Shown piece by piece: positions 1-64,000 of a DNA stretch of 64,000 bases; within the stretch, counting starts at the first letter, position 1, and each line of letters starts with the position of its first letter. The notes below the pieces were generated by a model, which worked only from the letters and a program-made list of their open reading frames with translations, was not told the DNA's origin and ran no database searches. The translations under genes and the position numbers were made by a program. Source of the DNA: Cellulomonas sp. Root485 (lineage in GTDB: Bacteria > Actinomycetota > Actinomycetes > Actinomycetales > Cellulomonadaceae); the NCBI RefSeq assembly GCF_001426705.1, contig NZ_LMFC01000002.1, positions 1,980 to 65,979 of the forward strand, read 5' to 3'.

Positions 1-1488
1 GCCGGAGTCGACGAACTGCCACTGCTGCTGGTTGCCGTTGTTGCGCGACCACTGCTTGATCGGGGCACCGTCGGCGGTGGACAGGTTGTACACGTCGAGC
101 GCCTTGCCGCTGTTGCGGTTCACCAGCACGTACCAGGCGTTCGTGTCGATCGAGCCGCTCGGCGGGTCGGTCGGGTTCGAACCGGAACCCGGGGTGATCG
201 TGATGCGGTAGGCGTCGTTGGTCGCCATGGAGATCGGCACGTTGATCGACCCGTTCGACGGCGTGTACGTCGAGTTCGCGATGGTGCTGGGCCCGGGCGA
301 GGCCACCGTCCGGCCGAGCGACCTCGTCTGCTCCACCTTCACGTTCACGGTGGAGCCGAGGCTCAGGGAGTTCAGGCCGTTGACCTGCACCGCGCACGAC
401 CCGCTGCAGCCGCCGACGACGACGCTGAGCTGGTTCTTGGCGGACGGGACCGCGGCGAAGCCGTCGATGCCGGTCTGCGCGGGCGGGGTCGTCGCGACCA
501 TGTTGCCGCTCATGGCGCCGTACCAGGTGTAGAGCCAGTACGCGGCGTTCGGGCTGCCGCCCCGCGAGGTGAGCAGGTCACCGAGGGTGCCGGACTGGTT
601 CCAGAAGGCCAGCTCGGCGTCGCGGATGCCCAACCGTTCGAACTTCGAGATGTACCCGACGAGCGGACCGGGGAGGCCGACCTCGCTCGGTGCGGCGTAC
701 TCCTCGATGGAGATGGGCCTCCTGCTGATGCCGAGCTCGTCAAGGATGCCGTTCACGGTCGCCACGTCCCCGGCGATCTTCGACGACCTGATCAGCTCGT
801 GCCACGCAATGATGTCGGGCACGGTGTTGGTGGCCTTGGCGTTCTGCAGGAACTTCCGCATGTCGCTGATGTTGTCCGAGAAGCTCGGCCCCTGGATCGG
901 CTTGTTGGGGTCGATAGAGCGGACCTGCCGGAACGTTCTCGTCCAGAACTCCTCGTAGGTGCCGTTGGACGACTTCCACGTGTTGTCGGACTCGTTCCAC
1001 AGCTCGTAGGCGGAGATGCTGTTGTAGTAGGGCGACGACTTCATCGCCGAGACCTGCGAGTTGATGAACGGCGTCCAGGTGCTCCAGCTGAACTGGTAGG
1101 GCCATCCCGCGTAGTAGTCGGAGAACCGGTTGACCAGCTTCGCGCCCGAGCTGACCGCGGTCGGCGCGACGACGGAGATGTCACCGTACGGCTGCTGCTT
1201 CCCGCCCTGGGGCATCTGGACGAAGGTGTGCGGCTTGATCGCCTGCGCCAGGCTGAGTGTGGGCTGACTGGCGGTCGCGAGGCCGTAGAGGCTGCCGGTC
1301 GCCACGTGGGTCACCGGACGGATCACCTGACCGGCGTTCACGACGAGCGTCGCGGAGGCGGACGCCGCGGACGCCGGGGAGAACCCGGCGCCGGTCAGGA
1401 TCAGGCCGGCCGTGACGGCGGCGACCGTGGTGACCGTGGCGGCGCGTCGGCCTCGTCGAAGTCCTCGGGTCGAGGTGGGTGGTCTCAT
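1..1488 (-). CDS. Secreted clan GH-A-like glycoside hydrolase with C-terminal ricin-type module (3' end outside window)
   Basis: The frame is open from an ATG at 1488 to the window edge, giving 496 codons without a stop. The N-terminus has an Arg-rich start, a hydrophobic segment and an Ala-rich cleavage region around residues 15-42, so the protein is probably exported. The middle looks like a TIM-barrel hydrolase: ELWNESD places a candidate acid/base at Glu166, and SIEEYA places a candidate nucleophile at Glu262 or Glu263. A beta-sandwich-like segment follows, then from about residue 447 a ricin/CBM13-type start (SGKALDV and QQQWQF motifs). The exact GH family is not recognised with certainty; GH39-like is one option. 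Two LacI-type palindromes lie just upstream, so sugar-responsive repression is likely. Substrate is unknown, probably a plant cell-wall glycan. Confidence 0.8.
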   Translation of the reverse strand, partial: MRPPTSTRGLRRGRRAATVTTVAAVTAGLILTGAGFSPASAASASATLVVNAGQVIRPVTHVATGSLYGLATASQPTLSLAQAIKPHTFVQMPQGGKQQPYGDISVVAPTAVSSGAKLVNRFSDYYAGWPYQFSWSTWTPFINSQVSAMKSSPYYNSISAYELWNESDNTWKSSNGTYEEFWTRTFRQVRSIDPNKPIQGPSFSDNISDMRKFLQNAKATNTVPDIIAWHELIRSSKIAGDVATVNGILDELGISRRPISIEEYAAPSEVGLPGPLVGYISKFERLGIRDAELAFWNQSGTLGDLLTSRGGSPNAAYWLYTWYGAMSGNMVATTPPAQTGIDGFAAVPSAKNQLSVVVGGCSGSCAVQVNGLNSLSLGSTVNVKVEQTRSLGRTVASPGPSTIANSTYTPSNGSINVPISMATNDAYRITITPGSGSNPTDPPSGSIDTNAWYVLVNRNSGKALDVYNLSTADGAPIKQWSRNNGNQQQWQFVDSG

Positions 1489-1569
1489 GCTGATGGTCCC
1501 CTTCTCTCTGCGGCACGTCGGCGTGCCCCTGGCTGATCCGGAGCGCGCCGCCAGACGGCCGACGCCAGA

Positions 1570-1585
1570 CCGAAAAGTCTTTCGG
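1570..1585. promoter_or_regulatory. LacI-family operator candidate 1 (CCGAAA-N4-TTTCGG)
   Basis: Perfect inverted repeat CCGAAA-AGTC-TTTCGG, 82 bp upstream of the glycoside hydrolase start at 1488. The same half-sites recur 65 bp further upstream at 1635-1650. Two copies with identical arms in a short gap before a secreted hydrolase are typical of LacI-type sugar repressors. The rest of the stretch 1489-1805 shows nothing else recognisable. Confidence 0.6.
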
Positions 1586-1634
1586 TGTCTAGAGGGCATG
1601 CCGCGGCCGGGGCCGCTGAACTCCCCATCGACTA

Positions 1635-1650
1635 CCGAAAGCGTTTTCGG
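1635..1650. promoter_or_regulatory. LacI-family operator candidate 2 (CCGAAA-N4-TTTCGG)
   Basis: CCGAAA-GCGT-TTTCGG has the same arms as the site at 1570-1585 and a CG at its centre, as in many LacI-family operators. It lies between the hydrolase (minus) and the squalene-cyclase-like gene (plus), so it could act on either, but the tandem pair points to the hydrolase. Confidence 0.6.
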
Positions 1651-1805
1651 CAATATAGATGGCTGGCGCTCGGGCATGTCAACGGCCGTGTGGCTCGTGA
1701 AACGGTTCGGGTCCCGGGCCGGTCCGCCGAACGATCCGTGTGGTCGTGGACAGGACGTCACCGTGAGCGTCGACGTCCTCGTGAGGCCGCAGCTAGCGTG
1801 GAGCG

Positions 1806-2825
1806 ATGGCAACGGACCAGCGCCTGCTCCCCTGGCTGCTCGACTCCGATCCCGCCCTGCGCTGGCAGGTGGAACGGGATCTGGCCGGCGCCCCACCCGA
1901 GACCTGGGAGGCGACCCGGGCCCGGGTCGCTACGGAGGGCTTCGGCGCCGAGCTGCTCTCGAAGCAGGACGCGGACGGTCAGTGGGCCGGCGGTGCGTAC
2001 TTCCCCGCCGGATTCTTCGGGAGTGCCGAAGCCGATCGTCCGGGCCAGCCGTGGACCGCGACGACCTGGTCGCTGAAGGACCTCCGGGAGTGGGGCCTCG
2101 ACGCCTCCGTGCTGACCGGGACGGCCGACAAGCTCGCGGCGAACAGTCGCTGGGAGTACGACGACCTGCCCTACTGGGGTGGCGAGGTCGACGTCTGCAT
2201 CAACTCCTACACGCTGGCGACCGGCGCGTGGCTCGGCGCCGACGTCTCAGCCCTCGCCGCCTGGTTCCCCGCCCATCGCCTCACCGACGGAGGCTGGAAC
2301 TGCGAGGCCGAGGAAGGCCGCTCGACACGCTCCTCGTTCCACTCGACCCTCAACGCACTTCGCGGCATGCTCGCCTACGAGCGGATCACGGGCGATACCA
2401 GCGTGCGCTCGGCCCGGCACGCCGGCGAGGAGTACCTGCTCAGCCGGCGCCTGCTGTACCGGGCGTCCACGGGCTCGCCCGTCGGTGACTTCGTCGCGCA
2501 CTTCGTGTTCCCGAACCGGCACCGGTACAGCGCGCTCGTGGCGCTCGATCACTTCCGCGACGCCGCGCTGCTCGACGGGACGACTCCCGATCCGCGCCTC
2601 GCCGATGCCGTCGACGTCGTGCGCGCCGCGCGCCAGCCGGACGGCACCTGGCTACAGGGCACTCCCCTGCCCGGCCGTACCTGGTTCGACGTCGATGTCC
2701 CCGAGGGTGAGTCGTCGCGGTGGCTCACTCTGATCGGAGCGCGCGTGCTCGACTGGTGGGACCAGGACCTGGTTCGGCGGTCCCACGCCGATTCGTCACG
2801 TGTCGAGCGCCCGTCCTCACCCTAG
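1806..2825 (+). CDS. Squalene cyclase-like / prenyltransferase alpha-alpha barrel protein
   Basis: 339 aa, predicted soluble. The sequence repeats short helical segments with the pattern seen in terpenoid-cyclase/prenyltransferase alpha-alpha toroids: DGQWAGG near residue 57, DGGWNCEA near 160, and PDGTW near 278. No signal peptide or membrane segment is visible. The canonical squalene-hopene cyclase DXDD acid motif is not obvious, and the protein is about half the length of a true cyclase, so catalytic activity as a cyclase is doubtful. Many actinobacteria carry such proteins annotated only as hypothetical or 'squalene cyclase'. ATG at 1806 is preceded by GGAG at close spacing. It stands alone and converges on the nucleotidyltransferase gene. 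Confidence 0.75.
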   Translation: MATDQRLLPWLLDSDPALRWQVERDLAGAPPETWEATRARVATEGFGAELLSKQDADGQWAGGAYFPAGFFGSAEADRPGQPWTATTWSLKDLREWGLDASVLTGTADKLAANSRWEYDDLPYWGGEVDVCINSYTLATGAWLGADVSALAAWFPAHRLTDGGWNCEAEEGRSTRSSFHSTLNALRGMLAYERITGDTSVRSARHAGEEYLLSRRLLYRASTGSPVGDFVAHFVFPNRHRYSALVALDHFRDAALLDGTTPDPRLADAVDVVRAARQPDGTWLQGTPLPGRTWFDVDVPEGESSRWLTLIGARVLDWWDQDLVRRSHADSSRVERPSSP

Positions 2826-2868
2826 GTTGCCGACCTCAGCCCAGCGCCTCCACGGCATCGGTGCTCGC

Positions 2869-4770
2869 TCACGCGGAGAACGGGTTGTCCAGGGACGGGT
2901 TGAAGATTCGCTTCCCGTCGGTGAGGCGCTTGACGATCTGCGTGCCCGGCTCGACCGCGTGCTTCTCGCCGTTGATCGTGATGAGCGAGTACCACGGCAC
3001 GTCCTCGCCCGTGTCGATCTCTTCGGTCAGCGTCGCGGCGCGGCCGTCGGCAAGCGTCATCTGCGTGGTCCGGGTCATGCCGTCCTTGCCGACCACGACG
3101 ACGGGCGGCATCTCCTGGGCGCCCACCCGGAGCGCGGGCAACGTCATCGATCGGGCGAGGGTGAACCGCTGCGACCGGGCCTGCAGGTCCGTGTTGATGT
3201 CGACGCACCGGAGGAACGTCGCCTCTTCGGCCTCGGTGAGGACGTAGCCGCGGTACTTCGCGTCGACGTCCTTGCGGAGTCGGAACACCTCGTTCTCGGC
3301 GCCGTAGTGGCTGTGCAGCTTGATGCGCAGGCGGGATGCGAAGTTGACGACCTCGATCATCTTGTCGGCCAGCTCCTGCGACAGGATCCTCTGCTCGACG
3401 AGGTCCTTGACGCGGTCCCACACGTTGAGCTGGTCGATCTGACGATCGAAGTAGAAGCCGAGGTTTCTCGTGACGAACGTCGGCAGCCTCAGCAGGCCCT
3501 TCTTGACGTCCTTGTCAGGCCCGCGGAGGTACTCGCTGGTGGGGGCGAACTTGCCACCCTCGGTGTCGATCAGTGCCGTGGCAGCCTCCTGGCGCCGGGG
3601 TGCGTTGCGCATCTCCTTGCGCCGGCTGGCGTAGTAGGCCTGCTCCAGCTGCTGGCCGCCCGCACCCTCCGCGTGCAGGGTCCGCGCATCGAGGAGGATG
3701 TCGCGTTTCGAGACCACGTGCTCCTTCGCGACCGACGACGGATCGCCCTTCCCGATCTCGTCGAGCCCCGGCTCGCCCATCAGCTCGAGCTGGATCGCGA
3801 TCAGCTTGTCCACGGCCGCGACCTTGTCGGTGAGGGTGGCGACGAGAACGGTGTAGTCGACGTCGGACCGCGGGAACATCTCTTCACGCCCGACCGAACC
3901 GACGGCGAGGAGCGCGTAGTCGGTGAGTCCGAGGCTTGAGGCGGCACCCTTGTAGAGGGTCAGCAACCAGCTGCTGAGCTCCGTCGTCAGGTAGCTCATG
4001 ACGGCTCGGGGCTCGCTCTCGTCCCCGGACGCCGCTGCCGCAGAACGGACCGTGGCGAGATGTTCCCGGCCGCGCCCGGCCGCGCGGTAGAAGCCTCCGA
4101 TGTCGCCCTCGAGGGCGCGGACGTCGGCCTCGGCGTAGATCTTGCGCAGCTGCTTGATCCATCCGGGCAGCTTCCCGAACTGGGGGATGCTGTCCGGCCG
4201 GGAGACCTCGAGGAGGAACGGCCAGGCGACCGCGTCGATGGTCGGATCGGGGTACGTGGCCGGGTCGCGCTTCGTCAGGCCGTCGCTGATCCTCTGCACG
4301 ATGTCGGTGCTCTTCTCGTCGCCCACCTGGTGCAGCAGGCTGAGCTTGGTGGCCCGGTCGAGCTTCTCCATCCACAGCCGCGGTGCGTCCGGCATACCGG
4401 CGACGAGCTTGTTCACGGCGGGCAGCCACTCGTCCAGGTGAGCGTCCATGAAGCCCTCGCCGAAGGCGCCTTTGGCCACGTCGACCGCGAGGAACAGCCG
4501 CCTGAGAGGACCCGGACCGACGGCTCGCGCCAGCACACCGGAACGGCGGACCTCCGAGACGCGCAGGCGGGCCGAACGCTGTACGCCTACGAGCGCGTCC
4601 GGCGACCGTTCGCCTGCGTTCCGCTCTGCCGCGGCGTCCGGGTCACCGAACGTCAGCCCTCGCACCGGCACCGCTCGAACAGAGGCCGCCGCGGGTGCGG
4701 CAGGCGGGACAGCCGCGCCCTCCGGTGGCCCGTGGACCGCCTCCACCTGCGCCGTCTGCAGCCGCTCCAT
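2869..4770 (-). CDS. GlnD/DUF294-like nucleotidyltransferase-domain protein
   Basis: 633 aa from the ATG at 4770, which has AGAGGG upstream; a GTG two codons earlier is the alternative. Residues 1 to about 60 are Pro/Ala-rich and probably disordered. A helical region (about 75-280) follows, then GSVGREEMFPRSDVDY near residue 290, which matches the G-S and D-x-D nucleotide-binding pattern of Pol-beta-type nucleotidyltransferases of the DUF294/GlnD class. The part after it is helical and resembles the substrate-binding region of that class. No ACT, HD or CBS domain is visible, so this is not a PII uridylyltransferase. It has no obvious operon partner; a small ORF starts divergently 24 bp away. 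Target and nucleotide are unknown; a toxin-like or regulatory nucleotidylation role is possible. Confidence 0.7.
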   Translation of the reverse strand: MERLQTAQVEAVHGPPEGAAVPPAAPAAASVRAVPVRGLTFGDPDAAAERNAGERSPDALVGVQRSARLRVSEVRRSGVLARAVGPGPLRRLFLAVDVAKGAFGEGFMDAHLDEWLPAVNKLVAGMPDAPRLWMEKLDRATKLSLLHQVGDEKSTDIVQRISDGLTKRDPATYPDPTIDAVAWPFLLEVSRPDSIPQFGKLPGWIKQLRKIYAEADVRALEGDIGGFYRAAGRGREHLATVRSAAAASGDESEPRAVMSYLTTELSSWLLTLYKGAASSLGLTDYALLAVGSVGREEMFPRSDVDYTVLVATLTDKVAAVDKLIAIQLELMGEPGLDEIGKGDPSSVAKEHVVSKRDILLDARTLHAEGAGGQQLEQAYYASRRKEMRNAPRRQEAATALIDTEGGKFAPTSEYLRGPDKDVKKGLLRLPTFVTRNLGFYFDRQIDQLNVWDRVKDLVEQRILSQELADKMIEVVNFASRLRIKLHSHYGAENEVFRLRKDVDAKYRGYVLTEAEEATFLRCVDINTDLQARSQRFTLARSMTLPALRVGAQEMPPVVVVGKDGMTRTTQMTLADGRAATLTEEIDTGEDVPWYSLITINGEKHAVEPGTQIVKRLTDGKRIFNPSLDNPFSA

Positions 4771-4794
4771 GCGCACCCTCTTCTCACCGCGCGG

Positions 4795-5220
4795 ATGCCG
4801 CGCCCGAGACGTTCGCTACCCGACGAGTCTCGTGCGAGACGGACCGGATCCGCATCGGCAACCACTACGCAACTGGCAGAGCACGAGGCCGCCCCGGCCC
4901 CGGGCCTGACCATCGTCTGCACCGGAGAGGTCGCCCTCGACCGACCGTCCCAGCTGCACCCGCGATTCCTGGCCGAGGCGCGTGGGCGCACCACCTACCT
5001 GCACGCGATGCACAGCGGTGTGGACTGGTGTGCCCTGGCTGTCTGGTCGAGCGAAGGCGACAGCTGGGGAAGGCCGTACCCGTTGTCGTTCCACCCGCTG
5101 GAGCTCGCCGAGGACGCCCTGCGGCACCTCTTCGGGTTCGTGTACGAAGGCGCCCCGGAGCCCGACGACCCCGACCCCGAGCAGGTCACGCTGGCCGCCT
5201 ACCGAGTGAGCCGACCCTGA
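4795..5220 (+). CDS. Small hypothetical protein divergent from the nucleotidyltransferase
   Basis: 141 aa from ATG 4795. The first 40 residues are Arg/Ala-rich. The rest has a mixed globular composition (TIVCTGEVALD near residue 40, then HSGVDWCALAV and YPLSFHPLELAEDALRHLFG), which looks more like a real fold than the Arg-rich reading on the opposite strand. No family is recognised. The start lies only 24 bp from the divergent start at 4770, leaving little room for separate promoters, and no Shine-Dalgarno is visible, so the gene may be leaderless or mis-started. The head-to-head arrangement would fit a partner or immunity role, but nothing in the sequence proves it. Confidence 0.5.
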   Translation: MPRPRRSLPDESRARRTGSASATTTQLAEHEAAPAPGLTIVCTGEVALDRPSQLHPRFLAEARGRTTYLHAMHSGVDWCALAVWSSEGDSWGRPYPLSFHPLELAEDALRHLFGFVYEGAPEPDDPDPEQVTLAAYRVSRP

Positions 5221-5249
5221 ACGACAGTCGGGTCGAGCAACCACGTGGA

Positions 5250-5780
5250 CTAACCGTCAGCTCCAGCCGCTGTGCCCAGGAGGTCGTTCGTATCCATGTC
5301 GACGATGACGATCGCGCCCTTCGGCCAGTCATCTTGAACCGTGGCTTGGTAGGCGTCGTCCTGACCGCAGGCCAGCCGGTCCCAGGTGGAGATCACGGCG
5401 CCGGTGTCGGTTGCGACGAGCGCGACACGTGGGTGCTCCATGATCCGCTCGTCAGGCCACAGTGCCGGGTCCTCGATCACGTTCCCGTTCTCGTCGGCGG
5501 GCGTTCCGTTCCACCATCCTTCGACGTCGCCGGGCATCGGTCCGACCGGCGGGAACTCCGCGCAGGGCGTCGCTGCGGTCTTGTCGACTGCGTTGTCGGG
5601 GGCTGCCACAGCCGTTGACGGGTTCGCCGCGGGTGCCTGCTCGCCGGGAGGCACACACGCTGCCAAGAGCGCCACGGTTGCGCTTGCGACGAGCACCAGC
5701 AGTGAAGCGCGATGAGCGTGCCCGCGCAGCAGCGCGACGCCCTCACCGCTTCGGCGTCGCGGAAGGCGGGCGTGACCCAT
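5250..5780 (-). CDS. Putative lipoprotein
   Basis: 176 aa. A basic N-terminus and a hydrophobic stretch (LLVLVASATVALLAAC) end in a good lipobox, LLAAC, with the lipidated Cys at about residue 42. The mature part begins with a Pro/Ala-rich linker and continues as a small globular domain with ALVATDTGAVISTWDRL. It is presumably anchored to the outer face of the membrane. No family is recognised. GGGAG sits seven bases before the ATG at 5780, which supports this start. It is followed at its 3' end by the convergent small ORF at 4795-5220, and its start faces the xylanase upstream region. Confidence 0.8.
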   Translation of the reverse strand: MGHARLPRRRSGEGVALLRGHAHRASLLVLVASATVALLAACVPPGEQAPAANPSTAVAAPDNAVDKTAATPCAEFPPVGPMPGDVEGWWNGTPADENGNVIEDPALWPDERIMEHPRVALVATDTGAVISTWDRLACGQDDAYQATVQDDWPKGAIVIVDMDTNDLLGTAAGADG

Positions 5781-5961
5781 GGGGCTCCCTGCAGTCTTGT
5801 ACGCCCCCGAGGGGCGCTGGGCGACGATGTCCGAGCGTCCACAACATAGTGGCCGGGTGGGTCCGGCGTCCGCGAAGCGGCTCTGTCCATACCCCGCACC
5901 TAATCGTTTGTGCAGATCACACGTCCCACGAGCCCCGTGCCAAACTGGGCAGATCCCGCCG

Positions 5962-5975
5962 TGTTAGCGCTCACA
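5962..5975. promoter_or_regulatory. LacI-family operator candidate upstream of GH30 xylanase
   Basis: TGTTAGCGCTCACA matches the near-palindrome TGTTAGCGCTAACA at 13 of 14 positions, a form common for actinobacterial LacI-type xylan/arabinan repressors (family knowledge). It lies 134 bp before the xylanase ATG in a 328-bp gap (5781-6108) with no other recognisable element. Its sequence differs from the CCGAAA-type operators at 1570-1650, so a different repressor is implied. Confidence 0.55.
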
Positions 5976-6108
5976 TTGACGGCCCTCATCGCCGAGGGAC
6001 GTCACCGACCCCCGAACACCTCAGTACCCGGTGCGCCCGGGTCCCTGTCCGCCGGCAGCCAGCGGGGACACGAGGCACACATCAACCGACTATGACGATC
6101 GGACAATC

Positions 6109-7830
6109 ATGCAGAGATCTCCACGATGGCGCCGGATCTGGCCGGCTGTGCTGGCCGCGGCCGCGCTGATCACCGCCGGAACAGTCGCCGAGGCACCCCT
6201 GGCGTCCGCTGCGGCCGCGTGCCGCGTGGACTACGTCGTCGCCTCGCAGTGGTCCAACGGCTTCAGCGCCAACGTCACGGTGACCAACCTGGGTGATGCC
6301 GTCAGCAGCTGGCGGCTCACCTGGACCTTCGCGGCGGGTCAGACCGTGACCCAGGCCTGGAGCACGACCCTCACCCAGAGCGGCTCGGCGGTGAGCGCGA
6401 GCAACGCGTCGTACAACGGCTCGCTCGGCACCGGGGCGTCGACGCAGTTCGGCTTCAACGGCAGCGCGACCGGCTCCAACCCCGTGCCGACGTCCTTCGC
6501 CCTCAACGGGACCACCTGCAACGGCCCGGTCAGCACCCCGACACCCACCCCGACCCCCACCCCGACCGCGACGCCGAGTCCGACCCCCACCGCCACGACC
6601 GGGCCCGCGGACATCACCGTGAACACGGGCCGCAAGTTCCAGACGATCGACGGCTTCGGTGCCGCGGTCTCCATCTGGGGCGGCGCCTGGTCGACCACCG
6701 ACACGCAGACCCTGGTCGGGATGGGCGACAACCAGCTCGGCCTCTCGATCGTGCGCACCGGCATCTCGCCGGTGTCGAGCGAGTGGGGCACCCAGGTCAG
6801 TGCGCTCAAGACGGCGAAGTCCTACGGCTCCGAGGTGAAGATCCTCGCCTCACCGTGGACCGCGCCGGCGGCCTGGAAGTCGAACAACAGCCGGATCAAC
6901 GGCGGCACGCTGCTGACCTCGCACTACGGGGACTACGCGAACCACCTGAACAGCTACGTGCAGTACATGCGGAACCAGGGCGTCACGATCGACGTGACGT
7001 CGATCCAGAACGAGCCCGACTGGCACCCGGCCTACGACGCGATGGCGTGGACGGGCGACACGATGCGCAACTTCGTGCGCGACCACGGCTCGAAGATCAC
7101 GAACACGAAGCTGATGGTCGCCGAGTCGCTGGGCACGAACCGGGCCTACTCCGACCCCACGCTCAACGACGCGACCGCCCGCAACAACATCGGGTACGTC
7201 GGCGGCCACATCTACGGCCAGGAGAACGGGCCGAACCTCTCGGCGTACCCGCTCGCCGCGCAGTACGGGAAGAACCAGTGGATGACCGAGTGGAACTTCC
7301 ACGAGGCCGACGGCAGCGGCTCGAACATCTGGGGCGACCCGTCCAACCTCGCCGCGTGGAACGAGACCCTCGACAAGATCATGCCGTCGGTGAACCGGAC
7401 GATGGAGTCCAACTGGAGCGCCTACATCTGGTGGTACGGAAAGCGCTACTACTCCTTCATCGGCGATGGGGAGTCGGCGTTCGGGACGACGGGCGGCGCC
7501 GTCCTCAAGCGCGGATGGGCGTTCTCGCAGTACTCCAAGTACGTCCGTCCGGGCTACCAGCGCATCGGCGTGACGGAGAGCTCGAAGGCGTCGCCGCTGG
7601 ACGTCACGGCCTACCAGGGCGACGGCAAGATCACCCTCGTCATCCTCAACCGCACGAACAACGCGGTGAACGGCGCCGTCATCCAGGCGCCCGAGGGCGT
7701 CACGTCCGCGCTGCAGACCATGACGTCGCGGTACTCCAGCCGCGCCGGCCAGACGACGAGCGTCAACGGGAGCCAGGTGACGGTCTCCGTGCCGGCCCGG
7801 AGCATCTCCACCGTCGTGATCACTCTCTGA
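6109..7830 (+). CDS. Secreted GH30-family glucuronoxylanase with N-terminal CBM2
   Basis: 573 aa from ATG 6109, chosen because a signal peptide (residues 1-36, ending ASAAAA) starts there. Residues 37-142 form a CBM2-type cellulose/xylan-binding module bracketed by cysteines (ACRVDYVV at the start, TTCNGP at the end). A Thr/Pro linker (145-163) follows. The rest is a GH30 barrel plus side beta-domain: FQTIDGFGAAVS starts it, QNEPDW gives the acid/base at Glu302, and WMTEWNF gives the nucleophile at Glu394. This layout fits subfamily 8 glucuronoarabinoxylan endoxylanases acting outside the cell. A LacI-type site at 5962-5975 suggests induction by xylan breakdown products, and a strong hairpin follows the stop codon. 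Confidence 0.93.
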   Translation: MQRSPRWRRIWPAVLAAAALITAGTVAEAPLASAAAACRVDYVVASQWSNGFSANVTVTNLGDAVSSWRLTWTFAAGQTVTQAWSTTLTQSGSAVSASNASYNGSLGTGASTQFGFNGSATGSNPVPTSFALNGTTCNGPVSTPTPTPTPTPTATPSPTPTATTGPADITVNTGRKFQTIDGFGAAVSIWGGAWSTTDTQTLVGMGDNQLGLSIVRTGISPVSSEWGTQVSALKTAKSYGSEVKILASPWTAPAAWKSNNSRINGGTLLTSHYGDYANHLNSYVQYMRNQGVTIDVTSIQNEPDWHPAYDAMAWTGDTMRNFVRDHGSKITNTKLMVAESLGTNRAYSDPTLNDATARNNIGYVGGHIYGQENGPNLSAYPLAAQYGKNQWMTEWNFHEADGSGSNIWGDPSNLAAWNETLDKIMPSVNRTMESNWSAYIWWYGKRYYSFIGDGESAFGTTGGAVLKRGWAFSQYSKYVRPGYQRIGVTESSKASPLDVTAYQGDGKITLVILNRTNNAVNGAVIQAPEGVTSALQTMTSRYSSRAGQTTSVNGSQVTVSVPARSISTVVITL

Positions 7831-7834
7831 TGCA

Positions 7835-7878
7835 CCGCCGGGCATCTGACGTGTCACGACACGTCAGGTGCCCGGCGG
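7835..7878 (+). terminator. Hairpin terminator after the xylanase gene
   Basis: A near-perfect 20-bp stem with loop CACG starts five bases after the xylanase stop; one G-U pair is present. No long U tract follows, as is usual in high-GC actinobacteria. The remaining sequence up to 8079 shows nothing recognisable. Confidence 0.75.
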
Positions 7879-8079
7879 CGTCGTTTCCCGCTCGGCGTCT
7901 CGAACTGCGGGGGACTGCTGCAGGGCTGGTTTGACACTCCATCTCCGCGGCCGGGCGTCGGACCGTGACCGGGGCCGCTCTCGACGGATCTCCAGTCAGG
8001 GTGTGCAGTCCGCCCAGTGCGCCGGACGTGGGATCGTCACGCGGCACGCGTCCCCGCGCCCCCCGTGCCGTGGGGCGTG

Positions 8080-8106
8080 CAACCGTTCACCGTGCCGGAC
8101 GCGTCT
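8080..8106 (+). promoter_or_regulatory. ECF-type promoter candidate, sigma/anti-sigma module 0
   Basis: CAACC at 8080-8084, 17-bp spacer, CGTCT at 8102-8106, ending 29 bp before the sigma start. The same CAACC-N16/17-CGTN pattern stands before the three other SigE-family genes of this window, which suggests each sigma reads its own promoter. Confidence 0.6.
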
Positions 8107-8135
8107 GAGGGGTATGAAAGAACGGAGAGCACCCC

Positions 8136-8726
8136 ATGAGATCTGACGAGGACTTCCGGGCGTGGGCCGCGCAGCGACGCCAGTCCCTGGTCCGCACCGC
8201 AACGCTGCTGACCGCCGGCGACCCGCACACGGCGGAGGACGTGGTCCAGACCGCGATGACCAAGCTGTACCTCGCCTGGCCGCGCCTGCGCGACGTACGG
8301 GACCGCGACGCGTACGCCCGCCGCGTCCTGGTCAACGCGTTCACCGACGAGATGCGCACGAGTCGACGCAAGCGCGAGGACCTCCGATCGGAGCTGCCCG
8401 ACCGGGCCGTCGGGACCGGGGCCGTCGACGACGACTCCCGGCTGCTGTTCGCGGCGCTCGGCGAGCTGCCGGACCGGATGCGGGCGACGGTGGTGCTGCG
8501 CTACTTCCACGACCTGAGCGTCGCCGACACCGCGAAGGCGCTGCGGTGCACCCAGGGGACGGTCAAGAGCCAGACGGCGCGAGCGCTCGAGAAGCTCAAG
8601 CTCCGGCTCGGACCGGCCCTTCGCGACGACCGGGGTCCGCGCCCGGACCACCCCAGCCGCCCGCAGGGCGACATCGCCCCGATCCCCTCGACCCACACCA
8701 CCCTCTTCGCTGGGAGACTGTCATGA
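8136..8726 (+). CDS. SigE-family ECF RNA polymerase sigma factor
   Basis: 196 aa. Region sigma2 spans about residues 8-75 (AEDVVQTAMTKLYLAWPRL) and region sigma4 about 105-150 (LPDRMRATVVLRYFHDLSVADTAKAL, then a helix-turn-helix with TQGTVKSQTARAL). The C-terminal tail (about 160-196) is Pro/His-rich. It recruits core polymerase to a small regulon, probably including its own promoter at 8080. Its TGA overlaps the ATG of the next gene (ATGA), so it is translationally coupled to a membrane protein that likely acts as its anti-sigma factor. The signal sensed is unknown. Confidence 0.9.
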   Translation: MRSDEDFRAWAAQRRQSLVRTATLLTAGDPHTAEDVVQTAMTKLYLAWPRLRDVRDRDAYARRVLVNAFTDEMRTSRRKREDLRSELPDRAVGTGAVDDDSRLLFAALGELPDRMRATVVLRYFHDLSVADTAKALRCTQGTVKSQTARALEKLKLRLGPALRDDRGPRPDHPSRPQGDIAPIPSTHTTLFAGRLS

Positions 8727-9349
8727 GCGACCTGACCACCCTGATGTCCCGCGCGACCGCCACCGTCGACGCGACGCCCGCCGCGGTGCTCGACGACGAC
8801 GTGAGCCGCGGGCAGCGCGCCCGCCGTCGCCGCACGCGCCTGGTCGGCACCGGCGTGGCGGCCGCCCTCGCGGCCGTGGTCGCGGTCGGCGCGCCGCTGA
8901 CCTCGACCACCCCGTCGGCCGCCGCGGCCGAGCTCGTCGCCTACACGGCCGAGCAGCCTGCGGGGTTCACGATCGCGGAGGTCCCCGAGGGCTGGCACGT
9001 GCTGTCCTCCGACCGGACCAGCCTGGTGCTCGCCGACAGCGAGGACGACGGCTCGGACCCGAACAGCTTCGAGGGTCGGATCGTCGCAAGCCTCGTCGGT
9101 TCGGAGTCGCTGCCGGGCGGCGACCTCGAGGCGCAGACCTTCGCTGTCGGCGGTCAGGAGGTGCTCGTGTACGAGATGCTCGACGCGGACGGCGAGCCCG
9201 GCGGGACCCTCGGGGTGTTCGTGCCCGAGGGCGACGGGGACTACCTCTCGGTCCAGCTCCCGCCCGAGCTCCACTGGACGGGCGAGGTCGCCGCACGGTT
9301 CGTCGACGGGCTCGATGTCACCGACCAGGCGGGCCACACGGTCGGCTGA
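8723..9349 (+). CDS. Single-pass membrane protein, probable anti-sigma factor
   Basis: 208 aa. A short cytoplasmic N-terminus (residues 1-40) with an Arg cluster QRARRRRTR precedes one membrane segment (about 41-60, GTGVAAALAAVVAVGAPL). The rest is an acidic extracytoplasmic domain. It has no HXXXCXXC zinc anti-sigma motif. Overlap with the upstream sigma gene and the topology make it the likely regulator of that sigma factor; this is inference from arrangement. A perfect 13-bp stem hairpin follows ten bases after the stop. Confidence 0.75.
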   Translation: MSDLTTLMSRATATVDATPAAVLDDDVSRGQRARRRRTRLVGTGVAAALAAVVAVGAPLTSTTPSAAAAELVAYTAEQPAGFTIAEVPEGWHVLSSDRTSLVLADSEDDGSDPNSFEGRIVASLVGSESLPGGDLEAQTFAVGGQEVLVYEMLDADGEPGGTLGVFVPEGDGDYLSVQLPPELHWTGEVAARFVDGLDVTDQAGHTVG

Positions 9350-9358
9350 CCACTGAGC

Positions 9359-9398
9359 GGTGGTGCGGCGCAGGGGCACGAGCCCGCGCCGCACCACC
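9359..9398 (+). terminator. Hairpin terminator after sigma module 0
   Basis: GGTGGTGCGGCGC pairs perfectly with GCGCCGCACCACC across a 14-nt loop, ten bases after the anti-sigma stop. The remaining 300 bases up to 9700 contain only a short CTTCCG/CGGAAG hairpin near 9637-9654 and nothing else recognisable. Confidence 0.75.
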
Positions 9399-9700
9399 GG
9401 GTCATTCGGGCAGGACGTCGCCGGGTCGGGTCCGGTGGCCATGGTGACCGGCTCGCTAGGTGCGCTGTGCTGATTGGCGAGCAACGACCCGTGGCCACGT
9501 GGCCGCCCTCGTGAGACTGGCCCGGCGGAACACGCTCCGGGCGTCTGCCGTGGAGCAACCCGCCTGAGTCCCTCGAGCCCTCGGAGCCCTTCTCCAACTC
9601 GCGGTCGTCGTGACCGTGCGCCATGATCCGGGTGCTTCCGATTCACCGGAAGCATCAGACCCTCCGGCAGGCTCGCCGGACCCCTTCCCTTGGAGTGCCC

Positions 9701-9904
9701 ATGCTCGCGCTCGTCGCTGCCGCGATCTTCGCCCTCGCCCTGCTCCTCGACCTCCTCGAGGCGAACCTCGGGGACGCCTTTACCCCACAGCTGCTGATGT
9801 TTGCCGGTCTGTTCTTCCTCGCGCTGCACCTGGGAGGAGTCGGCGGCTCGTCGCCGGTGAACGGCGGCTGGCGGGGGCGTGGGGGGAGCTCCCGCCGGCG
9901 GTAG
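9701..9904 (+). CDS. Small hydrophobic membrane protein
   Basis: 67 aa from ATG 9701, preceded by TTGGAG at good spacing; a longer upstream reading frame to 9623 has no support. Two hydrophobic segments are visible: residues 2-18 (LALVAAAIFALALLLDL) and about 29-45 (PQLLMFAGLFFLALHLG). The tail is Gly/Arg-rich and would face the cytoplasm. No family is recognised; such two-helix proteins are common in Cellulomonadaceae-type genomes. It stands alone and ends before a long hairpin at 9945-9986. Confidence 0.65.
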   Translation: MLALVAAAIFALALLLDLLEANLGDAFTPQLLMFAGLFFLALHLGGVGGSSPVNGGWRGRGGSSRRR

Positions 9905-9944
9905 GGGCTCGTACCACCCGCTCCCGTCATTCCGCCGGAATGCA

Positions 9945-9986
9945 CCAAGAGGTCACGACGCGCTCCGCGCGTTCGTGGCCTCTTGG
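9945..9986 (+). terminator. Hairpin terminator after the small membrane protein
   Basis: CCAAGAGG-T-CACGA pairs with TCGTGG-CCTCTTGG around an inner CGCGC/GCGCG stem. A smaller CATTCC/GGAATG hairpin precedes it at 9928-9942. Its 3' arm directly abuts the first stem of repeat element copy A. Confidence 0.65.
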
Positions 9987-10076
9987 CATCTCGACAGCTG
10001 TCGAGATGTACGACAGATTGGCCGCGGCTGAGCGTCGTACCTTGACCGGTCGGCTGGTCCCAGCCCGGCCGGTCAA
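9987..10076 (+). repeat. Three-hairpin repeat element, copy A
   Basis: Three consecutive stems: CATCTCGACA/TGTCGAGATG (9987-10008, a perfect palindrome), GTACGAC/GTCGTAC (10008-10014 with 10034-10040), and TTGACCGGTCGG/CCGGCCGGTCAA (10042-10053 with 10065-10076, loop further pairing CTGG/CCAG). Copy B at 11014-11105 has the same layout and shares about 75% identity. Within stem 3 a G-C pair here is A-U in copy B, and a U-G is U-A, so the pairing is kept while the sequence changes. It ends 46 bp before the HAD gene. Confidence 0.7.
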
Positions 10077-10122
10077 AGTCCGGCGTCGGCGGAGTTCTTG
10101 CGACCATGGGGCCGTGCCAGCC

Positions 10123-10992
10123 ATGAGCCCCGTGCGGAGCAAGCTCGTCTTCCTCGACATCGACGGCACCTACGCGGTGCACGGAGTGGTGCCACCGGGT
10201 CACGAAGACGCCGTGCGCCGGGTGAGGGCGGCCGGCCACCGCGTCTTCCTGTGCACCGGCCGCTCCAAGGCGCTGCTGCCGACCGGCATCCTCGACGTCG
10301 GCTTCGACGGCCTGGTCGCCTCGGCCGGGTGCTATGTCGAGGTCGGGGGGAACCTGCTGATGGATCGCCGCTTCCCTGGTGACCTCGCCCGGCGGGTGGT
10401 GTCGCTCCTGGTCGAGCACGACGCGGCGTTCGTCCTCGAAGCGCCGGAGGCGCTGTACGGACCGCCCGGCGTAGACGACCGGTTGAGGGCGCTGCTCGGA
10501 CCAGGGGGCGGCCAGGAGCAGCATGGCGCCGACGACTTCCTCCGCGCGCTCCGGATGCTCGAGGACCTCTCGGAAGTCTCGTTCGCCAAGGTCACCTACC
10601 TGGCGGCAGCAGCACCGTGGACCGAGCTGCTGAGCTCTCTGGGGCCGAGGGTGGGTTTCGTGCCCAGCTCGATCGTCGAGGCCCACGACTTTGCCGGTGA
10701 GCTGTACCTGGTCGACGTCCACAAGGCCCTCGGGATCGAGCTGGTCCAACGACACCTCGCGGCTGAGCGAAGCGATGTCATCGCGTTCGGAGACGGCATC
10801 AACGACCTGGAGATGCTGGAGTACGCCGGCGTTGGCGTCGCGATCGAAGGGTCGGACGACAGGGTCATGGCGGTCGCGGACGCGTTCGCACGGGGCCCTC
10901 ACGTCGAGGGACTCGTCGCGTCGTTCGACGACTTGGGCCTGTACCGAACAGGCCACACCCGGCTCGATCCGGATCCGGGACATATCGGGTAG
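10123..10992 (+). CDS. HAD-superfamily (Cof/HAD-IIB type) hydrolase
   Basis: 289 aa from ATG 10123. Motif I DIDGT places the nucleophile at Asp12 and the second Asp at 14; motif II is the CTGRS near residue 47; a conserved Lys lies in VHKALGIE (about 203); motif IV is GDGINDLEML near 221. A substrate-specifying cap sits between motifs II and III, as in type IIB members that dephosphorylate sugar phosphates or flavin and pyridoxal precursors. It is cytosolic and of normal length. The specific substrate cannot be read from the sequence. Repeat copy A lies just upstream and copy B just downstream. Confidence 0.88.
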   Translation: MSPVRSKLVFLDIDGTYAVHGVVPPGHEDAVRRVRAAGHRVFLCTGRSKALLPTGILDVGFDGLVASAGCYVEVGGNLLMDRRFPGDLARRVVSLLVEHDAAFVLEAPEALYGPPGVDDRLRALLGPGGGQEQHGADDFLRALRMLEDLSEVSFAKVTYLAAAAPWTELLSSLGPRVGFVPSSIVEAHDFAGELYLVDVHKALGIELVQRHLAAERSDVIAFGDGINDLEMLEYAGVGVAIEGSDDRVMAVADAFARGPHVEGLVASFDDLGLYRTGHTRLDPDPGHIG

Positions 10993-11013
10993 TTGAACAG
11001 CCCAAGAACCTTG

Positions 11014-11105
11014 CATCTCGACAAACATGTCGAGATGTACGACAGATCGAACGCAGCTGAGCGTCGCACCTTGACTGATCGGCCAGTCCGCCGCCGATCG
11101 GTCAA
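11014..11105 (+). repeat. Three-hairpin repeat element, copy B
   Basis: Same architecture as copy A: CATCTCGACA/TGTCGAGATG with a 4-nt loop (11014-11037), GTACGAC/GTCGCAC with one mismatch (11037-11043 with 11063-11069), and TTGACTGATCGG/CCGATCGGTCAA (11071-11082 with 11094-11105). Stem 3 ends only a few bases before the GGAGGG ribosome-binding site of the next gene, so it could affect translation initiation there. Confidence 0.7.
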
Positions 11106-11122
11106 TACTCCGGAGGGCACGC

Positions 11123-11629
11123 GTGTTCGAGTTCAAGGTGGGTACGTCGAGGCAAGCAGTCTCCGCATTGTTCGGCGAAGGGCTCTCCCTTTTCAACAAG
11201 GCCTACGTCGAAGACCCTGACAACGGAACTCGCCTGATCCACGCGGGGGGAATCGGGCGCGATGGGGAGGACAGGGTTCGGGCCGGCGGTGCATACGTGC
11301 TGCGTTGGCACGGACTAGCCATCGGGCTGGAGTGCGAGGTCACACGACGCGAGGACGAGCACGGTTCCCACCCACTGTTCACGCTCTCTCACCTGGGCAC
11401 GAGCAACTTCGCCTGGATCAACGCGAACGTCGCCCCCGTCGAGCTCACTCCGGAGGACGCCGCCAAGGCAATGCAGGCTGCCGCTGAGGCGAGTGTCGTC
11501 CTCGAGTCGTATCGCGAGGACCACGGGCCGGGAAGCCGTGTGCGCGACCCGCTCGATGCGGGACGTGAGCTCTCGCCGGCCGACTTCGGCTACGGCGAGA
11601 TCACGCGTGCACCGTGGGGTGCCCGATGA
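11123..11629 (+). CDS. Hypothetical protein
   Basis: 168 aa. The start is the GTG at 11123, fixed by GGAGGG eight bases upstream. The composition is globular and slightly acidic, with LFGEGLSLFNKAYVEDPDNG near residue 17, an AYVLRWHGLAIGLECEV beta-rich segment near 58, and a helical EDAAKAMQAAAEASVVLESY segment near 112. No signal peptide, membrane segment or known motif is visible, and no family is recognised. Codon use is less GC-biased than in the core genes around it, suggesting acquired DNA. The same reading frame continues after its TGA for 65 more sense codons (see 11705). Confidence 0.7.
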   Translation: MFEFKVGTSRQAVSALFGEGLSLFNKAYVEDPDNGTRLIHAGGIGRDGEDRVRAGGAYVLRWHGLAIGLECEVTRREDEHGSHPLFTLSHLGTSNFAWINANVAPVELTPEDAAKAMQAAAEASVVLESYREDHGPGSRVRDPLDAGRELSPADFGYGEITRAPWGAR

Positions 11630-11704
11630 GCGCTGGCGAGCCCGATCATCAACGGCGACCTTCGACATGTCCGGCGCGCGTGGTGGGCACACCGCACCCC
11701 GGTC

Positions 11705-11827
11705 ATGGAAGTCAGCCACCTCCGTACCGCGGGTGGCGCGATTGGCGCTGCGCTCGGCGTCTGGGCGATGCAAGCGCTGACATCGAAGGGCGCCAGTTCG
11801 ACAGCCCCTGCACCGACTGCCACATGA
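11705..11827 (+). CDS. Possible 40-aa small ORF with one hydrophobic segment
   Basis: ATG 11705 to TGA 11827 encodes a 40-residue peptide with a hydrophobic Gly/Ala segment (GGAIGAALGVWAMQAL, about residues 10-25). It lies in exactly the same frame as the gene ending at 11629, with no stop between. It could be a separate small membrane peptide or the remnant of a longer protein cut by the TGA. No ribosome-binding site is evident. Confidence 0.25.
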   Translation: MEVSHLRTAGGAIGAALGVWAMQALTSKGASSTAPAPTAT

Positions 11828-11880
11828 ACTCAAACCCGGACAACTCGGGTAGTCAGACTATCGACGGCGTTTAGTCAAAG

Positions 11881-11900
11881 AATCTTGCATCTCGACAAAA
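11881..11900 (+). repeat. Truncated copy C of the three-hairpin repeat element
   Basis: ATCTTGCATCTCGACAAA-type sequence matches the left end of copy B (ACCTTGCATCTCGACAAA) but the matching right arm and stems 2 and 3 are missing. The sequence from 11828 to the dnaB stop contains nothing else recognisable. Confidence 0.5.
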
Positions 11901-11920
11901 GTCTCGACAAGTTCGAAGCG

Positions 11921-13297
11921 TCAGGCCTGCATGTCCACAAATCGCGAGTAGTGCCCTTGGAATGCCACGACGAGCGTGTCGGTAGGCCCATTTCGGTGCT
12001 TGGCAACGATCACGTCGGCTTCGCCGGCGCGTGGCGATTCTTTCTCGTAGGCATCCTCGCGATGCAGAAGGATGACGATGTCCGCATCTTGTTCGATACT
12101 TCCCGATTCGCGAAGGTCGCTCATCTGCGGCCGCTTGTCGGTGCGCTGCTCGGCGCCACGGTTCAGCTGTGAGATGGCGATGACCGGGACCTCAAGCTCC
12201 TTGGCCAGCAGCTTGAGTGCTCGGGAAAACTCGGAAACCTCCTGCTGGCGGGACTCGACGCGCTTGCCGGAGGACATCAGCTGCAGGTAGTCGATGACCA
12301 CGAGCTTGAGGTCGTGCTTCTGCTTGAGCCGCCGGCACTTGGCGCGGATCTCCATCAGGGACATGTTCGGCGAGTCGTCGATGAACAGCGGCGCCTCGGA
12401 GATCTTCCCCATGGTCGCGGCGATCTTGGCCCAGTCGTCCTCGCCCATCTGGCCGTTGCGCAGCTTCTGCAGGTGTACGCGAGCCTCGGCGGAGAGCAGT
12501 CGCATGGTGATCTCGTTGCGGCTCATCTCGAGAGAGAAGACGACAGACGTCATGTTGTGCTTGATTGACGCCGATCGCGCAATATCAATTCCCATGGTCG
12601 ATTTGCCAATTGCAGGCCTTGCAGCCAGGACAATCATTTGTCCGGGGTGCAATCCATTGGTCAATCTGTCCAGGTCCGAGAACCCCGTCGGCACGCCGAT
12701 CATGCCCTCGCCGCGGTGGCCGGCCGCCTCGATCTCGTCGACCGCGCCGCCGATGATGTCGCCGAGGATCAGGTAGTCCTCCGACGACCGCCGCTCGGTG
12801 ACGGCGTAGACCTCGGCCTGCGCGTTGTTCACGATCTCGTCGACGTCGCCGCCGTCGGTGCCGTAGCCGAGCTGGACGATGCGGGTGCCGGCCTCGACGA
12901 GCTTGCGGAGCACGGACCGCTCGCGCACGATCCGCGCGTAGTAGCCGGCGTTCGCGGCGGTGGGGACCGACGAGATGAGTGTGTGCAGGTAGGGGGCGCC
13001 GCCGATGCGCTGGATCTCGCCGCGCTTGGTCAGCTCGTCGGCGACGGTGATGGCGTCGGCCGGCTCGCCGCGGCCGTAGAGGTCGATGATCGCGTCGTAC
13101 ACGACCTCGTGCGCCGGGCGGTAGAAGTCGGTGCCGCGGATCTGCTCGACGACGTCGGCGATCGCGTCCTTGGAGATCATCATGCCGCCGAGCACGCTGC
13201 GCTCGGCGTCGAGGTCCTGCGGCGGGGTGCGGTCGTAGCCGCCGCCACCGCGGTTGGTCCCGGACGGCGCGCCGTACTCGAGGTCCTCGATCGTCAC
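11921..13297 (-). CDS. dnaB: Replicative DNA helicase DnaB
   Basis: 458 aa from the GTG at 13297; family members start close to TIEDLEYG, while in-frame ATGs further upstream would add unsupported residues. The N-terminal domain has PQDLDAERSVLGGMM (about residue 25). The RecA-like motor has Walker A ARPAIGKST, Walker B VVIDYLQLM, and the FSLEMS and ISQLNRGAE motifs. The hexamer unwinds DNA at the fork and is loaded at the oriC about 44 kb away. No intein is present. The 3' half (about 11.9-12.7 kb), including a stretch around 12.55-12.68 kb, is less GC-rich at third positions than the 5' half. A DnaA-box-like cluster lies 200-250 bp upstream. Confidence 0.95.
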   Translation of the reverse strand: MTIEDLEYGAPSGTNRGGGGYDRTPPQDLDAERSVLGGMMISKDAIADVVEQIRGTDFYRPAHEVVYDAIIDLYGRGEPADAITVADELTKRGEIQRIGGAPYLHTLISSVPTAANAGYYARIVRERSVLRKLVEAGTRIVQLGYGTDGGDVDEIVNNAQAEVYAVTERRSSEDYLILGDIIGGAVDEIEAAGHRGEGMIGVPTGFSDLDRLTNGLHPGQMIVLAARPAIGKSTMGIDIARSASIKHNMTSVVFSLEMSRNEITMRLLSAEARVHLQKLRNGQMGEDDWAKIAATMGKISEAPLFIDDSPNMSLMEIRAKCRRLKQKHDLKLVVIDYLQLMSSGKRVESRQQEVSEFSRALKLLAKELEVPVIAISQLNRGAEQRTDKRPQMSDLRESGSIEQDADIVILLHREDAYEKESPRAGEADVIVAKHRNGPTDTLVVAFQGHYSRFVDMQA

Positions 13298-13498
13298 GTG
13301 ATCCCCATCGTCGTCATCCGAACACATGTTCCATGGGGGGTCTGACATCCGCGCCCAGACGAGTTCCCAGGCGCAGCATCGGGTCCTCGCACTCGCGACG
13401 TTAGGGGGTTCGAGCCCGTCGTCCAAACGCCACTCCGCGCGCCTGTGGGCAACGTGCAGACTTCTGTGGAGCGAGCCCTCACCTACTGTGAGCGAGGC

Positions 13499-13549
13499 TG
13501 TGGATCACGTCCGATTCTGTCCACAGTCCGTGGACAGGGGTGTGGACAG
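13499..13549. promoter_or_regulatory. DnaA-box-like cluster between dnaB and the MATE gene
   Basis: Four 9-mers close to the box TTGTCCACA or TTATCCACA occur in 51 bp: TGTGGATCA (13499), CTGTCCACA (13517), CGTGGACAG (13529) and TGTGGACAG (13541). They alternate in orientation. The rest of the 313-bp divergent gap (13298-13610) has no other recognisable element; it must hold the dnaB promoter. Confidence 0.5.
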
Positions 13550-13610
13550 AGGGGTGAACTTCACCTCAGATCCGCTCGTCACCCGCAGGAACGCTGTGCA
13601 CCTGCTGTGG

Positions 13611-14966
13611 ATGCGAGAAAGGTTGGCTGCGATTTCATCTGTCGGACATCGACCGCCCGGTATCGACCGCCAGATACTGGCCCTCGCCGTCCCGGCGCTG
13701 GGCGCTCTGGTCGCCGAGCCGCTCTTCGTGCTCGTCGACTCCGCCGTCGTGGGCCACCTCGGGACGGCCCCGCTGGCCGGTCTGGCGCTCGCCTCGACCG
13801 TCCTCATGACGGTCATCGGGCTCTGTGTCTTCCTCGCCTACGCCACGACGGCGGCCGTCGCCCGCCGGCTCGGGTCGGGCGACCGAGCGGGGGCGCTCCA
13901 GGTCGGCGTCGACGGGATGTGGTTGGCCCTGGGCCTCGGCGTCGTGCTGGCGGCGGTCACCTGGCTCAGCGCCCCCTGGCTGATCGACGCGCTCGGGGCG
14001 TCCGACGAGGTCGCGCAGCAGGCGGTGACGTACCTGCGCTGGTCCGCACCCGGCCTGCCCGGCATGCTCCTGGTCCTCGCGTCCACAGGCGCCCTGCGCG
14101 GGCTGCTGGACACGCGCACACCCTTGGTGGTCGCCGCGACCGGTGCCGTCGTCAACGCGGTGCTCAACATCGTGCTCGTCTACGGCGTCGGCATGGGGAT
14201 CGCCGGCTCCGGCCTCGGCACCGCCCTCACCCAGCTGGCGATGGCCGTGGCGCTCACCGTCGTGGTCGTCCGCGGTGCGCGAGGCTCGGGGGCACAGCTG
14301 CGCCCGGCCGCCGGGGGCATCTGGGCCAACGCGCGTGCCGGGACGCCCCTGTTCGTCCGCACCCTGTCGCTGCGGCTCGCCATCCTGCTGACCGTGTGGG
14401 TGGCTACCGGACTCGGGGCGGTCGAGCTCGCCGGTCACCAGATCGTCAACGCGGTCTGGGGGCTCGCCGCGTTCGCGCTCGACGCCCTCGCCATCGCCGC
14501 CCAGGCCCTGATCGGCCACGGCCTGGGCGCCGCCGACGTCCCCCGCGTCCGCGCGGTCCTGCGGCGCACGCTCCAGTGGGGCGTCGGCGCCGGTGCCGCG
14601 CTCGGGCTCGTCGTCGGCGGTCTCTCGTGGGTCTACGTCCCGCTCTTCACGACGGCCGACGACGTCCGGGCGGCCGCCGTCGCGGCTCTTGTCGTCGCCG
14701 CCGTGACGATGCCGATGGCCGGCTGGGTGTTCGTCCTCGACGGCGTGCTCATCGGCGCCGGCGACGGTCGTTTCCTCGCCTGGGCCGGCATGGCGACGTT
14801 CGTCGTCTACGTGCCGTTCGCGCTGGCCGTGCGCGAGTCCGCTCCACCGGGCGCCGCAGGTCTGGCATGGCTGTGGGCGGCGTTCGCAGGCGTCTTCATG
14901 CTCGCCCGCGCGGTCACCACCGGCTGGCGCGCCCGCGGCACAGCCTGGATGGTCACCGGCGCATAG
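13611..14966 (+). CDS. MATE-family (DinF-like) multidrug/cation exporter
   Basis: 451 aa with about twelve hydrophobic segments arranged as two halves, beginning at IDRQILALAVPALGALVAEPLFVLVDSAVVGHLG (about residues 15-48), the N-terminal MATE signature. The second half begins near LFVRTLSLRLAILLTVW. Members export drugs or metabolites in exchange for Na+ or H+. ATG 13611 is the first start in frame that leaves the first helix intact; the ribosome-binding site is weak. It is transcribed away from dnaB and shares a bidirectional hairpin with rplI. Location between rplI and dnaB is common in this group. Confidence 0.9.
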   Translation: MRERLAAISSVGHRPPGIDRQILALAVPALGALVAEPLFVLVDSAVVGHLGTAPLAGLALASTVLMTVIGLCVFLAYATTAAVARRLGSGDRAGALQVGVDGMWLALGLGVVLAAVTWLSAPWLIDALGASDEVAQQAVTYLRWSAPGLPGMLLVLASTGALRGLLDTRTPLVVAATGAVVNAVLNIVLVYGVGMGIAGSGLGTALTQLAMAVALTVVVVRGARGSGAQLRPAAGGIWANARAGTPLFVRTLSLRLAILLTVWVATGLGAVELAGHQIVNAVWGLAAFALDALAIAAQALIGHGLGAADVPRVRAVLRRTLQWGVGAGAALGLVVGGLSWVYVPLFTTADDVRAAAVAALVVAAVTMPMAGWVFVLDGVLIGAGDGRFLAWAGMATFVVYVPFALAVRESAPPGAAGLAWLWAAFAGVFMLARAVTTGWRARGTAWMVTGA

Positions 14967-14967
14967 A

Positions 14968-15006
14968 AGAGGCGCCCCGCTCCCACCAGGGGAACGGGGC
15001 GCCTCT
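14968..15006. terminator. Bidirectional terminator between the MATE gene and rplI
   Basis: AGAGGCGCCCCG pairs with CGGGGCGCCTCT, extended by CTCCC/GGGGA. It starts two bases after the MATE stop and lies 15 bases before the rplI stop on the other strand, so it can serve both. Confidence 0.8.
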
Positions 15007-15020
15007 CAGGACTGCTCAGC

Positions 15021-15470
15021 TCAGGCTGCGACGACCTTGACGGTCACCGTCGCGGACACGCCTGCGTGCAGACGGACCGACACCTGGTACTCGCCGAGGG
15101 CCTTGATCGGCTGACCGATCTCGACCTTCCGCTTGTCGATCTGCGGCGCGCCGGACTTCTTGACCGCGTCGGCGATCTCGGCGGTCGTGACGGCACCGAA
15201 CAGACGGCCGGACTCGCCGGCCTTGGCCGACACGACGACCGGCTTGCTCTGCAGCGAGTCGCGGATCGCCTTGGCGTCGTCGAGCGTCGCGATCTCACGG
15301 GCCTTGCGGGCCTTGCGGATCGCGGTGACGTCCTTCTCGGCGCCCTTGGTCCAGGGCGTCGCCAGGTTGCGCGGGACGAGGAAGTTCCGGGCGTACCCGT
15401 CCTTCACCTCGACCACGTCGCCGGGCTCACCGAGACCGGTGACCTCGTGGGTCAGGATGATCTTCGCCAT
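15021..15470 (-). CDS. rplI: Ribosomal protein bL9
   Basis: 149 aa, full length. The N-terminal rRNA-binding domain begins [26 protein letters not shown] and has the conserved [13 protein letters not shown] (about residues 25-38). A long connecting helix (about 40-75) and a C-terminal domain follow. It is the last gene of the rpsF-ssb-rpsR-rplI operon, 14 bp after rpsR, and ends at a bidirectional hairpin. Confidence 0.97.
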
Positions 15471-15484
15471 GATGGTCCCCTTTC

Positions 15485-15721
15485 TCAGCGCGCCGACGAC
15501 GAGTACGGCAGGAGTGCCATCTCGCGGGCGTTCTTGACGGCACGCGCGATCGCGCGCTGCTCCTGGACGGACACACCGGTCACCCGGCGAGCGCGGATCT
15601 TCCCGCGGTCGGAGATGAACTTGCGCAGCAGCGCAGTGTCCTTGTAGTCAACGACATCGATCTTCGCCGCCTTGAGCGGGTTCTGCTTCTTCTTCGGCTT
15701 GCGGACCACGGCCTTGGCCAT
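15485..15721 (-). CDS. rpsR: Ribosomal protein bS18
   Basis: 78 aa, normal length. It has a basic N-terminus ([15 protein letters not shown]) and the family core [48 protein letters not shown]. No CXXC zinc-ribbon cysteines are present, which marks the C-minus (zinc-free) form. It binds bS6 in the small-subunit platform, matching its place in the rpsF operon. Confidence 0.96.
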
Positions 15722-15798
15722 CGTGGTGCTCCTTGTCTGCTGGAGCCCTGGGCGTTGCCGTGCCCAGGGATGGGGAATGTCTGAGTGTCAGGCGCCGA

Positions 15799-16341
15799 TC
15801 AGAACGGCGGCTCGTCGGAGTAGCCGGCACCGCCAGCACCACCTGCGGGCGTCGCCCACGGGTCGTCCTGCTGGTTGCCGCCACCGCCGCCGGAGCCACC
15901 GAATCCGCCGCCACCGCCACCGTTGTTGAAGCCGCCGCCGCCCCCGCCGCCGAAGCCACCGCCGCCGCCACCCGAACGCTGGGTCCGGGTGACCTTGGCC
16001 GTGGCGTAGCGCAGGGACGGGCCGACCTCGTCGACCTGGAGCTCGTACACGGTGCGCTTCTCGCCCTCGCGGGTCTCATAGGAGCGCTGCACGAGCCGGC
16101 CGGTCACGATGACGCGGGTGCCCTTGGTGAGCGACTCGGCGACCGACTCGGCCGCCTCCCGCCAGATCGAGCAGCGGAGGAACAGCGTGTCGCCGTCCTT
16201 CCACTCGTTGCTCTGGCGGTCGAACGTACGGGGGGTGGACGCGACGGTGAAGTTCGCGACAGCGGCCCCCGAAGGGGTGAAGCGCAGCTCGGGATCCCCG
16301 GTCAGGTTCCCGATCACCGTGATGACGGTCTCACCGCTCAT
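15799..16341 (-). CDS. ssb: Single-stranded DNA-binding protein
   Basis: 180 aa. An OB fold occupies residues 1 to about 115 ([25 protein letters not shown], then [34 protein letters not shown]). Residues 120-165 are an almost pure Gly linker with a few Asn, Phe and Ser. The C-terminal acidic tip ends DEPPF, which recruits repair and replication proteins. It sits between rpsF and rpsR, as in most bacteria, and is coordinated with replication here by the nearby dnaB. Confidence 0.97.
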
Positions 16342-16421
16342 GCCCAGCTCCTCGTTCGTTCGATCAGTCGGATGATCATGGATGTCTGGCGCCGCATGCT
16401 AGATGCGGCCACCCACAGAGA

Positions 16422-16715
16422 TCAGGCGTCGGCGCGCAGGACCTTGGTCCGCAGGACGACCTCGTTGAGGCCGAGCTGGCGGTCGAGCTCCTTGGCGGTC
16501 GCGGGCGTCGCGTGGAAGTCGATGACGGCGTAGATGCCCTCGGACTTCTTCTGGATGTCGTAGGCAAGCCGACGACGACCCCAGATGTCGACCTTGTCGA
16601 CAGTGCCACCGTCGGTCTTGATGACCGTCAGGTACTTGTCGAGCGACGGAGCAACGGTGCGCTCTTCGATCTCGGGGTCAAGGATGATCATGAGTTCGTA
16701 CTGACGCAGGCTCAT
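16422..16715 (-). CDS. rpsF: Ribosomal protein bS6
   Basis: 97 aa from ATG 16715. An upstream in-frame GTG (16721) directly abuts the AGAGGAGG ribosome-binding site, so the ATG five bases from the site is the better start. The sequence [25 protein letters not shown] and the conserved [18 protein letters not shown] are diagnostic. It heads the rpsF-ssb-rpsR-rplI operon, which follows the PBP gene on the same strand after about 200 bp. Confidence 0.97.
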
Positions 16716-16926
16716 ACCCACCTCCTCTGGTCTTCGCGGCCACGGTCGATCCGTGGCAGGAGGGTGTGTGCGTCGCTGGCCGCAGCGATCCGTCCATGAC
16801 GACGGGCCACTGAGGGCACAGCAATCTCCTAGGCTACCCGGCCCGGAGCCACCGCCGAAATCGGCTGTGGGCGGGCTGGGACCTGGAAGCTCGGACGGGG
16901 GACGCGCGTGCGCCCCCCGTCGAAGA

Positions 16927-19293
16927 TCAGGGTGTCGGTGCCGGCGTCGGCGCGACCGTCGGCGGGGGTTCCTGCGTGGCGACGGGCTTCGGTCCGCTCG
17001 ACACGACGAGCGTCACCGATTCGCCGGGCGCCAGCATGGTGCCGCCCTTCGGGTCCACCCGGATGACACGGCCGGACGTCACCGTGTCGGACGGCTCCGC
17101 GACCACGCTGGCGACCAGCCCGGCGTTGACGACCGCAGCGGTCGCATCACCCTCGAGCTTGCCCTCCAGACCACCCGGGACGGCGATCTGCGACGGTGCC
17201 TCCTGCGTTGGCTCCTCCGTCGGCGCGACGGTCTCCGTGGGCGCCGACGCGCTCGGCGTCGGCTTGCCGCCGACGTTCGCCCGGGCGGGGAACTCCAGCA
17301 CGGGGGCGTACTGCGGCTGCGCGAAGACGTCCTTCATGTACGACTGCCACAGGAACGCCGGCCAGGTGCCGCCGGTCACGAACTTCACGTCGCCGATCTG
17401 GGTGATCGTCTCCTGGGTGCCCGCGTTGTCCTGGCTCAGCGACACCTCGGTGACGATGTTCGGGGTGAAGCCGATGAACCAGGCGGCCTTGTTGTCGTTC
17501 GTCGTACCGGTCTTGCCGGCGATCGGGCGGCCGAGCGGCTTGACCCACGTCTTGCCCGACCCCTTCTCCACCACCTGGGTCATGGCGTACGTCGCGTCCG
17601 CGATCACGTCCTGCGCGAAGACCCGCTCCGTGGGGTCCTTGTGCTCGTACGCGACCGAGCCGTCCCAGTTGGTGACGGAGCGCACGATGTACGGGTCCAC
17701 CCGGGTGCCGCCGGAGGCGATGGTGGCGTACGCGCCGACCATGTCGATCGGCTTCAGCGTCTGGGTGCCGAGCACGTTGGCGCGGTTGGTGTCGACCGGC
17801 GCGGGGACCCCGGCTCGCTCCGCCACCTCGGCGGTCTTCTCCGGCCCGATCTGCAGGTTGAGCTGGGCGTAGACGGTGTTCACGGACTGCGCGGTCGCCT
17901 CGACCAGGTCGATGTTGCCGAACTGTCCCTTGCTGAAGTTGGGGACCGTCCAGTCGCCGAACTCCTGCGGCGACCGGCCGTTGTACCGGGTGTTGAGGCT
18001 GACGCCCTGCTCGAGGCCCGCGATGAGGGTGAACGGCTTGAACGTCGACCCCGGCTGGACGTTGTCGTAGGTGACGGTGTTCTTCTGGTCCGTCAGGAAG
18101 TCCGCGCCGCCGTACAGGGCGACGATCGCGCCGTCCTTCGGGTCGACCGAGCTGAGGGACACGCGGGTGAGCGGGTTGGGCACGGCGCCGTCCTGGTCGG
18201 GCAGCGTGCCGGCCCGGAAGTCGGTGACCTGCTTCTCCGCGGCGGCCTGCAGCGGCTGCTGGATGGTGGTGACGACCGTGAGGCCCTTGCGGTTGATCTC
18301 GTCGTCCGTGAGCGCCAGCGGGGGCTGCTTGAGCTCGTCGCGCACCATCTCGAGGAGGTAGCCGGTGCTGCCCTTCATCGAGTCGGACCGCTGGTAGACC
18401 GCGGTCTCGGGGAACACCATCGGCGCGCGCTCGGCCGCGGTGAGCCAGCCCTCCTCCTCCATGGAGTCGAGGACGATGTTCCAGCGCTGCTCGGCCTTCT
18501 CACGGCTCGTGGCGGGGTCCCAGTTGTTGGGCGACGGGATGATGCCGGCCAGCATCGCGGCCTGCTCGCGGGTGAGCGCGGCGGCGTCGACGCTGAAGTA
18601 CGCCTGGGCGGCGGCCTGGATGCCGTACGAGTCACGGCCGAAGTAGATCGTGTTGAGGTACCGCTCCATGATCTCGGACTTCGACTCCTCCCGGGCGATC
18701 TTCATCGCCAGGAGCGTCTCCTTGAACTTGCCGACGTAGTCCGTCGTCGTCTTGTCGACGTAGTACCGCTCGACGTACTGCTGCGTCAGCGTCGACCCGC
18801 CCTGGGTGGCGCCGCCGCGCAGGTTGTTCAGGAGCGCGCGGCCCATGCCGGTGATCGAGATGCCGCTGGTGTTGGTGAAGAACGTCTTGTCCTCGGCGGC
18901 CGCGACGGACTGGCCCACGTACTCGGGCAGCGACGAGTAGGGGACGATCTGCCGCTTCTGTGCCGCGAACGTGCCCATCACGGCGCCGCGGGACCCGTCG
19001 GCGTTGTTGGCGTAGAAGACGGTCGTCTGCTGGGCCTTGGTGTCGTCGGCCTGGTTCGGGATCGTCGTGCTCGCGTACGCCGCGACGACCGCGCCGGCCC
19101 CGAGGAAGCAGACCGCGAGGATCGTGCCGATCGTGAAGCGCCACGACGGCAACCAGCGGTGCAGACCCTCGTAACCGGACCGCGGGTAGTCGAAGAAGCG
19201 TCGCTTGGGGGCGCTGCTGCGCGTCGAGGTGGCCGTGCCGCGGGGCGCCGTGCGCTTGCCCCGGGCGGGTGCCCTCCGATTCGTGCGTGCCAA
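16927..19293 (-). CDS. Bifunctional class A penicillin-binding protein with PASTA domain
   Basis: 788 aa. A basic cytoplasmic tail (1-50) precedes one membrane segment (54-73). The GT51 glycosyltransferase has its catalytic Glu in EDKTFF (Glu134) and GGSTLTQQ at 165-172. The transpeptidase has STFK (Ser416-Lys419), SVN (470-472) and KTG (594-596). A Pro/Thr/Glu linker follows, then one C-terminal PASTA-like domain (about 697-765) and a Pro/Thr tail. It polymerises and crosslinks peptidoglycan outside the membrane. This is the PonA1 type of actinobacteria. It probably has its own promoter in the 19294-19540 gap and is not obviously coupled to rpsF. Confidence 0.95.
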
Positions 19294-19540
19294 CGCGCTG
19301 CCTTCCGTCCGACGACTGGGTCCGGCCTCGCCACCCGGATCCGGGCAGGCGTCAGCCGCGGATCACAGTATGGGGGACCCTCCTGTGCCCGCCGGGGGAC
19401 CGAAGGCCTAGATCTGGCCAGCCTTCACACGATCGCTACCGGGCCCCCGGACCGCCGACGCAGACCGGCGCCCCGAGGTGACGGGGGTCACCGTCCGGGG
19501 CAGGACTTGCCCACTCCGTCGTATTCGACATACTCTCCGG

Positions 19541-19559
19541 ATGTATCGAGTTGATACAT
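19541..19559. promoter_or_regulatory. PadR-type operator candidate
   Basis: ATGTATC-GAGTT-GATACAT is a perfect 7-bp inverted repeat with 5-bp spacer, 32 bp before the padR start. PadR repressors typically bind ATGT...ACAT palindromes (family knowledge). A weak TTGCCC-N18-TACTCT promoter sits just before it, so binding would block transcription. Confidence 0.65.
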
Positions 19560-19591
19560 CGACTCCACCAACATCCCGAGGAGGTGCCCCC

Positions 19592-20242
19592 GTGCGCGGT
19601 CGTTCCGACGTGCTCGAGCCGGCCATCCTCGGGCTGCTCCACGAGTCCCCGATGCACGGGTACGAGCTGCGCAAGCGCCTCAACCTCGTGCTCGGCTCGT
19701 TCCGTGCGCTCTCGTACGGCTCGCTCTACCCGTGCCTGAAGTCGCTGGTCGAGCGGCATTGGATCGAAGGCACCGAGTCGGTCGTGGCGCCGCACACCGT
19801 GGCGTCCAAGCGGGCACGCATCGTCTACCAGCTCACCGCCGACGGCAAGGAGCACCTCCAGCAGGTGCTCGCGTCGTCCGGGCCGGCCGCCTGGGAGGAC
19901 GAGAACTTCGACGTCCGGTTCGCCTTCTTCGGGCAGACCGACGCCGAGACCAGGCTTCGGATCCTCGAAGGTCGGCGTACCCGCCTGACCGAGCGTCTCG
20001 AGACGATCCGCCAGTCCTTCGCCCGCACCCGCGAGCGCATGGACGAGTACACCCTCGAGCTCCAGCGGCACGGCCTCGAACAGGTCGAGCGTGAGGTCCG
20101 CTGGCTCGACGGACTGATCGACAACGAGCGCGGCCTTCGTCGCACCCGTCCTGCAGGCACCGGTCGACCGACCGCTGCTGACACACCCGCGGTGGACGAC
20201 GACGTCGCCCCCGCGCGAACCACCGAGAAGGAGCGAGGATGA
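19592..20242 (+). CDS. PadR-family transcriptional regulator
   Basis: 216 aa from GTG 19592, fixed by GAGGAGG seven bases upstream; a longer reading to 19478 would cross the operator. The N-terminal winged helix ([23 protein letters not shown], about residues 7-29, then [18 protein letters not shown]) is typical. The C-terminal half (about 100-180) is a Vir-type coiled dimerisation domain rich in Arg/Glu. Its ATGA overlaps the ino1 start, so regulator and ino1 form one operon, and the palindrome at 19541-19559 suggests autorepression. This padR-ino1 pair is conserved in actinobacteria. Confidence 0.92.
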
Positions 20243-21330
20243 CCTCCATCCGCGTCGCCATCGTCGGCGTCGGCAACTGCGCCGCGTCGCTCGTCCAGGG
20301 CGTGCACTACTACGCCGACGCCGACCCGAGCAGCACCGTGCCCGGTCTGATGCACGTGCAGTTCGGCGACTACCACGTCCGCGACATCGAGTTCGTCGCG
20401 GCGTTCGACGTCGACGCGAAGAAGGTCGGCTTCGACCTGTCCGAGGCCATCGGGGCCTCGGAGAACAACACCATCAAGATCGCCGACGTCCCCCCGCTCG
20501 GCGTGACCGTGCAGCGCGGCGTGACCAACGACGGTCTCGGCAAGTACTACCGCGAGACGATCACCGAGTCCGACGCCGAGCCGGTCGACATCGTCGCCGC
20601 CCTGCGCGAGGCCCAGGCCGACGTCCTCATCTGCTACCTGCCCGTCGGGTCGGAGATCGCCGCGAAGTACTACGCGCAGTGCGCCATCGACGCCGGTGTC
20701 GCGTTCGTCAACGCCCTCCCCGTCTTCATCGCGTCCGACCCGGTCTGGGCCGCGAAGTTCGAGGCCGCCGGTGTCCCGATCGTCGGCGACGACATCAAGT
20801 CGCAGGTCGGTGCCACCATCACGCACCGCGTCCTCGCGAAGCTCTTCGAGGACCGCGGCGTCGTGCTGGACCGCACGTACCAGCTGAACGTCGGCGGCAA
20901 CATGGACTTCAAGAACATGCTCGAGCGCGAGCGCCTGGAGTCCAAGAAGCTGTCCAAGACGCAGGCCGTCACCTCCAACCTGACCGGCCCCCTGGGCGGC
21001 AAGAAGGAGGACCGCAACGTCCACATCGGCCCGTCGGACTACGTCGCCTGGCTCGACGACCGCAAGTGGGCCTACGTCCGCCTCGAGGGTCGCGCGTTCG
21101 GTGAGGTTCCCCTGAACCTCGAGTACAAGCTCGAGGTCTGGGACTCGCCCAACTCGGCCGGCATCATCATCGACGCCCTGCGCGCCGCGAAGATCGCCAA
21201 GGACCGCGGCGTCGGTGGCCCGATCCTGTCGGCGTCGACGTACTTCATGAAGTCCCCGCCCGTCCAGATGGAGGACACCCTGGGCCGCGCCCAGCTGGAG
21301 GCCTTCATCGCCGGCGAGAACGAGCGCTGA
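20239..21330 (+). CDS. ino1: myo-Inositol-1-phosphate synthase
   Basis: 363 aa, the short actinobacterial form. The N-terminal Rossmann segment is [18 protein letters not shown] (residues 4-21), followed by conserved [12 protein letters not shown]-type and [15 protein letters not shown] motifs (about 180-200) and [12 protein letters not shown] (about 216). It converts glucose 6-phosphate to inositol 1-phosphate with NAD+, the entry to phosphatidylinositol lipids and mycothiol. It is translationally coupled to padR. A strong hairpin follows the stop. Confidence 0.96.
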
Positions 21331-21344
21331 GCTAGCTGACTGAC

Positions 21345-21381
21345 ACGAAGGCGCGCATCCCCTCGGGGTGCGCGCCTTCGT
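21345..21381. terminator. Terminator between ino1 and anti-sigma 1
   Basis: ACGAAGGCGCGCATCCC pairs with GGGGTGCGCGCCTTCGT around a 3-nt CTC loop with one G-U pair. It lies 14 bases after the ino1 stop and six bases from the convergent anti-sigma stop, so it can serve both strands. Confidence 0.85.
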
Positions 21382-21387
21382 CGTGCT

Positions 21388-22863
21388 TCAGTTCCCCGAC
21401 GAGCCCGCCACCCACCAGCTCACGGAGTCGCCCAGCCACTGACCGACGCCCTCGGCCGGCGCTGGAGCGCCACTGAGCACCGTCGTCGCGCCGGACTCCA
21501 GGTCGTGCGCGGTGATCGTCTCCGCGCGGTCGGCGTTCGTGGGTGCCACCTCGGCGTAGACGGTGCTGCCCCGGACCGACGTCCAGAACATCCCGCCGTC
21601 GTCACCCAGGCTCTGCAGGAGGGTGGACGTGCCGCCGGCCCAGGCGTAGAGCCCGGTGGTCGGGTCCACGAACGTGGCGTCCTCCGTCAACGGGGCGCCT
21701 TGGAACACCAGGGTCCCGCCCGCGGAGACTCCCCGGCCCGAGATGCCGGGGAATGGGTCACCGAGCTCCAGCCGGCTCACGACGGTCGCGGTGGACGTGG
21801 CTGTGTCGACCAGGACGGTCGTCGGCAACCCCCCGTCAACGATGGCGCGACCGTCGGCGTCGTTGCAGGTGACCAGCACGGACGTGTCGTCCACCCAGCC
21901 GACGAGGAAGCACTGAACGCCGGGGCGGTCGTACGAGATGTGCCGGGTCGACCCGTCGGAGATCCGGGTGACGTCCAGGCCTCCCCAGCCGACGGTCTCG
22001 GTCACGATCTGCTCGCTGCCGGGGTCGAGATACGCGTGGTTCAACGGGTAGGGGTCCACCACGAGCAGACGTGGGTCGGCGCCCGGCGCGACGACGTACA
22101 CCCCGACGCCCGGATTGGCGGCGCCCTCCAGCAGGGTCTTCTCGAGCTCGGTCCACAGCTCGTTGCCGTCGGGGAGGGTGGTGAGGTACGTGCCGGTCTC
22201 GTCGAACGGGGGCTGGTCGGTGGTGAGCGCCCCGGTCCGGAGATCGAGCCATCCGACGGTCATGTCATGGCCGTCGGAGGTCATGCCGACGCGGGCCCGC
22301 TCGGCGGTCGCGTCCCAGTGCAGGACGGTGACCTGAGGGTCGACCGGCAGCGACAGCAGCGCGTAGTGCTCGCCGGCGGGCGAGACCAGGTGGACCTCCT
22401 GCACGTCGGCGCGTGCGTCGTCGACGGTCCCGCCCACCGGCACGTACTGCGGACGGTAGATCGAGAGCATCCACCCCTCCGCGGTCTGACCGAGGAGTCC
22501 GGGCGGTGCCACGAACGCGTCGGGAACACCGGCTCGTGCGGGTGCGGGCGTCAGAGGAGGCGGCAACGACGGGTTCGGGGTCGGCGTCGGGGTCGGCGTC
22601 GGGGTCAGGGTCGGGGTGGCGCTGACCGACGGCGACGGGGTGTGCGCCGGCGGTGCGGGCACCCCGCGGTCGAGCCCGAACCAGGCGGCCGTCCCGACGA
22701 CCCCCGCGGCAGCCACACCTGCCACGGACTCGACGGTGTGCCGCTGCACGCGGCGGCGGCGCACGACCCGGCGCAGGCCAACCGCCCGCAGGTCGTCCAG
22801 GGGGCCGTCGGTGGACAGCTCCTCGGCCGCGCGGCCGAGCAGGGCTCCCAGCTCAGTGCTCAT
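21388..22863 (-). CDS. Membrane-anchored probable anti-sigma factor 1
   Basis: 491 aa from ATG 22863. Residues 1-40 are cytoplasmic (with RRVVRRRRVQRH), then one membrane segment (about 45-62), a Thr/Pro linker of TPTPTP type (about 75-105), and a large extracellular domain with repeated short beta-strand units of beta-propeller style. There is no zinc anti-sigma motif. Paralogues with the same layout are at 23534 and 26647. It overlaps the upstream sigma gene by 11 bp, so the pair is co-translated; the role as anti-sigma is inferred from that and from topology. Confidence 0.75.
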   Translation of the reverse strand: MSTELGALLGRAAEELSTDGPLDDLRAVGLRRVVRRRRVQRHTVESVAGVAAAGVVGTAAWFGLDRGVPAPPAHTPSPSVSATPTLTPTPTPTPTPNPSLPPPLTPAPARAGVPDAFVAPPGLLGQTAEGWMLSIYRPQYVPVGGTVDDARADVQEVHLVSPAGEHYALLSLPVDPQVTVLHWDATAERARVGMTSDGHDMTVGWLDLRTGALTTDQPPFDETGTYLTTLPDGNELWTELEKTLLEGAANPGVGVYVVAPGADPRLLVVDPYPLNHAYLDPGSEQIVTETVGWGGLDVTRISDGSTRHISYDRPGVQCFLVGWVDDTSVLVTCNDADGRAIVDGGLPTTVLVDTATSTATVVSRLELGDPFPGISGRGVSAGGTLVFQGAPLTEDATFVDPTTGLYAWAGGTSTLLQSLGDDGGMFWTSVRGSTVYAEVAPTNADRAETITAHDLESGATTVLSGAPAPAEGVGQWLGDSVSWWVAGSSGN

Positions 22864-23407
22864 GGCGCGCCTCCATCGAGTCGACCAGGTGCACGTCGGC
22901 GCGCTCCTGGTGGGTGGTCGTGGTGCCCAGCGCGGCATCCAGCTTGGCTGTGCCGTCCGACGTGTACCGCTTCACGGCGCCTTCGCTGAGGCCGAGGACG
23001 GCCGCCGTCTCGCGCACCGAGAGGTCCTCGACCTGCCGGAGGACCACGCAGGCCCGCTCGCGAGGGGCGAGCCCCTGGAGCGCCCGGACCACGTCCGCGC
23101 CGAGCCCGCGTTCCTCGACGACGGCGCCGGTCGTCGGCCGGGTGCCGAGCTTGGTGAGTGCGGCCCGCTCCCGGGTCCGCCGGCGCGACTCGTCGATCGA
23201 GCGGGTCACGATGGAGCGCCGCACGTACTGCTCCGCCTGCCCGATGCTGGTGAACCGGGCGCGGCCGGTGAAGGTCGCGATCAGCGCCTCCTGGACCAGG
23301 TCCTGGGCGTCGTGCCGCGACCCGACCAGCAGCATCGCGTGCCCGACGAGCCGCGCGTACCGTTCGCGCACCAGCTGGTCGAGCAGCCCTTCCCAGGCCG
23401 GGGCCAC
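22853..23407 (-). CDS. SigE-family ECF sigma factor 1
   Basis: 184 aa from the GTG at 23407, which has GAGGAGG four bases upstream; a longer reading to 23449 is less likely. Sigma2 has DAQDLVQEALIATFTGRARF (about residues 30-50). Sigma4 has GLAPRERACVVLRQVEDLSVRETAAVLGLSEGAVKRYTSDG (about 110-150). Paralogous to the genes at 24879 and 28061, with the same GLSEGAVKRY helix. An ECF-type promoter motif lies at 23456-23482. Confidence 0.9.
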   Translation of the reverse strand: MAPAWEGLLDQLVRERYARLVGHAMLLVGSRHDAQDLVQEALIATFTGRARFTSIGQAEQYVRRSIVTRSIDESRRRTRERAALTKLGTRPTTGAVVEERGLGADVVRALQGLAPRERACVVLRQVEDLSVRETAAVLGLSEGAVKRYTSDGTAKLDAALGTTTTHQERADVHLVDSMEARHEH

Positions 23408-23455
23408 AGGGCCTCCTCGTGTCCGTCGACGCCGGCTCTCGGCGGTCACGAAGAA

Positions 23456-23482
23456 GAACGCCCGGGACCTCGCGGTCGGTTG
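23456..23482 (-). promoter_or_regulatory. ECF-type promoter candidate, sigma module 1
   Basis: On the minus strand: CAACC, 17-bp spacer, CGTTC, ending 49 bp before the sigma 1 start codon. Matches the pattern before the three other SigE-family genes. Confidence 0.6.
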
Positions 23483-23533
23483 GGGTGCATCATCCTCGCG
23501 GGTGACGCTCCTTCCGCGGCGACTCGCGGCGGC

Positions 23534-24889
23534 TCAGCCGCGGCCGACCACCCAGGACGTCAGACCGGTGGTCCAGGAACCGTCCGGCGGGGCGGGCGCG
23601 AGCACGACCCCGGTGCCCGAGGCGACGTCGTGGAGGGTGAGGACCGTCGGCAGGCTGGCCGCCTCGCACCCGGGCATCGTCGCGACGTAGACCGCCCCGC
23701 CGTGCGCGGCGAGCGTGGTCGCACCCGGGCTGACCTGCACGGGGGTGCCGTCGGTCAGGTAGACGCCCTCGGGGCAGGCGTTCGCCGTACCGGGCCCCGG
23801 CGCGAGCGGCACACCCGCGACGGCGACCACACCGTCGCTCAGGTACGTCCCCGCTCCGGCCGACGTGAACGGGTCGCCGGCGATCTGCTGCCGGACGACC
23901 GTCACGGCGCCGTCCAGGCCTGCGCGCACGAGCCGCGGGTTCCACTCGAACGGCCCAGCGCCGCCGTTGTAGTCGAAGCACTGCGCCAGGACCCCGGTCG
24001 CGTCGATCCACGCCACGGTGCTGCACTGGGCGTTCGGCTGCCCGAACGGGATGACGGACCGCACCCCTGTCGTCGCGTCCACCACGACGACTGCGTCGGC
24101 CGACGCGGTGTCGGACGCGAGCAGCCGGCCGTCCGGGCTCACGCTCACGGGCGCCGACGACGAGCCCAGCGAGCCGATCATCCAGGCCCCGCCCTCGGGG
24201 GGCACGGCGTAGGTGGGCGGAGGCTCAGGGCCCTCGGACGGAGTCATCCACACCTCGAGGCCGCCGGCCATGGTGGCGACGTAGACGGCATCGGGCAGGG
24301 TCCGCAGATCGGGGGTGATCGACCCCGCGCTCAGGTCGACGCTGGCGGGCGCTCCCTCGACCAGCACGCGGGCGGTCGGCGCACCGGCCTGCCACGAGAG
24401 GATCCGGACCTCGCCCGTCGTCGACAGGTCAGCCACCAGGTACCGCTCACCCTGCGGGGAGGCGAGGACCAGGTACTGACCGGCCACCGCGCCGTCGTCG
24501 GACACCGGCCGGTAGGTCGTGAGCACCCAGCCCGGCGTCGTCGTCGCGAGCAGCCCGTCGGGCAGCGGCAGCACCGGGGGCAGGCCCGGCAAGGAGACTG
24601 CGGTCGGCGTCGGCGTCGGCGTCGGGGTGGGCGACGGCGACTCGATCGTCGGGGACGGCGTGTGCGCCGGGGGCGGCGGTGCGTACCGGGAGCCGATCCA
24701 CCCCGCGGTGGCCAGGCCGGCGACGGCAGCGACCGCCACGGACGACTCGACCGAGTGCCGGACCAGGCGGCGGTGCCGGACGCGGCGGACCGTCCGCGCG
24801 AACACCGCGGGCTGCGGGGCGATCCCCGCGATCTCGCGCTCCTGCACGTCGAGGGCGGCGGCCATCAGGTCGCTCAGGTCACGCGTCAT
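23534..24889 (-). CDS. Membrane-anchored probable anti-sigma factor 2
   Basis: 451 aa. It begins MTRDLSDLMAAALD, has a basic patch RRVRHRRLVRH, one membrane segment (about 50-66), a Pro/Thr linker (PSPTPTPTPTPT, about 80-95) and a beta-rich extracellular domain ending GSWTTGLTSWVVGRG. Same architecture as its neighbours at 21388 and 26647. It overlaps sigma 2 by 11 bp. Confidence 0.75.
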   Translation of the reverse strand: MTRDLSDLMAAALDVQEREIAGIAPQPAVFARTVRRVRHRRLVRHSVESSVAVAAVAGLATAGWIGSRYAPPPPAHTPSPTIESPSPTPTPTPTPTAVSLPGLPPVLPLPDGLLATTTPGWVLTTYRPVSDDGAVAGQYLVLASPQGERYLVADLSTTGEVRILSWQAGAPTARVLVEGAPASVDLSAGSITPDLRTLPDAVYVATMAGGLEVWMTPSEGPEPPPTYAVPPEGGAWMIGSLGSSSAPVSVSPDGRLLASDTASADAVVVVDATTGVRSVIPFGQPNAQCSTVAWIDATGVLAQCFDYNGGAGPFEWNPRLVRAGLDGAVTVVRQQIAGDPFTSAGAGTYLSDGVVAVAGVPLAPGPGTANACPEGVYLTDGTPVQVSPGATTLAAHGGAVYVATMPGCEAASLPTVLTLHDVASGTGVVLAPAPPDGSWTTGLTSWVVGRG

Positions 24890-25436
24890 GGCGCACCTCC
24901 GGGGTGGGGATCAGGCGGACGGGTTCGTCGTCGCCGGAATGGCTCGTCGTGCCGAGCAGGGCGTTGAGGGTCCCGACCCCGTCGGCGACGTAGCGCTTCA
25001 CCGCGCCCTCGCTCAGGCCGAGCAGCGTCGCGGTCTCGCGGACGGATAGGTCGTCGACGTGCCGCAGGACCACGCAGGCGCGCTGCCGCGGGCTCAACCG
25101 GGCCAGCGCCGCGCGCAGCTCGTCGGGAAGCCCCTGCGTCGGCTGGTCCTCGACGGCGGTCGGCACCCGCGCCGACGCCCGCTCCAGCGCCGCGTGCTCG
25201 ACGGTGTCGTGCCGCGTCCGGTCGATGAACCGGGACACGATCGCGCGCCGGACGTACTGCTCGGCCTGCTCGACGGAGCGGAACCGGGCCCGCCCGCCGA
25301 ACGTCGAGACCAGCGCGTCCTGCACCAGGTCCTCGGCGTCGGCGCGGGAGCGGACCAGCAGCATCGCGCGGGCGACCAGGCGGGCGTAGCGGTCCGCGAC
25401 CACCTGCTCGAGCATCGGCTCCCAGTGCCCGCTCAT
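24879..25436 (-). CDS. SigE-family ECF sigma factor 2
   Basis: 185 aa from ATG 25436 with GAGGAGG five bases upstream. Sigma2 contains DAEDLVQDALVSTFGGRARFRS; sigma4 contains LSPRQRACVVLRHVDDLSVRETATLLGLSEGAVKRYVADG. Highly similar to sigma 1 and sigma 3, so the modules probably arose by tandem duplication. Promoter motif at 25465-25490. The signal is unknown. Confidence 0.9.
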   Translation of the reverse strand: MSGHWEPMLEQVVADRYARLVARAMLLVRSRADAEDLVQDALVSTFGGRARFRSVEQAEQYVRRAIVSRFIDRTRHDTVEHAALERASARVPTAVEDQPTQGLPDELRAALARLSPRQRACVVLRHVDDLSVRETATLLGLSEGAVKRYVADGVGTLNALLGTTSHSGDDEPVRLIPTPEVRHDA

Positions 25437-25464
25437 CGCGCCTCCTCACGCCGTCCTACCAAGA

Positions 25465-25490
25465 CAACGAGCGCCGGCGCCAGACGGTTG
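25465..25490 (-). promoter_or_regulatory. ECF-type promoter candidate, sigma module 2
   Basis: On the minus strand: CAACC, 16-bp spacer, CGTTG, ending 29 bp before the sigma 2 start. The spacer is one base shorter than in the three other modules. Confidence 0.55.
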
Positions 25491-25637
25491 TGGGAGCGGT
25501 CAGCCGCCCGAGCTCCTGGAACAGCCAGAAGACTTTGTCGCGCCAGGAGGGTCGAAGTCTCCTGGTTGTTCGGCGGGCGCCCGGGAGCCTGTGGGGGGCG
25601 GGGGCGGCGGTGGCGACTCGTGCGGCACGCTGCGCGG

Positions 25638-26663
25638 ATGATCGACGCGAGCGGGTCCAGCGCACGACTCCCCCGGGGAGTCGACTCCCGCGCCGCCGTG
25701 GTCGTCGCGCGACAAGACTCCGTGGCGACCACGGCGCAGCTCCAGGCGTGGGGCGCGAGTCGCTCGCTCGTCGCACGACGGGTGGCCTCCGGCGAGTGGC
25801 AGCGGCTGTTCCGGGGGGTCGTCGTGCTGCACTCCGGACCGGTGACCTGGCGGCAGCGGGCGCGCGCGGCGCTCCTGTGCGCCGGGCGGCACGCGGCGCT
25901 GTCGCACGAATCGGCTGCCTTCGTGCACGGCATCACGCAGCGACCCGGCGCTGGCATCGCCGTGAGCATCCCCAGGAGCCGAAGCGTCCAGGAACAGCAC
26001 GGACTGGTCGTCCACCGCAGGATGCAGATGCCGTTCGCCGGCGGGGCGCTCCGGGCGGTCGGCGTGGAGCCGACCCTGCTCGATCTCGTCGACGAGATCG
26101 AGTCGGTCGACGACGTCGTCGGGCTCGTCTGCGACGCGGTCCGTCACAGAGTCGTCCCCGGGCGCGTCCTGATGCACGCCGCCGAGCGCTCCCGGCTGCG
26201 GCACCGGTCCCTGCACGTCGACCTGCTCGGCGAGCCGGGCCGCGGCATCGAGTCTCCGCTGGAGCACCGGTACGTCCGGGACGTCGAGCGGCGGCACGGG
26301 CTCCCGACCGCGAGCGCGCAGGTGTCGGAGGTGATCGAGGGCCGGTGGATCCGCGCCGACCGGGTACACGTCGGTCTCGGGGTCCGGATCGAGCTCGACG
26401 GCCAGCTCGCGCACCCGTTCGGCCGGACGGACGACGACACCTGGCGCGACAACGCCGTCGTCATCGCCCGCGGAGACGTCACGCTGCGCTACCGCTGGCG
26501 ACACGTGGTCGTCGACCCGTGCACCACAGCCGCCCAGGTAGCCGCAGCCCTGAGCTCCCGCGGCTGGCAGGGCCACCCGACCCCCTGCAGCGAAGCCTGC
26601 GAGATCGGGAAGACCTCGTCCTACCAGACAGGACGAGGTCTTCCGGCTACCTGCCGACCGTGA
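25638..26663 (+). CDS. AbiEi/DUF559-like protein (winged helix plus Vsr-type nuclease-like domain)
   Basis: 341 aa from ATG 25638. The N-terminal winged helix (DSVATTAQLQAWGASRSLVARRV and LFRGVVVLHSG, about residues 20-70) resembles AbiEi antitoxin domains. The C-terminal part (about 205-320) has IESPLEHRYVRDVERRHGLP, a RADRV strand, ELDGQLAH and DDDTWRDN, as in DUF559/Vsr-like restriction-endonuclease folds. Such proteins are widespread and usually solitary in actinobacteria. No AbiEii toxin is adjacent, so a working type IV toxin-antitoxin pair is unlikely. It splits the three sigma modules and faces the opposite way. Its last codons overlap a strong hairpin at 26609-26643. Confidence 0.8.
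   Translation: MIDASGSSARLPRGVDSRAAVVVARQDSVATTAQLQAWGASRSLVARRVASGEWQRLFRGVVVLHSGPVTWRQRARAALLCAGRHAALSHESAAFVHGITQRPGAGIAVSIPRSRSVQEQHGLVVHRRMQMPFAGGALRAVGVEPTLLDLVDEIESVDDVVGLVCDAVRHRVVPGRVLMHAAERSRLRHRSLHVDLLGEPGRGIESPLEHRYVRDVERRHGLPTASAQVSEVIEGRWIRADRVHVGLGVRIELDGQLAHPFGRTDDDTWRDNAVVIARGDVTLRYRWRHVVVDPCTTAAQVAAALSSRGWQGHPTPCSEACEIGKTSSYQTGRGLPATCRP
26609..26643. terminator. Terminator hairpin inside the 3' end of the AbiEi-like gene
   Basis: GAAGACCTCGTCCT pairs perfectly with AGGACGAGGTCTTC over a 7-nt loop. It precedes the stop at 26663 and sits just past the anti-sigma 3 stop (26647), which it would serve on the minus strand. Confidence 0.8.
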
Positions 26664-28071
26664 ACGAGTCGGCGGATCCTGTGCCTGTCACCCCCCAGTC
26701 GACCGGGGACAGGATCGTCGTGGCTCCGGTCGTCCCGTCGACCCGACTGATCTCGGGCATCCCGAGGTCGGCGCACACGGGCATCCGGGTGAGGTAGACG
26801 TCCCCGTCCGCTCCCGCCTCAGGCAAGAGCGACATGAGGTCGTCGTCATTCGTGGCGAGGAGCTCGACCGTGTCCGACGAGCTCCGCCAGACGTAGACGC
26901 TGCCGCCGCAGTATCCGCCCGACGCACCGGGTCCGGTGCCGACGAACGCCGTTCCACCATCCCCGGTCGGAATGCCTTCGTGGGCGGGGTAGACGTCGGT
27001 GGACGGGTCGTCCGGCTCGACGAGGACGGGCACCGGGTCCGCACCGGTCGGTGAGGTGTCGACGCGCCAGTGGCTCGGGCGGGCATCCTCGACGAGGCAC
27101 TGCACGAGGACGTCGTCGTCGTCGATCCAGGAGACCGCCGTGCACTCCGGGAACGACGGCCACCCACGGACGGCCGTGGACTCGTCCGTGGCCAGGTCGA
27201 CGACGACGGCGGACTCCGGCGACGTCCGGTCCTGGATGAGCACGCGGGCGCCGGAGGGGTCGACCGCCACCTTCCACGCGTCGCGCACCCCTGCTCCGGC
27301 CCCGACGGTGCGGGTCTTGCCGGACCTGTCGACGACGATCACCGTCCGCTGCGGTGGGTCCTCGAGCACTCCCGCCAAGACCACCCGCTCGCCCGTCCGG
27401 GTCCAGCCCACCGTCGAGGCCGACGGCACGGTAGGAATCGCGGTCACGTCCCCGGTGAGCAGGTCGACCGTCCCCCACGACCACCCACCGTCGGCCCCCC
27501 AGACGGTGACGTCGGCCGTGGTCGACCCCGCCACCCACCGGTCGACCGAGAGCAAGGCGTCGGTTGCGAGGTCGACCACGCGGTACCGCTCACCCTCGGG
27601 CGAGGCGAGCACCAGCGCGTTGAACTTCGGGAGCGCCTCGAGCGCCTCGTTCTCCGGACCGGCGTCGGTCGTGACCGGTGCGGGGCCGGCGAACCGGAAC
27701 AGCACCCACCCGGGCGTCGTCCGGGCAAGCAGCTCCGGGGTCGCCTCGGGCATCGGCGGGAGCCCGGGCAGCACCACGGTGACGGGGTCGACGGTCGGTG
27801 TGGGCGTGGGCGTCGACGTGGCAGACACGCTCGGGCTGGGTGTCTGCGCGGGGAGCGGCTCGTGGCGCGGCGCGACGAGCCAGCCGAGCGCGCCGACGGC
27901 GACGGCGACGCACGCCACCGACGTCGACCGGACGGCGGCACGGGTGGTGCGGCGGCGGCGGACCGCCCCGCGCAGGCGGGAGACACGGTTGCTGTCGTCG
28001 GCGGTGTCCGCGAGCGCCCGCGTGCTCTGCGCGAGGGCGTCGCTCATGTAGTCGTGCAGGTCACGCGTCAC
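26647..28071 (-). CDS. Membrane-anchored probable anti-sigma factor 3
   Basis: 474 aa from GTG 28071. It begins MTRDLHDYMSDALAQ, almost as anti-sigma 2 does, then RRRRTTR, one membrane segment (about 49-65), a Thr/Pro linker (about 75-92) and a beta-rich extracellular domain. Three conserved features of the family (VLASPEGERYRVVDL, WIDDDDVLVQC, C-terminal DSFTVGR) are visible. It overlaps sigma 3 by 11 bp. Confidence 0.75.
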   Translation of the reverse strand: MTRDLHDYMSDALAQSTRALADTADDSNRVSRLRGAVRRRRTTRAAVRSTSVACVAVAVGALGWLVAPRHEPLPAQTPSPSVSATSTPTPTPTVDPVTVVLPGLPPMPEATPELLARTTPGWVLFRFAGPAPVTTDAGPENEALEALPKFNALVLASPEGERYRVVDLATDALLSVDRWVAGSTTADVTVWGADGGWSWGTVDLLTGDVTAIPTVPSASTVGWTRTGERVVLAGVLEDPPQRTVIVVDRSGKTRTVGAGAGVRDAWKVAVDPSGARVLIQDRTSPESAVVVDLATDESTAVRGWPSFPECTAVSWIDDDDVLVQCLVEDARPSHWRVDTSPTGADPVPVLVEPDDPSTDVYPAHEGIPTGDGGTAFVGTGPGASGGYCGGSVYVWRSSSDTVELLATNDDDLMSLLPEAGADGDVYLTRMPVCADLGMPEISRVDGTTGATTILSPVDWGVTGTGSADSFTVGR

Positions 28072-28615
28072 GGTGCACCTCGTTCACGGTGAGCAGGACG
28101 GGGGCGGTGTCCTCGGGGGCGGCGACCACGTCGAGGCGGGCGGACAGCGCACGCACGCCGTCGGAGACGTAGCGCTTGACGGCACCCTCGCTGAGCCCGA
28201 GGAGCGCGGCGGTGTCGCGGACGGACACGTCGTCGAGGTGCCGGAGCACCACACAGGCGCGTTCGCGGGGTGCCAGGGCAGCGAGCGCGGACTCCAGCTC
28301 GCCGGCAAGCCCGCGGTCGGCAGGGTCGGCACCGGGCGGGGCCGGTTCGGCCGCGATGCGTTCGAGCGCGACGCTCTCGCGCCCGCGGCGCCGGGTGCCG
28401 TCGACGAACCGGGACACGATCGCGCGTCGCACGTACGCCTCGGCGTGGTCGGCGGACGTGAACCTGGCGCGGCCGGAGAACGTCGACACCACCGCGTCCT
28501 GGACCAGGTCCTCGGCGGCGTGCCGGTCGCGCACCAGGAGCATCGCCCGCGCCAGGAGTGCGGGGTACCGCTCACGCACCACCTGCTCGAGCAGGGGCTC
28601 CCACTGCCGTCCCAT
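28061..28615 (-). CDS. SigE-family ECF sigma factor 3
   Basis: 184 aa from ATG 28615 with AAGGAG five bases upstream; an in-frame ATG at 28639 is unlikely. Sigma2: AAEDLVQDAVVSTFSGRARF; sigma4: LAPRERACVVLRHLDDVSVRDTAALLGLSEGAVKRYVSDG. Third copy of the module. Promoter motif at 28645-28671. Confidence 0.9.
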   Translation of the reverse strand: MGRQWEPLLEQVVRERYPALLARAMLLVRDRHAAEDLVQDAVVSTFSGRARFTSADHAEAYVRRAIVSRFVDGTRRRGRESVALERIAAEPAPPGADPADRGLAGELESALAALAPRERACVVLRHLDDVSVRDTAALLGLSEGAVKRYVSDGVRALSARLDVVAAPEDTAPVLLTVNEVHRDA

Positions 28616-28644
28616 CGGTCTCCTTCGTCGTGCCGTCATTGCTT

Positions 28645-28671
28645 ACACGACGCAGGTACCTCGGCAGGTTG
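28645..28671 (-). promoter_or_regulatory. ECF-type promoter candidate, sigma module 3
   Basis: On the minus strand: CAACC, 17-bp spacer, CGTGT, ending 29 bp before the sigma 3 start. The -10 differs slightly (CGTG rather than CGTT or CGTC). Confidence 0.5.
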
Positions 28672-28714
28672 GGGTCGGCCCTGTAGGGCGCGCCCCGGGT
28701 GCGAGGATGACCGG

Positions 28715-30025
28715 GTGCAGGTGATCGCCGACCTCAAGGCCCTGTGGCCACTGCGGGACTTCCGCAAGCTGTTCGCCGTCCGGCTCGTGAGCCAGACGGC
28801 CGACGGGATGTTCCAGGTCGGCCTGGCCACCCTGTTCTTCTTCTCGCCGGAGAACGCGAGCACCGCGACGGGCGTCGCGACGGCCTTCGCGGTGCTGCTG
28901 CTGCCGTTCACGATCGTCGGCCCGTGGGCGGGCGTGCTCCTGGACCGGTGGCGGCGCCGGCAGGTGCTGTTCGTCGGCAACCTGGTGCGTGTCGGCATCA
29001 CGGTCGTGATCGCGGTCCTGATGGTCACGGTGGGCGTCGGTCCGGCCGTGTACGTGCTGGCCCTGGTGAACCTGTCGATCAACCGGTTCCTGCTGTCGGC
29101 GCTCAGTGCGTCGTTGCCGCGCACGGTCGACGGTCCGCTGCTGCTCACCGCGAACTCCCTGACCCCGACGCTGGGCGCTGCGGCGGCCGGCGTGGGCGGG
29201 GCGATCGGGCTGGTGCTCAGCCTCGTCCTGCCTGCCGGGCGGGGCCGGGACGCGACGGCCCTCTTCCTCGCGGCGGCCGTCATGGCCACGGCAGCCGCGC
29301 TGGCCACCCGGCTGGGCAAGGACCGGCTGGGTCCCGACGAGCGCGCCGACGCCGCCCAGCTGCGGGCCGCACTGGGCATCCTCGCTCGCGGACTGGTCGC
29401 CGGGGCGCGACACCTGGTCGAACGCCGGACCCCCGCGCGGGCCCTCGGGATCATGGCCGCGCACCGGTTCCTGTACGGGGTGACGTTCATCGCGAGCATC
29501 CTCATCGCGCGCAACCTGCTGTCGGACCCGACGGACGCCGACGAGGGCCTGCGGACGTTCGGGCTGGTGCTCGGGGCGTCGGCGCTCGGGTTCGTGCTCG
29601 CCGTCGTGCTCACCCCGGTGCTGTCGCCCCGCACGGGTCCGCACGCGTGGATCGTCATCTGCCTGTCGCTGGCCGCCGTCAGCCAGCTCCTGCTGGTGGC
29701 CTCCGACGCGCGCGCTGCCGTGCTGGTCGCGGCCGGCTTCCTCGGCCTGGCCGCCCAGGGCGCCAAGATCGCGGTCGACACCATCGTGCAGCGCGACACC
29801 GACGACGCCTTCCGCGGCCGCGCGTTCGCGCTGTACGACGTCCTCTACAACGCCGCGTTCGTCGGCGCCGCCGCGCTCGGTGCGATCACCTTGCCGGACA
29901 CCGGCTACTCCCAGGGACTCTTCCTCGTGCTGGCCGTCGCCTACGCCGGGTTCGCCGCCCTGTACGGCTCGGCCTCCCGAGGGGTACCCGCCGTGCATGC
30001 CACCGAGGCACGATTGGCCTCGTGA
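28715..30025 (+). CDS. MFS transporter
   Basis: 436 aa from GTG 28715, with AGGA eight bases upstream. About eleven to twelve hydrophobic segments are visible. The first begins near FRKLFAVRLVSQTADGMFQVGLATLFFF; the loop 2-3 signature appears as GVLLDRWRRRQVLFVGN (about residue 77). It resembles the multidrug/enterobactin-exporter branch of MFS. Substrate unknown. Its TGA overlaps the GTG of the LOV-PP2C gene (GTGA), so the two are translationally coupled. It is divergent from sigma 3. Confidence 0.87.
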   Translation: MQVIADLKALWPLRDFRKLFAVRLVSQTADGMFQVGLATLFFFSPENASTATGVATAFAVLLLPFTIVGPWAGVLLDRWRRRQVLFVGNLVRVGITVVIAVLMVTVGVGPAVYVLALVNLSINRFLLSALSASLPRTVDGPLLLTANSLTPTLGAAAAGVGGAIGLVLSLVLPAGRGRDATALFLAAAVMATAAALATRLGKDRLGPDERADAAQLRAALGILARGLVAGARHLVERRTPARALGIMAAHRFLYGVTFIASILIARNLLSDPTDADEGLRTFGLVLGASALGFVLAVVLTPVLSPRTGPHAWIVICLSLAAVSQLLLVASDARAAVLVAAGFLGLAAQGAKIAVDTIVQRDTDDAFRGRAFALYDVLYNAAFVGAAALGAITLPDTGYSQGLFLVLAVAYAGFAALYGSASRGVPAVHATEARLAS

Positions 30026-31710
30026 GCAGCGACGACAAGGTGGTCGGGCGGCAGGACGACCTGCCGCTGAACGCGGTGCTCGGCAGCGACCTCGCACTGT
30101 CCATCTCGGACGCCCTGCGCGACGACGACCCGCTGGTGTGGGTCAACAGTGCGTTCACCCGGCTCACCGGGTACCCGGCGGAGGAGATCCTGGGCCGCAA
30201 CTGCCGGTTCCTGCAGGGAAAGGAGACCGACCCGGTCGCCGTGGCACGGATCCACACCGCCCTCGACGAGCAGCGGGCGGTGGCGACGGTCATCCGCAAC
30301 TACCGCCGCGACGGCACGCCGTTCTGGAACCAGGTGGTCATCAGCCCGGTCGTCGACCAGGACGGGAGGGTCACCCACCACATCGGGATCCAGGTCGACG
30401 TCACGGACCGCGTCGTCTCCGACCGTGCGCGGGACCTCGAGATCGACGTGCCGCACGAGGCCACGGCCCGTCTCGACCTGCTCGCACTGATCAGCGACGA
30501 GCTCGCCCAGCGCCTCGAGTACGACGACGCGGTGGACGCGCTCGGTGACATCGCTGTCCCCGCGCTCGCCACCTGGGGATTCGTCGCGGTCACGGACGAC
30601 CGCGGCCGGTTCGACCGCATCCACCTCGTCGCCGCCGACCCGGACGACCAGAAGACCGCCCGCGCGCTCGCGAACGAGGACATCAGCTGGCTCTCGCGCT
30701 CGCCCTCCGTCACGGAGGCGCTGACCAGCGGGCCGGGATTCGTCGCCACGCCGTTCGCGGTCGACGTGGCAGGTCTCCCCGGCCGGACGACGCCCACTCA
30801 GCTCGCCCTGCTGCGCCGGCTCGGACTCGGCAGCGCCATGGTGGTCCCGCTGCGGGCGCGCGACCGAGTCCTCGGGGTGCTGACCCTCGTCGCCGCCGAG
30901 GGGTTCACCGCCGACGCGGTGGTGACCGCGGCGCACCTGGGGCGTCGCGCCGGCCTCGCGCTCGACAACGTCCGGCTGTTCCTCGCCGAGCGGACCGCCG
31001 CTCTGACGCTGCAGCGCAGCCTGCTGCCGGAGATCCCGGACGTCCCCGGCCTCGACGTCGCCGCCGCGTACATCCCGTCCGCCCGGAGCGCCGAGGTGGG
31101 TGGCGACTGGTTCGACGTGCTGCTCCTGCCCGACGGCGCCATCGGCCTGGCCGTCGGCGACGTGGTCGGGCACGACCTGCGTGCCGCGGCGGCGATGGGA
31201 CAGCTCCGCTCCCTCCTGCGGTCCTACGCGTGGGAGGGCTCCTCACCCGGGCAGGTCCTCGGTCGTGCCGACGAGCTGGTGCGCGGGCTCGACATCGCCG
31301 ACATCGCCACGTGCGCGTACCTGCGCTGGCGGTCGACCGACGACGGCGCCGAGGTCACCTACGCGCGGGCCGGACACCCACCCCCGCTGCTGCGGCTCGC
31401 CGGCGGCGAGGTCCGCTCGCTCGACGGCGGTCTCTCGACGCCCATCGGGCTCGACGGGTCGGAGCGCGCCGAGGCCGTTATCGACGTGCCCGTCGGCGCG
31501 ACGCTCGTCCTCTACACCGACGGCCTGGTCGAGCGACGCGACCGCGGCCTGCGCGACGGCATCGCCGCACTGACGGCCGAGCTCAGCGACGTCCCCGACG
31601 ACGCGGACTCTAAGGCCGTCCGCGACAAGCTCGTCTCGACGTTCATAGGCAGCCACCAGGAGGACGACGTGTGCCTCCTCGTCGTCAGGCGCGCGCTGCC
31701 CACCACGTGA
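30022..31710 (+). CDS. LOV-GAF-PP2C blue-light-regulated protein phosphatase
   Basis: 562 aa. Residues 15-130 form a LOV domain with the full signature GRNCRFLQG; Cys61 is the expected photo-adduct cysteine that binds FMN under blue light. A GAF-type sensor domain (about 150-325) follows, then a SpoIIE/RsbU-type PP2C phosphatase (about 330-560) with VGGDWFDV (metal Asp362), AVGDVVGHD and LYTDGLVERRD. Such proteins usually dephosphorylate an anti-sigma antagonist and thereby switch a general stress sigma factor. No anti-sigma antagonist or RsbW-type kinase lies in this window. The GTG start overlaps the MFS stop. The 3' end overlaps the cca gene on the opposite strand by 26 bp. Confidence 0.92.
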   Translation: MSSDDKVVGRQDDLPLNAVLGSDLALSISDALRDDDPLVWVNSAFTRLTGYPAEEILGRNCRFLQGKETDPVAVARIHTALDEQRAVATVIRNYRRDGTPFWNQVVISPVVDQDGRVTHHIGIQVDVTDRVVSDRARDLEIDVPHEATARLDLLALISDELAQRLEYDDAVDALGDIAVPALATWGFVAVTDDRGRFDRIHLVAADPDDQKTARALANEDISWLSRSPSVTEALTSGPGFVATPFAVDVAGLPGRTTPTQLALLRRLGLGSAMVVPLRARDRVLGVLTLVAAEGFTADAVVTAAHLGRRAGLALDNVRLFLAERTAALTLQRSLLPEIPDVPGLDVAAAYIPSARSAEVGGDWFDVLLLPDGAIGLAVGDVVGHDLRAAAAMGQLRSLLRSYAWEGSSPGQVLGRADELVRGLDIADIATCAYLRWRSTDDGAEVTYARAGHPPPLLRLAGGEVRSLDGGLSTPIGLDGSERAEAVIDVPVGATLVLYTDGLVERRDRGLRDGIAALTAELSDVPDDADSKAVRDKLVSTFIGSHQEDDVCLLVVRRALPTT

Positions 31711-33193
31711 GCAGCTCGTCGCGTGCGACGTCCGGACCCAGCGGCCCGCGCTCCATCCGCAGCTCCAGCAGGTACTTGTAGGCCTCACCCACCTCGCGCC
31801 CCGGCGCCAGCCCGAGGATCTCCATGATCTGGGTGCCGTCCAGGTCGGGCCGGATCGAGCTGAGCTCCTCCTGCTCGCGCAGGCGCGCGATCCGCTCCTC
31901 GAGGTCGTCGTACGCCGCCGACAGCCGGGCCGCCTTGCGCAGGTTCCGGGTGGTGCAGTCCGACCGGGTCAGCCGGTGCAGCCGCTCCAGCAGCGGGCCG
32001 GCGTCCGTCACGTAGCGACGCACCGCGGAGTCCGTCCAGCCGCCCTCGCCGTACCCGTGGAACCGCAGGTGCAGCTCCGTCAGCCGAGCGACCGCCTGGA
32101 CCGTCGCCTTGTCGAACCGCAGCTCCTTGAGCCGCTTGGCGACGAGCTTCGCACCGACCATCTCGTGGTGGTGGAAGCTGACGCCACCGCCCGCCTCGTT
32201 GCGCTTGGTCTTCGGCTTGCCGATGTCGTGCAGCAGCGCCGCGAGCCGGAGCACCAGGTCCGGACCGGGCACCGCCCCGTCGGGACCGGTCTCCAGCGCG
32301 ATCGCCTTGTCGAGCACCATCAGGGAGTGCTCGTAGACGTCCTTGTGGCGGTGGTGCTCGTCGATCTCCAGCCGCAGCGCCGGCAGCTCCGGCAGCACGT
32401 GCTGCGCCAGACCCGTGTCGACCAGCACCTCCAGACCCGCCCGCGGCTGCGCCGAGACCAGCAGCTTGCTCAGCTCGTCGCGGACCCGCTCCGCCGACAC
32501 GATGGTGATCCGGTCCGCCATGTCGACGATCGCCTCGCGGGTGGCGGGCTCGACGGCGAACCCCAGCTGGGCGGCGAACCGCGCGGCGCGCATCATCCGC
32601 AGCGGGTCGTCGTCGAACGACTGCCGCGGGTCGACCGGGGTCCGCAGCACCCCGGCCGCCAGGTCGGTCAGGCCGTCGAACGGGTCGACGAACGCCAGGT
32701 CCGGCACCCGCACCGCCATCGAGTTGACCGTGAAGTCGCGGCGCGACAGGTCACCCTCGAGCGAGTCGCCGAACGCGACCTGCGGCTTGCGCGACGTCGG
32801 GTCGTACTCGTCGGACCGGTACGTGGTCACCTCGACGACCACGTCGTCCGCGAGCGACGAGCGGCGGCCGGCGAAGCGGCGGGCGCCGATGGTGCCGAAC
32901 TCCTTGCCGATGTCCCAGTGCGCGTCGCCCCAGCGGGCCAGGATCGCCTCGGTCTCGTCCGGGGTCGCCGACGTCGTGAAGTCGAGGTCCGCCGACGCCC
33001 TGCCGAGGAACGCGTCGCGCACCGGACCGCCGACCAGGGCGAGCTCGTGCCCCGCCTCACGGAACAGTCCGCCCAGCTCGAGCGCGTCGGCAGGCAGCCC
33101 GGCCAGCACCGCCAGCGCACGCTTCTGCAGCGCCACCAGGGCGGCGCTCAGGTCAGGGGAGTCGGGGCCGACGGACGGAACGAGGGAGGGCAC
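31685..33193 (-). CDS. cca: CCA tRNA nucleotidyltransferase
   Basis: 502 aa from a GTG at 33193. The class II nucleotidyltransferase head has LVGGPVRDAFLGR (about residue 53) and the catalytic DLDF carboxylates, then RRDFTVNSMAV and RMMRAARFAAQLGF. An HD-type domain (HDIGK near residue 318, with HHHEMVGA following) forms the C-terminal half, the actinobacterial PcnA/CCA type. It adds or repairs the 3' CCA of tRNA. It is divergent from the murJ cluster; its 3' end overlaps the LOV-PP2C gene. Confidence 0.95.
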   Translation of the reverse strand: MPSLVPSVGPDSPDLSAALVALQKRALAVLAGLPADALELGGLFREAGHELALVGGPVRDAFLGRASADLDFTTSATPDETEAILARWGDAHWDIGKEFGTIGARRFAGRRSSLADDVVVEVTTYRSDEYDPTSRKPQVAFGDSLEGDLSRRDFTVNSMAVRVPDLAFVDPFDGLTDLAAGVLRTPVDPRQSFDDDPLRMMRAARFAAQLGFAVEPATREAIVDMADRITIVSAERVRDELSKLLVSAQPRAGLEVLVDTGLAQHVLPELPALRLEIDEHHRHKDVYEHSLMVLDKAIALETGPDGAVPGPDLVLRLAALLHDIGKPKTKRNEAGGGVSFHHHEMVGAKLVAKRLKELRFDKATVQAVARLTELHLRFHGYGEGGWTDSAVRRYVTDAGPLLERLHRLTRSDCTTRNLRKAARLSAAYDDLEERIARLREQEELSSIRPDLDGTQIMEILGLAPGREVGEAYKYLLELRMERGPLGPDVARDELLTWWAARA

Positions 33194-33308
33194 TCGTCCA
33201 AGCCTGCCAGATGCCCGGTGGTGGGCGGCGCCGGCGCAGACGAGGGGTCGTGCCGCGTGGCGGCCCGTGCGGGCCGGCCCGGCGTCGCCAAGTCGTTACA
33301 GTGTCGAT

Positions 33309-33863
33309 ATGTCGAGCCCGGCGCGTCCACCCGTCCCCGGGGGTGTCCCAGCGCCACCGGGCGGTCATCCGCTGCGCATCGACCCCCGGCACAGCATCAC
33401 GCGGGTCCCGTCGGCCCCTCTGCCGGTCGTCGACGAGACGTCCGCGGGCGGCATCGTCGTCAGCCGTCGCGACGGTGTCGACCACGCCGCGGTCATCGCG
33501 CGACGCAACCGCGCGGGCCGTCTCGAGTGGTGCCTGCCGAAGGGGCACCTGGAGGGCGACGAGACCCCCGAGGAGGCCGCCGTCCGCGAGATCGCGGAGG
33601 AGACCGGCATCACCGGGCAGGTCCTGCGCCGGCTCGGCGTCATCGACTACTGGTTCAGCGGCGACGACCGCCGCGTGCACAAGGTCGTCCACCACTTCCT
33701 GCTGGGCGCGACCGGCGGGTTCCTCACGGTCGAGGGCGACCCGGACGGAGAGGCGGAGGACGCCGCGTGGATCCCCGTGGCGGAGCTGAACGGTGTGCTC
33801 GCGTACCCGAACGAACGGCGTCTCGCCGAGGCAGCACTCGTCGTGCTCGTCGGCGAGGAATGA
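33309..33863 (+). CDS. NUDIX hydrolase
   Basis: 184 aa from ATG 33309. A Pro-rich leader (1-35) precedes a NUDIX fold with the complete box GHLEGDETPEEAAVREIAEETG at residues 79-101. It hydrolyses a nucleoside-diphosphate-type substrate; the exact one is not predictable (MutT-like). In actinobacteria it heads the conserved NUDIX-DUF6049-murJ-trxB-trxA cluster. It ends in an ATGA overlap with the next gene. Confidence 0.9.
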   Translation: MSSPARPPVPGGVPAPPGGHPLRIDPRHSITRVPSAPLPVVDETSAGGIVVSRRDGVDHAAVIARRNRAGRLEWCLPKGHLEGDETPEEAAVREIAEETGITGQVLRRLGVIDYWFSGDDRRVHKVVHHFLLGATGGFLTVEGDPDGEAEDAAWIPVAELNGVLAYPNERRLAEAALVVLVGEE

Positions 33864-35974
33864 GCGCCCGCTCGCGGGTGCTCGGTGCGGCCCTGGCCCT
33901 CGTCGGTGCCGTCGCGCTCGCCGTCCCCGTCACCGGGGCAGCCGCGACGCCGAGCCCGTCCCCGAGCCCCGACCCGGACCTCCCGGTCTCCGTCCAGGTC
34001 ACCGAGATCTCGCCGAGCGTCCTGCGGCCCGGTGAGGACCTCCATGTCCGCGCCACCCTGCGTAACGACGGCGACGAGGCGATCGAGAAGCCCGGCGCTG
34101 CCCTCCGGATCAGCCGGTTCCGCATCAGCGTGCGCGCCGACCTGGAGACGTGGGCGTCCGCGGGGACCTCGGGTCTGAGCCGCACGAGGCAGGACGCCAG
34201 GTCTCCGGTGCCCGGTCCGCTCCTGCCCGGCGCGAGCGTCCCGGTCGAGCTGACCGTCCCCGCTGCCGACGTCGACCTCCTCGAGGGCGCCGACACGTGG
34301 GGGCCGCGCGGGCTCGTGGTCGAGGCGCTCGACGGCGCGGCCCGGGTCGGCATCCAGCGCACGTTCCTGCTGTGGCTCCCGTCCGACGACGTCCCGAGCA
34401 CCCCCGTCTCCGTGCTCGTCCCGGTGGTCGGCCCGCCGTCCGCACCGGCACCGGGCGGAACCGCTCCGGGTGCGGCCACCGTCGCCGGTCTGGACGAGCT
34501 GACCCGGCCGGGGGGACGGCTGCGTGAGCTCGCCGCGGCGGTCGCGGTCGCGCCGCAGATCGGCGTCGCCGTCGACCCGGCCCTGCTCGCCGCCGCGTCG
34601 GCGGGCTCGACGGGGACACAGGCCTGGGCGACCGGCCTCACCGACGAGCTCCGCGACCACGACGTCGTCGCGCTGCCCTGGTCCGACCCGGACATCGCCG
34701 CCGTCGCGCACGCCGACCGCCCGGACCTGGTCCGGCTGGCACTCGAACGCAGCGCTCAGACCGGCGTCCCGGGCCTGTCGGCGCCGTCCGGACTGTTGTG
34801 GGCACCGGGCGCGGGTCTCCCGGACGAGACGACCGCGGCCGTGACCTCCCAGGTCGACGCCGACGCGATCGTCCTGCCACCGACCACGAGCGACGAGTCC
34901 GACACCCCGGGCGCCGCCCGGCGGGTGGAGACCACCGACGGCCCGGTCACGGCGTACGGGCCGGACGCGATGCTCACCCGCCTCTTCACGGCACCGCAGG
35001 GCGTCGACGCGGGTGCGACGACGGCCACCACCGTCCAACGGGCGCTCGCCGAGCTCGCCGTCGTCACGCGGGAGGACGAGACCGAGCAGCCGCACCTGCT
35101 GATCGCACCGGGGCGCAGCTGGGATCCCGACGTGGCGAACGTGACGGCGCTGACGTCCGCCTTCACCGATGCCCCCTGGGTGCGCCTCGCCCCGACGGCC
35201 ACGCTCCTGGACGCCGACGCACCGGACGCACGCGGCGACCTGCCCACGAACGCCGTGAACCCCGACGAGCTCGCCCCGAGCAGCGTGCGTGCCCTGGCCG
35301 ACGCCCGCGGTCGCGCCGTCGCGTTCGCCGGGGTCACCAGCGAGCCGGCCGTCCTGCTGGAGGGCGTCGACGTCGAGGTCCTCGCACCCCTGTCCGTCGC
35401 GTGGCGCGTCGCCCCCGTCGGACGCGACGCGCTGGTGTCGTCGGCGATCGCGGACGTCGACGCGCGCACCGCAGGCCTCAGCATCGCGCCGGTCAGCGAC
35501 CTCCTGGTGACCGCCGCCGACAGCCCGATGTCGATCGTCGTGCGCAACGAGCTCACGGTCCCCGCAACCGTGCTGGTCGCCGTCACCCCGCGCAAGGCGT
35601 GCCTCGAGGTCGGAGCGATCGACCCTGTCGTGGTCGAGGCGCAGACCGAGACCAACGTCCGGGTCCCGCTGCACGCGCGGGCCAACTGCTCGGTCGTCGT
35701 CTCCGCACAGCTCACCGCGACGGACGGCCTCCCCGTGTCGCCGTCCGTGCGGTTCACCGCCCAGGTCGCCCCCACGATCGAGAGCATCGGCACGATCGTC
35801 GTCGGGATCCTGCTCGCGATCGGCCTGGTGCTGGGTATCGTCCGCACCGTGCGTCGCGGGCAGAGCGCCCGCCGCGGTGCCCGCACCGAGGCGGAGGCCG
35901 GCACGTCCACGTCGCTGCCCGTCCTCGGCGGCGCCGCCCCCGACGACGACACTGCCGAGCAGGAGACCCGATGA
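33860..35974 (+). CDS. DUF6049-family secreted membrane-anchored protein
   Basis: 704 aa. It has a signal peptide (1-29, ending GAAAT), a Pro/Ser linker, a large extracellular region with Ig-like strands (VTEISPSVLRPGEDLHVRATLRNDG, about residue 47), and one C-terminal membrane segment (about 638-660, IGTIVVGILLAIGLVLGIV) followed by a basic cytoplasmic tail. The family sits upstream of murJ throughout actinobacteria; function unknown, perhaps linked to lipid II translocation. It overlaps both neighbours by four bases. Confidence 0.9.
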   Translation: MSARSRVLGAALALVGAVALAVPVTGAAATPSPSPSPDPDLPVSVQVTEISPSVLRPGEDLHVRATLRNDGDEAIEKPGAALRISRFRISVRADLETWASAGTSGLSRTRQDARSPVPGPLLPGASVPVELTVPAADVDLLEGADTWGPRGLVVEALDGAARVGIQRTFLLWLPSDDVPSTPVSVLVPVVGPPSAPAPGGTAPGAATVAGLDELTRPGGRLRELAAAVAVAPQIGVAVDPALLAAASAGSTGTQAWATGLTDELRDHDVVALPWSDPDIAAVAHADRPDLVRLALERSAQTGVPGLSAPSGLLWAPGAGLPDETTAAVTSQVDADAIVLPPTTSDESDTPGAARRVETTDGPVTAYGPDAMLTRLFTAPQGVDAGATTATTVQRALAELAVVTREDETEQPHLLIAPGRSWDPDVANVTALTSAFTDAPWVRLAPTATLLDADAPDARGDLPTNAVNPDELAPSSVRALADARGRAVAFAGVTSEPAVLLEGVDVEVLAPLSVAWRVAPVGRDALVSSAIADVDARTAGLSIAPVSDLLVTAADSPMSIVVRNELTVPATVLVAVTPRKACLEVGAIDPVVVEAQTETNVRVPLHARANCSVVVSAQLTATDGLPVSPSVRFTAQVAPTIESIGTIVVGILLAIGLVLGIVRTVRRGQSARRGARTEAEAGTSTSLPVLGGAAPDDDTAEQETR

Positions 35975-37617
35975 CCGACGACGGAGCGCGTCGCGGCGCT
36001 GCCCTGATGGCCTCGGGCACCGCCGTCTCGCGCGTGCTCGGGCTCCTGCGCGGCATGGTCATGGTCAGCGCGATCGGTGCGACCGGTCAGGCCGCCGACG
36101 CGTTCGCGGTGGCCAACAAGCTCCCCAACGTCCTCTACATGCTCCTCGCGGGCGGGGTGCTGAACGCGATCCTGGTGCCGCAGGTCGTGCGCGCCTACAA
36201 GCGCAAGGCCGGCCAGGAGTACGTCGACCGCCTGCTGACCTTCGGGTTCGCCGTGCTGGCCGCCGCGACCGTGGTGCTGACGCTCCTCGCGCCCGTCCTC
36301 GTCGGCCTCTACTCGAACTTCGGCAACCCGACGCAGAACGCCCTCGCGACGACGTTCGCCTACTGGTGCATCCCGCAGCTGTTCTTCTACGGCGCCTACG
36401 GCCTGCTCGGGCAGGTCCTCAACGCACGCGGCTCGTTCGGGCCGTACATGTGGGCGCCCGCGGTGAACAACCTCGTCGCCATCGTCGGGTTCGGCGTGTT
36501 CATCGCCGTGTTCGGCGTGTGGAAGACCTCTGGGGTCGTGGACGCCGCGACCTGGACCAGCGGGCAGATCGCCCTGCTGGCCGGCGCCGCGACGCTCGGC
36601 GTCGTCGCGCAGGCCGTCGTGCTGATCCCGGCGCTGCGTCGCGCCGGCGTCCACTACCGCCCGCGCTGGGGGCTGCGCGGGTCCGGGCTCGGCACGGCCG
36701 GTGGCGTGGCCACCTGGACGCTCGCCGGGCTCGCCGTCGGACAGCTCGGCTACCTCGTGGTCTCCCGCGTCGCGTCCGCAGCCCCGGGCGCTGCCGTCGA
36801 CGACGGGGTGGCAGCCACCGCCGTGGCGGGTCCCGGGGCGTACGACGTCGCGTTCCTCATCTTCATGCTGCCGCACTCCCTGGTGACGGTCTCGCTGGCG
36901 ACGGCGCTGTTCACCAGGCTGTCCGGCCAGGCACACGACGCCGACGTCGCGGGCGTGCGAGCCACCCTCTCCTCAGGGCTGCGCGTGGTCGGCGTGTTCA
37001 CCGTCTTCGCGACGGCCGCCATCGTCGTGCTCGCGCTCCCGCTGACCCGGGTCGTCCTCGCCACCGCGTCCCCGGGCTCGGCCGACGCGGTCGCCACCGT
37101 GGTGCTCGCGATGATCCTCGGGCTGCCCGCATTCGGTGCCTGGTCGATGTTCCAGCGGGCGTACTACGCGTACGAGGACGCCCGGTCGATGGTGCCCATC
37201 CAGGTCGTGATGGCCGCGGTCGTCGCTGTCGGTGCCTGGGCGTCCCAGCTGCTGCTGCGACCCACCCTCTGGGTCGCCGGTGCCGGTGCCGCCATGACCG
37301 TCTCCTACGTCGTGGGCGCGGGGATCGCCCAGTGGCGGCTGCGCCGACGGCTCGGTGGCATCGACGGCGCCCGTGTCCTGCAGGTCGTCGCCCGGGCCAC
37401 CCTCGCCGCGGTCGTCTCGGCCGCGCTCGGGTTCGGGCTGCTGCTTCTCCTGCGGCTCTGGCTGTCCACAGGTTTCGTCGCGTCGATCATCCAGTGCGCC
37501 GTCGTCGGTACCGTGATGGCCCTCGCGTACGCGGCGGTCCTGCGGCTGCTGCGCGTGCAGGAGCTGGACAACCTGCTCATCCCGGTCCTTCGACGCCTGC
37601 GCGTAGGACGCCGCTGA
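35971..37617 (+). CDS. murJ: Lipid II flippase MurJ
   Basis: 548 aa from ATG 35971, overlapping the previous stop (ATGA). About fourteen hydrophobic segments are present. The MviN core is clear: GTAVSRVLGLLRGMVMVSAIGATGQAADAFAVANKLPNVLYMLLAGG at residues 15-61, with the substrate-cavity Arg residues. It flips lipid II across the membrane. Unlike mycobacterial MviN (Rv3910 type), which fuses MurJ to a pseudokinase, this protein ends right after the membrane domain with a short basic tail (RRLRVGRR). The kinase-like part is in the next gene. Confidence 0.95.
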   Translation: MTDDGARRGAALMASGTAVSRVLGLLRGMVMVSAIGATGQAADAFAVANKLPNVLYMLLAGGVLNAILVPQVVRAYKRKAGQEYVDRLLTFGFAVLAAATVVLTLLAPVLVGLYSNFGNPTQNALATTFAYWCIPQLFFYGAYGLLGQVLNARGSFGPYMWAPAVNNLVAIVGFGVFIAVFGVWKTSGVVDAATWTSGQIALLAGAATLGVVAQAVVLIPALRRAGVHYRPRWGLRGSGLGTAGGVATWTLAGLAVGQLGYLVVSRVASAAPGAAVDDGVAATAVAGPGAYDVAFLIFMLPHSLVTVSLATALFTRLSGQAHDADVAGVRATLSSGLRVVGVFTVFATAAIVVLALPLTRVVLATASPGSADAVATVVLAMILGLPAFGAWSMFQRAYYAYEDARSMVPIQVVMAAVVAVGAWASQLLLRPTLWVAGAGAAMTVSYVVGAGIAQWRLRRRLGGIDGARVLQVVARATLAAVVSAALGFGLLLLLRLWLSTGFVASIIQCAVVGTVMALAYAAVLRLLRVQELDNLLIPVLRRLRVGRR

Positions 37618-37673
37618 ACTTGCACGTCTAGCATGCAGGTGTTCTGGTGCGGGTAGTCGACACGGAGGTGCTG

Positions 37674-39578
37674 GTGAGCGAGGTCGTCGGACGGGGCACG
37701 GTGCTCGCGGGCCGCTACCGCGTGCTGTCCCCAGTGGTGTCCGACCTCGAGGGCGCCAGCGCCTGGCAGGCCACGGACCAGATCCTCGACCGCCCTGTCC
37801 GGGTACGCATCCTCGAGCACGGTGCCGTCGCGCCCGCGCTCGACGCCGCCCGCCGCGCCGCCCTGGTCACCGACTCCCGTCTCGTGCGGGTGCTCGACGT
37901 CGGCACGCACGAGGGCTACGGCTACGTCGTGTCCGAGCAGCTCGTCGGGCAGTCCCTCGCGCGGCTCGTCGCGCAGGGCCCGCTGACCGCCGACCAGGCC
38001 CGCGCCGTCGTCGGGGAGGCCGCGTCCGCCCTGGAGATCGCCCGTCGCCGCGGTGTGCACCACCTCGCGCTGCGCCCGTCCGTCCTGCACGTGAGCCCCG
38101 ACGGCCGCGTGCTCCTCGGTGGCCTCGCGCTGGACGCCGCCCTGCTCGGCGACTCGGGTGGGGACGCCCGCTCGACCACGCGTGCCGACGCCGTCGGCCT
38201 GGTCCGGCTCCTCTACGCCGCCCTGACCGGCCTGTGGCCTGCCGACCCACGCGCACCGCAGACCCCCGGCGGGGAGACGCTGCCGCCCGCGCCGATCGTC
38301 GACGGCGCCCCGGTCGCACCCGCCGATCTCGTCCCCGGCGTGCCCAACGACCTCGACACGCTCTGCGTCGTGACGCTCGGACCGAACGACGACGGGCCGC
38401 ACAGCCCCGGCGAGCTGGTGCGCGAGCTGGAGCCGTGGGGCGAGATCCGTGCGTCCGTCGCCGAGACGGCCACCCTCGGAGGACCCATGACCGCGCAGTT
38501 CCCCCCGACCGGTGCCGCAGCGCCCGGGGGCGGCATCCCGGTCCCCGCCGAGCACGACGACCAGGACACCGCACCGGTGACCGTGCAGCGCCAGTCCGTC
38601 CGCACCGCGTTCGCGCAGCAGGAGCCGCACGGCGCCAACCGCCCGGGCACGCCTCCGCCGGCGACTCCCACGCGGGCGACCGGGCTCGGTGCGGTCCCGT
38701 CCGACACCGAGACGCCTCCCATCGGGCAGCCTCTCGTCACGCCGCCGGTCATCACCCCTCCCGTCTTCGCGCAGTCGGAACCCCAGGCGGCACCCCCGCC
38801 CCCGGTCGTGCCGGCCGTCATCCGCCGCCCCGTGTCGCAGGCGACGGCGCCTCCGCCCCCTCCTCCCGCCGAGGAGCCCATGGAGGCGTTCGGGTTCAGT
38901 GACGTCATCGGGGCGGAGACGGGTCCGCCCGACAACCGCCGCTTCGACCCGACGGCGCTGATCCTGATCCTCGTGGTCGTCGCCGTGATCATCGGCGTCA
39001 TCCTGGCTTTCAAGGCGCTGTTCTCCTCGTTCGAGCCCAGCGGGTCGTCCGCCGACCCCGAGCCGTCGCAGGCCTCGTCGGCCCCCGCCGTCGCCGGCGA
39101 GCCGTCGCAGGAGCCGTCCGCCCCCGAGGAGCCCGCCGTTCCTGCCGGCGGTCCGCCGGTCATCGCCTCCACCACGTCGATCGACCCGTCCGACGGCGAC
39201 GGTGAGCACCAGGAGGACGTCGCCAAGGCCTACGACGGCGACCCGTCGACCTTCTGGTACACCCAGACGTACAAGCGGGACGACTTCGCCGGGTTCAAGG
39301 ACGCCGTCGGCTACGCCATCACGCTGACCCAGAAGACCACCGTCAGCACGGTCACGCTGCGGACCAACAGCAACGGCGGGAACGTCGAGATCCGCGCCAC
39401 CGACGCGGCGAACCCGACCGGCGGACCCGTCCTGGCATCCGGACCGTTCGGCCCGGAGACCGTCTTCACCCTCGACCCCGCCACCGAGACCCAGTCGCTC
39501 GTCCTGTGGATCACCCAGCTGCCGACGGCCGCCGACGGTGGCTTCCGGCTCGAGCTGACGGAGATCGCCCTGTCCTGA
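37674..39578 (+). CDS. Membrane pseudokinase with extracellular discoidin/CBM-like domain, MurJ partner
   Basis: 634 aa from GTG 37674, fixed by CGGAGG five bases upstream. Residues 7-245 resemble a Ser/Thr kinase fold (LAGRYRVLSPV, then VSEQLVGQSLARLV), but the catalytic loop reads VHHLALRPSVLHV in place of HRDLKPEN and the DFG is LGG, so it should be inactive. A long Pro/Ala linker follows (about 275-420), then one membrane segment (about 431-455, ALILILVVVAVIIGVILAF) and an extracellular jelly-roll (about 510-634) with TFWYTQTY. This is the arrangement of the C-terminal half of mycobacterial MviN, which binds FhaA when phosphorylated. It starts 56 bp after murJ. Confidence 0.85.
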   Translation: MSEVVGRGTVLAGRYRVLSPVVSDLEGASAWQATDQILDRPVRVRILEHGAVAPALDAARRAALVTDSRLVRVLDVGTHEGYGYVVSEQLVGQSLARLVAQGPLTADQARAVVGEAASALEIARRRGVHHLALRPSVLHVSPDGRVLLGGLALDAALLGDSGGDARSTTRADAVGLVRLLYAALTGLWPADPRAPQTPGGETLPPAPIVDGAPVAPADLVPGVPNDLDTLCVVTLGPNDDGPHSPGELVRELEPWGEIRASVAETATLGGPMTAQFPPTGAAAPGGGIPVPAEHDDQDTAPVTVQRQSVRTAFAQQEPHGANRPGTPPPATPTRATGLGAVPSDTETPPIGQPLVTPPVITPPVFAQSEPQAAPPPPVVPAVIRRPVSQATAPPPPPPAEEPMEAFGFSDVIGAETGPPDNRRFDPTALILILVVVAVIIGVILAFKALFSSFEPSGSSADPEPSQASSAPAVAGEPSQEPSAPEEPAVPAGGPPVIASTTSIDPSDGDGEHQEDVAKAYDGDPSTFWYTQTYKRDDFAGFKDAVGYAITLTQKTTVSTVTLRTNSNGGNVEIRATDAANPTGGPVLASGPFGPETVFTLDPATETQSLVLWITQLPTAADGGFRLELTEIALS

Positions 39579-39671
39579 CGCGGGAACCGGAACAGAACCC
39601 GCCTAGGATCGGTTGATCCCGTCAGCCCCCGCCGGACCGTCTCCGGCACGCCGAACACGCAAGGACCTCAC

Positions 39672-40667
39672 GTGACCGACCAGTCCACCACCGTCCGCGA
39701 TCTCGTCATCGTCGGGTCGGGTCCTGCCGGCTACACCGCCGCGATCTACGCGGCCCGCGCCGGCCTGGCTCCCCTGGTGATCGCGGGCTCCGTCACGGCG
39801 GGCGGCGCCCTGATGAACACCACCGAGGTGGAGAACTTCCCCGGGTTCCCCGACGGCATCCAGGGCCCCGAGCTGATGGAGGGTCTGCAGAAGCAGGCCG
39901 AGAAGTTCGGTGCCGAGGTGCTGTGGGACGACGCGTCCGAGCTCCAGCTCGACGGGGACGTCAAGACGATCACGACCCTGGGCGGCGAGACGTTCCAGGC
40001 GCGCTCCGTCATCCTCGCCACCGGTTCCGCGTACCGCGAGCTCGGGCTCGACGACGAGAAGCGGATGTCCGGCCGCGGCGTGTCCTGGTGTGCCACCTGC
40101 GACGGGTTCTTCTTCCGCGACCAGGAGATCATCGTGGTCGGCGGCGGCGACTCCGCGGTCGAGGAGGCCACGTTCCTGACCCGGTTCGGCAAGCGCGTCA
40201 CCCTCGTGCACCGCCGCGACCACCTGCGCGCGTCCAGGATCATGGCGGACCGCGCCGCGAACGACCCGAAGATCGACTTCGCGTGGAACAGCGAGGTCGT
40301 CGCCATCCACGGCGAGAACAAGGTCACCGGCGTGACCCTGCGGGACACCGTCACCGGCGAGACGCGCGAGCACCCCGCTACGGGCGTGTTCGTCGCGATC
40401 GGACACGTGCCGCGATCCGAGCTGGTCAAGGGCCAGATCGACCTCGACGAGAACGGGTACGTCCAGGTCGTCGGGCGCACCACCGCCACCAACCTGAGCG
40501 GCGTCTTCGCGTGCGGTGACCTGGTCGACCACACCTACCGCCAGGCCATCACCGCCGCCGGCTCCGGCTGCGCCGCCGCGCTCGACGCCCAGAGCTTCCT
40601 GGCCACGCTGGCCGACCTGGGCCACGCCGTCCCGCCCACCGAGGGCCTGTTCTTCGAGGAGAGCTGA
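39672..40667 (+). CDS. trxB: Thioredoxin reductase
   Basis: 331 aa. The FAD-binding [17 protein letters not shown] (about residues 14-30) and the active-site CATC (Cys140-Cys143) are present, with the NADPH site [10 protein letters not shown] near 156 and the C-terminal FAD motif [10 protein letters not shown]. It reduces thioredoxin with NADPH. The stop and the trxA start overlap (TGATG), and both follow the pseudokinase gene as in most actinobacteria. Confidence 0.97.
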
Positions 40668-40999
40668 TGAGCTTCACCACCGCAGTCACCGACGAGACGT
40701 TCCAGGCCGAGGTCCTCGAGTCGGAGATCCCCGTGATCGTCGACTTCTGGGCACCCTGGTGCGGTCCGTGCCGGATGGTCGCGCCCGTGCTCGAGGAGCT
40801 CGCCGCCCAGTACGAGGGTCGCGTGAAGATCGTCAAGCTCAACTCCGACGAGAACCCCAAGGTCACCGGCGACTACGGCGTGGTGTCCATCCCGACGCTG
40901 AACTTCTACGCCGGCGGTGAGCTGGTGAAGTCCGTGATCGGCGCTCGACCGAAGTCGATGATCGCCGAGGACATCGACAAGGTGCTCGTCTCGGTCTGA
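40667..40999 (+). CDS. trxA: Thioredoxin
   Basis: 110 aa, single thioredoxin fold. The active site WCGPCRM has Cys32 and Cys35, preceded by VDFWAPW; the cis-Pro follows in SIPTLNFY. It is translationally coupled to trxB. A strong hairpin follows the stop. Confidence 0.97.
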   Translation: MSFTTAVTDETFQAEVLESEIPVIVDFWAPWCGPCRMVAPVLEELAAQYEGRVKIVKLNSDENPKVTGDYGVVSIPTLNFYAGGELVKSVIGARPKSMIAEDIDKVLVSV

Positions 41000-41009
41000 T
41001 TCCCGCTCC

Positions 41010-41043
41010 CGAGAGCCCCCTGCCACGCGGCAGGGGGCTCTCG
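41010..41043 (+). terminator. Terminator after trxA
   Basis: CGAGAGCCCCCTGCC pairs perfectly with GGCAGGGGGCTCTCG over loop ACGC, ten bases after the trxA stop. Confidence 0.85.
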
Positions 41044-41096
41044 TGTCGGTGGGACGGTGCGCGGAGCATGCGACGTCCCGTGCGAAACTCGGGTGC

Positions 41097-42443
41097 ATGA
41101 CTGAGCACCCGGTTCCCGACGGCGAGACGTCGGGCCCCCCCACGTCCTCCGCCGCCGGCACCGGAACGCGCCTCGACCGCTGGCTCGGCTCCTACGCCGA
41201 ACGCACCCACGGCATGCGCTCCTCGGAGATCCGCGCCCTGTTCGCCGTCGCCAACCGGCCCGAGGTCGTCTCGCTCGCCGGCGGCATGCCGTTCCTCGAG
41301 GGCCTCCCCCTGGACATCCTCGGTGACCTGGCCCAACGCGTCGTCGCCACCCGCGGCCTGCAGGCGCTGCAGTACGGCTCCGGCCAGGGCGACGAGACCC
41401 TGCGCGAGCAGATCCTCGACGTCATGGCGCTCGAAGGGATCGACGCGCACCCCGACGACGTCGTCGTCACCACCGGCTCGCAGCAGGCACTCGACCTGGT
41501 GACCCGCATCTTCATCGACCCCGGCGACGTCGTCGTCGCGGAGGCACCCTCCTACGTCGGCGCCCTCGGCGTGTTCCGCGCCTACCAGGCCGACGTCGTC
41601 CACGTCCCCATCGACGCCGACGGCCTGATCCCCGCGGCGCTCGAGTCCACCCTCGCCGCGCTCGCCCGCGACGGACGACGGGTCAAGTTCCTCTACACCG
41701 TGCCCAACTTCCACAACCCCGCCGGCGTCTCCCTGTCCGTCGACCGCCGGCCGCAGGTGCTCGAGATCGCGCGTCGCTACGGCGTGCTGGTGCTGGAGGA
41801 CAACCCGTACGGCCTGCTCGGCTTCTCGAGCGACCCGGTCCCCGCCATGCGCTCCCTCGACGACGAAGGTGTGCTGTACCTCGGGTCGTTCTCCAAGACC
41901 TTCGCCCCCGGCTACCGCGTCGGATGGGTCGTCGCCCCGCACGCCGTCCGCGAGAAGCTGGTCCTCGCCAGCGAGTCCGCGATCCTCTGCCCGTCGAACG
42001 CGTCGCAGATCGCCATCTCGACCTACCTGTCCACCTGCGACTGGCGGGGGCAGATCAAGTCGTACCGCGAGCAGTACCGCGAGCGACGCGACGCCATGGT
42101 CTCCGCGCTCACCGAGCACCTCCCCGAGGCCTCGTGGAACGTCCCCGACGGCGGGTTCTACACCTGGGTACGGCTTCCCGACGGCCTGGACGCCAAGGAC
42201 ATGCTGCCGCGGGCCGTCACCGCCCGGGTCGCCTACGTCCCCGGTACCGCCTTCTACTTCGACGGCTCCGGTGCCGACCACATGCGGCTCTCCTTCTGCT
42301 ACCCCACTCCCGATCGCATCCGTGAAGGCGTCCGGCGGCTCGCCGGCGTCGTCGCCGGGGAGCGCGAGCTCGTCGAGCTGTTCGGGACCACCGGGTCGAC
42401 CGGCCACGCGGACGTGCAGCAACCCGGTCCGGATGTCGCCTGA
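41097..42443 (+). CDS. PLP-dependent aminotransferase (MocR-less, 2-aminoadipate/LysN-like)
   Basis: 448 aa from ATG 41097. The class I/II aminotransferase fold is complete, with EVVSLAGGMP near residue 60, YGSGQGDETLREQI, TTGSQQALDLV, the Asn/Pro motif YTVPNFHNPAG, EDNPYGLL, and SFSKTFAPGYRVGW with the Schiff-base Lys at 267. No winged-helix is fused, so it is not a MocR regulator. Members transaminate 2-aminoadipate or aromatic/branched amino acids; the specificity is unknown. It is a conserved neighbour of ddl and parAB in actinobacteria. Confidence 0.92.
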   Translation: MTEHPVPDGETSGPPTSSAAGTGTRLDRWLGSYAERTHGMRSSEIRALFAVANRPEVVSLAGGMPFLEGLPLDILGDLAQRVVATRGLQALQYGSGQGDETLREQILDVMALEGIDAHPDDVVVTTGSQQALDLVTRIFIDPGDVVVAEAPSYVGALGVFRAYQADVVHVPIDADGLIPAALESTLAALARDGRRVKFLYTVPNFHNPAGVSLSVDRRPQVLEIARRYGVLVLEDNPYGLLGFSSDPVPAMRSLDDEGVLYLGSFSKTFAPGYRVGWVVAPHAVREKLVLASESAILCPSNASQIAISTYLSTCDWRGQIKSYREQYRERRDAMVSALTEHLPEASWNVPDGGFYTWVRLPDGLDAKDMLPRAVTARVAYVPGTAFYFDGSGADHMRLSFCYPTPDRIREGVRRLAGVVAGERELVELFGTTGSTGHADVQQPGPDVA

Positions 42444-42588
42444 CCTGCGGGTTCGTCAGGACGTGATGCCCGGCCCTGCCGACTCAGCGCACCATGCTGA
42501 CACGCGCCATGTCTCTCTCGCCCCCTCGGCGCCGACGCCTCGTCCGGGCGTCGTCTCTCCTCCGGCCACCGATGCTCACCTCCTCGCG

Positions 42589-42714
42589 ATGGCGCGCTCG
42601 GTCACCGTTGTTCCCTCGGGCGCCCTCGCTCGTCACGTCACCGTCGCTCGTCACCACACTGTCGCTCGCCTCGTCACCGTCGCTCGCCCCTTCATCGGAG
42701 TCCACTCGCCGTGA
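42589..42714 (+). CDS. Possible 41-aa ORF overlapping the ddl start, with VTVAR-type repeats
   Basis: ATG 42589 to TGA 42714. The peptide repeats the pattern ARHVTVARHHTVARLVTVAR, produced by a 36-bp DNA period (GTCACCGTCGCTCG at 42637 and 42673). Its TGA overlaps the GTG of ddl (GTGA). No ribosome-binding site precedes the ATG, so it may be an accident of the repeat, or a coupled leader. Confidence 0.25.
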   Translation: MARSVTVVPSGALARHVTVARHHTVARLVTVARPFIGVHSP

Positions 42715-43664
42715 GCACCACTGCATCGTCGCCCCGGGTCGTCGTCCTCGCCGGGGGTCTCTCCCACGAACGTGACGTGTCGCTGCGGTCCGGCCGACGT
42801 GTCGCCGACGCACTGCGCTCCGTCGGTGTGGACGTGTCGATCCACGACGTCGACGCCGACCTGGTACCGGCGCTCGTCCAGCTGCAGCCCGATCTCGTCT
42901 GGCCGCTCCTGCACGGGACCAGCGGAGAGGACGGCTCCGTGCGCGACGTCGTCCAGCTGCTCGGGCTGCGACTCCTGGGAACGGGGCCGCGCGAGAGCCG
43001 GATCGCCTGGAGCAAGCCGATCGCCAAGACCGTCGCCGCCCGCGCCGGCCTTGCGACACCGGACTTCGTGACCCTCCCGCAGTCGCTGTTTCGGGAGCTC
43101 GGCGCGCGTCAGGTACTCGACGCGATCGTCGGCACGCTCGGGCTCCCCGTTGTCGTGAAGCCCTCCCGGGGTGGGTCCGCCCTCGGCGTCACCCTCGTGA
43201 CCAGCGCCGATGCCCTGCCGCAGGCGATGGTGGACTGCTTCGCGTACAGCGACACCGCCCTCGTGGAGCGTGCGGTCAGCGGCACGGAGGTTGCGGTGAG
43301 TGTGGTGGACACCGGCGACGGACCGTTCGCGCTACCGGCTGTCGAGATCGTGACCGATGGGCCCTACGACTTCGACGCCCGGTACAACCCCGGCCGCACG
43401 GAGTACTTCACTCCCGCGCGCCTGTCGCCGGAGCTCGCGACGTCCGTCGCTGACCTCGCCGTCGCCGCGCACACCGCCTTCGGGCTCGACCGACTGTCCC
43501 GCACCGACCTGATCGTCGACGCCGACGGAACCCCGTGGTTCCTGGAGGTCAACGTGGCGCCGGGCATGACCGAGACATCGCTCCTGCCGCAGGCGGCGGA
43601 GGCCGCAGGACTGCCGCTCGGGAGCCTGTACCGGGCCCTCGTGGAGGCATCACTGATCCACTGA
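42711..43664 (+). CDS. ddl: D-alanine-D-alanine ligase
   Basis: 317 aa, slightly short. ATP-grasp fold with the N-terminal GGLSHERDVSLRSG (about residues 15-28), LHGTSGEDGSVRDVVQLLG, VVVKPSRGGSALGV (about 147-160, ATP loop), and the metal-binding C-terminus FLEVNVAPGMTETSLLPQAA. It makes the D-Ala-D-Ala dipeptide of peptidoglycan. The start is GTG 42711. Converges on parB; two small hairpins fill the gap. Confidence 0.93.
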   Translation: MSTTASSPRVVVLAGGLSHERDVSLRSGRRVADALRSVGVDVSIHDVDADLVPALVQLQPDLVWPLLHGTSGEDGSVRDVVQLLGLRLLGTGPRESRIAWSKPIAKTVAARAGLATPDFVTLPQSLFRELGARQVLDAIVGTLGLPVVVKPSRGGSALGVTLVTSADALPQAMVDCFAYSDTALVERAVSGTEVAVSVVDTGDGPFALPAVEIVTDGPYDFDARYNPGRTEYFTPARLSPELATSVADLAVAAHTAFGLDRLSRTDLIVDADGTPWFLEVNVAPGMTETSLLPQAAEAAGLPLGSLYRALVEASLIH

Positions 43665-43711
43665 CCTGCGGAATCGCAGGACTTGTACGACTTTCCACCT
43701 GTTTGTCGTAC
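43665..43711. terminator. Two hairpins between ddl and parB
   Basis: CCTGCG/CGCAGG with a 4-nt loop (43665-43680) begins right at the ddl stop, then GTACGAC/GTCGTAC with a 13-nt loop (43685-43711) ends four bases before the parB stop. Together they probably terminate both convergent operons. The GTACGAC/GTCGTAC arms equal stem 2 of the repeat at 9987. Confidence 0.55.
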
Positions 43712-43714
43712 GGA

Positions 43715-44890
43715 TCAGCCCTTGAGGAGGCCTGGGTCCTCGGGTGCAAGGCTGGCCAGGATGCGGTTGAGGTCCTGGACCGACGCGAACTCGACCGTGA
43801 GCCGGCCTCGTGACTTCCCGAGGCTGACCTTGACCCTGGTCTCGAACCGGTCCGAAAGCCGTGCCGCGAGGTGGTCGAGTGCCTCGTTCTTCACGCCCGC
43901 CCGTGGAGCGGCACGACGAGCGGCCGGCTCCGCGTCACCTCCGAGCGACACGATCTCCTCGACCGCCCGGACCGACAGGCCCTCGGCCACGATCCGCTGC
44001 GCGAGGCGCTCGATGGCTGCGCCGTCGCTCAGCCCGAGAAGTGCGCGAGCGTGCCCGGCGGACAGCACCCCTGCCGCTACCCGACGCTGCACCAAGGGCG
44101 GCAGCTTCAGGAGTCGGAGGGTGTTCGAGATCTGCGGGCGGGACCGCTGGATGCGCGTCGCCAGCTGCTCGTGCGTGCAGCCGAAGTCGTCGAGCAGCTG
44201 CTGGTACGCCGCAGCCTCCTCCAGCGGGTTCAGCTCTGACCGGTGCAGGTTCTCCAGCAGCGCGTCGCGCAGCAGGTCGGAGTCGTCGGTGTCCCGGATG
44301 ATCGCGGGAATCGTCGCCAGACCCGCCGCCTGCGTCGCACGCCACCGCCGCTCACCCATGATCAGCTCGTAGCCGTCACCGGCGTCGCGCACGACGATCG
44401 GCTGGAGCACGCCGACCTCACGGATCGACCCGACCAGCTCCTCGAGGGCGTCCTCGTCGAACACGGTGCGCGGCTGCTTCGGGTTCGGGCGGATCTCACC
44501 CACAGGCAGCTCCGCGAACCGCGCTCCGGGCACAGGAACCAGACCATCAGCGGAGGTGACGTCCGCAGGCGTTGCTTCCGCCGCAACCGTCTCCACCCGT
44601 CGAACGTCCGTCTCGGCCACGCTGCCGACCGGCGTCCCGTTGGAGGCCGATGCCGGCACGACTCCGGCGACCTCAGGCGAATCGGGCACCGTCACCGGGA
44701 CCGCCGGCGCTGCTTCGGTCAGCGTGGCCGTCGCGGCGGCAGCGGGTGCCGTGGGCTCTCCGTTGTCCCGCTTCGCGTCCCCGAAGAAGACGTCCGCGGG
44801 ACGCTCGCCTCCGCTGGGTCGCTGGCCGTCCAGGCCGGTCGGGATGAGGGCCCCAAGGCCACGGCCCAAGCCGCGTCGCTTCTCGCTCAC
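43715..44890 (-). CDS. parB: Chromosome-partitioning protein ParB
   Basis: 391 aa from GTG 44890. It begins [14 protein letters not shown], the ParA-interacting end, then a disordered Ala/Pro/Val region (about 40-130). The CTPase domain has the [13 protein letters not shown] box, then [22 protein letters not shown]. The helix-turn-helix near [25 protein letters not shown] recognises parS. The C-terminal dimer domain ends [11 protein letters not shown]. It loads on the parS sites upstream and bridges DNA around the origin. It overlaps parA (GTGA). Confidence 0.96.
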
Positions 44891-47244
44891 TGTTCCTCCT
44901 GAAGGACGGGCGAAGCCGCCTGGTACTCGTGGTCTGTCTGGTGGGAGTCGCTGGTCGACGGCCCGTCGGTGAGGTCGTCCGCGTCCTCGAGCGCACCTCG
45001 CTCAGCGACTTCGCGGGCCGCCTCGAGGTAGGCCAAGGCGCCGGACGACCCCGGGTCATAGGTCATCACTGTCTGGCCGTAGCTGGGCGCCTCGGAGATC
45101 CGGACGGACCGGGGAACGGTCGTGCGGAGCGTCCGCTCGGGGAAGTGCGTGCGCACCTCGGTCGCCACCTGCTGCGCAAGGTTGGTCCGCGCGTCGTACA
45201 TCGTGAGCAGGATCGTCGACACGTGCAGACGCGGGTTCAGGTGCGCCTGGATCAGCTGGATCGTCTTCAGCAGCTGGCTCAGGCCCTCCAGCGCGTAGTA
45301 CTCGCACTGGATCGGGATGAGGACCTCGCGAGCGACGACGAACGCGTTGACCGTCAGCAGCCCCAGGCTCGGCGGGCAGTCGACGAACACGTAGTCGATG
45401 CGCTCGTGCCCGTTCGCCACCCGCCACTCCAGATAGGCGTCGAGAGCGTTCCGCAACCGGGTCTCTCTCGCGACCATCGAGACCAGCTCGATCTCCGCAC
45501 CCGACAGATCGATGGTCGCCGGGAGGCACCACAGGTTCGGCACGTCAGGGCTCTCCTGCACCGCCTCGGCGAGCGGTGCCCCGTCGACCAGGACCTCGTA
45601 GATCGACGGCGTCCCGGCCCGGTGCTCGACACCGAGAGCCGTCGACGCGTTGCCCTGCGGGTCGTTGTCCAGCACGAGCACGTTCAGCCCCGCCTGTGCC
45701 AGCGCGGCCGCGATGTTGACGGTTGTCGTCGTCTTCCCGACCCCGCCCTTCTGGTTCGCAACGGTGATCACCCGGGTCTGCGCAGGGCGAGGGAACCGAC
45801 GACCCTGCAGTTCGATCCTGCGACGGGCGTCCTGCTTGAGCTCGGCCATCAGGGGCGTCTCATCCGTGACGACCGGCAGGCTCTCGACCAGGGCAGCCCG
45901 ACGTGTCTCCTCGGGGTCGAGGTCGTGTCGGGGCGCCATGGGCGTGATCGTGTCACGCTCACCGTCGACTTCTGCGGCACCGGGGCCGTCCACCCCGGGC
46001 GAGTTCGATGTCACATCGGCCGGCGCCGACGAGGCCTGGGCCCCACTCTCCTCTCCCCTCGCGTCTGTGGGGCCTTGACCTGCGGAAACACCCGACTCAT
46101 CCCATGATCCGGCCGCGCTCGTAGTCGGCGCGACGCTGTCGGTGGCGGCTGATGTTCCACGTGAAACAGAGTCGTTCGCCGGGGTCGCCGGCGCACTCAC
46201 CATCGGGATGTACGGCTCTCCTGCGCTCACCGGCTTGCGGTCCGCGGTACGGGACTTGGCCGTCGACCCGCCCGTGTCAGAGCCGGCCCGATCGTCGGCG
46301 AATGGGCCGTCGCTCGACCCCGTCGATCCGGGAGCCGCGGCAGCGCCGTCCCCCGCCAGTGGACCGGCGCCGGGCTGCGAAGGAGCCGGCGGTGCCGACG
46401 GGGTCTGCGGCGTCGAGGGTCGACCGGATGCGGACTCCCGCTGAGCAGGCGAAGGCGGTGCCGAGGCCAGCGAGTGTTGCGTCCCCTCGGATCCAGTCTG
46501 CGGTGCCGTCGCGGATCCAGGCTGCTGTGCCGTCGCGGATCCAGGCTGCTGTGCCGTCGCGGACTGCTGTGCCGTCGGTTGAGCGGCTGCAGACTCCGTC
46601 GCCGCGGGAGAGGGCTGTGACGAAATGCGTGCCGGCGGCGTCTGCCCTGCCCCAGGCGGCGACGGCGCGAAGGCCGGCCGGAGTGGTACATCTGGCGACG
46701 GGACGCCGGTGCTGGCCGCCGGCGAGCCCTGCGCGGCCGTGGTCTCTGGCGCGGCGGGGGTCCCGCTCATCGAGTGCGGCGCTGCGGCGGACACCTGCGA
46801 TCCACCGGTCACAGGCTGCGACGATGAGGTTGCCACCCGCTCCTCGATACTCGCCGGCTGCGCCTGTCCGGTCAGTAGGTCCGGCGGACCAGACGAGGGC
46901 TCCGCCCGTCGGGACGGCGGCAGCGGCTGACTGGACGACGGTTGCGTCTGACCCGAGAGTGCTTGCGCTGGTCCCGACGGCGCCTGCGCCTGTCCCGACG
47001 GCGCTTGCGCTGGTCCTGACAGCCCCTCCACTGGTCCCGACGGCGGCAGCGCCGCTCCCGACGGCTGCGCGCTGTACGCCGAGGCAGGCTGGGACGCGGA
47101 CGGCGCCGTGGTCGTCGGTGCTGGCGTCCACTCCAGTGACGCCGACGTGGACGCGCCGGGTGCGGATCCCCCAGCCTGTTCCGCAGCTGCCTCGGTGGCC
47201 TGTGCGGCCGCCTCTTCCTGTCGACGCTTCTTCCTACCGAACAC
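44887..47244 (-). CDS. parA: Chromosome-partitioning ATPase ParA with long low-complexity N-terminal extension
   Basis: 785 aa if it starts at GTG 47244, which overlaps the rsmG stop by 11 bp. From about residue 436 ([19 protein letters not shown]) it is a normal actinobacterial ParA of about 350 aa: deviant Walker [10 protein letters not shown] with Lys499, VDCPPSLG, and SEAPSYGQ near the end. Residues 1-435 are Pro/Ala/Ser/Gln/Gly-rich, begin [14 protein letters not shown], and contain short Gln/Pro and Ser/Gly/Pro/Ala repeats. GC at third positions there is lower (about 65-75% in sampled stretches) than in core genes. A parS site at 46153 is translated as VSRGTS. An internal start at 45939 (ATG) cannot be excluded. 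Confidence 0.9.
46153..46168. promoter_or_regulatory. parS site 1 (inside parA extension)
   Basis: TGTTCCACGTGAAACA differs from the perfect parS palindrome TGTTTCACGTGAAACA at one base. It lies in codons of the ParA N-terminal extension. Confidence 0.85.
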
Positions 47245-47911
47245 CAGGCACTGCCTCCCGTACGACGCGGACCACCCTCGTCACTTCGACTCCCTCGATC
47301 GTGGGAGCGTCCACGACGGACGCCACCCCGGCGCCGAGCTTGCGGCCGACGTGCTTGGCCGTTTCGATCTCCGCTTCCGCCTTGCTTCCCTTGAGCGCGA
47401 GGAGGGTTCCGCCGCTGTTCAGCAGCGGGATGGCCCAGCGGTAGAGCTTCTCCAGAGCCGCCACCGCGCGGACAGTGACCGCATCGCCGACCAGGTTGCC
47501 GTGCTCGTCCTGCGCCCGCCCGCGCCGCACGACCACGTTGTCGAGTCGCAGAGTCTCAACGACTTCGCTCAACCAGTCCGTACGCCGTTCCATCGGCTCC
47601 AGGAGCACGACCTCGGCGGTGGGAACCATCGCTGCGACCACGATCCCGGGCAGCCCAGCCCCACTCCCCAGATCGATGATCCGGCCTTCGGTCGGCAGGA
47701 ACGGGACCACCGCCGCTGAGTTCAGCAGGTGCCGTTCCCACAACCGGGAGAACTCCCGTGGGCCGACGAGCCCGCGGAGCTCTCCTTGGTCGACGAGCAG
47801 ATCGTGGAAACCTTTGACCGCAGTCCACGACGATCCGAAGAACGGTTCGAGCCGAGCGTCGCCCTCAAGCGGGTCTGCTCCGTCGGTCGCGGCCGACTGA
47901 GCATCCGTCAC
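47234..47911 (-). CDS. rsmG: 16S rRNA (guanine527-N7)-methyltransferase RsmG
   Basis: 225 aa. The Rossmann SAM-binding motif is IIDLGSGAGLPGIVVAAMVP (about residues 78-97), preceded by FSRLWERHLLNSAAV and followed by the ERRTDWL motif. It methylates G527 of 16S rRNA; loss gives low-level streptomycin resistance in other bacteria. Its stop overlaps the parA start, so rsmG-parA-parB is one operon. Unlike the usual order, jag does not lie directly upstream: 4.6 kb without genes intervenes. Confidence 0.95.
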   Translation of the reverse strand: MTDAQSAATDGADPLEGDARLEPFFGSSWTAVKGFHDLLVDQGELRGLVGPREFSRLWERHLLNSAAVVPFLPTEGRIIDLGSGAGLPGIVVAAMVPTAEVVLLEPMERRTDWLSEVVETLRLDNVVVRRGRAQDEHGNLVGDAVTVRAVAALEKLYRWAIPLLNSGGTLLALKGSKAEAEIETAKHVGRKLGAGVASVVDAPTIEGVEVTRVVRVVREAVPGVR

Positions 47912-47925
47912 CGTCAGGTCCCCCA

Positions 47926-47941
47926 GGTTTCACGTGAAACG
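47926..47941. promoter_or_regulatory. parS site 2
   Basis: GGTTTCACGTGAAACG with a perfect 14-bp core GTTTCACGTGAAAC, 15 bp upstream of the rsmG start, so ParB bound here could affect the rsmG-parAB promoter. Confidence 0.88.
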
Positions 47942-48680
47942 AGCTGCGCGCCGACCCGCCGGCGTGCCGGCGCGTGCCGCGCGACGACCCACTCCCGGAT
48001 CGTCGCGGCCCTACCGTACCGTGCTGCACTCCGTCGGTCCTGCGTCATCCGAGCCTGTCGGCAACAACGTCCTACGCCAGTCGCGATGGGCGACACGACA
48101 TCGCCATGCGTCTGGGTCGTCGGGCGTCCGATCGGTGCTGCCGACACGCTCCCGGGGCGGATGCAACACCCCGGTGATCACCGCGAAGGCGAAGGCCATC
48201 AAGGGCGTCGCCAACGGGCGACCTGGCCCAATCCTCCGATCCGCGCCGCGCCAGGCTGGCTGTACTCGCGTGCGGACTCCCACCGCTGGAGGCCTGACTC
48301 CCCTTCGGATGACTGCCAACTGCCGGGCACCCACACGCCAGGTGAGGTCACATTGATCTCGCAGACGTACCCGCTCTCCCACCCAGGATCAGCGTCGTCA
48401 CGAGCACGAGCTGCGCCTCCCTAACGGGCACCACGTTCACGTGCCCACACGCCGTGGCCCTGCATCCCACAGAGACGAGTCAGCGGCCCAGCGGTCGCCC
48501 AGCGGGCCGCCTGCTCAGGATCGCGTGCTGGCCGGCCGTCGGCTGCGAGCTCCGAGGTCGAACGACACGGCCATGAGGTCGGGCCTCCGGGCCAAGGGCT
48601 CAGGGCGGCGCCGCGGTGGTCGACCGGCGGCGCAGGACTCTCGGCTCATAAGCACGGTTCCGGACAGGTGCACGGCGTGC

Positions 48681-48896
48681 GGTGCAGGACCGGGGCTCAG
48701 GCGTGGGGCTCAGGCGCAGGGTTCCGAACAGCGGCGCGATGCTCGGCGTCCGGTGCAGGACTCGGGGCTCAGGCGTGGGGCTCAGGCGCAGGGTTCCGAA
48801 CAGCGGCGCGATGCTCGGCGTGCGGTGCAGGACTCGGGGCTCAAGACCCGGGGCTCAGGCGCGGGGTTCCGAATAGCGGCGCGGTGCTCCGCGCGC
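48681..48896 (+). repeat. Tandem repeat, three copies of 71-73 bp
   Basis: Units begin at 48681, 48752 and 48824, each starting GGTGCAGGAC followed by CGGGGCTCA, then GGTTCCGAACAGCGGCGCG (GAATAGCGG in copy 3) and a variable end. A degenerate fourth start is at 48897. Copies 1 and 2 are almost identical, which suggests recent duplication. Not CRISPR-like: no unique spacers. Confidence 0.85.
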
Positions 48897-49197
48897 GGTG
48901 CTGGGCTCACGGCTCGAGTTCGGCCTCAGGAGCAGGGCTCCGGCTGGGACTCAGCCGGGCTGGAGGCTCCGGTTCAGGTGCGAGGTGCTGGGCTCGGGAG
49001 CAGGCTGGCGCCAGGGCCAGTGGATCGACGATGTCGCGCTACGGCATCGGGCAGTCACTGCGCAATCGTCCTGGTGAGGATCACGGCCTGCTGGCGCTCC
49101 ACGATGCATCGCCTAGCCGATCGCTGGTCACACACAGCGCCGAGAGACACCGGAGCCGGCACCGGAGCCGAGTTCGCTCGACGTTCAGTCCCGACTC

Positions 49198-49213
49198 TGT
49201 TCCACGTGAAACC
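49198..49213. promoter_or_regulatory. parS site 3
   Basis: TGTTCCACGTGAAACC; two mismatches to the perfect 16-bp palindrome, the core CCACGTGAAAC kept. Confidence 0.75.
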
Positions 49214-49477
49214 ACAAGTGCGCATCTCCACCTGCGATGGCTCTAACGCGCGCGGGCGACGCAGGTCAGCACGCAACTGGAAGCGCGGTAGGAGTCAGTA
49301 CCGGCCAGTTGTCACGGTGGGCAGAAGGATTAGAGAGGGCCGACACCTCGCTGTGCACACGCGGAAACAACTCGGCCGGCAGGGGTGGCCGCTGGTAGGC
49401 GGTGGCCCGGTGTCCTCCCTTGAACGCAGGGGCTCCGCGGAACGTGCCGTCTGTTGCTGCCCCTTGGAGATCGTCGA

Positions 49478-49493
49478 TGTTCCACGTGAAACA
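49478..49493. promoter_or_regulatory. parS site 4
   Basis: TGTTCCACGTGAAACA, one mismatch, identical to sites 1 and 8. It lies 280 bp from site 3. Confidence 0.85.
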
Positions 49494-49737
49494 GGTGCGT
49501 TCTCACGCGCAACATTGCCGGGCTCTCCCCCTCCTTGGACAGTTCGTTCCAGCCAGCAGTCCCCGGCAGCACTCGATCTGACTTGCCTGAGGGTCACACG
49601 CTCGACGGGGAACCGGCCCTGGCCGCTCGCGCTGCCGCGCGGATCGCGCCAAGCTTCATCCCGTAACCCCTGTGGACGGCGACGAAGGATCGCTCCTGCG
49701 GCCATCGATCCAGGCATGCGTTCGTCTCGACACCAGT

Positions 49738-49753
49738 CGTTTCACGTGAAACG
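49738..49753. promoter_or_regulatory. parS site 5
   Basis: CGTTTCACGTGAAACG, a perfect palindrome with the full 14-bp core. Confidence 0.88.
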
Positions 49754-50038
49754 AAGCCGGCTTCCGCGTCTCGTCACGCATGGGGGTGGCCCACTCCCAC
49801 TCGCTCACCAAACTCTCCAGCGGCGGCGCAAGAGCGTCGTTGAGCAGCAGGGCGGGCGCCAAGGGACGCGGAACGCTTAGCGGACAGCCGCTGGGATCCA
49901 CTCGTCGTTCGCGCTCGTTCGGCGCACGCAGGGTCGTCCCCGAGCGGCGTGACGTAGCCCGTATCCGACACCTGCAGCCGCACCAGCGAGGACCGGCGAC
50001 GACCGAACGATGGAGCCGGGCGGGCACCGACCCCGGCG

Positions 50039-50334
50039 ACCAATGCGGTCCAGCACCAGTAGGCACCGACACCAGGCATCACCAGGCAGCGAACCGGCCG
50101 GGACCCGCACCAATGACCACCAAGCAGCGGCACCGTTGGGCACCGACACCAGCCACCAGGCAGCGGACCAGCGGGCAGCGGCACCGATGACCACCAAGCA
50201 GCGGCACCGGCGGGCACCGACACCAGCCACCAGGCAGCGAACCGGCGGGCACCCACAACGATGACCACCGAGTAGCGGCACCGGTAGGCACCGACACCGG
50301 CGACCACCGGGCGTCGGCATCGGCGGGCACCCAC
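50039..50334 (+). repeat. Degenerate tandem repeat array of 74-bp period
   Basis: The phrase ATGACCACC recurs at 50113, 50187 and 50261 (exact 74-bp period), each followed by A/GAGCAGCGGCACCG-type sequence, GGGCACCGACACC, GCCACCAGG and CAGCGAACC. A degenerate unit precedes 50113. The last copies diverge. Translation gives only His/Thr/Pro- or Arg-rich strings in all frames. Not CRISPR: units are contiguous. Confidence 0.8.
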
Positions 50335-50598
50335 ACCGGCACGCGCGAGGCACACCCACGGGCGTGCGCCGGCATCGGCACGGGTGGTCGACGGCATGGG
50401 CGATCACCGGCACCGCGGTGGTTGCCCTCTCATGGCCTCGGCTCCAGCTCCGGCTCTGAGATCACAACTCACACGGCATCGGCCGCAGAGGGAAGCGGAA
50501 CCAGGAGGGGTTGATGATCCGGCCAGTGGCTCTCACCAGCGCCGAAGCCAGTGATAGTTGCGTTCGGCCGCTGGTGCAGCTCGCTCGAACCGACGGGC

Positions 50599-50614
50599 TG
50601 TTTCACGTGAAACA
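50599..50614. promoter_or_regulatory. parS site 6 (perfect)
   Basis: TGTTTCACGTGAAACA, the exact universal parS consensus. Confidence 0.93.
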
Positions 50615-51102
50615 GCACGAGACGAGGCGTCGTCGATCAAGCGCGCGGTTTGGCCACTCCCGATCCGCATCGAGGCGTCGCGAGCCCGCAGCGATCGGAT
50701 GACCACTCGGGCCCCTCTGTCCGAGTAGGGCCCCTAGCCGAGTCCAGAACTGGGCTCGTCACGAATCCTTGAGGTGCAGCCGGGCGCATATGAAGGCATG
50801 GGCGAACATCGTGTGCTCCAGATGGATTCGCCACGCATAGCTTCATGTGCCGAGGGTCTGAGAAAGCAGTGGAGTAGGACTCCTGGTCGAAGGCTGCCTT
50901 CCTGGCGCCATCGCAGGCAGCACAACTCGCTCTCGTCACCAACTGGACCGCAGGCGCCCGTAGCCGCCGGCGGGCGATCTCCCGGCCCGCCACCCCGTCC
51001 CGTCACGCCGCCTCAGATCCGGCCGAGGTGGCGGCGCGGGCGGCGCGACCGTGCGCCCGGCGGAGACGGTCGTGCTGCCGAGGACCAACTCCAGCTGCGG
51101 CC

Positions 51103-51118
51103 CGTTTCACGTGAAACG
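51103..51118. promoter_or_regulatory. parS site 7
   Basis: CGTTTCACGTGAAACG, perfect palindrome, same as site 5. Confidence 0.88.
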
Positions 51119-52102
51119 TGATCGCACGCGGCAGACGAGCAGCGACCGCGAGGCGTGCACCTCCCGGCGGTCTCCGCACCCCCGGGGCCCGGCAGAACTG
51201 TGGTGGCGCCTTGGTCGGTGTCGGCGCCGGCAGTCACCCCGCGCCCAGGCGCTTGCACCGCAGGCCAGGCATTGAGAGGCGCGCCGGTCGACGCAGTCCG
51301 CAGTCCTCCGGATCAAACAGCACGTCGGTCCCGGGCGACTGCCGGGGCTCGCGAGGCTCGTGATCGTGCCGCACTCGCGCCCGCCCTCAGGCTGGAAGGG
51401 CCCAGTTGCAGGGGCGCCGCCCACAGGCTGCACAGACACTGTTCGTTCGCGATCGACCGGTAGCGATCGGCGCACGCACCCGCGTCGCCGACAGAGCCGC
51501 CGAGGAGTCACTGCTGCGGTTCCACCTCTCCGGCTCCCGTCCACCGAGCAGGCGGTGCCGCGCAGCCACGCGGCCTATCTGGAGGCCAAGCCGCCGCCGC
51601 GTCGGTGCACACATGGGCGCCGACCCCCGTCGTCCACCATGCATAGGCAGGCGACCTCTCGCAAGCACCGCGATGAGCGGGTCCGCAAGAAAGCAGCTGG
51701 TGGAACGGCCCACGCCTCTTCCACATGACACTCCGCATGCACAACGCCGCGAGTTCTGACGATGACCGTGCCGTGGTTCGCCCTCCCTCATCTCGCCCAC
51801 TGCCAGCCCTCGCACGCGCCGGGCGCGACCGCGACGCGCATCTCATCAACCGAAGAAGACGCAGAACAGCCGGGTCGTCGGTGCGCCCCGGTCACGAGCC
51901 GTCTCGGATCAACGTTCGGCCAACACTCACGCGTCCTGCCGTTCAGGCGGAGAGCGCAACAGAACTCCCCGTAGGAGCTCGGAACAGCTGTCTGTCCTCC
52001 GCGGGGCGCAGAAGGACTGTCACGGCGACCACCCGGTGTGCCGTCGGCAGCGGGAGCTCGAACAAGAGACAGACGTACCTTCGCGGAGGGTTCGCGATCC
52101 GA

Positions 52103-52118
52103 TGTTCCACGTGAAACA
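52103..52118. promoter_or_regulatory. parS site 8
   Basis: TGTTCCACGTGAAACA, one mismatch to consensus. Confidence 0.85.
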
Positions 52119-52491
52119 ACGACACGCGCGGAGCTCTCCCGGAACGGCGCCTTCGCCGTCCGGTTCGGCACGGTGAAGCAGCCGGCCACGTCCGCCCGTG
52201 AAGCGGCGCCGGATCAGCGGCTCGATCGCGCGGCGCCAGGTAGCGCCGAGTGCGAACTGACAGACGCCGGGTTCAATCGCCGCGTGCCCGGTTCAGGCGC
52301 ATCGCCGTGACTGCGCCGTGAGTGGCGGCCGGAGCAAGGGGACGGCGCCTGGTCCACACCGCATCCCTGGGCAGATGAGCGCCACAAGGGCTTGAATGAA
52401 TGCAGGCGACCCTCATCGAGATCGTGAGCAAGGAGTACGGGCCGCGCCGAAGCTGGCCGGCGATCACCGAGCACTGCTCGGTCGACCGCGA

Positions 52492-52507
52492 CGTTCCACG
52501 TGAAACA
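52492..52507. promoter_or_regulatory. parS site 9
   Basis: CGTTCCACGTGAAACA; core kept with two end mismatches to consensus. It is 29 bp from the jag operon terminator. Confidence 0.8.
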
Positions 52508-52535
52508 GCGATGCGGGCCATGTAGCGCCAACGAC

Positions 52536-52564
52536 GAAGGGGTGGGCCTCAGGCCCACCCCTTC
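52536..52564 (-). terminator. Terminator of the rpmH-rnpA-yidD-yidC-jag operon
   Basis: GAAGGGGTGGGCCT pairs perfectly with AGGCCCACCCCTTC, directly downstream of the jag stop on the minus strand. Confidence 0.85.
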
Positions 52565-52585
52565 AGCTCCGCACGGGAGGATCCG

Positions 52586-53101
52586 TCACGCGGGACGGAT
52601 CACCACGTGCCGATTCGGCTCGACGCCGTCGGAGTCGCTCGACATCCCGGCGGCAGCGACGGCGTCGTGCACCACCTTGCGCTCGAACGGGTTCATCGCG
52701 TCGAGTGCCACGGCTGCGCCGGACTCCTTCACGCGGGCGATGGCCTCCTCGGCGACGGTCACCAGCTCGGCCCGCCGAGCAGAGCGGTAGCCGGCGACGT
52801 CGAGCATGAGGCGGCTGCGCTCACCGGTCTTCGCCTGGACGGCAAGGCGGGTCAGCTCCTGGAGAGCGTCGAGGACCTCCCCGTCGTGACCGGCGAGCCG
52901 GGAGAGCGACTTGTCGGCCGGGTCCTCGGACACGATCTCCACGGCTGCTCTGCCGTGGTCGATGTCGATGTCGATGTCACCGTCGAGGTCGGCGATGTCG
53001 AGGAGCTCCTCGAGGTAGTCGGCGGCGATCTCGCCTTCCTCCTCGAGACGCTTGGTGCTGGTGGTCTCGACGGGGACGGCGTCGGGCTGGGTCGAAGTCA
53101 T
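52586..53101 (-). CDS. jag: Jag/KhpB-family RNA-binding protein (KH-R3H)
   Basis: 171 aa. After a Thr/Glu-rich leader, the KH domain spans about residues 40-100 (LSRLAGHDGEVLDALQELTRLAVQ) and the R3H domain follows (VAEEAIARVKESGAAVALDAMNPFERKVVHDAVA), with R3H Arg/His replaced partly by ERKVVHDA, the form usual in Jag. It lacks the N-terminal Jag_N domain, as in other actinobacteria. It binds small RNAs and affects cell-wall synthesis. Last gene of the operon from rpmH. Confidence 0.92.
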   Translation of the reverse strand: MTSTQPDAVPVETTSTKRLEEEGEIAADYLEELLDIADLDGDIDIDIDHGRAAVEIVSEDPADKSLSRLAGHDGEVLDALQELTRLAVQAKTGERSRLMLDVAGYRSARRAELVTVAEEAIARVKESGAAVALDAMNPFERKVVHDAVAAAGMSSDSDGVEPNRHVVIRPA

Positions 53102-53136
53102 GGAGTTCTCTCTCCGCTCATCGTCGCGCGGTTGCG

Positions 53137-54192
53137 CTACTTCTTTGGCTTGGTGGGTGCGCCGGGCGCAGGCGTGGGTCCGTCAGACTCGCTGTCACCG
53201 GGCACGGTGGGCTTGTCCTTGATCTCGTCGATGACGGGCCGCGGCTTGTTGCGGTCCTTGCGCTTGGGCTGCTCCCGCTGCCCGCGCGGCTTCTCCTCGA
53301 TGATCACGGGAGCCGCGCCGGCGTCTTCCTCGACCACACCGTGCGACTTGGCCTTCCTGGCCTTGCGCTCCTTCATGGCGATCTCTGCCTGGGAGCCCGG
53401 GGCCGGCATGCGGCGGATCGTGTAGAACTGCTGGCCCATCGACCAGAGGTTGGTGGTGGTCCAGTAGATGAGGACACCGATGGGGAAGTTCACGCCGGAG
53501 AACGCGAAGATCAGCGGCAGCACGTAGAGCAGCACCTTCTGCTGCTGTGCCATCGGGCCCTGGAGCGCGGCCGGCGGCATGTTCTTCATGGTGAGCTGGC
53601 GCTGCGTCAGGAACGTGGTCGCCGACATCGCGATGATCAGGACGACCGTCACCACGCGGATGTGCCAGTTGTCGCCGGCCTGCATGAACGTCCCAGAGAG
53701 CGGTGCGCCGAAGATCGTCGCGGCTTCGGCCTGGGCGGCGAGGGCCGGGGTCATCGGCCCGATCGGGGGATAGGTGCCGTCCGCGATCCGAGGGAGCTCG
53801 ATGAGCACCCGGAACAGAGCGAAGAAGATGGGGGACTGCAGCAGGATCGGCAGGCAGGACGCAAACGGGTTGGTGCCGTGCTCCCGGTAGAGCGCCATCG
53901 TCTCGCGGCTCATCGCCTCGCGGGAGGCGGGGTCCGTCTTGCCCTTGTACTTCTTCTGGATCGCCTGCATCTCGGGCGCGAGCAGCTGCATGCCGCGCGA
54001 CGCCTTGATCTGCCGGAAGAAGAGCGGGATGAGCAGGATCCGGATGACGATCACGAGTCCCACGATGGAGAGCGACCAGGCGGCGCCACCCTCCGGGTCG
54101 AGCCCGATCGCGCTGAAGAGCGCGTGGAACTTCACCATGATCCAGGCGACTACGACCATGATGGGTTTGAGCAGACCGTCGAACCAGTCCAT
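53137..54192 (-). CDS. yidC: Membrane protein insertase YidC
   Basis: 351 aa. Five hydrophobic segments, with the first near PIMVVVAWIMVKFHALF and the conserved core ASRGMQLLAPEMQAIQKKYKGKTDPASREAMSRETMALY (cytoplasmic helical loop). The substrate-groove Arg is in the RQIK region near residue 62. No lipobox, so it is the type-1 Gram-positive form without signal peptide. A long basic cytoplasmic tail (about 275-351) is typical. It inserts membrane proteins with SecYEG; second-last in the operon. Confidence 0.95.
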   Translation of the reverse strand: MDWFDGLLKPIMVVVAWIMVKFHALFSAIGLDPEGGAAWSLSIVGLVIVIRILLIPLFFRQIKASRGMQLLAPEMQAIQKKYKGKTDPASREAMSRETMALYREHGTNPFASCLPILLQSPIFFALFRVLIELPRIADGTYPPIGPMTPALAAQAEAATIFGAPLSGTFMQAGDNWHIRVVTVVLIIAMSATTFLTQRQLTMKNMPPAALQGPMAQQQKVLLYVLPLIFAFSGVNFPIGVLIYWTTTNLWSMGQQFYTIRRMPAPGSQAEIAMKERKARKAKSHGVVEEDAGAAPVIIEEKPRGQREQPKRKDRNKPRPVIDEIKDKPTVPGDSESDGPTPAPGAPTKPKK

Positions 54193-54213
54193 CGGGCAGA
54201 ACTCCTCGGGGGG

Positions 54214-54510
54214 TCAGTGTGTGGACGGAGCCACGTCGTGATGGTGGTGAACGGATCGTGCTGGTGGAACGTCGTCCACGCCACCCAGGTTCCACGGGTT
54301 GCAGCGGAGCACCCGCCAGATCGCGAGCCCGGTCCCGCGGATCGCGCCGTGGCGCTGCACCGCGATGACGGCGTACTGCGAGCAGGACGGGTAGAACTTG
54401 CAGGTCGGCGGGGTCATCGGCGAGATGAACCGCTGGTACCCCTTCAGCAGGAGCAGCAGGAGCCGGCCGGGAGCACGCACGATTCCGCGGGCAACAGATC
54501 GAAGAGTCAT
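54214..54510 (-). CDS. yidD: Membrane protein insertion efficiency factor YidD
   Basis: 98 aa from ATG 54510, seven bases after the rnpA stop; a longer reading to 54681 lies inside rnpA. It contains the family signature [31 protein letters not shown] (residues about 26-56) with three conserved Cys near the end, and [10 protein letters not shown]. The C-terminus is His-rich (HHHHDVAP). It helps YidC, and both lie in the same operon. Confidence 0.93.
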
Positions 54511-54517
54511 GGGATGA

Positions 54518-54883
54518 CTAGGCCTCGGTCCGTCGGCGAGCGCGACGAGCAGCTGTCTCCAGCGCGGCGTCGAGGTCGGCGCCCAGCTGGTCGAACGGGC
54601 GGGTCGCTGCGGGCGGCAGGGCCCTGACGACGATGCCCGCATCGGCCGGCATCGCTGCCAGCCGCGCACGGACCAGCTCACGCAACCGACGCTTGACCAG
54701 GTTCCGCGTCACCGCGGTCCCTACCGCCTTGGACACGACAAGACCGACCACCGGCCCGGAGGGCGAGTGATCGGTCCTGGTCGTCAGATGCACCACGAGG
54801 GTGTCCCGTCCGCCGCGCGCGCCTCGGCGCACCGCCTGCTCGAAGTCGGCAGCGCGGCGCATGCGGTGCGCAGCGGACAGCAC
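54518..54883 (-). CDS. rnpA: Ribonuclease P protein component
   Basis: 121 aa. The start is the GTG at 54883 ([14 protein letters not shown]), corresponding to the usual MLPAANRLRR start; longer readings run into rpmH. The RNR motif is [14 protein letters not shown] (about residues 58-71), and the Phe of the leader-binding cleft is at ADFEQAV. It helps the catalytic RNA process pre-tRNA 5' ends. It lies 11 bp after rpmH. Confidence 0.95.
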
Positions 54884-54894
54884 CGACGGTGGTG

Positions 54895-55032
54895 TCAGGC
54901 CGAGAGCTCCGCGCGGCCCTTGCGACGACGAGCCGCCAGGATCGCGCGGCCGGCGCGGGTACGCATACGCAGGCGGAAGCCGTGGGTCTTGGCCCGGCGC
55001 CGGTTGTTCGGCTGGAAGGTGCGCTTGCTCAC
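54895..55032 (-). CDS. rpmH: Ribosomal protein bL34
   Basis: 45 aa, too short to be obvious in an ORF search. It starts at GTG 55032 with GGAG seven bases upstream. The sequence [20 protein letters not shown] followed by [24 protein letters not shown] is diagnostic. It heads the operon rpmH-rnpA-yidD-yidC-jag and reads away from dnaA, the universal order at bacterial origins. Confidence 0.97.
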
Positions 55033-55175
55033 GAGAGTCTCCAAGTACATCGGGTGGGTCTCGCATGTGCCGCGCGACCAGGTTCAGGCTGCCGAGTTCG
55101 AACTGCTCCCAGGTCACGCATCGCGTGCGTGCGGCGTCAGGGCGCGCCAGCAGGGGCCATCGAGAAGGCTGCAAT

Positions 55176-55205
55176 ACCGTACTTCCCGCCGTACTGGCCG
55201 GTCAA
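55176..55205 (-). promoter_or_regulatory. rpmH operon promoter
   Basis: On the minus strand: TTGACC at 55205-55200, 18-bp spacer, TACGGT at 55181-55176, about 140 bp before the rpmH start. This is a good sigma70-type match. Between it and the DnaA boxes at 55448 nothing else is recognisable. Confidence 0.65.
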
Positions 55206-55447
55206 ATGCGCGCGACGCGCCGTAACGATCCTGCCACAGCGGCAGGAGACGTCACCCCGTCGGGCACTCCCCGCGCTCCGCCCGGGCCACTACCATCGGT
55301 CATCGTCGCCGGGGGGTACGGCCTGTGGATCACGACGTCGTGGATGGCCGTCGGTCGCGGCGGCCACCAGCTCGAGAACGGCACCTGACGGGCCGTCCCC
55401 ATCGTGTCTGAGCACCCATGACACTCGCGTGACCAACTGCTCACAGG

Positions 55448-55468
55448 TGTGGACAACTGTGTGGACAA
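55448..55468. promoter_or_regulatory. Two DnaA boxes upstream of dnaA
   Basis: TGTGGACAA occurs at 55448-55456 and 55460-55468, each the exact complement of TTGTCCACA, spaced 12 bp start to start. They lie 55-75 bp before the dnaA start and probably mediate autoregulation or form part of the origin. Confidence 0.8.
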
Positions 55469-55522
55469 CGCCCCACCGTGCGAGACTCGACCACCCACGC
55501 GATCGAACAGCTGAGGTAGCAC

Positions 55523-57067
55523 GTGTCACAGGACGAAGAGCTCTCCCGGGTCTGGGGCCACGTGGTGTCGACCCTGGAGTCGAGTCCGGACATCACCCCG
55601 CGCCAGATCGCCTTCGTCCGGCTCGCGCGGCCGCTGGGACTGCTCGACGGCACCCTCCTGCTCGCGGTTGGCAACGACCTGACCAAGGACTACCTGGAGT
55701 CTCGCGTCCGTGGCGAGGTGACGGCTGCGCTGAGCGCGGCCCTCGACCGTGAGGCGCGGTTCGCGATCACGGTGGACCCGGAGCTCGCGGAGGACGCGCC
55801 GCCTGCCCTCCGGGTGGTCGGCTCGGGTGCGGACCAGCGCCACGAGCCGTACAGCCAGTCCCGCGACGAGCGCGAGGCCGACGAGGCAGATGCGCGTCGC
55901 GAAGCCCGCCCTGATCTGTCGCTCGTTCCCGACGACGGTCAGGACGACCGCGACGACCAGGTGCGTGAGCGCCGGTACGGCGGCCGCAACGACGACCGGC
56001 CGCCGCCGGCGAACCGACGGATGCCGGCGGAGCCCGCGCGTCTGAACCCGAAGTACCTCTTCGAGACGTTCGTCATCGGCAGCTCGAACCGCTTCGCGCA
56101 CGCTGCCGCGGTCGCGGTCGCCGAGGCGCCGGCCAAGGCGTACAACCCGCTGTTCATCTACGGCGACTCGGGTCTGGGCAAGACGCACCTGCTGCACGCG
56201 ATCGGCCACTACGCGCAGAACCTGTACCCGAGCGTCCGGGTGCGGTACGTGAACTCCGAGGAGTTCACGAACGACTTCATCAACTCGATCAGCGAGGGCA
56301 AGGCAGGCGCGTTCCAGCGGCGTTACCGCGAGGTCGACGTGCTCCTCATCGACGACATCCAGTTCCTGCAGGGCAAGGAACAGACGATGGAGGAGTTCTT
56401 CCACACGTTCAACACGCTGCACAACGCGAACAAGCAGGTCGTCATCACGTCCGACCTGCCGCCCAAGCAGCTGAACGGTTTCGAGGACCGCATGCGGTCG
56501 CGCTTCGAGTGGGGCCTGATCACCGACGTGCAGCCGCCCGACCTCGAGACGCGCATCGCCATCCTGCGCAAGAAGGCCGGCAGCGAGCGGCTCCAGGCTC
56601 CGCCGGACGTCCTGGAGTACATCGCCAGCAAGATCTCGACCAACATCCGCGAGCTCGAGGGTGCTCTGATCCGGGTCACGGCGTTCGCCAACCTCAACCG
56701 GCAGCAGGTCGACCTGTCGCTCGCGGAGATCGTCCTCAAGGACCTGATCACCGACGACCAGACGACGGAGATCACCGCGACGCAGGTCATCGGCCAGACG
56801 GCGGCGTACTTCGGCCTCAGCATCGACGACCTGTGCGGGTCCAGCCGCTCGCGCGTGCTCGTCACCGCCCGCCAGATCGCCATGTACCTGTGCCGGGAGC
56901 TGACGGACCTGTCCCTGCCGAAGATCGGGCAGGCCTTCGGTGGGCGGGACCACACCACGGTCATGCACGCGAACCGCAAGATCCGTGAGCTCATGGCGGA
57001 ACGCCGGTCGATCTACAACCAGGTCACCGAGCTGACGAACCGGATCAAGCAGCAGAACAGAGGCTGA
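55523..57067 (+). CDS. dnaA: Chromosomal replication initiator DnaA
   Basis: 514 aa from GTG 55523 with GAGGT upstream. Domain I (1-95) is followed by an acidic/Arg-rich linker domain II (about 100-175). The AAA+ domain begins near LNPKYLFETFVIGSSNRFAHAA, with Walker A GDSGLGKT (214-221) and Walker B LLIDD (274-278). Domain IV has the DNA-binding signature GGRDHTTVMHA (Asp476) preceded by ARQIAMYLCRELTDLSLPKIGQAF. It melts oriC and loads DnaB. It is divergent from rpmH and followed by oriC. Confidence 0.98.
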   Translation: MSQDEELSRVWGHVVSTLESSPDITPRQIAFVRLARPLGLLDGTLLLAVGNDLTKDYLESRVRGEVTAALSAALDREARFAITVDPELAEDAPPALRVVGSGADQRHEPYSQSRDEREADEADARREARPDLSLVPDDGQDDRDDQVRERRYGGRNDDRPPPANRRMPAEPARLNPKYLFETFVIGSSNRFAHAAAVAVAEAPAKAYNPLFIYGDSGLGKTHLLHAIGHYAQNLYPSVRVRYVNSEEFTNDFINSISEGKAGAFQRRYREVDVLLIDDIQFLQGKEQTMEEFFHTFNTLHNANKQVVITSDLPPKQLNGFEDRMRSRFEWGLITDVQPPDLETRIAILRKKAGSERLQAPPDVLEYIASKISTNIRELEGALIRVTAFANLNRQQVDLSLAEIVLKDLITDDQTTEITATQVIGQTAAYFGLSIDDLCGSSRSRVLVTARQIAMYLCRELTDLSLPKIGQAFGGRDHTTVMHANRKIRELMAERRSIYNQVTELTNRIKQQNRG

Positions 57068-57753
57068 CGGGCCCTAGTTATCCACAGCTGTCCACAGGCA
57101 CCTGGGGACACTTGTGACGAGGTTCACCCATTCGGCGCACCCATCCCCCTGAGGCGTGCTGACGCTCCTCTGACCTGCGATTACGCCGTAAAGCGGACAT
57201 CGTGGGAGCAATGTGTGCGTTCACAAAGGGGTGATTCGGGCTTCCGGGGATGAGACAACTCTCACCGTCGAAACGATACGAGTCCCTTGACTCCAACCTT
57301 CACCCTCCGGATGAGACATGCATGGGACGAATCTCCACACCTGTGCACTCACCTGTGGACGACGGTGGATGACACGCCATCGAGGTGTGGACGGGACGCC
57401 CCCGAGCGGTGGACACAGACGCGGCCTTCTCCAGCCGTCCACGGTCGTCCACCGGACGTCCGAATCGGCCCACACCCCGGGTACACAGCCTGATCGGGGC
57501 GTGACCTGCACGGACATCGACGATCCACACAGTGCACAGGACCGATGACGACGATGACACTTCTCTAGATGGGGGATCCACACACCGCCAGAGGACGTGA
57601 GGCGGCCGGCGAACGACACGGCTGTCGTTGTCATCCCCATGCCCGTACCGAGCGTCGGACCACTCGCGTAGTGTTCGCCTGACGCCTGCCCGCCCGGACC
57701 CCGCACAACCCGTGACGGCACACCGGCCAGGCCAGCTCGACGAGAGGTGAGGT
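57068..57753. other. oriC: Chromosomal replication origin oriC
   Basis: The 686-bp dnaA-dnaN gap has no ORF of note. A perfect DnaA box TTATCCACA is at 57078-57086, CTGTCCACA at 57088, and near-matches TGTGGACGA (57354) and TGTGGACGG (57386), plus further GTCCAC/GTGGAC and GATCCACAC motifs between 57400 and 57580 in both orientations. Box spacing is denser in the second half. No long AT-rich duplex-unwinding tract is obvious; the least GC-rich parts are around 57175-57300. Confidence 0.9.
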
Positions 57754-58884
57754 ATGAGGTTCCGGGTCGACCGTGACGTTCTCGCGGACGCCGTCACGTG
57801 GACGGCGCGCAGCCTGCCCACTCGGCCGCCGGTCCCTGTCCTGGCAGGTGTCCGCCTCGAGGCCGACACCACAGGCACGGTCCAGCTCTCGAGCTTCGAC
57901 TACGAGGTCTCCGCGCGGTCGCAGATCCCCGCCGACGTGAGCGAGGCCGGCACCGTCCTGGTCTCGGGCCGTCTGCTCGCGGAGATCTCCCGCGCCCTGC
58001 CCGACAAGCCGGTGGACGTGGTCCTCGACGGCACCAAGGTCGTCGTGACCTGCGGTGCCAGCCGGTTCACGCTCCTGACGATGCCGGTCGAGGACTACCC
58101 GAACCTCCCGGTGATGCCCCCGACCACGGGAACCGTCGACGGCGACGAGCTCACCCACGCGGTCGCCCAGGTGTCCGTCGCCGCGAGCCGCGACGACACG
58201 TTGCCGCTGCTCACGGGCGTGCGCGTCGAGATCGAGGGCGAGAAGGTCACGCTGCTGGCCACCGACCGCTACCGGCTCGCGCTGCGCGAGCTCACGTGGA
58301 AGCCGTCGTCCCCGGACATCTCGACCGTCGCGCTCGTGCGTGCCCGGACGCTGTCCGACGCCGCCAAGTCGCTCGGCAGCGCCGGCTCCGTCACGGTGGC
58401 GCTGTCCACCGGCTCGGGTGTCGACATGATCGGGTTCGAGGCGGCCGGCAGGCAGACCACCAGCCTGCTGGTCGACGGCGACTACCCCGCGGTCCGTCGG
58501 CTGTTCCCCGACGAGACGCCCATCCACGCCATCGTCAGCACGCACGCACTGGCGGACGCTGCCAAGCGCGTGAGCCTCGTCGCGGAGCGCAACACGCCGA
58601 TCCGCCTGTCGTTCAGCGAGGGACAGGTCGTCCTCGATGCCGGCCAGGGCGACGACGCGCAGGCGTCGGAGGCGCTCGAGGCGACCCTCGTCGGTGACGA
58701 CATCTCGGTGGCGTTCAACCCGCAGTTCCTGCTGGACGGTCTGGGCGCGCTGAGCACCACGTTCGTCCGGCTGTCGTTCACGCACCCGAACAAGCCCGTG
58801 GAGTTCACGGGCCAGGAGTCGCTCGACGGCGAGGACAACCCGGAGTACCGGTACCTGCTGGTCCCCATCCGCTTCGCCAGCTGA
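57754..58884 (+). CDS. dnaN: DNA polymerase III sliding clamp (beta subunit)
   Basis: 376 aa. Three similar clamp domains are present; it begins MRFRVDRDVLADAVTWTARSLPTRPPVPVLAGVRLEA and ends EYRYLLVPIRFAS (the family C-terminus YLLVPIR). The LATDRYRLALRE-type motif near 168 (LLATDRYRLALREL) is the protein-binding groove region. A ring around DNA that tethers the polymerase. GAGAGGTGAGGT precedes the ATG. Confidence 0.98.
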   Translation: MRFRVDRDVLADAVTWTARSLPTRPPVPVLAGVRLEADTTGTVQLSSFDYEVSARSQIPADVSEAGTVLVSGRLLAEISRALPDKPVDVVLDGTKVVVTCGASRFTLLTMPVEDYPNLPVMPPTTGTVDGDELTHAVAQVSVAASRDDTLPLLTGVRVEIEGEKVTLLATDRYRLALRELTWKPSSPDISTVALVRARTLSDAAKSLGSAGSVTVALSTGSGVDMIGFEAAGRQTTSLLVDGDYPAVRRLFPDETPIHAIVSTHALADAAKRVSLVAERNTPIRLSFSEGQVVLDAGQGDDAQASEALEATLVGDDISVAFNPQFLLDGLGALSTTFVRLSFTHPNKPVEFTGQESLDGEDNPEYRYLLVPIRFAS

Positions 58885-58960
58885 GGCCGGCAAACCGGCG
58901 CACCGCCGTCACGTGCGGCACAGTGGGACGCGCGATCGCGGCTCCGAGAGAGGCACAGTC

Positions 58961-59890
58961 ATGCACATCGGTCTGGTGGGTCTGGGCAAGATGGGTGCGA
59001 ACATGCGCACCCGCATCCGTGCCGCGGGCATCGAGGTCACGGGGTACGACCGGAATCCGGACGTCACCGACGTCCCCTCGCTCGAGGCGCTGGTCGACGC
59101 GCTGCCCGCGGGTGAGCGTGTCGTCTGGGTCATGGTGCCCTCGGGCGTCATCACCGACAGCGTCGTGAACGACCTCGCCGGTCTGCTGACGGCGGGTGAC
59201 GTCCTCATCGACGGCGGGAACTCGTACTACCAGGACGACCAGAAGCACGCCGACGTGCTCGCCAAGATGGGTGTCGACTTCCTGGACGCCGGCGTCTCGG
59301 GCGGCGTCTGGGGCCTCGAGAACGGGTACGGCCTCATGGTCGGAGGCGACGCAGCCGTCGTCGAGAAGGTCATGCCGGTGTTCGACGCGCTGCGTCCGGA
59401 GGGCCCGAGGGACGAGGGCTTCGTGCACGCGGGGACGGTCGGCGCCGGCCACTTCGCCAAGATGGTGCACAACGGCATCGAGTACGGGCTGATGCAGTCC
59501 TACGCCGAGGGCTACGAGCTGCTGGCCGCGAAGGACCTGGTCACGGACGTGCACGGCACCATGCGGGCGTGGCAGCGCGGGACGGTCGTGCGGTCCTGGC
59601 TGCTGGAGCTGCTGGTCAAGGCGCTCGAGCAGGACCCGGGCCTGGGCGAGATCGACGACTGGGTCGAGGACTCCGGCGAGGGCCGGTGGACGGTCGACGA
59701 GGCAATCGACCTGGCGGTGCCGGCACCGGTGATCTCGGCCTCCCTGTTCGCCCGGTTCCAGTCCCGGCAGGAGGAGTCCCCGGCGATGAAGGCCGTGGCC
59801 GCCCTGCGCCAGCAGTTCGGGGGCCACGCCGTGAAGCCCGCGGGAACGACCGGACCGGTCACCGGCACTCCGCCGTCGCAGTCGCTGTAG
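58961..59890 (+). CDS. gnd: 6-Phosphogluconate dehydrogenase (decarboxylating, short type)
   Basis: 309 aa from ATG 58961 with GAGAGAGG upstream; an upstream reading to 58913 is not needed. The NAD(P)-binding N-terminus is MHIGLVGLGKMGANMRTRIR, followed by DGGNSYYQDDQK (about residue 88), the DAGVSGGVWGLENGYGLMVGG catalytic signature and VGAGHFAKMVHNGIEYG with the active-site Lys. It oxidises 6-phosphogluconate to ribulose 5-phosphate and CO2. The short GndA/YqeC form lies between dnaN and recF in many actinobacteria. Confidence 0.95.
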   Translation: MHIGLVGLGKMGANMRTRIRAAGIEVTGYDRNPDVTDVPSLEALVDALPAGERVVWVMVPSGVITDSVVNDLAGLLTAGDVLIDGGNSYYQDDQKHADVLAKMGVDFLDAGVSGGVWGLENGYGLMVGGDAAVVEKVMPVFDALRPEGPRDEGFVHAGTVGAGHFAKMVHNGIEYGLMQSYAEGYELLAAKDLVTDVHGTMRAWQRGTVVRSWLLELLVKALEQDPGLGEIDDWVEDSGEGRWTVDEAIDLAVPAPVISASLFARFQSRQEESPAMKAVAALRQQFGGHAVKPAGTTGPVTGTPPSQSL

Positions 59891-59899
59891 CCGGGACCG

Positions 59900-61081
59900 A
59901 TGTACGTCGCCCACCTCTCCTTGACGGACTTCCGCTCGTACGCGCAGGTCGAGCTCCCGCTGGAGCCGGGGATCACCGCGCTCGTCGGCCCCAACGGGCA
60001 GGGCAAGACGAACCTGGTCGAGGCGCTGGGCTACGTCGCGACGCTCGGCAGCCACCGGGTCCCCACGGATGCCGCGCTCGTGCGCGCGGGGACCACCCGT
60101 GCGGTGGTCCGGGCGAAGGTCGTCCGCGAGCTGGAGCCCGGGCGTCTGCGCTCGACGCTCGTCGAGATCGAGGTCACACCCGGCAAGGCGAACCGGGCGC
60201 GCGTGAACGGCGGCTCGCCCACCCGGGCGCGGGACGTGCTCGGCATCCTGCGCACGGTGCTCTTCGCGCCGGAGGACCTGTCCCTGGTCAAGGGCGACCC
60301 GGACGGCCGACGACGCTTCCTCGACGACCTCCTGGTCCAGCTCACCCCGCGGGTCGCGGGGACGGTCGCCGACTACGACCGGGTGCTCCGGCAGCGGTCG
60401 GCGCTGCTGAAGTCCGCAGCCGTGGCGCGTCGGGGTGCGGGGGCGGACCTGCGCACGCTGGACGTCTGGGATGCCAAGCTCGCACAGACCGGGGCGCAGA
60501 TCATCGTCGCGCGCAGGAGCCTGGTCAGGGCGCTGGCGCCGCACATCGAGAAGGCATACGCGCAGGTCAGCGCCGGTCAGGGCGATGCGATCGTCACCTA
60601 CAAGGCGTCGTTGGACGCGGTGCTCGAGACCGATGACGACACCGCCGGCGTCGACCTGGTGGAGGCGCAGCTGCTCGAGGCGATGGGCCGGCTGCGCAGC
60701 AAGGAGATCGAGCGCGGAGTCAGCCTCGTCGGGCCGCACCGGGACGACCTGGTCCTCACGCTCGGCGGGCTGCCGGCCAAGGGGTATGCGAGCCACGGGG
60801 AGTCGTGGTCGTTCGCGCTGGCGCTACGGCTCGCCTCGTACGAGCTGCTGACCCGTGGCGACGAGGGGGTCGGCGGCGACTGGGGACCGGACGGTGAGCC
60901 GGTGCTGATCCTCGACGACGTGTTCGCGGAGCTGGACGCCCGCCGACGCGACCGACTCGCGGAGCTCGTCGCGCCCGCACGGCAGGTGCTCATCACGGCG
61001 GCGGTGGCCGACGACGTCCCGGCTCCGCTGGCCGGGGCACGGGTGGACGTCATGGGCGGGGAGGTGGCACGTGTCCTCTGA
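59900..61081 (+). CDS. recF: DNA replication and repair protein RecF
   Basis: 393 aa. The SMC-like N-terminus has [14 protein letters not shown] and Walker [10 protein letters not shown] (residues 30-38). The signature region is [16 protein letters not shown] (about 279), Walker B is [11 protein letters not shown] (about 333), and [10 protein letters not shown] follows. It loads RecA at gapped DNA. It follows gnd by nine bases and overlaps the next start by 11 bp. Confidence 0.97.
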
Positions 61082-61631
61082 GGAGCTCTTCCCCGAGCCG
61101 AAGGCGGCAGACACCCCGCTCCGGGACCTGGTCGAGCTGACCCCGCCGCGCCAGGTGGCGCTCGGTGCGCTGGGCCGCGCGAAGGCAGCGGCGGCACAGC
61201 GCGGCTATCGGCCGGGCGATCCCGCCCGTCGTCGGCCCTTGGTCCCGGTGGCCGTGGGGACCGCCGGGCCGGGCGCTCGCGACCCGCAGCTCATCGGCTC
61301 GACGGTCAGCGGCCTGCTCGACCAGCTCGGCGGGCCGTCCGACCAGGTCGCGGGCGTGCTCAAGCACCGGTGGTCGGAGCTCGTCGGTCCGCAGGTGGCG
61401 GAGCACTGCGAGTACGTGTCGTTCGAGGGTGGGGCCCTGACGCTGCGGGCGCACTCGACGTCGTGGGCGACGCAGCTGAAGTTCCTGGCGCCGGCGATGC
61501 TGGGCCGGTTCGCCGCGGATCTCGGCGAGGGGATCGTCCTGGAGATCACGGTGCTGAACCCGGGTGGGCCCCGGTTCAAGACGGGTCCGAAGAGGGTCGC
61601 CGGACGCGGCGAGCGCGACACGTTCCGCTGA
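61071..61631 (+). CDS. DUF721/DciA-like protein
   Basis: 186 aa from GTG 61071. The N-terminal third is basic and flexible (about 30-75). The DUF721 domain follows ([52 protein letters not shown]). In actinobacteria DciA is thought to take part in DnaB loading, as no DnaC-type loader exists (family knowledge). Overlaps recF by 11 bp; gyrB follows after 183 bp, which holds a possible TAGACT -10 near 61690. Confidence 0.9.
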
Positions 61632-61814
61632 CCGAGGAATGCGTGGCTCGACGCCGGTGGGAAAAGAGGGTCCAGGCCCGTCCACCAGGTAGACTGTGAA
61701 GGTCATTCCTGGCGCGCCTGTGCCTGGAACTCCAGCGTCATGGAGTGATCCGCCCCGGAGAAGTTCGGTCGGCGCCCTCCGTCGCGTGTGAGAGCTTGAG
61801 GAGCACCACCGCCC

Positions 61815-63851
61815 GTGGCCGAGCAGAGCACCACCCCGTCCAGCACGACGAAGAGCCTCAAGGACGGCAACGGCGGGTACGACGCCAGTGCGATCACGGT
61901 GCTCGAGGGGCTCGAGGCGGTACGCAAGCGTCCCGGCATGTACATCGGCTCGACCGGCGAGCGCGGCCTGCACCACCTGGTGTCCGAGGTCGTCGACAAC
62001 TCCGTGGACGAGGCCCTCGCCGGCTACTGCGACCACGTCGAGGTCACGCTGCTCCCGGACGGCGGTGTGCGCGTGGTCGACAACGGCCGTGGCATCCCGG
62101 TCGCGATCCACCCGACCGAGGGCCGTCCGACGGTCGAGGTCGTCATGACGATCCTGCACGCCGGCGGGAAGTTCGGTGGCGCGGGCTACGCGGTCTCGGG
62201 CGGTCTGCACGGCGTCGGCATCTCGGTCGTGAACGCGCTGTCCACGCGCGTGGAGACCGTGGTCAAGCGCGACGGCTTCGTCTGGCAGCAGGACTTCTCC
62301 GACGGCGGCAAGCCGCTGGGCGAGCTGCAGAAGGGCGAGCCCACCGACGAGACCGGCACGTCGCAGACGTTCTGGGCCGATCCCAGCATCTTCGAGACCA
62401 CCGAGTACGACTTCGAGACGCTGCGCGCGCGCTTCCAGCAGTACGCGTTCCTCAACAAGGGCCTGCAGATCTCGCTGACGGACGAGCGCCCGGAGCACGT
62501 GACCGCCGGCGACGAGGTCGCGGGGGACGACGAGACCGCGCCGACGTCGCGGAACGTCACCTACAAGTACGACGACGGCCTGGTCGACTACGTCAAGCAC
62601 CTGAACAGCGCCAAGAAGGTGGAGGTCGTCCACCCCGAGATCATCGACTTCGAGTCCGAGGACACCGAGCGCCGGATCGCCGTCGAGATCGCCATGCAGT
62701 GGACCAACGCGTACTCCGAGTCGGTGCACACGTACGCGAACACGATCTCGACCACCGAGGGTGGCACGCACGAAGAGGGCTTCCGTGCCGCGATGACGTC
62801 CCTGATCAACCGCTATGCGCGGGAGAAGGGGATCCTCAAGGAGAAGGACGAGAACCTCACGGGTGACGACATCCGTGAAGGCCTGACGGCCGTCATCTCC
62901 ATCAAGCTGGGCGAGCCCCAGTTCGAGGGCCAGACGAAGACGAAGCTCGGCAACACCGAGGCCAAGACGTTCGTGCAGCGCGTGGTCAACGAGCAGCTGG
63001 GCGACTGGCTGGACTCGCACCCGACCGAGGCGCGGGACGTCATCCGCAAGTCGATCCAGGCCGCGTCCGCGCGGATGGCGGCCCGCAAGGCCCGCGAGGC
63101 GACCCGCCGCAAGGGGCTGCTCGAGTCCGGCGGCATGCCGGGCAAGCTCCGCGACTGCCAGTCGAACCGTGCCGACGAGTGCGAGGTCTTCATCGTCGAG
63201 GGCGACTCGGCCGGTGGCTCCGCGGTGCGTGGGCGCAACCCGCGTACGCAGGCGATCCTCCCGATCCGCGGAAAGATCCTGAATGTCGAGCGCGCCCGGC
63301 TGGACCGCGCGCTGGGCAACCAGGAGGTCCAGGCGCTGATCACCGCGTTCGGTACCGGCATCGGCGAGGACTTCGACCTGTCCAAGCTGAGGTACCACAA
63401 GATCGTGATCATGGCCGACGCCGACGTCGACGGTCAGCACATCCGGACGCTGCTGCTCACGCTCCTGTTCCGCTACATGCCCAACCTGATCACGCAGGGG
63501 CACGTGTACCTGGCGCAGCCGCCGCTGTACCGGATCAAGTGGTCGAACGCCGAGCACGACTACGTGTACTCCGATCGCGAGCGGGACACCGTCATCGTCG
63601 ACGGCCAGGCCGCCGGCAAGCGGCTGCCGAAGGACAACGCCGTCCAGCGGTACAAGGGTCTGGGCGAGATGGACTACCAGGAGCTGTGGGAGACGACCAT
63701 GTCGCCCGAGCACCGCACGCTCCTGCAGGTCACGCTCGACGAGGCCGCGGCGGCGGACGAGATCTTCTCGGTCCTCATGGGTGAGGACGTCGAGTCCCGC
63801 CGCTCGTTCATCCAGCGCAACGCGAAGGACGTGAGGTTCCTCGACGTCTAG
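61815..63851 (+). CDS. gyrB: DNA gyrase subunit B
   Basis: 678 aa from GTG 61815. The GHKL ATPase domain has [39 protein letters not shown] and [15 protein letters not shown]. The TOPRIM domain has EGDSAGGSA (Glu462) and the metal-binding DADVDGQH. The C-terminus ends [16 protein letters not shown]. It forms the ATP-driven supercoiling enzyme with GyrA, encoded 49 bp downstream. It lacks the large GyrB insert of enterobacteria, as usual in Gram-positives. Confidence 0.98.
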
Positions 63852-63900
63852 TCGAGGAGCTCCGTCGTCCGAACCGCCCGCACCGAAGTAAGGAACCACG

Positions 63901-64000
63901 TTGAGCGAGACCACCGGCAACGAGATCGAGCACGGCAACATCGAGCAGATCGACCTGCAGCTGGAGATGCAGCGGTCGTACCTCGACTACGCCATGTCCG
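63901..64000 (+). CDS. gyrA: DNA gyrase subunit A (5' end, continues beyond window)
   Basis: Starts at TTG 63901, preceded by TAAGGA ten bases away. The 33 visible residues read SETTGNEIEHGN, then IEQIDLQLEMQRSYLDYAMS, the known GyrA N-terminus before the catalytic Tyr domain. The TTG start is unusual but this is the only start in frame that fits. Confidence 0.93.
   Translation, partial: MSETTGNEIEHGNIEQIDLQLEMQRSYLDYAMS

Follow-up and report, generated by a model that had tools for sequence, protein, structure and literature searches.

The question raised by this locus is whether a repeat that resembles a structured RNA acts in a transcript or is part of a mobile element. In the window analysed (the whole 64,000-nucleotide stretch, from Cellulomonas sp. 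Root485), the repeat is found at 9987 (copy A) and 11014 (copy B). The initial annotation described it as a three-hairpin element and proposed two roles, that of a cis-regulatory RNA and that of a structured mobile repeat. The latter came close, as the copies are best explained as mobile-element ends; the former is unsupported. Copies A and B, together with a partial copy C, are likely (with a probability of about 0.9) to be ends of two non-autonomous Tn7-like elements that lie in tandem and in the same orientation beside the 3' end of dnaB.

The repeated element at 9987 and 11014 does exist. Copies A and B share a 78-nt core that is 81% identical (spacing 1029 in the window repeat analysis), and a BLAST search of the 4.65-Mb genome of the strain with copy A as the query recovers copy B at an E-value of 8.1e-17, far beyond chance, and no third full copy. 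The stem 3 changes described previously are also present: from copy A to copy B, a G-C pair becomes A-U and a U-G pair becomes U-A, and a third changed pair is C-G in copy A and U-G in copy B. Both copies fold strongly (z-scores against shuffles: -6.18 for copy A and -4.42 for copy B; 0/200 shuffles as good for each). The description of three stems at the same distances is not correct as regards identical distances or stem 2 of copy B. The arms of hairpin 1 are separated by GC (2 nt) in copy A and by AACA (4 nt) in copy B, and copy B carries a mismatch (GTCGCA) in stem 2 (TACGAC/GTCGTA), which is absent from the predicted fold of that copy. Each copy is directly followed by a gene, as stated: a HAD phosphatase gene after copy A and an ORF at 11123 after copy B, the latter with the ribosome-binding site CCGGAGGG followed by a GTG start at 11123.

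Copies related to copy B are found by BLAST in 16/81 genomes of the genus, including that of the strain itself, and 23 aligned copies fall into two classes. In 14 copies, the inverted partner CATCTCGACA, or a close variant of it, stands before TGTCGAGATG; in the other nine, the sequence before TGTCGAGATG is unrelated and there is no CATCTCGACA arm for hairpin 1. The existence of these two classes indicates that the hairpin 1 palindrome is a meeting of two separate ends: on this alignment, hairpin 1 is the inverted termini CATCTCGACA/TGTCGAGATG abutting one another. The dnaB-distal end (D-end) has the layout TGTCGAGATGCACGACAGATTGACC...TACTTTGACCG...CGGTCAAAGTACG, while the dnaB-proximal end (P-end), read outward, finishes with ...AGTCAAACTATCTTGCATCTCGACA. 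Both ends start with 5'-TGTCGAGATG and have internal repeats of the motif TAGTTTGAC / TACTTTGAC, which are putative TnsB-binding sites. The Tn7-like family is defined by TGT...ACA termini with several internal transposase-binding repeats, and both TGT...ACA termini and a repeated internal motif are found in the aligned ends. The D-end holds direct and inverted copies of the motif that, as single strands, resemble stems 2 and 3; stem 3 consists of one DNA motif and its inverted copy (TTTGACCG / CGGTCAAA).

In the 20-kb stretches scanned, D- and P-ends form arrays that mostly run in one direction, and in many genomes the array is closed off next to dnaB by a P-end; numerous D-ends lack a P-end. 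Among the places listed in a 10-mer scan of the genus, clusters stand on a scattered background. In a search of genome contigs with an exact 18-mer, the two matches are in unrelated MAGs (L035 and L036). An element in G079 that carries transposition genes has apparent variant termini (TGTCGACGTG...) at about 4123135 and 4146725 (L091 and L043), which suggests that there are end subtypes differing in specificity.

In the window, these ends delimit two mini-elements. E1 (9999-11023; 1,025 bp) consists of a D-end, a HAD-IIB phosphatase gene and a P-end. Its D-end (9999..10085, plus strand), which makes up the rest of copy A, scores E 3.4e-20 in its own genome with a model to which it belongs. The cargo gene (10123..10992, plus strand) encodes a 289-aa HAD-IIB/Cof-like phosphatase (PF08282, E-value: 4.5e-32; TIGR01484 above and TIGR00099 below cut-off). 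The P-end of E1 (10974..11023, plus strand) falls 13 bp short of the length of its G025 relative, which may have left it inactive, and is separated from E2 by a 4-bp junction, AACA (11024..11027), the flanking termini of which form hairpin 1 of copy B. Copy B thus reads as the P-end of E1 abutting the D-end of E2. E2 (11028-11897; 870 bp) comprises a D-end (11028..11110, plus strand; E-value: 2.2e-15) that makes up the rest of copy B, an orphan 168-aa ORF (11123..11629, plus strand) and a P-end (11831..11897, plus strand). The ORF was missed by the simple gene caller, has a GC3 of 0.77 compared to 0.87 for the HAD gene, shows no Pfam or NCBIfam match and has one weak match among the 149 other genomes of the family. 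The P-end of E2 is copy C, recognised by its repeat match to copy B. What was taken for a truncated third copy at 11881 reproduces just one part of the repeat, namely the upstream (P-end) half of copy B, and in copy B this P-end reaches approximately 40 bp further upstream of 11014 (GGACATATCGGGTAGT...). A 23-bp spacer (11898..11920) separates the P-end terminus of E2 from the stop codon of dnaB (11921..13327, minus strand). This replicative helicase gene, named from its sequence, is the putative attachment gene; its relative in G077 matches PF03796 and PF00772.

The left arm of hairpin 1 in copy A is an isolated P-end terminus, CATCTCGACA (9987..9996, plus strand), and is probably a remnant of an older element abutting E1. 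No P-end interior is left before 9987, because the CCTCTTGG found there belongs to another inverted repeat, CCAAGAGG...CCTCTTGG (9945-9952 with 9979-9986). The stretch CGCGCGTTCGTGGCCTCTTGG by this repeat recurs upstream of a D-end in G010 and is probably a chromosomal flank common to the arrays. Further upstream is an ORF for a 67-aa small membrane-protein-like product (9701..9904, plus strand) with similar ORFs in G000, G018 and G077; it flanks the dnaB-distal side of the arrays in several relatives, and a longer reading of it has no Pfam match. A strong 17-bp inverted repeat with an 8-nt loop (9358-9374 with 9383-9399), following a gene that ends at 9349, is possibly a terminator.

E1 is also present in G025, where it again adjoins dnaB. 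The two copies are identical at 977/1002 positions (97.5%), and the alignment begins one base before the TGTCGAG terminus; the sequences upstream of E1 are unrelated. Because dnaB itself is 90% identical between the window and G025 (over 300 bp), the higher identity of E1 suggests that it may have been transferred as a unit, which is counted in favour of the Tn7-like explanation. E1 and E2 carry no tns genes of their own and one recognised cargo ORF each, and TniQ (PF06527) has 0 matches in the genome of the strain. On these grounds they are classified as non-autonomous derivatives, and nothing known in this genome would be able to move them now.

The location of the ends was assessed with a sequence-only D-end model (R1) built from 46 D-ends, partly from stretches near dnaB, which has matches in 33/81 genus genomes at E<=0.01. 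Among the 92 matches listed at E<1e-7 (a count that leaves out weaker and unlisted ones), 83 are on the same contig as dnaB and nine are on other contigs. Within 100 kb of dnaB are 76 of these 83, with seven far from it; all 76 are on the 3' side of the gene and 75 have the orientation seen in the window, a pattern in which insertion beside a conserved gene is specific in both site and orientation. A count made by hand, and without use of the model, places 18 of the 23 BLAST matches of copy B in other genomes within 100 kb of dnaB on the same contig. At the family level, D-end matches (E<=0.001) occur in 19/150 genomes, of which 13 belong to other genera. Seven of these 13 were checked: four have a match less than 30 kb from dnaB on the same contig and in the same orientation, one has a match far from dnaB and two have matches on other contigs.

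An anchor motif was carried by 18 of 30 dnaB loci. Among these 18 (the 12 loci without the motif being left out of the count), a P-end terminus is clearly recognisable near the stop codon in 11, a variant terminus is present in two and there is none in five. The distance from this terminus to the dnaB stop codon, counted by hand, is 23 bp in the window, 11 bp in G024, 31 bp in G014 and 23 bp in G078. In G042, an array and a TniQ gene are located approximately 50-90 kb from dnaB, and the immediate 3' flank of dnaB looks empty. The dnaB product itself varies in length, with 781-1163 aa in G077, G016, G041, G038 and G047 compared to about 460 aa elsewhere, as predicted by the simple gene caller. 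In G077 (L050:14929-17517), the extra part contains a LAGLIDADG homing-endonuclease domain, so dnaB is an intein host as well as the putative transposon attachment gene.

Transposition genes are found in relatives of the strain. TniQ (PF06527) is present in 12/81 genus genomes and 0/14 control genomes. Pairs of tniQ genes lie inside the arrays of three genomes (G024, G074 and G079). G036 has a single tniQ gene near dnaB, and G042 has one inside its D-end cluster. The arrays of G074 and G079 contain a TnsA-TnsB-TnsC-TniQ-TniQ operon; in the G024 operon, a continuous TnsA frame was not found. TnsA is identified by NCBIfam NF033179 (TnsA_like_Actin), over the cut-off in both G074 (E-value: 6.8e-39) and G079 (E-value: 6.9e-35), and has no Pfam match. 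TnsB is a DDE transposase encoded between the ends in G024, G074 and G079, absent from the window units, with Mu-transpos_C/rve matches and the DD(35)E residues kept in 3/3 proteins. The operon also encodes a TnsC AAA+ ATPase (PF05621) and two PF06527 proteins; in G074, the E-values are 6.2e-11 for TnsC/TniB, 5.2e-9 for TniQ, 1.4e-26 for the larger TniQ and 5.5e-6 for Mu-transpos_C. When compared by sequence to proteins of solved structure, TnsB matches a solved TnsB (1.7e-5) and the larger TniQ matches a solved TniQ (2.6e-5), with no match for TnsC. G074 and G024 share 99.6% identity in the TnsB protein, 93.9% in operon DNA over 6.2 kb and 92.2% in dnaB; as the operon and dnaB values are close, a recent transfer of the operon is unsupported. 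The arrays have other cargo as well. A Wadjet system (JetA, B, C and D; L043:7929-14792) lies beside the Tn7-like operon in the G079 array, and an AbiJ-type abortive-infection gene (L091:10080-10946) lies between the tns operon and dnaB in the same genome. NUDIX and acetyltransferase genes were recognised by eye only.

In relatives, elements with tnsA-tnsB-tnsC-tniQ-tniQ are bounded by the same ends as the window units. Alternatively, the ends could belong to a different DDE element (Tn5053-, IS21- or Mu-like, or a MITE of one of these), with the Tn7-like operons of the three relatives being chance neighbours. TGT...ACA ends with internal repeats occur across that superfamily, the best NCBIfam match of TnsB is IS481 (below cut-off) and the window units have no transposase. 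However, the operon includes TnsA, TnsC and two TniQ proteins and sits between ends of this family in both G074 and G024, and the insertions are site- and orientation-specific beside a conserved gene, as in Tn7-like homing. A different DDE element is therefore improbable.

Target-site duplications provide a further comparison. Adjacent D- and P-ends have identical 5-bp flanks in two cases: CGTAC in G074, where the two ends are on different contigs, and ATTGC in G043. Overall, flank 5-mers match in 4/149 same-genome D/P pairs, two of which are non-adjacent ends, as against 21/3379 between-genome pairs. Neither window element has an exact 5-bp duplication (flanks ACAGC/AACAT for E1 and AAACA/AAAGT for E2), and the evidence for these units consequently consists of their ends, their position and the comparison with G025. 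In G024 and G074, a D-end directly adjoins the interior of a P-end belonging to a different element, which suggests that a later element landed inside the P-end of an earlier one; the nested unit of G024 has no 5-bp duplication (TGAAG/AATCG, by eye).

The G043 unit with the exact duplication (L046, G043:C2) is located away from the chromosomal dnaB. Its P-end terminus is 47 bp from a stretch encoding AFPGHFSRFVE, comparable to the DnaB C-terminal sequence AFQGHYSRFVD; in the window, the same codons are 42 bp from the P-end terminus. The pattern G[HY][YFW]SRF[VI] occurs 21 times in the 1.17 Mb of fetched stretches (overlaps counted), 20 times in dnaB and once in G043. It was considered whether the G043 stretch is part of a dnaB-like gene, and this was rejected: a tblastn search with DnaB over 2 kb gave the 11-residue match (E-value: 0.036) and one chance-level match, and there is an in-frame stop upstream. 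Given the short match and the stop, the stretch is termed a short mimic of the 3' end of dnaB. No DnaB-like stretch was found at the other far D-end sites examined, including the two-ended unit of G036. The G043 unit is a single case that supports recognition of the 3' coding DNA of dnaB. A TrwC relaxase gene is found near this unit.

The structured appearance of the repeat must also be weighed, as the three hairpins could act in the transcript as a leader controlling the gene just downstream. Besides the strong single-sequence folds, the double compensatory change between copies A and B, the gene right behind each copy and the good ribosome-binding site after copy B, this explanation is favoured by covariation. 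Imposed on 46 ends, the stems give a covariation score of 0.211, compared to a shuffled mean of 0.160 (reached by 0/500 shuffles) and at most 0.118 for slid controls, a score for which related sequences may beat every shuffle; 81 cells are changed on both sides compared to 59.6. However, RNAalifold finds no real structure over the 46 D-ends (-0.56 kcal/mol; 4 pairs, none compensated), and double-sided changes affect 14 pairs, no more than in shuffles (13.5). Imposing stems 2 and 3 on the D-ends leaves 66% of cells paired. In stem 3, the inner six positions fail to pair in 20-31 of the 46 copies, and the conservation of the outer seven pairs is mainly one of sequence. Nor is the position constant. 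A gene follows within 600 bp downstream of 62 of the 68 D-ends assessed, which come from 20 regions; it shares the strand of the D-end in 24 cases and is on the opposite strand in 38 (38/62). The six D-ends with no such gene include that of E2, whose ORF was missed by the gene caller. The left arm of hairpin 1 is lacking in 9/23 copies, the copies are confined to the neighbourhood of dnaB and transposition operons lie between the ends. Rfam gives 0 matches at the gathering score and, at E<=5, only sub-threshold matches far below the cut-offs. Without a conserved covarying structure, a described RNA family or a constant position and strand, an RNA leader is highly improbable. The excess covariation presumably reflects inverted copies of one protein-binding motif together with the relatedness of the sequences. 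An integron-like array, in which cassettes separated by attC-like hairpins are moved by a tyrosine recombinase, would fit the short, co-oriented cargo units, the single cluster per genome and the repeats with a variable inner part, but is hardly credible given the two different ends of each complete unit, the unconserved single-strand structure, the 5-bp flanks that match exactly for two pairs of adjacent ends and the tns operons inside the arrays.

Returning to the Tn7-like explanation, a model for the growth of the dnaB arrays can be proposed, in which the mobility of the elements is deduced from sequence comparison. A TnsD-like TniQ would recognise the conserved 3' coding end of dnaB and direct insertion a few tens of bases past the gene, sparing it. 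As the spared dnaB would stay reusable, the next element would land within the P-end of its predecessor or directly at it, and repeated rounds would build arrays of D-end, cargo and P-end units, many of which would then have lost their tns genes or one end. Related bacteria have most likely filled the dnaB site with new genes repeatedly. A bolder extension, offered tentatively and at clearly less than even odds, is that the dnaB 3' end serves as a "transposition-built integron". Immunity would be weak or evadable, the newest unit would lie by the gene and a TnsD-like selector would read the DNA encoding GHYSRFV; small gene units, some of them non-autonomous and mobilised in trans, would continue to arrive at one spot, where an ordered cassette array with a single direction would grow. 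The G043 mimic (approximately 33 bp), near a conjugative relaxase gene, would have served as a second landing site and so as an intercellular route.

The Tn7-like explanation accounts for a repeat family that resembles structured RNA and carries a warning that inverted protein-binding sites at transposon ends may mimic RNA covariation. It also singles out dnaB as a gene to which Tn7-like transposons of actinobacteria probably attach, defines the ends precisely and describes a safe site at which gene content appears to accumulate (a HAD phosphatase here; Wadjet and AbiJ in G079). If the ends and selector work as proposed, they would be candidates for a targeted-insertion tool in high-GC actinobacteria and would offer a natural test case for the evasion of target immunity.

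Three known systems can be compared to these arrays. An integron cassette array is a local run of small, diverse cargo genes separated by repeats. The outcome at dnaB is alike, a local array of small, diverse cargo between repeats, but here it would arise by DDE transposition at a gene end instead of through an integrase acting at attI, and complete units have two ends of their own. Tn7 inserts at attTn7 directionally, just past the 3' end of the essential gene glmS, leaving the gene intact and creating a 5-bp duplication. The elements described here share directional insertion beyond the 3' end of an essential gene that is left intact, and differ in using dnaB in place of glmS and in having two TniQ proteins. 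They also differ in their repeated insertion at the same site, despite the target immunity known for Tn7 (main text of a 2024 review, PMC11406308).

The main text of that review gives glmS, tRNA and parE as attachment genes, in addition to describing target immunity, and homing to glmS is named both there and in the main text of Faure et al. 2023 (PMC10293859), which describes dual TniQ-TnsD operons. The word dnaB is absent from the main texts of these two papers and of Benler et al. 2021 (PMC8649781), and no report of dnaB as a Tn7-like attachment gene was found in the open literature, supplementary tables aside. The closest known counterparts in this literature are the Tn7-like transposons of an actinobacteria-dominated TnsB clade, none of which is experimentally characterised according to the main text of Benler et al. 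As far as these main texts describe that clade, the dnaB elements share with it the TnsA/TnsB/TnsC/TniQ operon, the motif arrays at both ends, a fixed site by a conserved gene and defence cargo (the Wadjet JetABCD system of G079). They differ from it in the putative attachment gene, dnaB, in the repeated pile-up at one site and, for the window units, in being approximately 1 kb long and single-gene, without tns genes. Overall, the arrays that home to and pile up at dnaB are judged to be a variant of the actinobacterial Tn7-like elements, and a mostly non-autonomous one.
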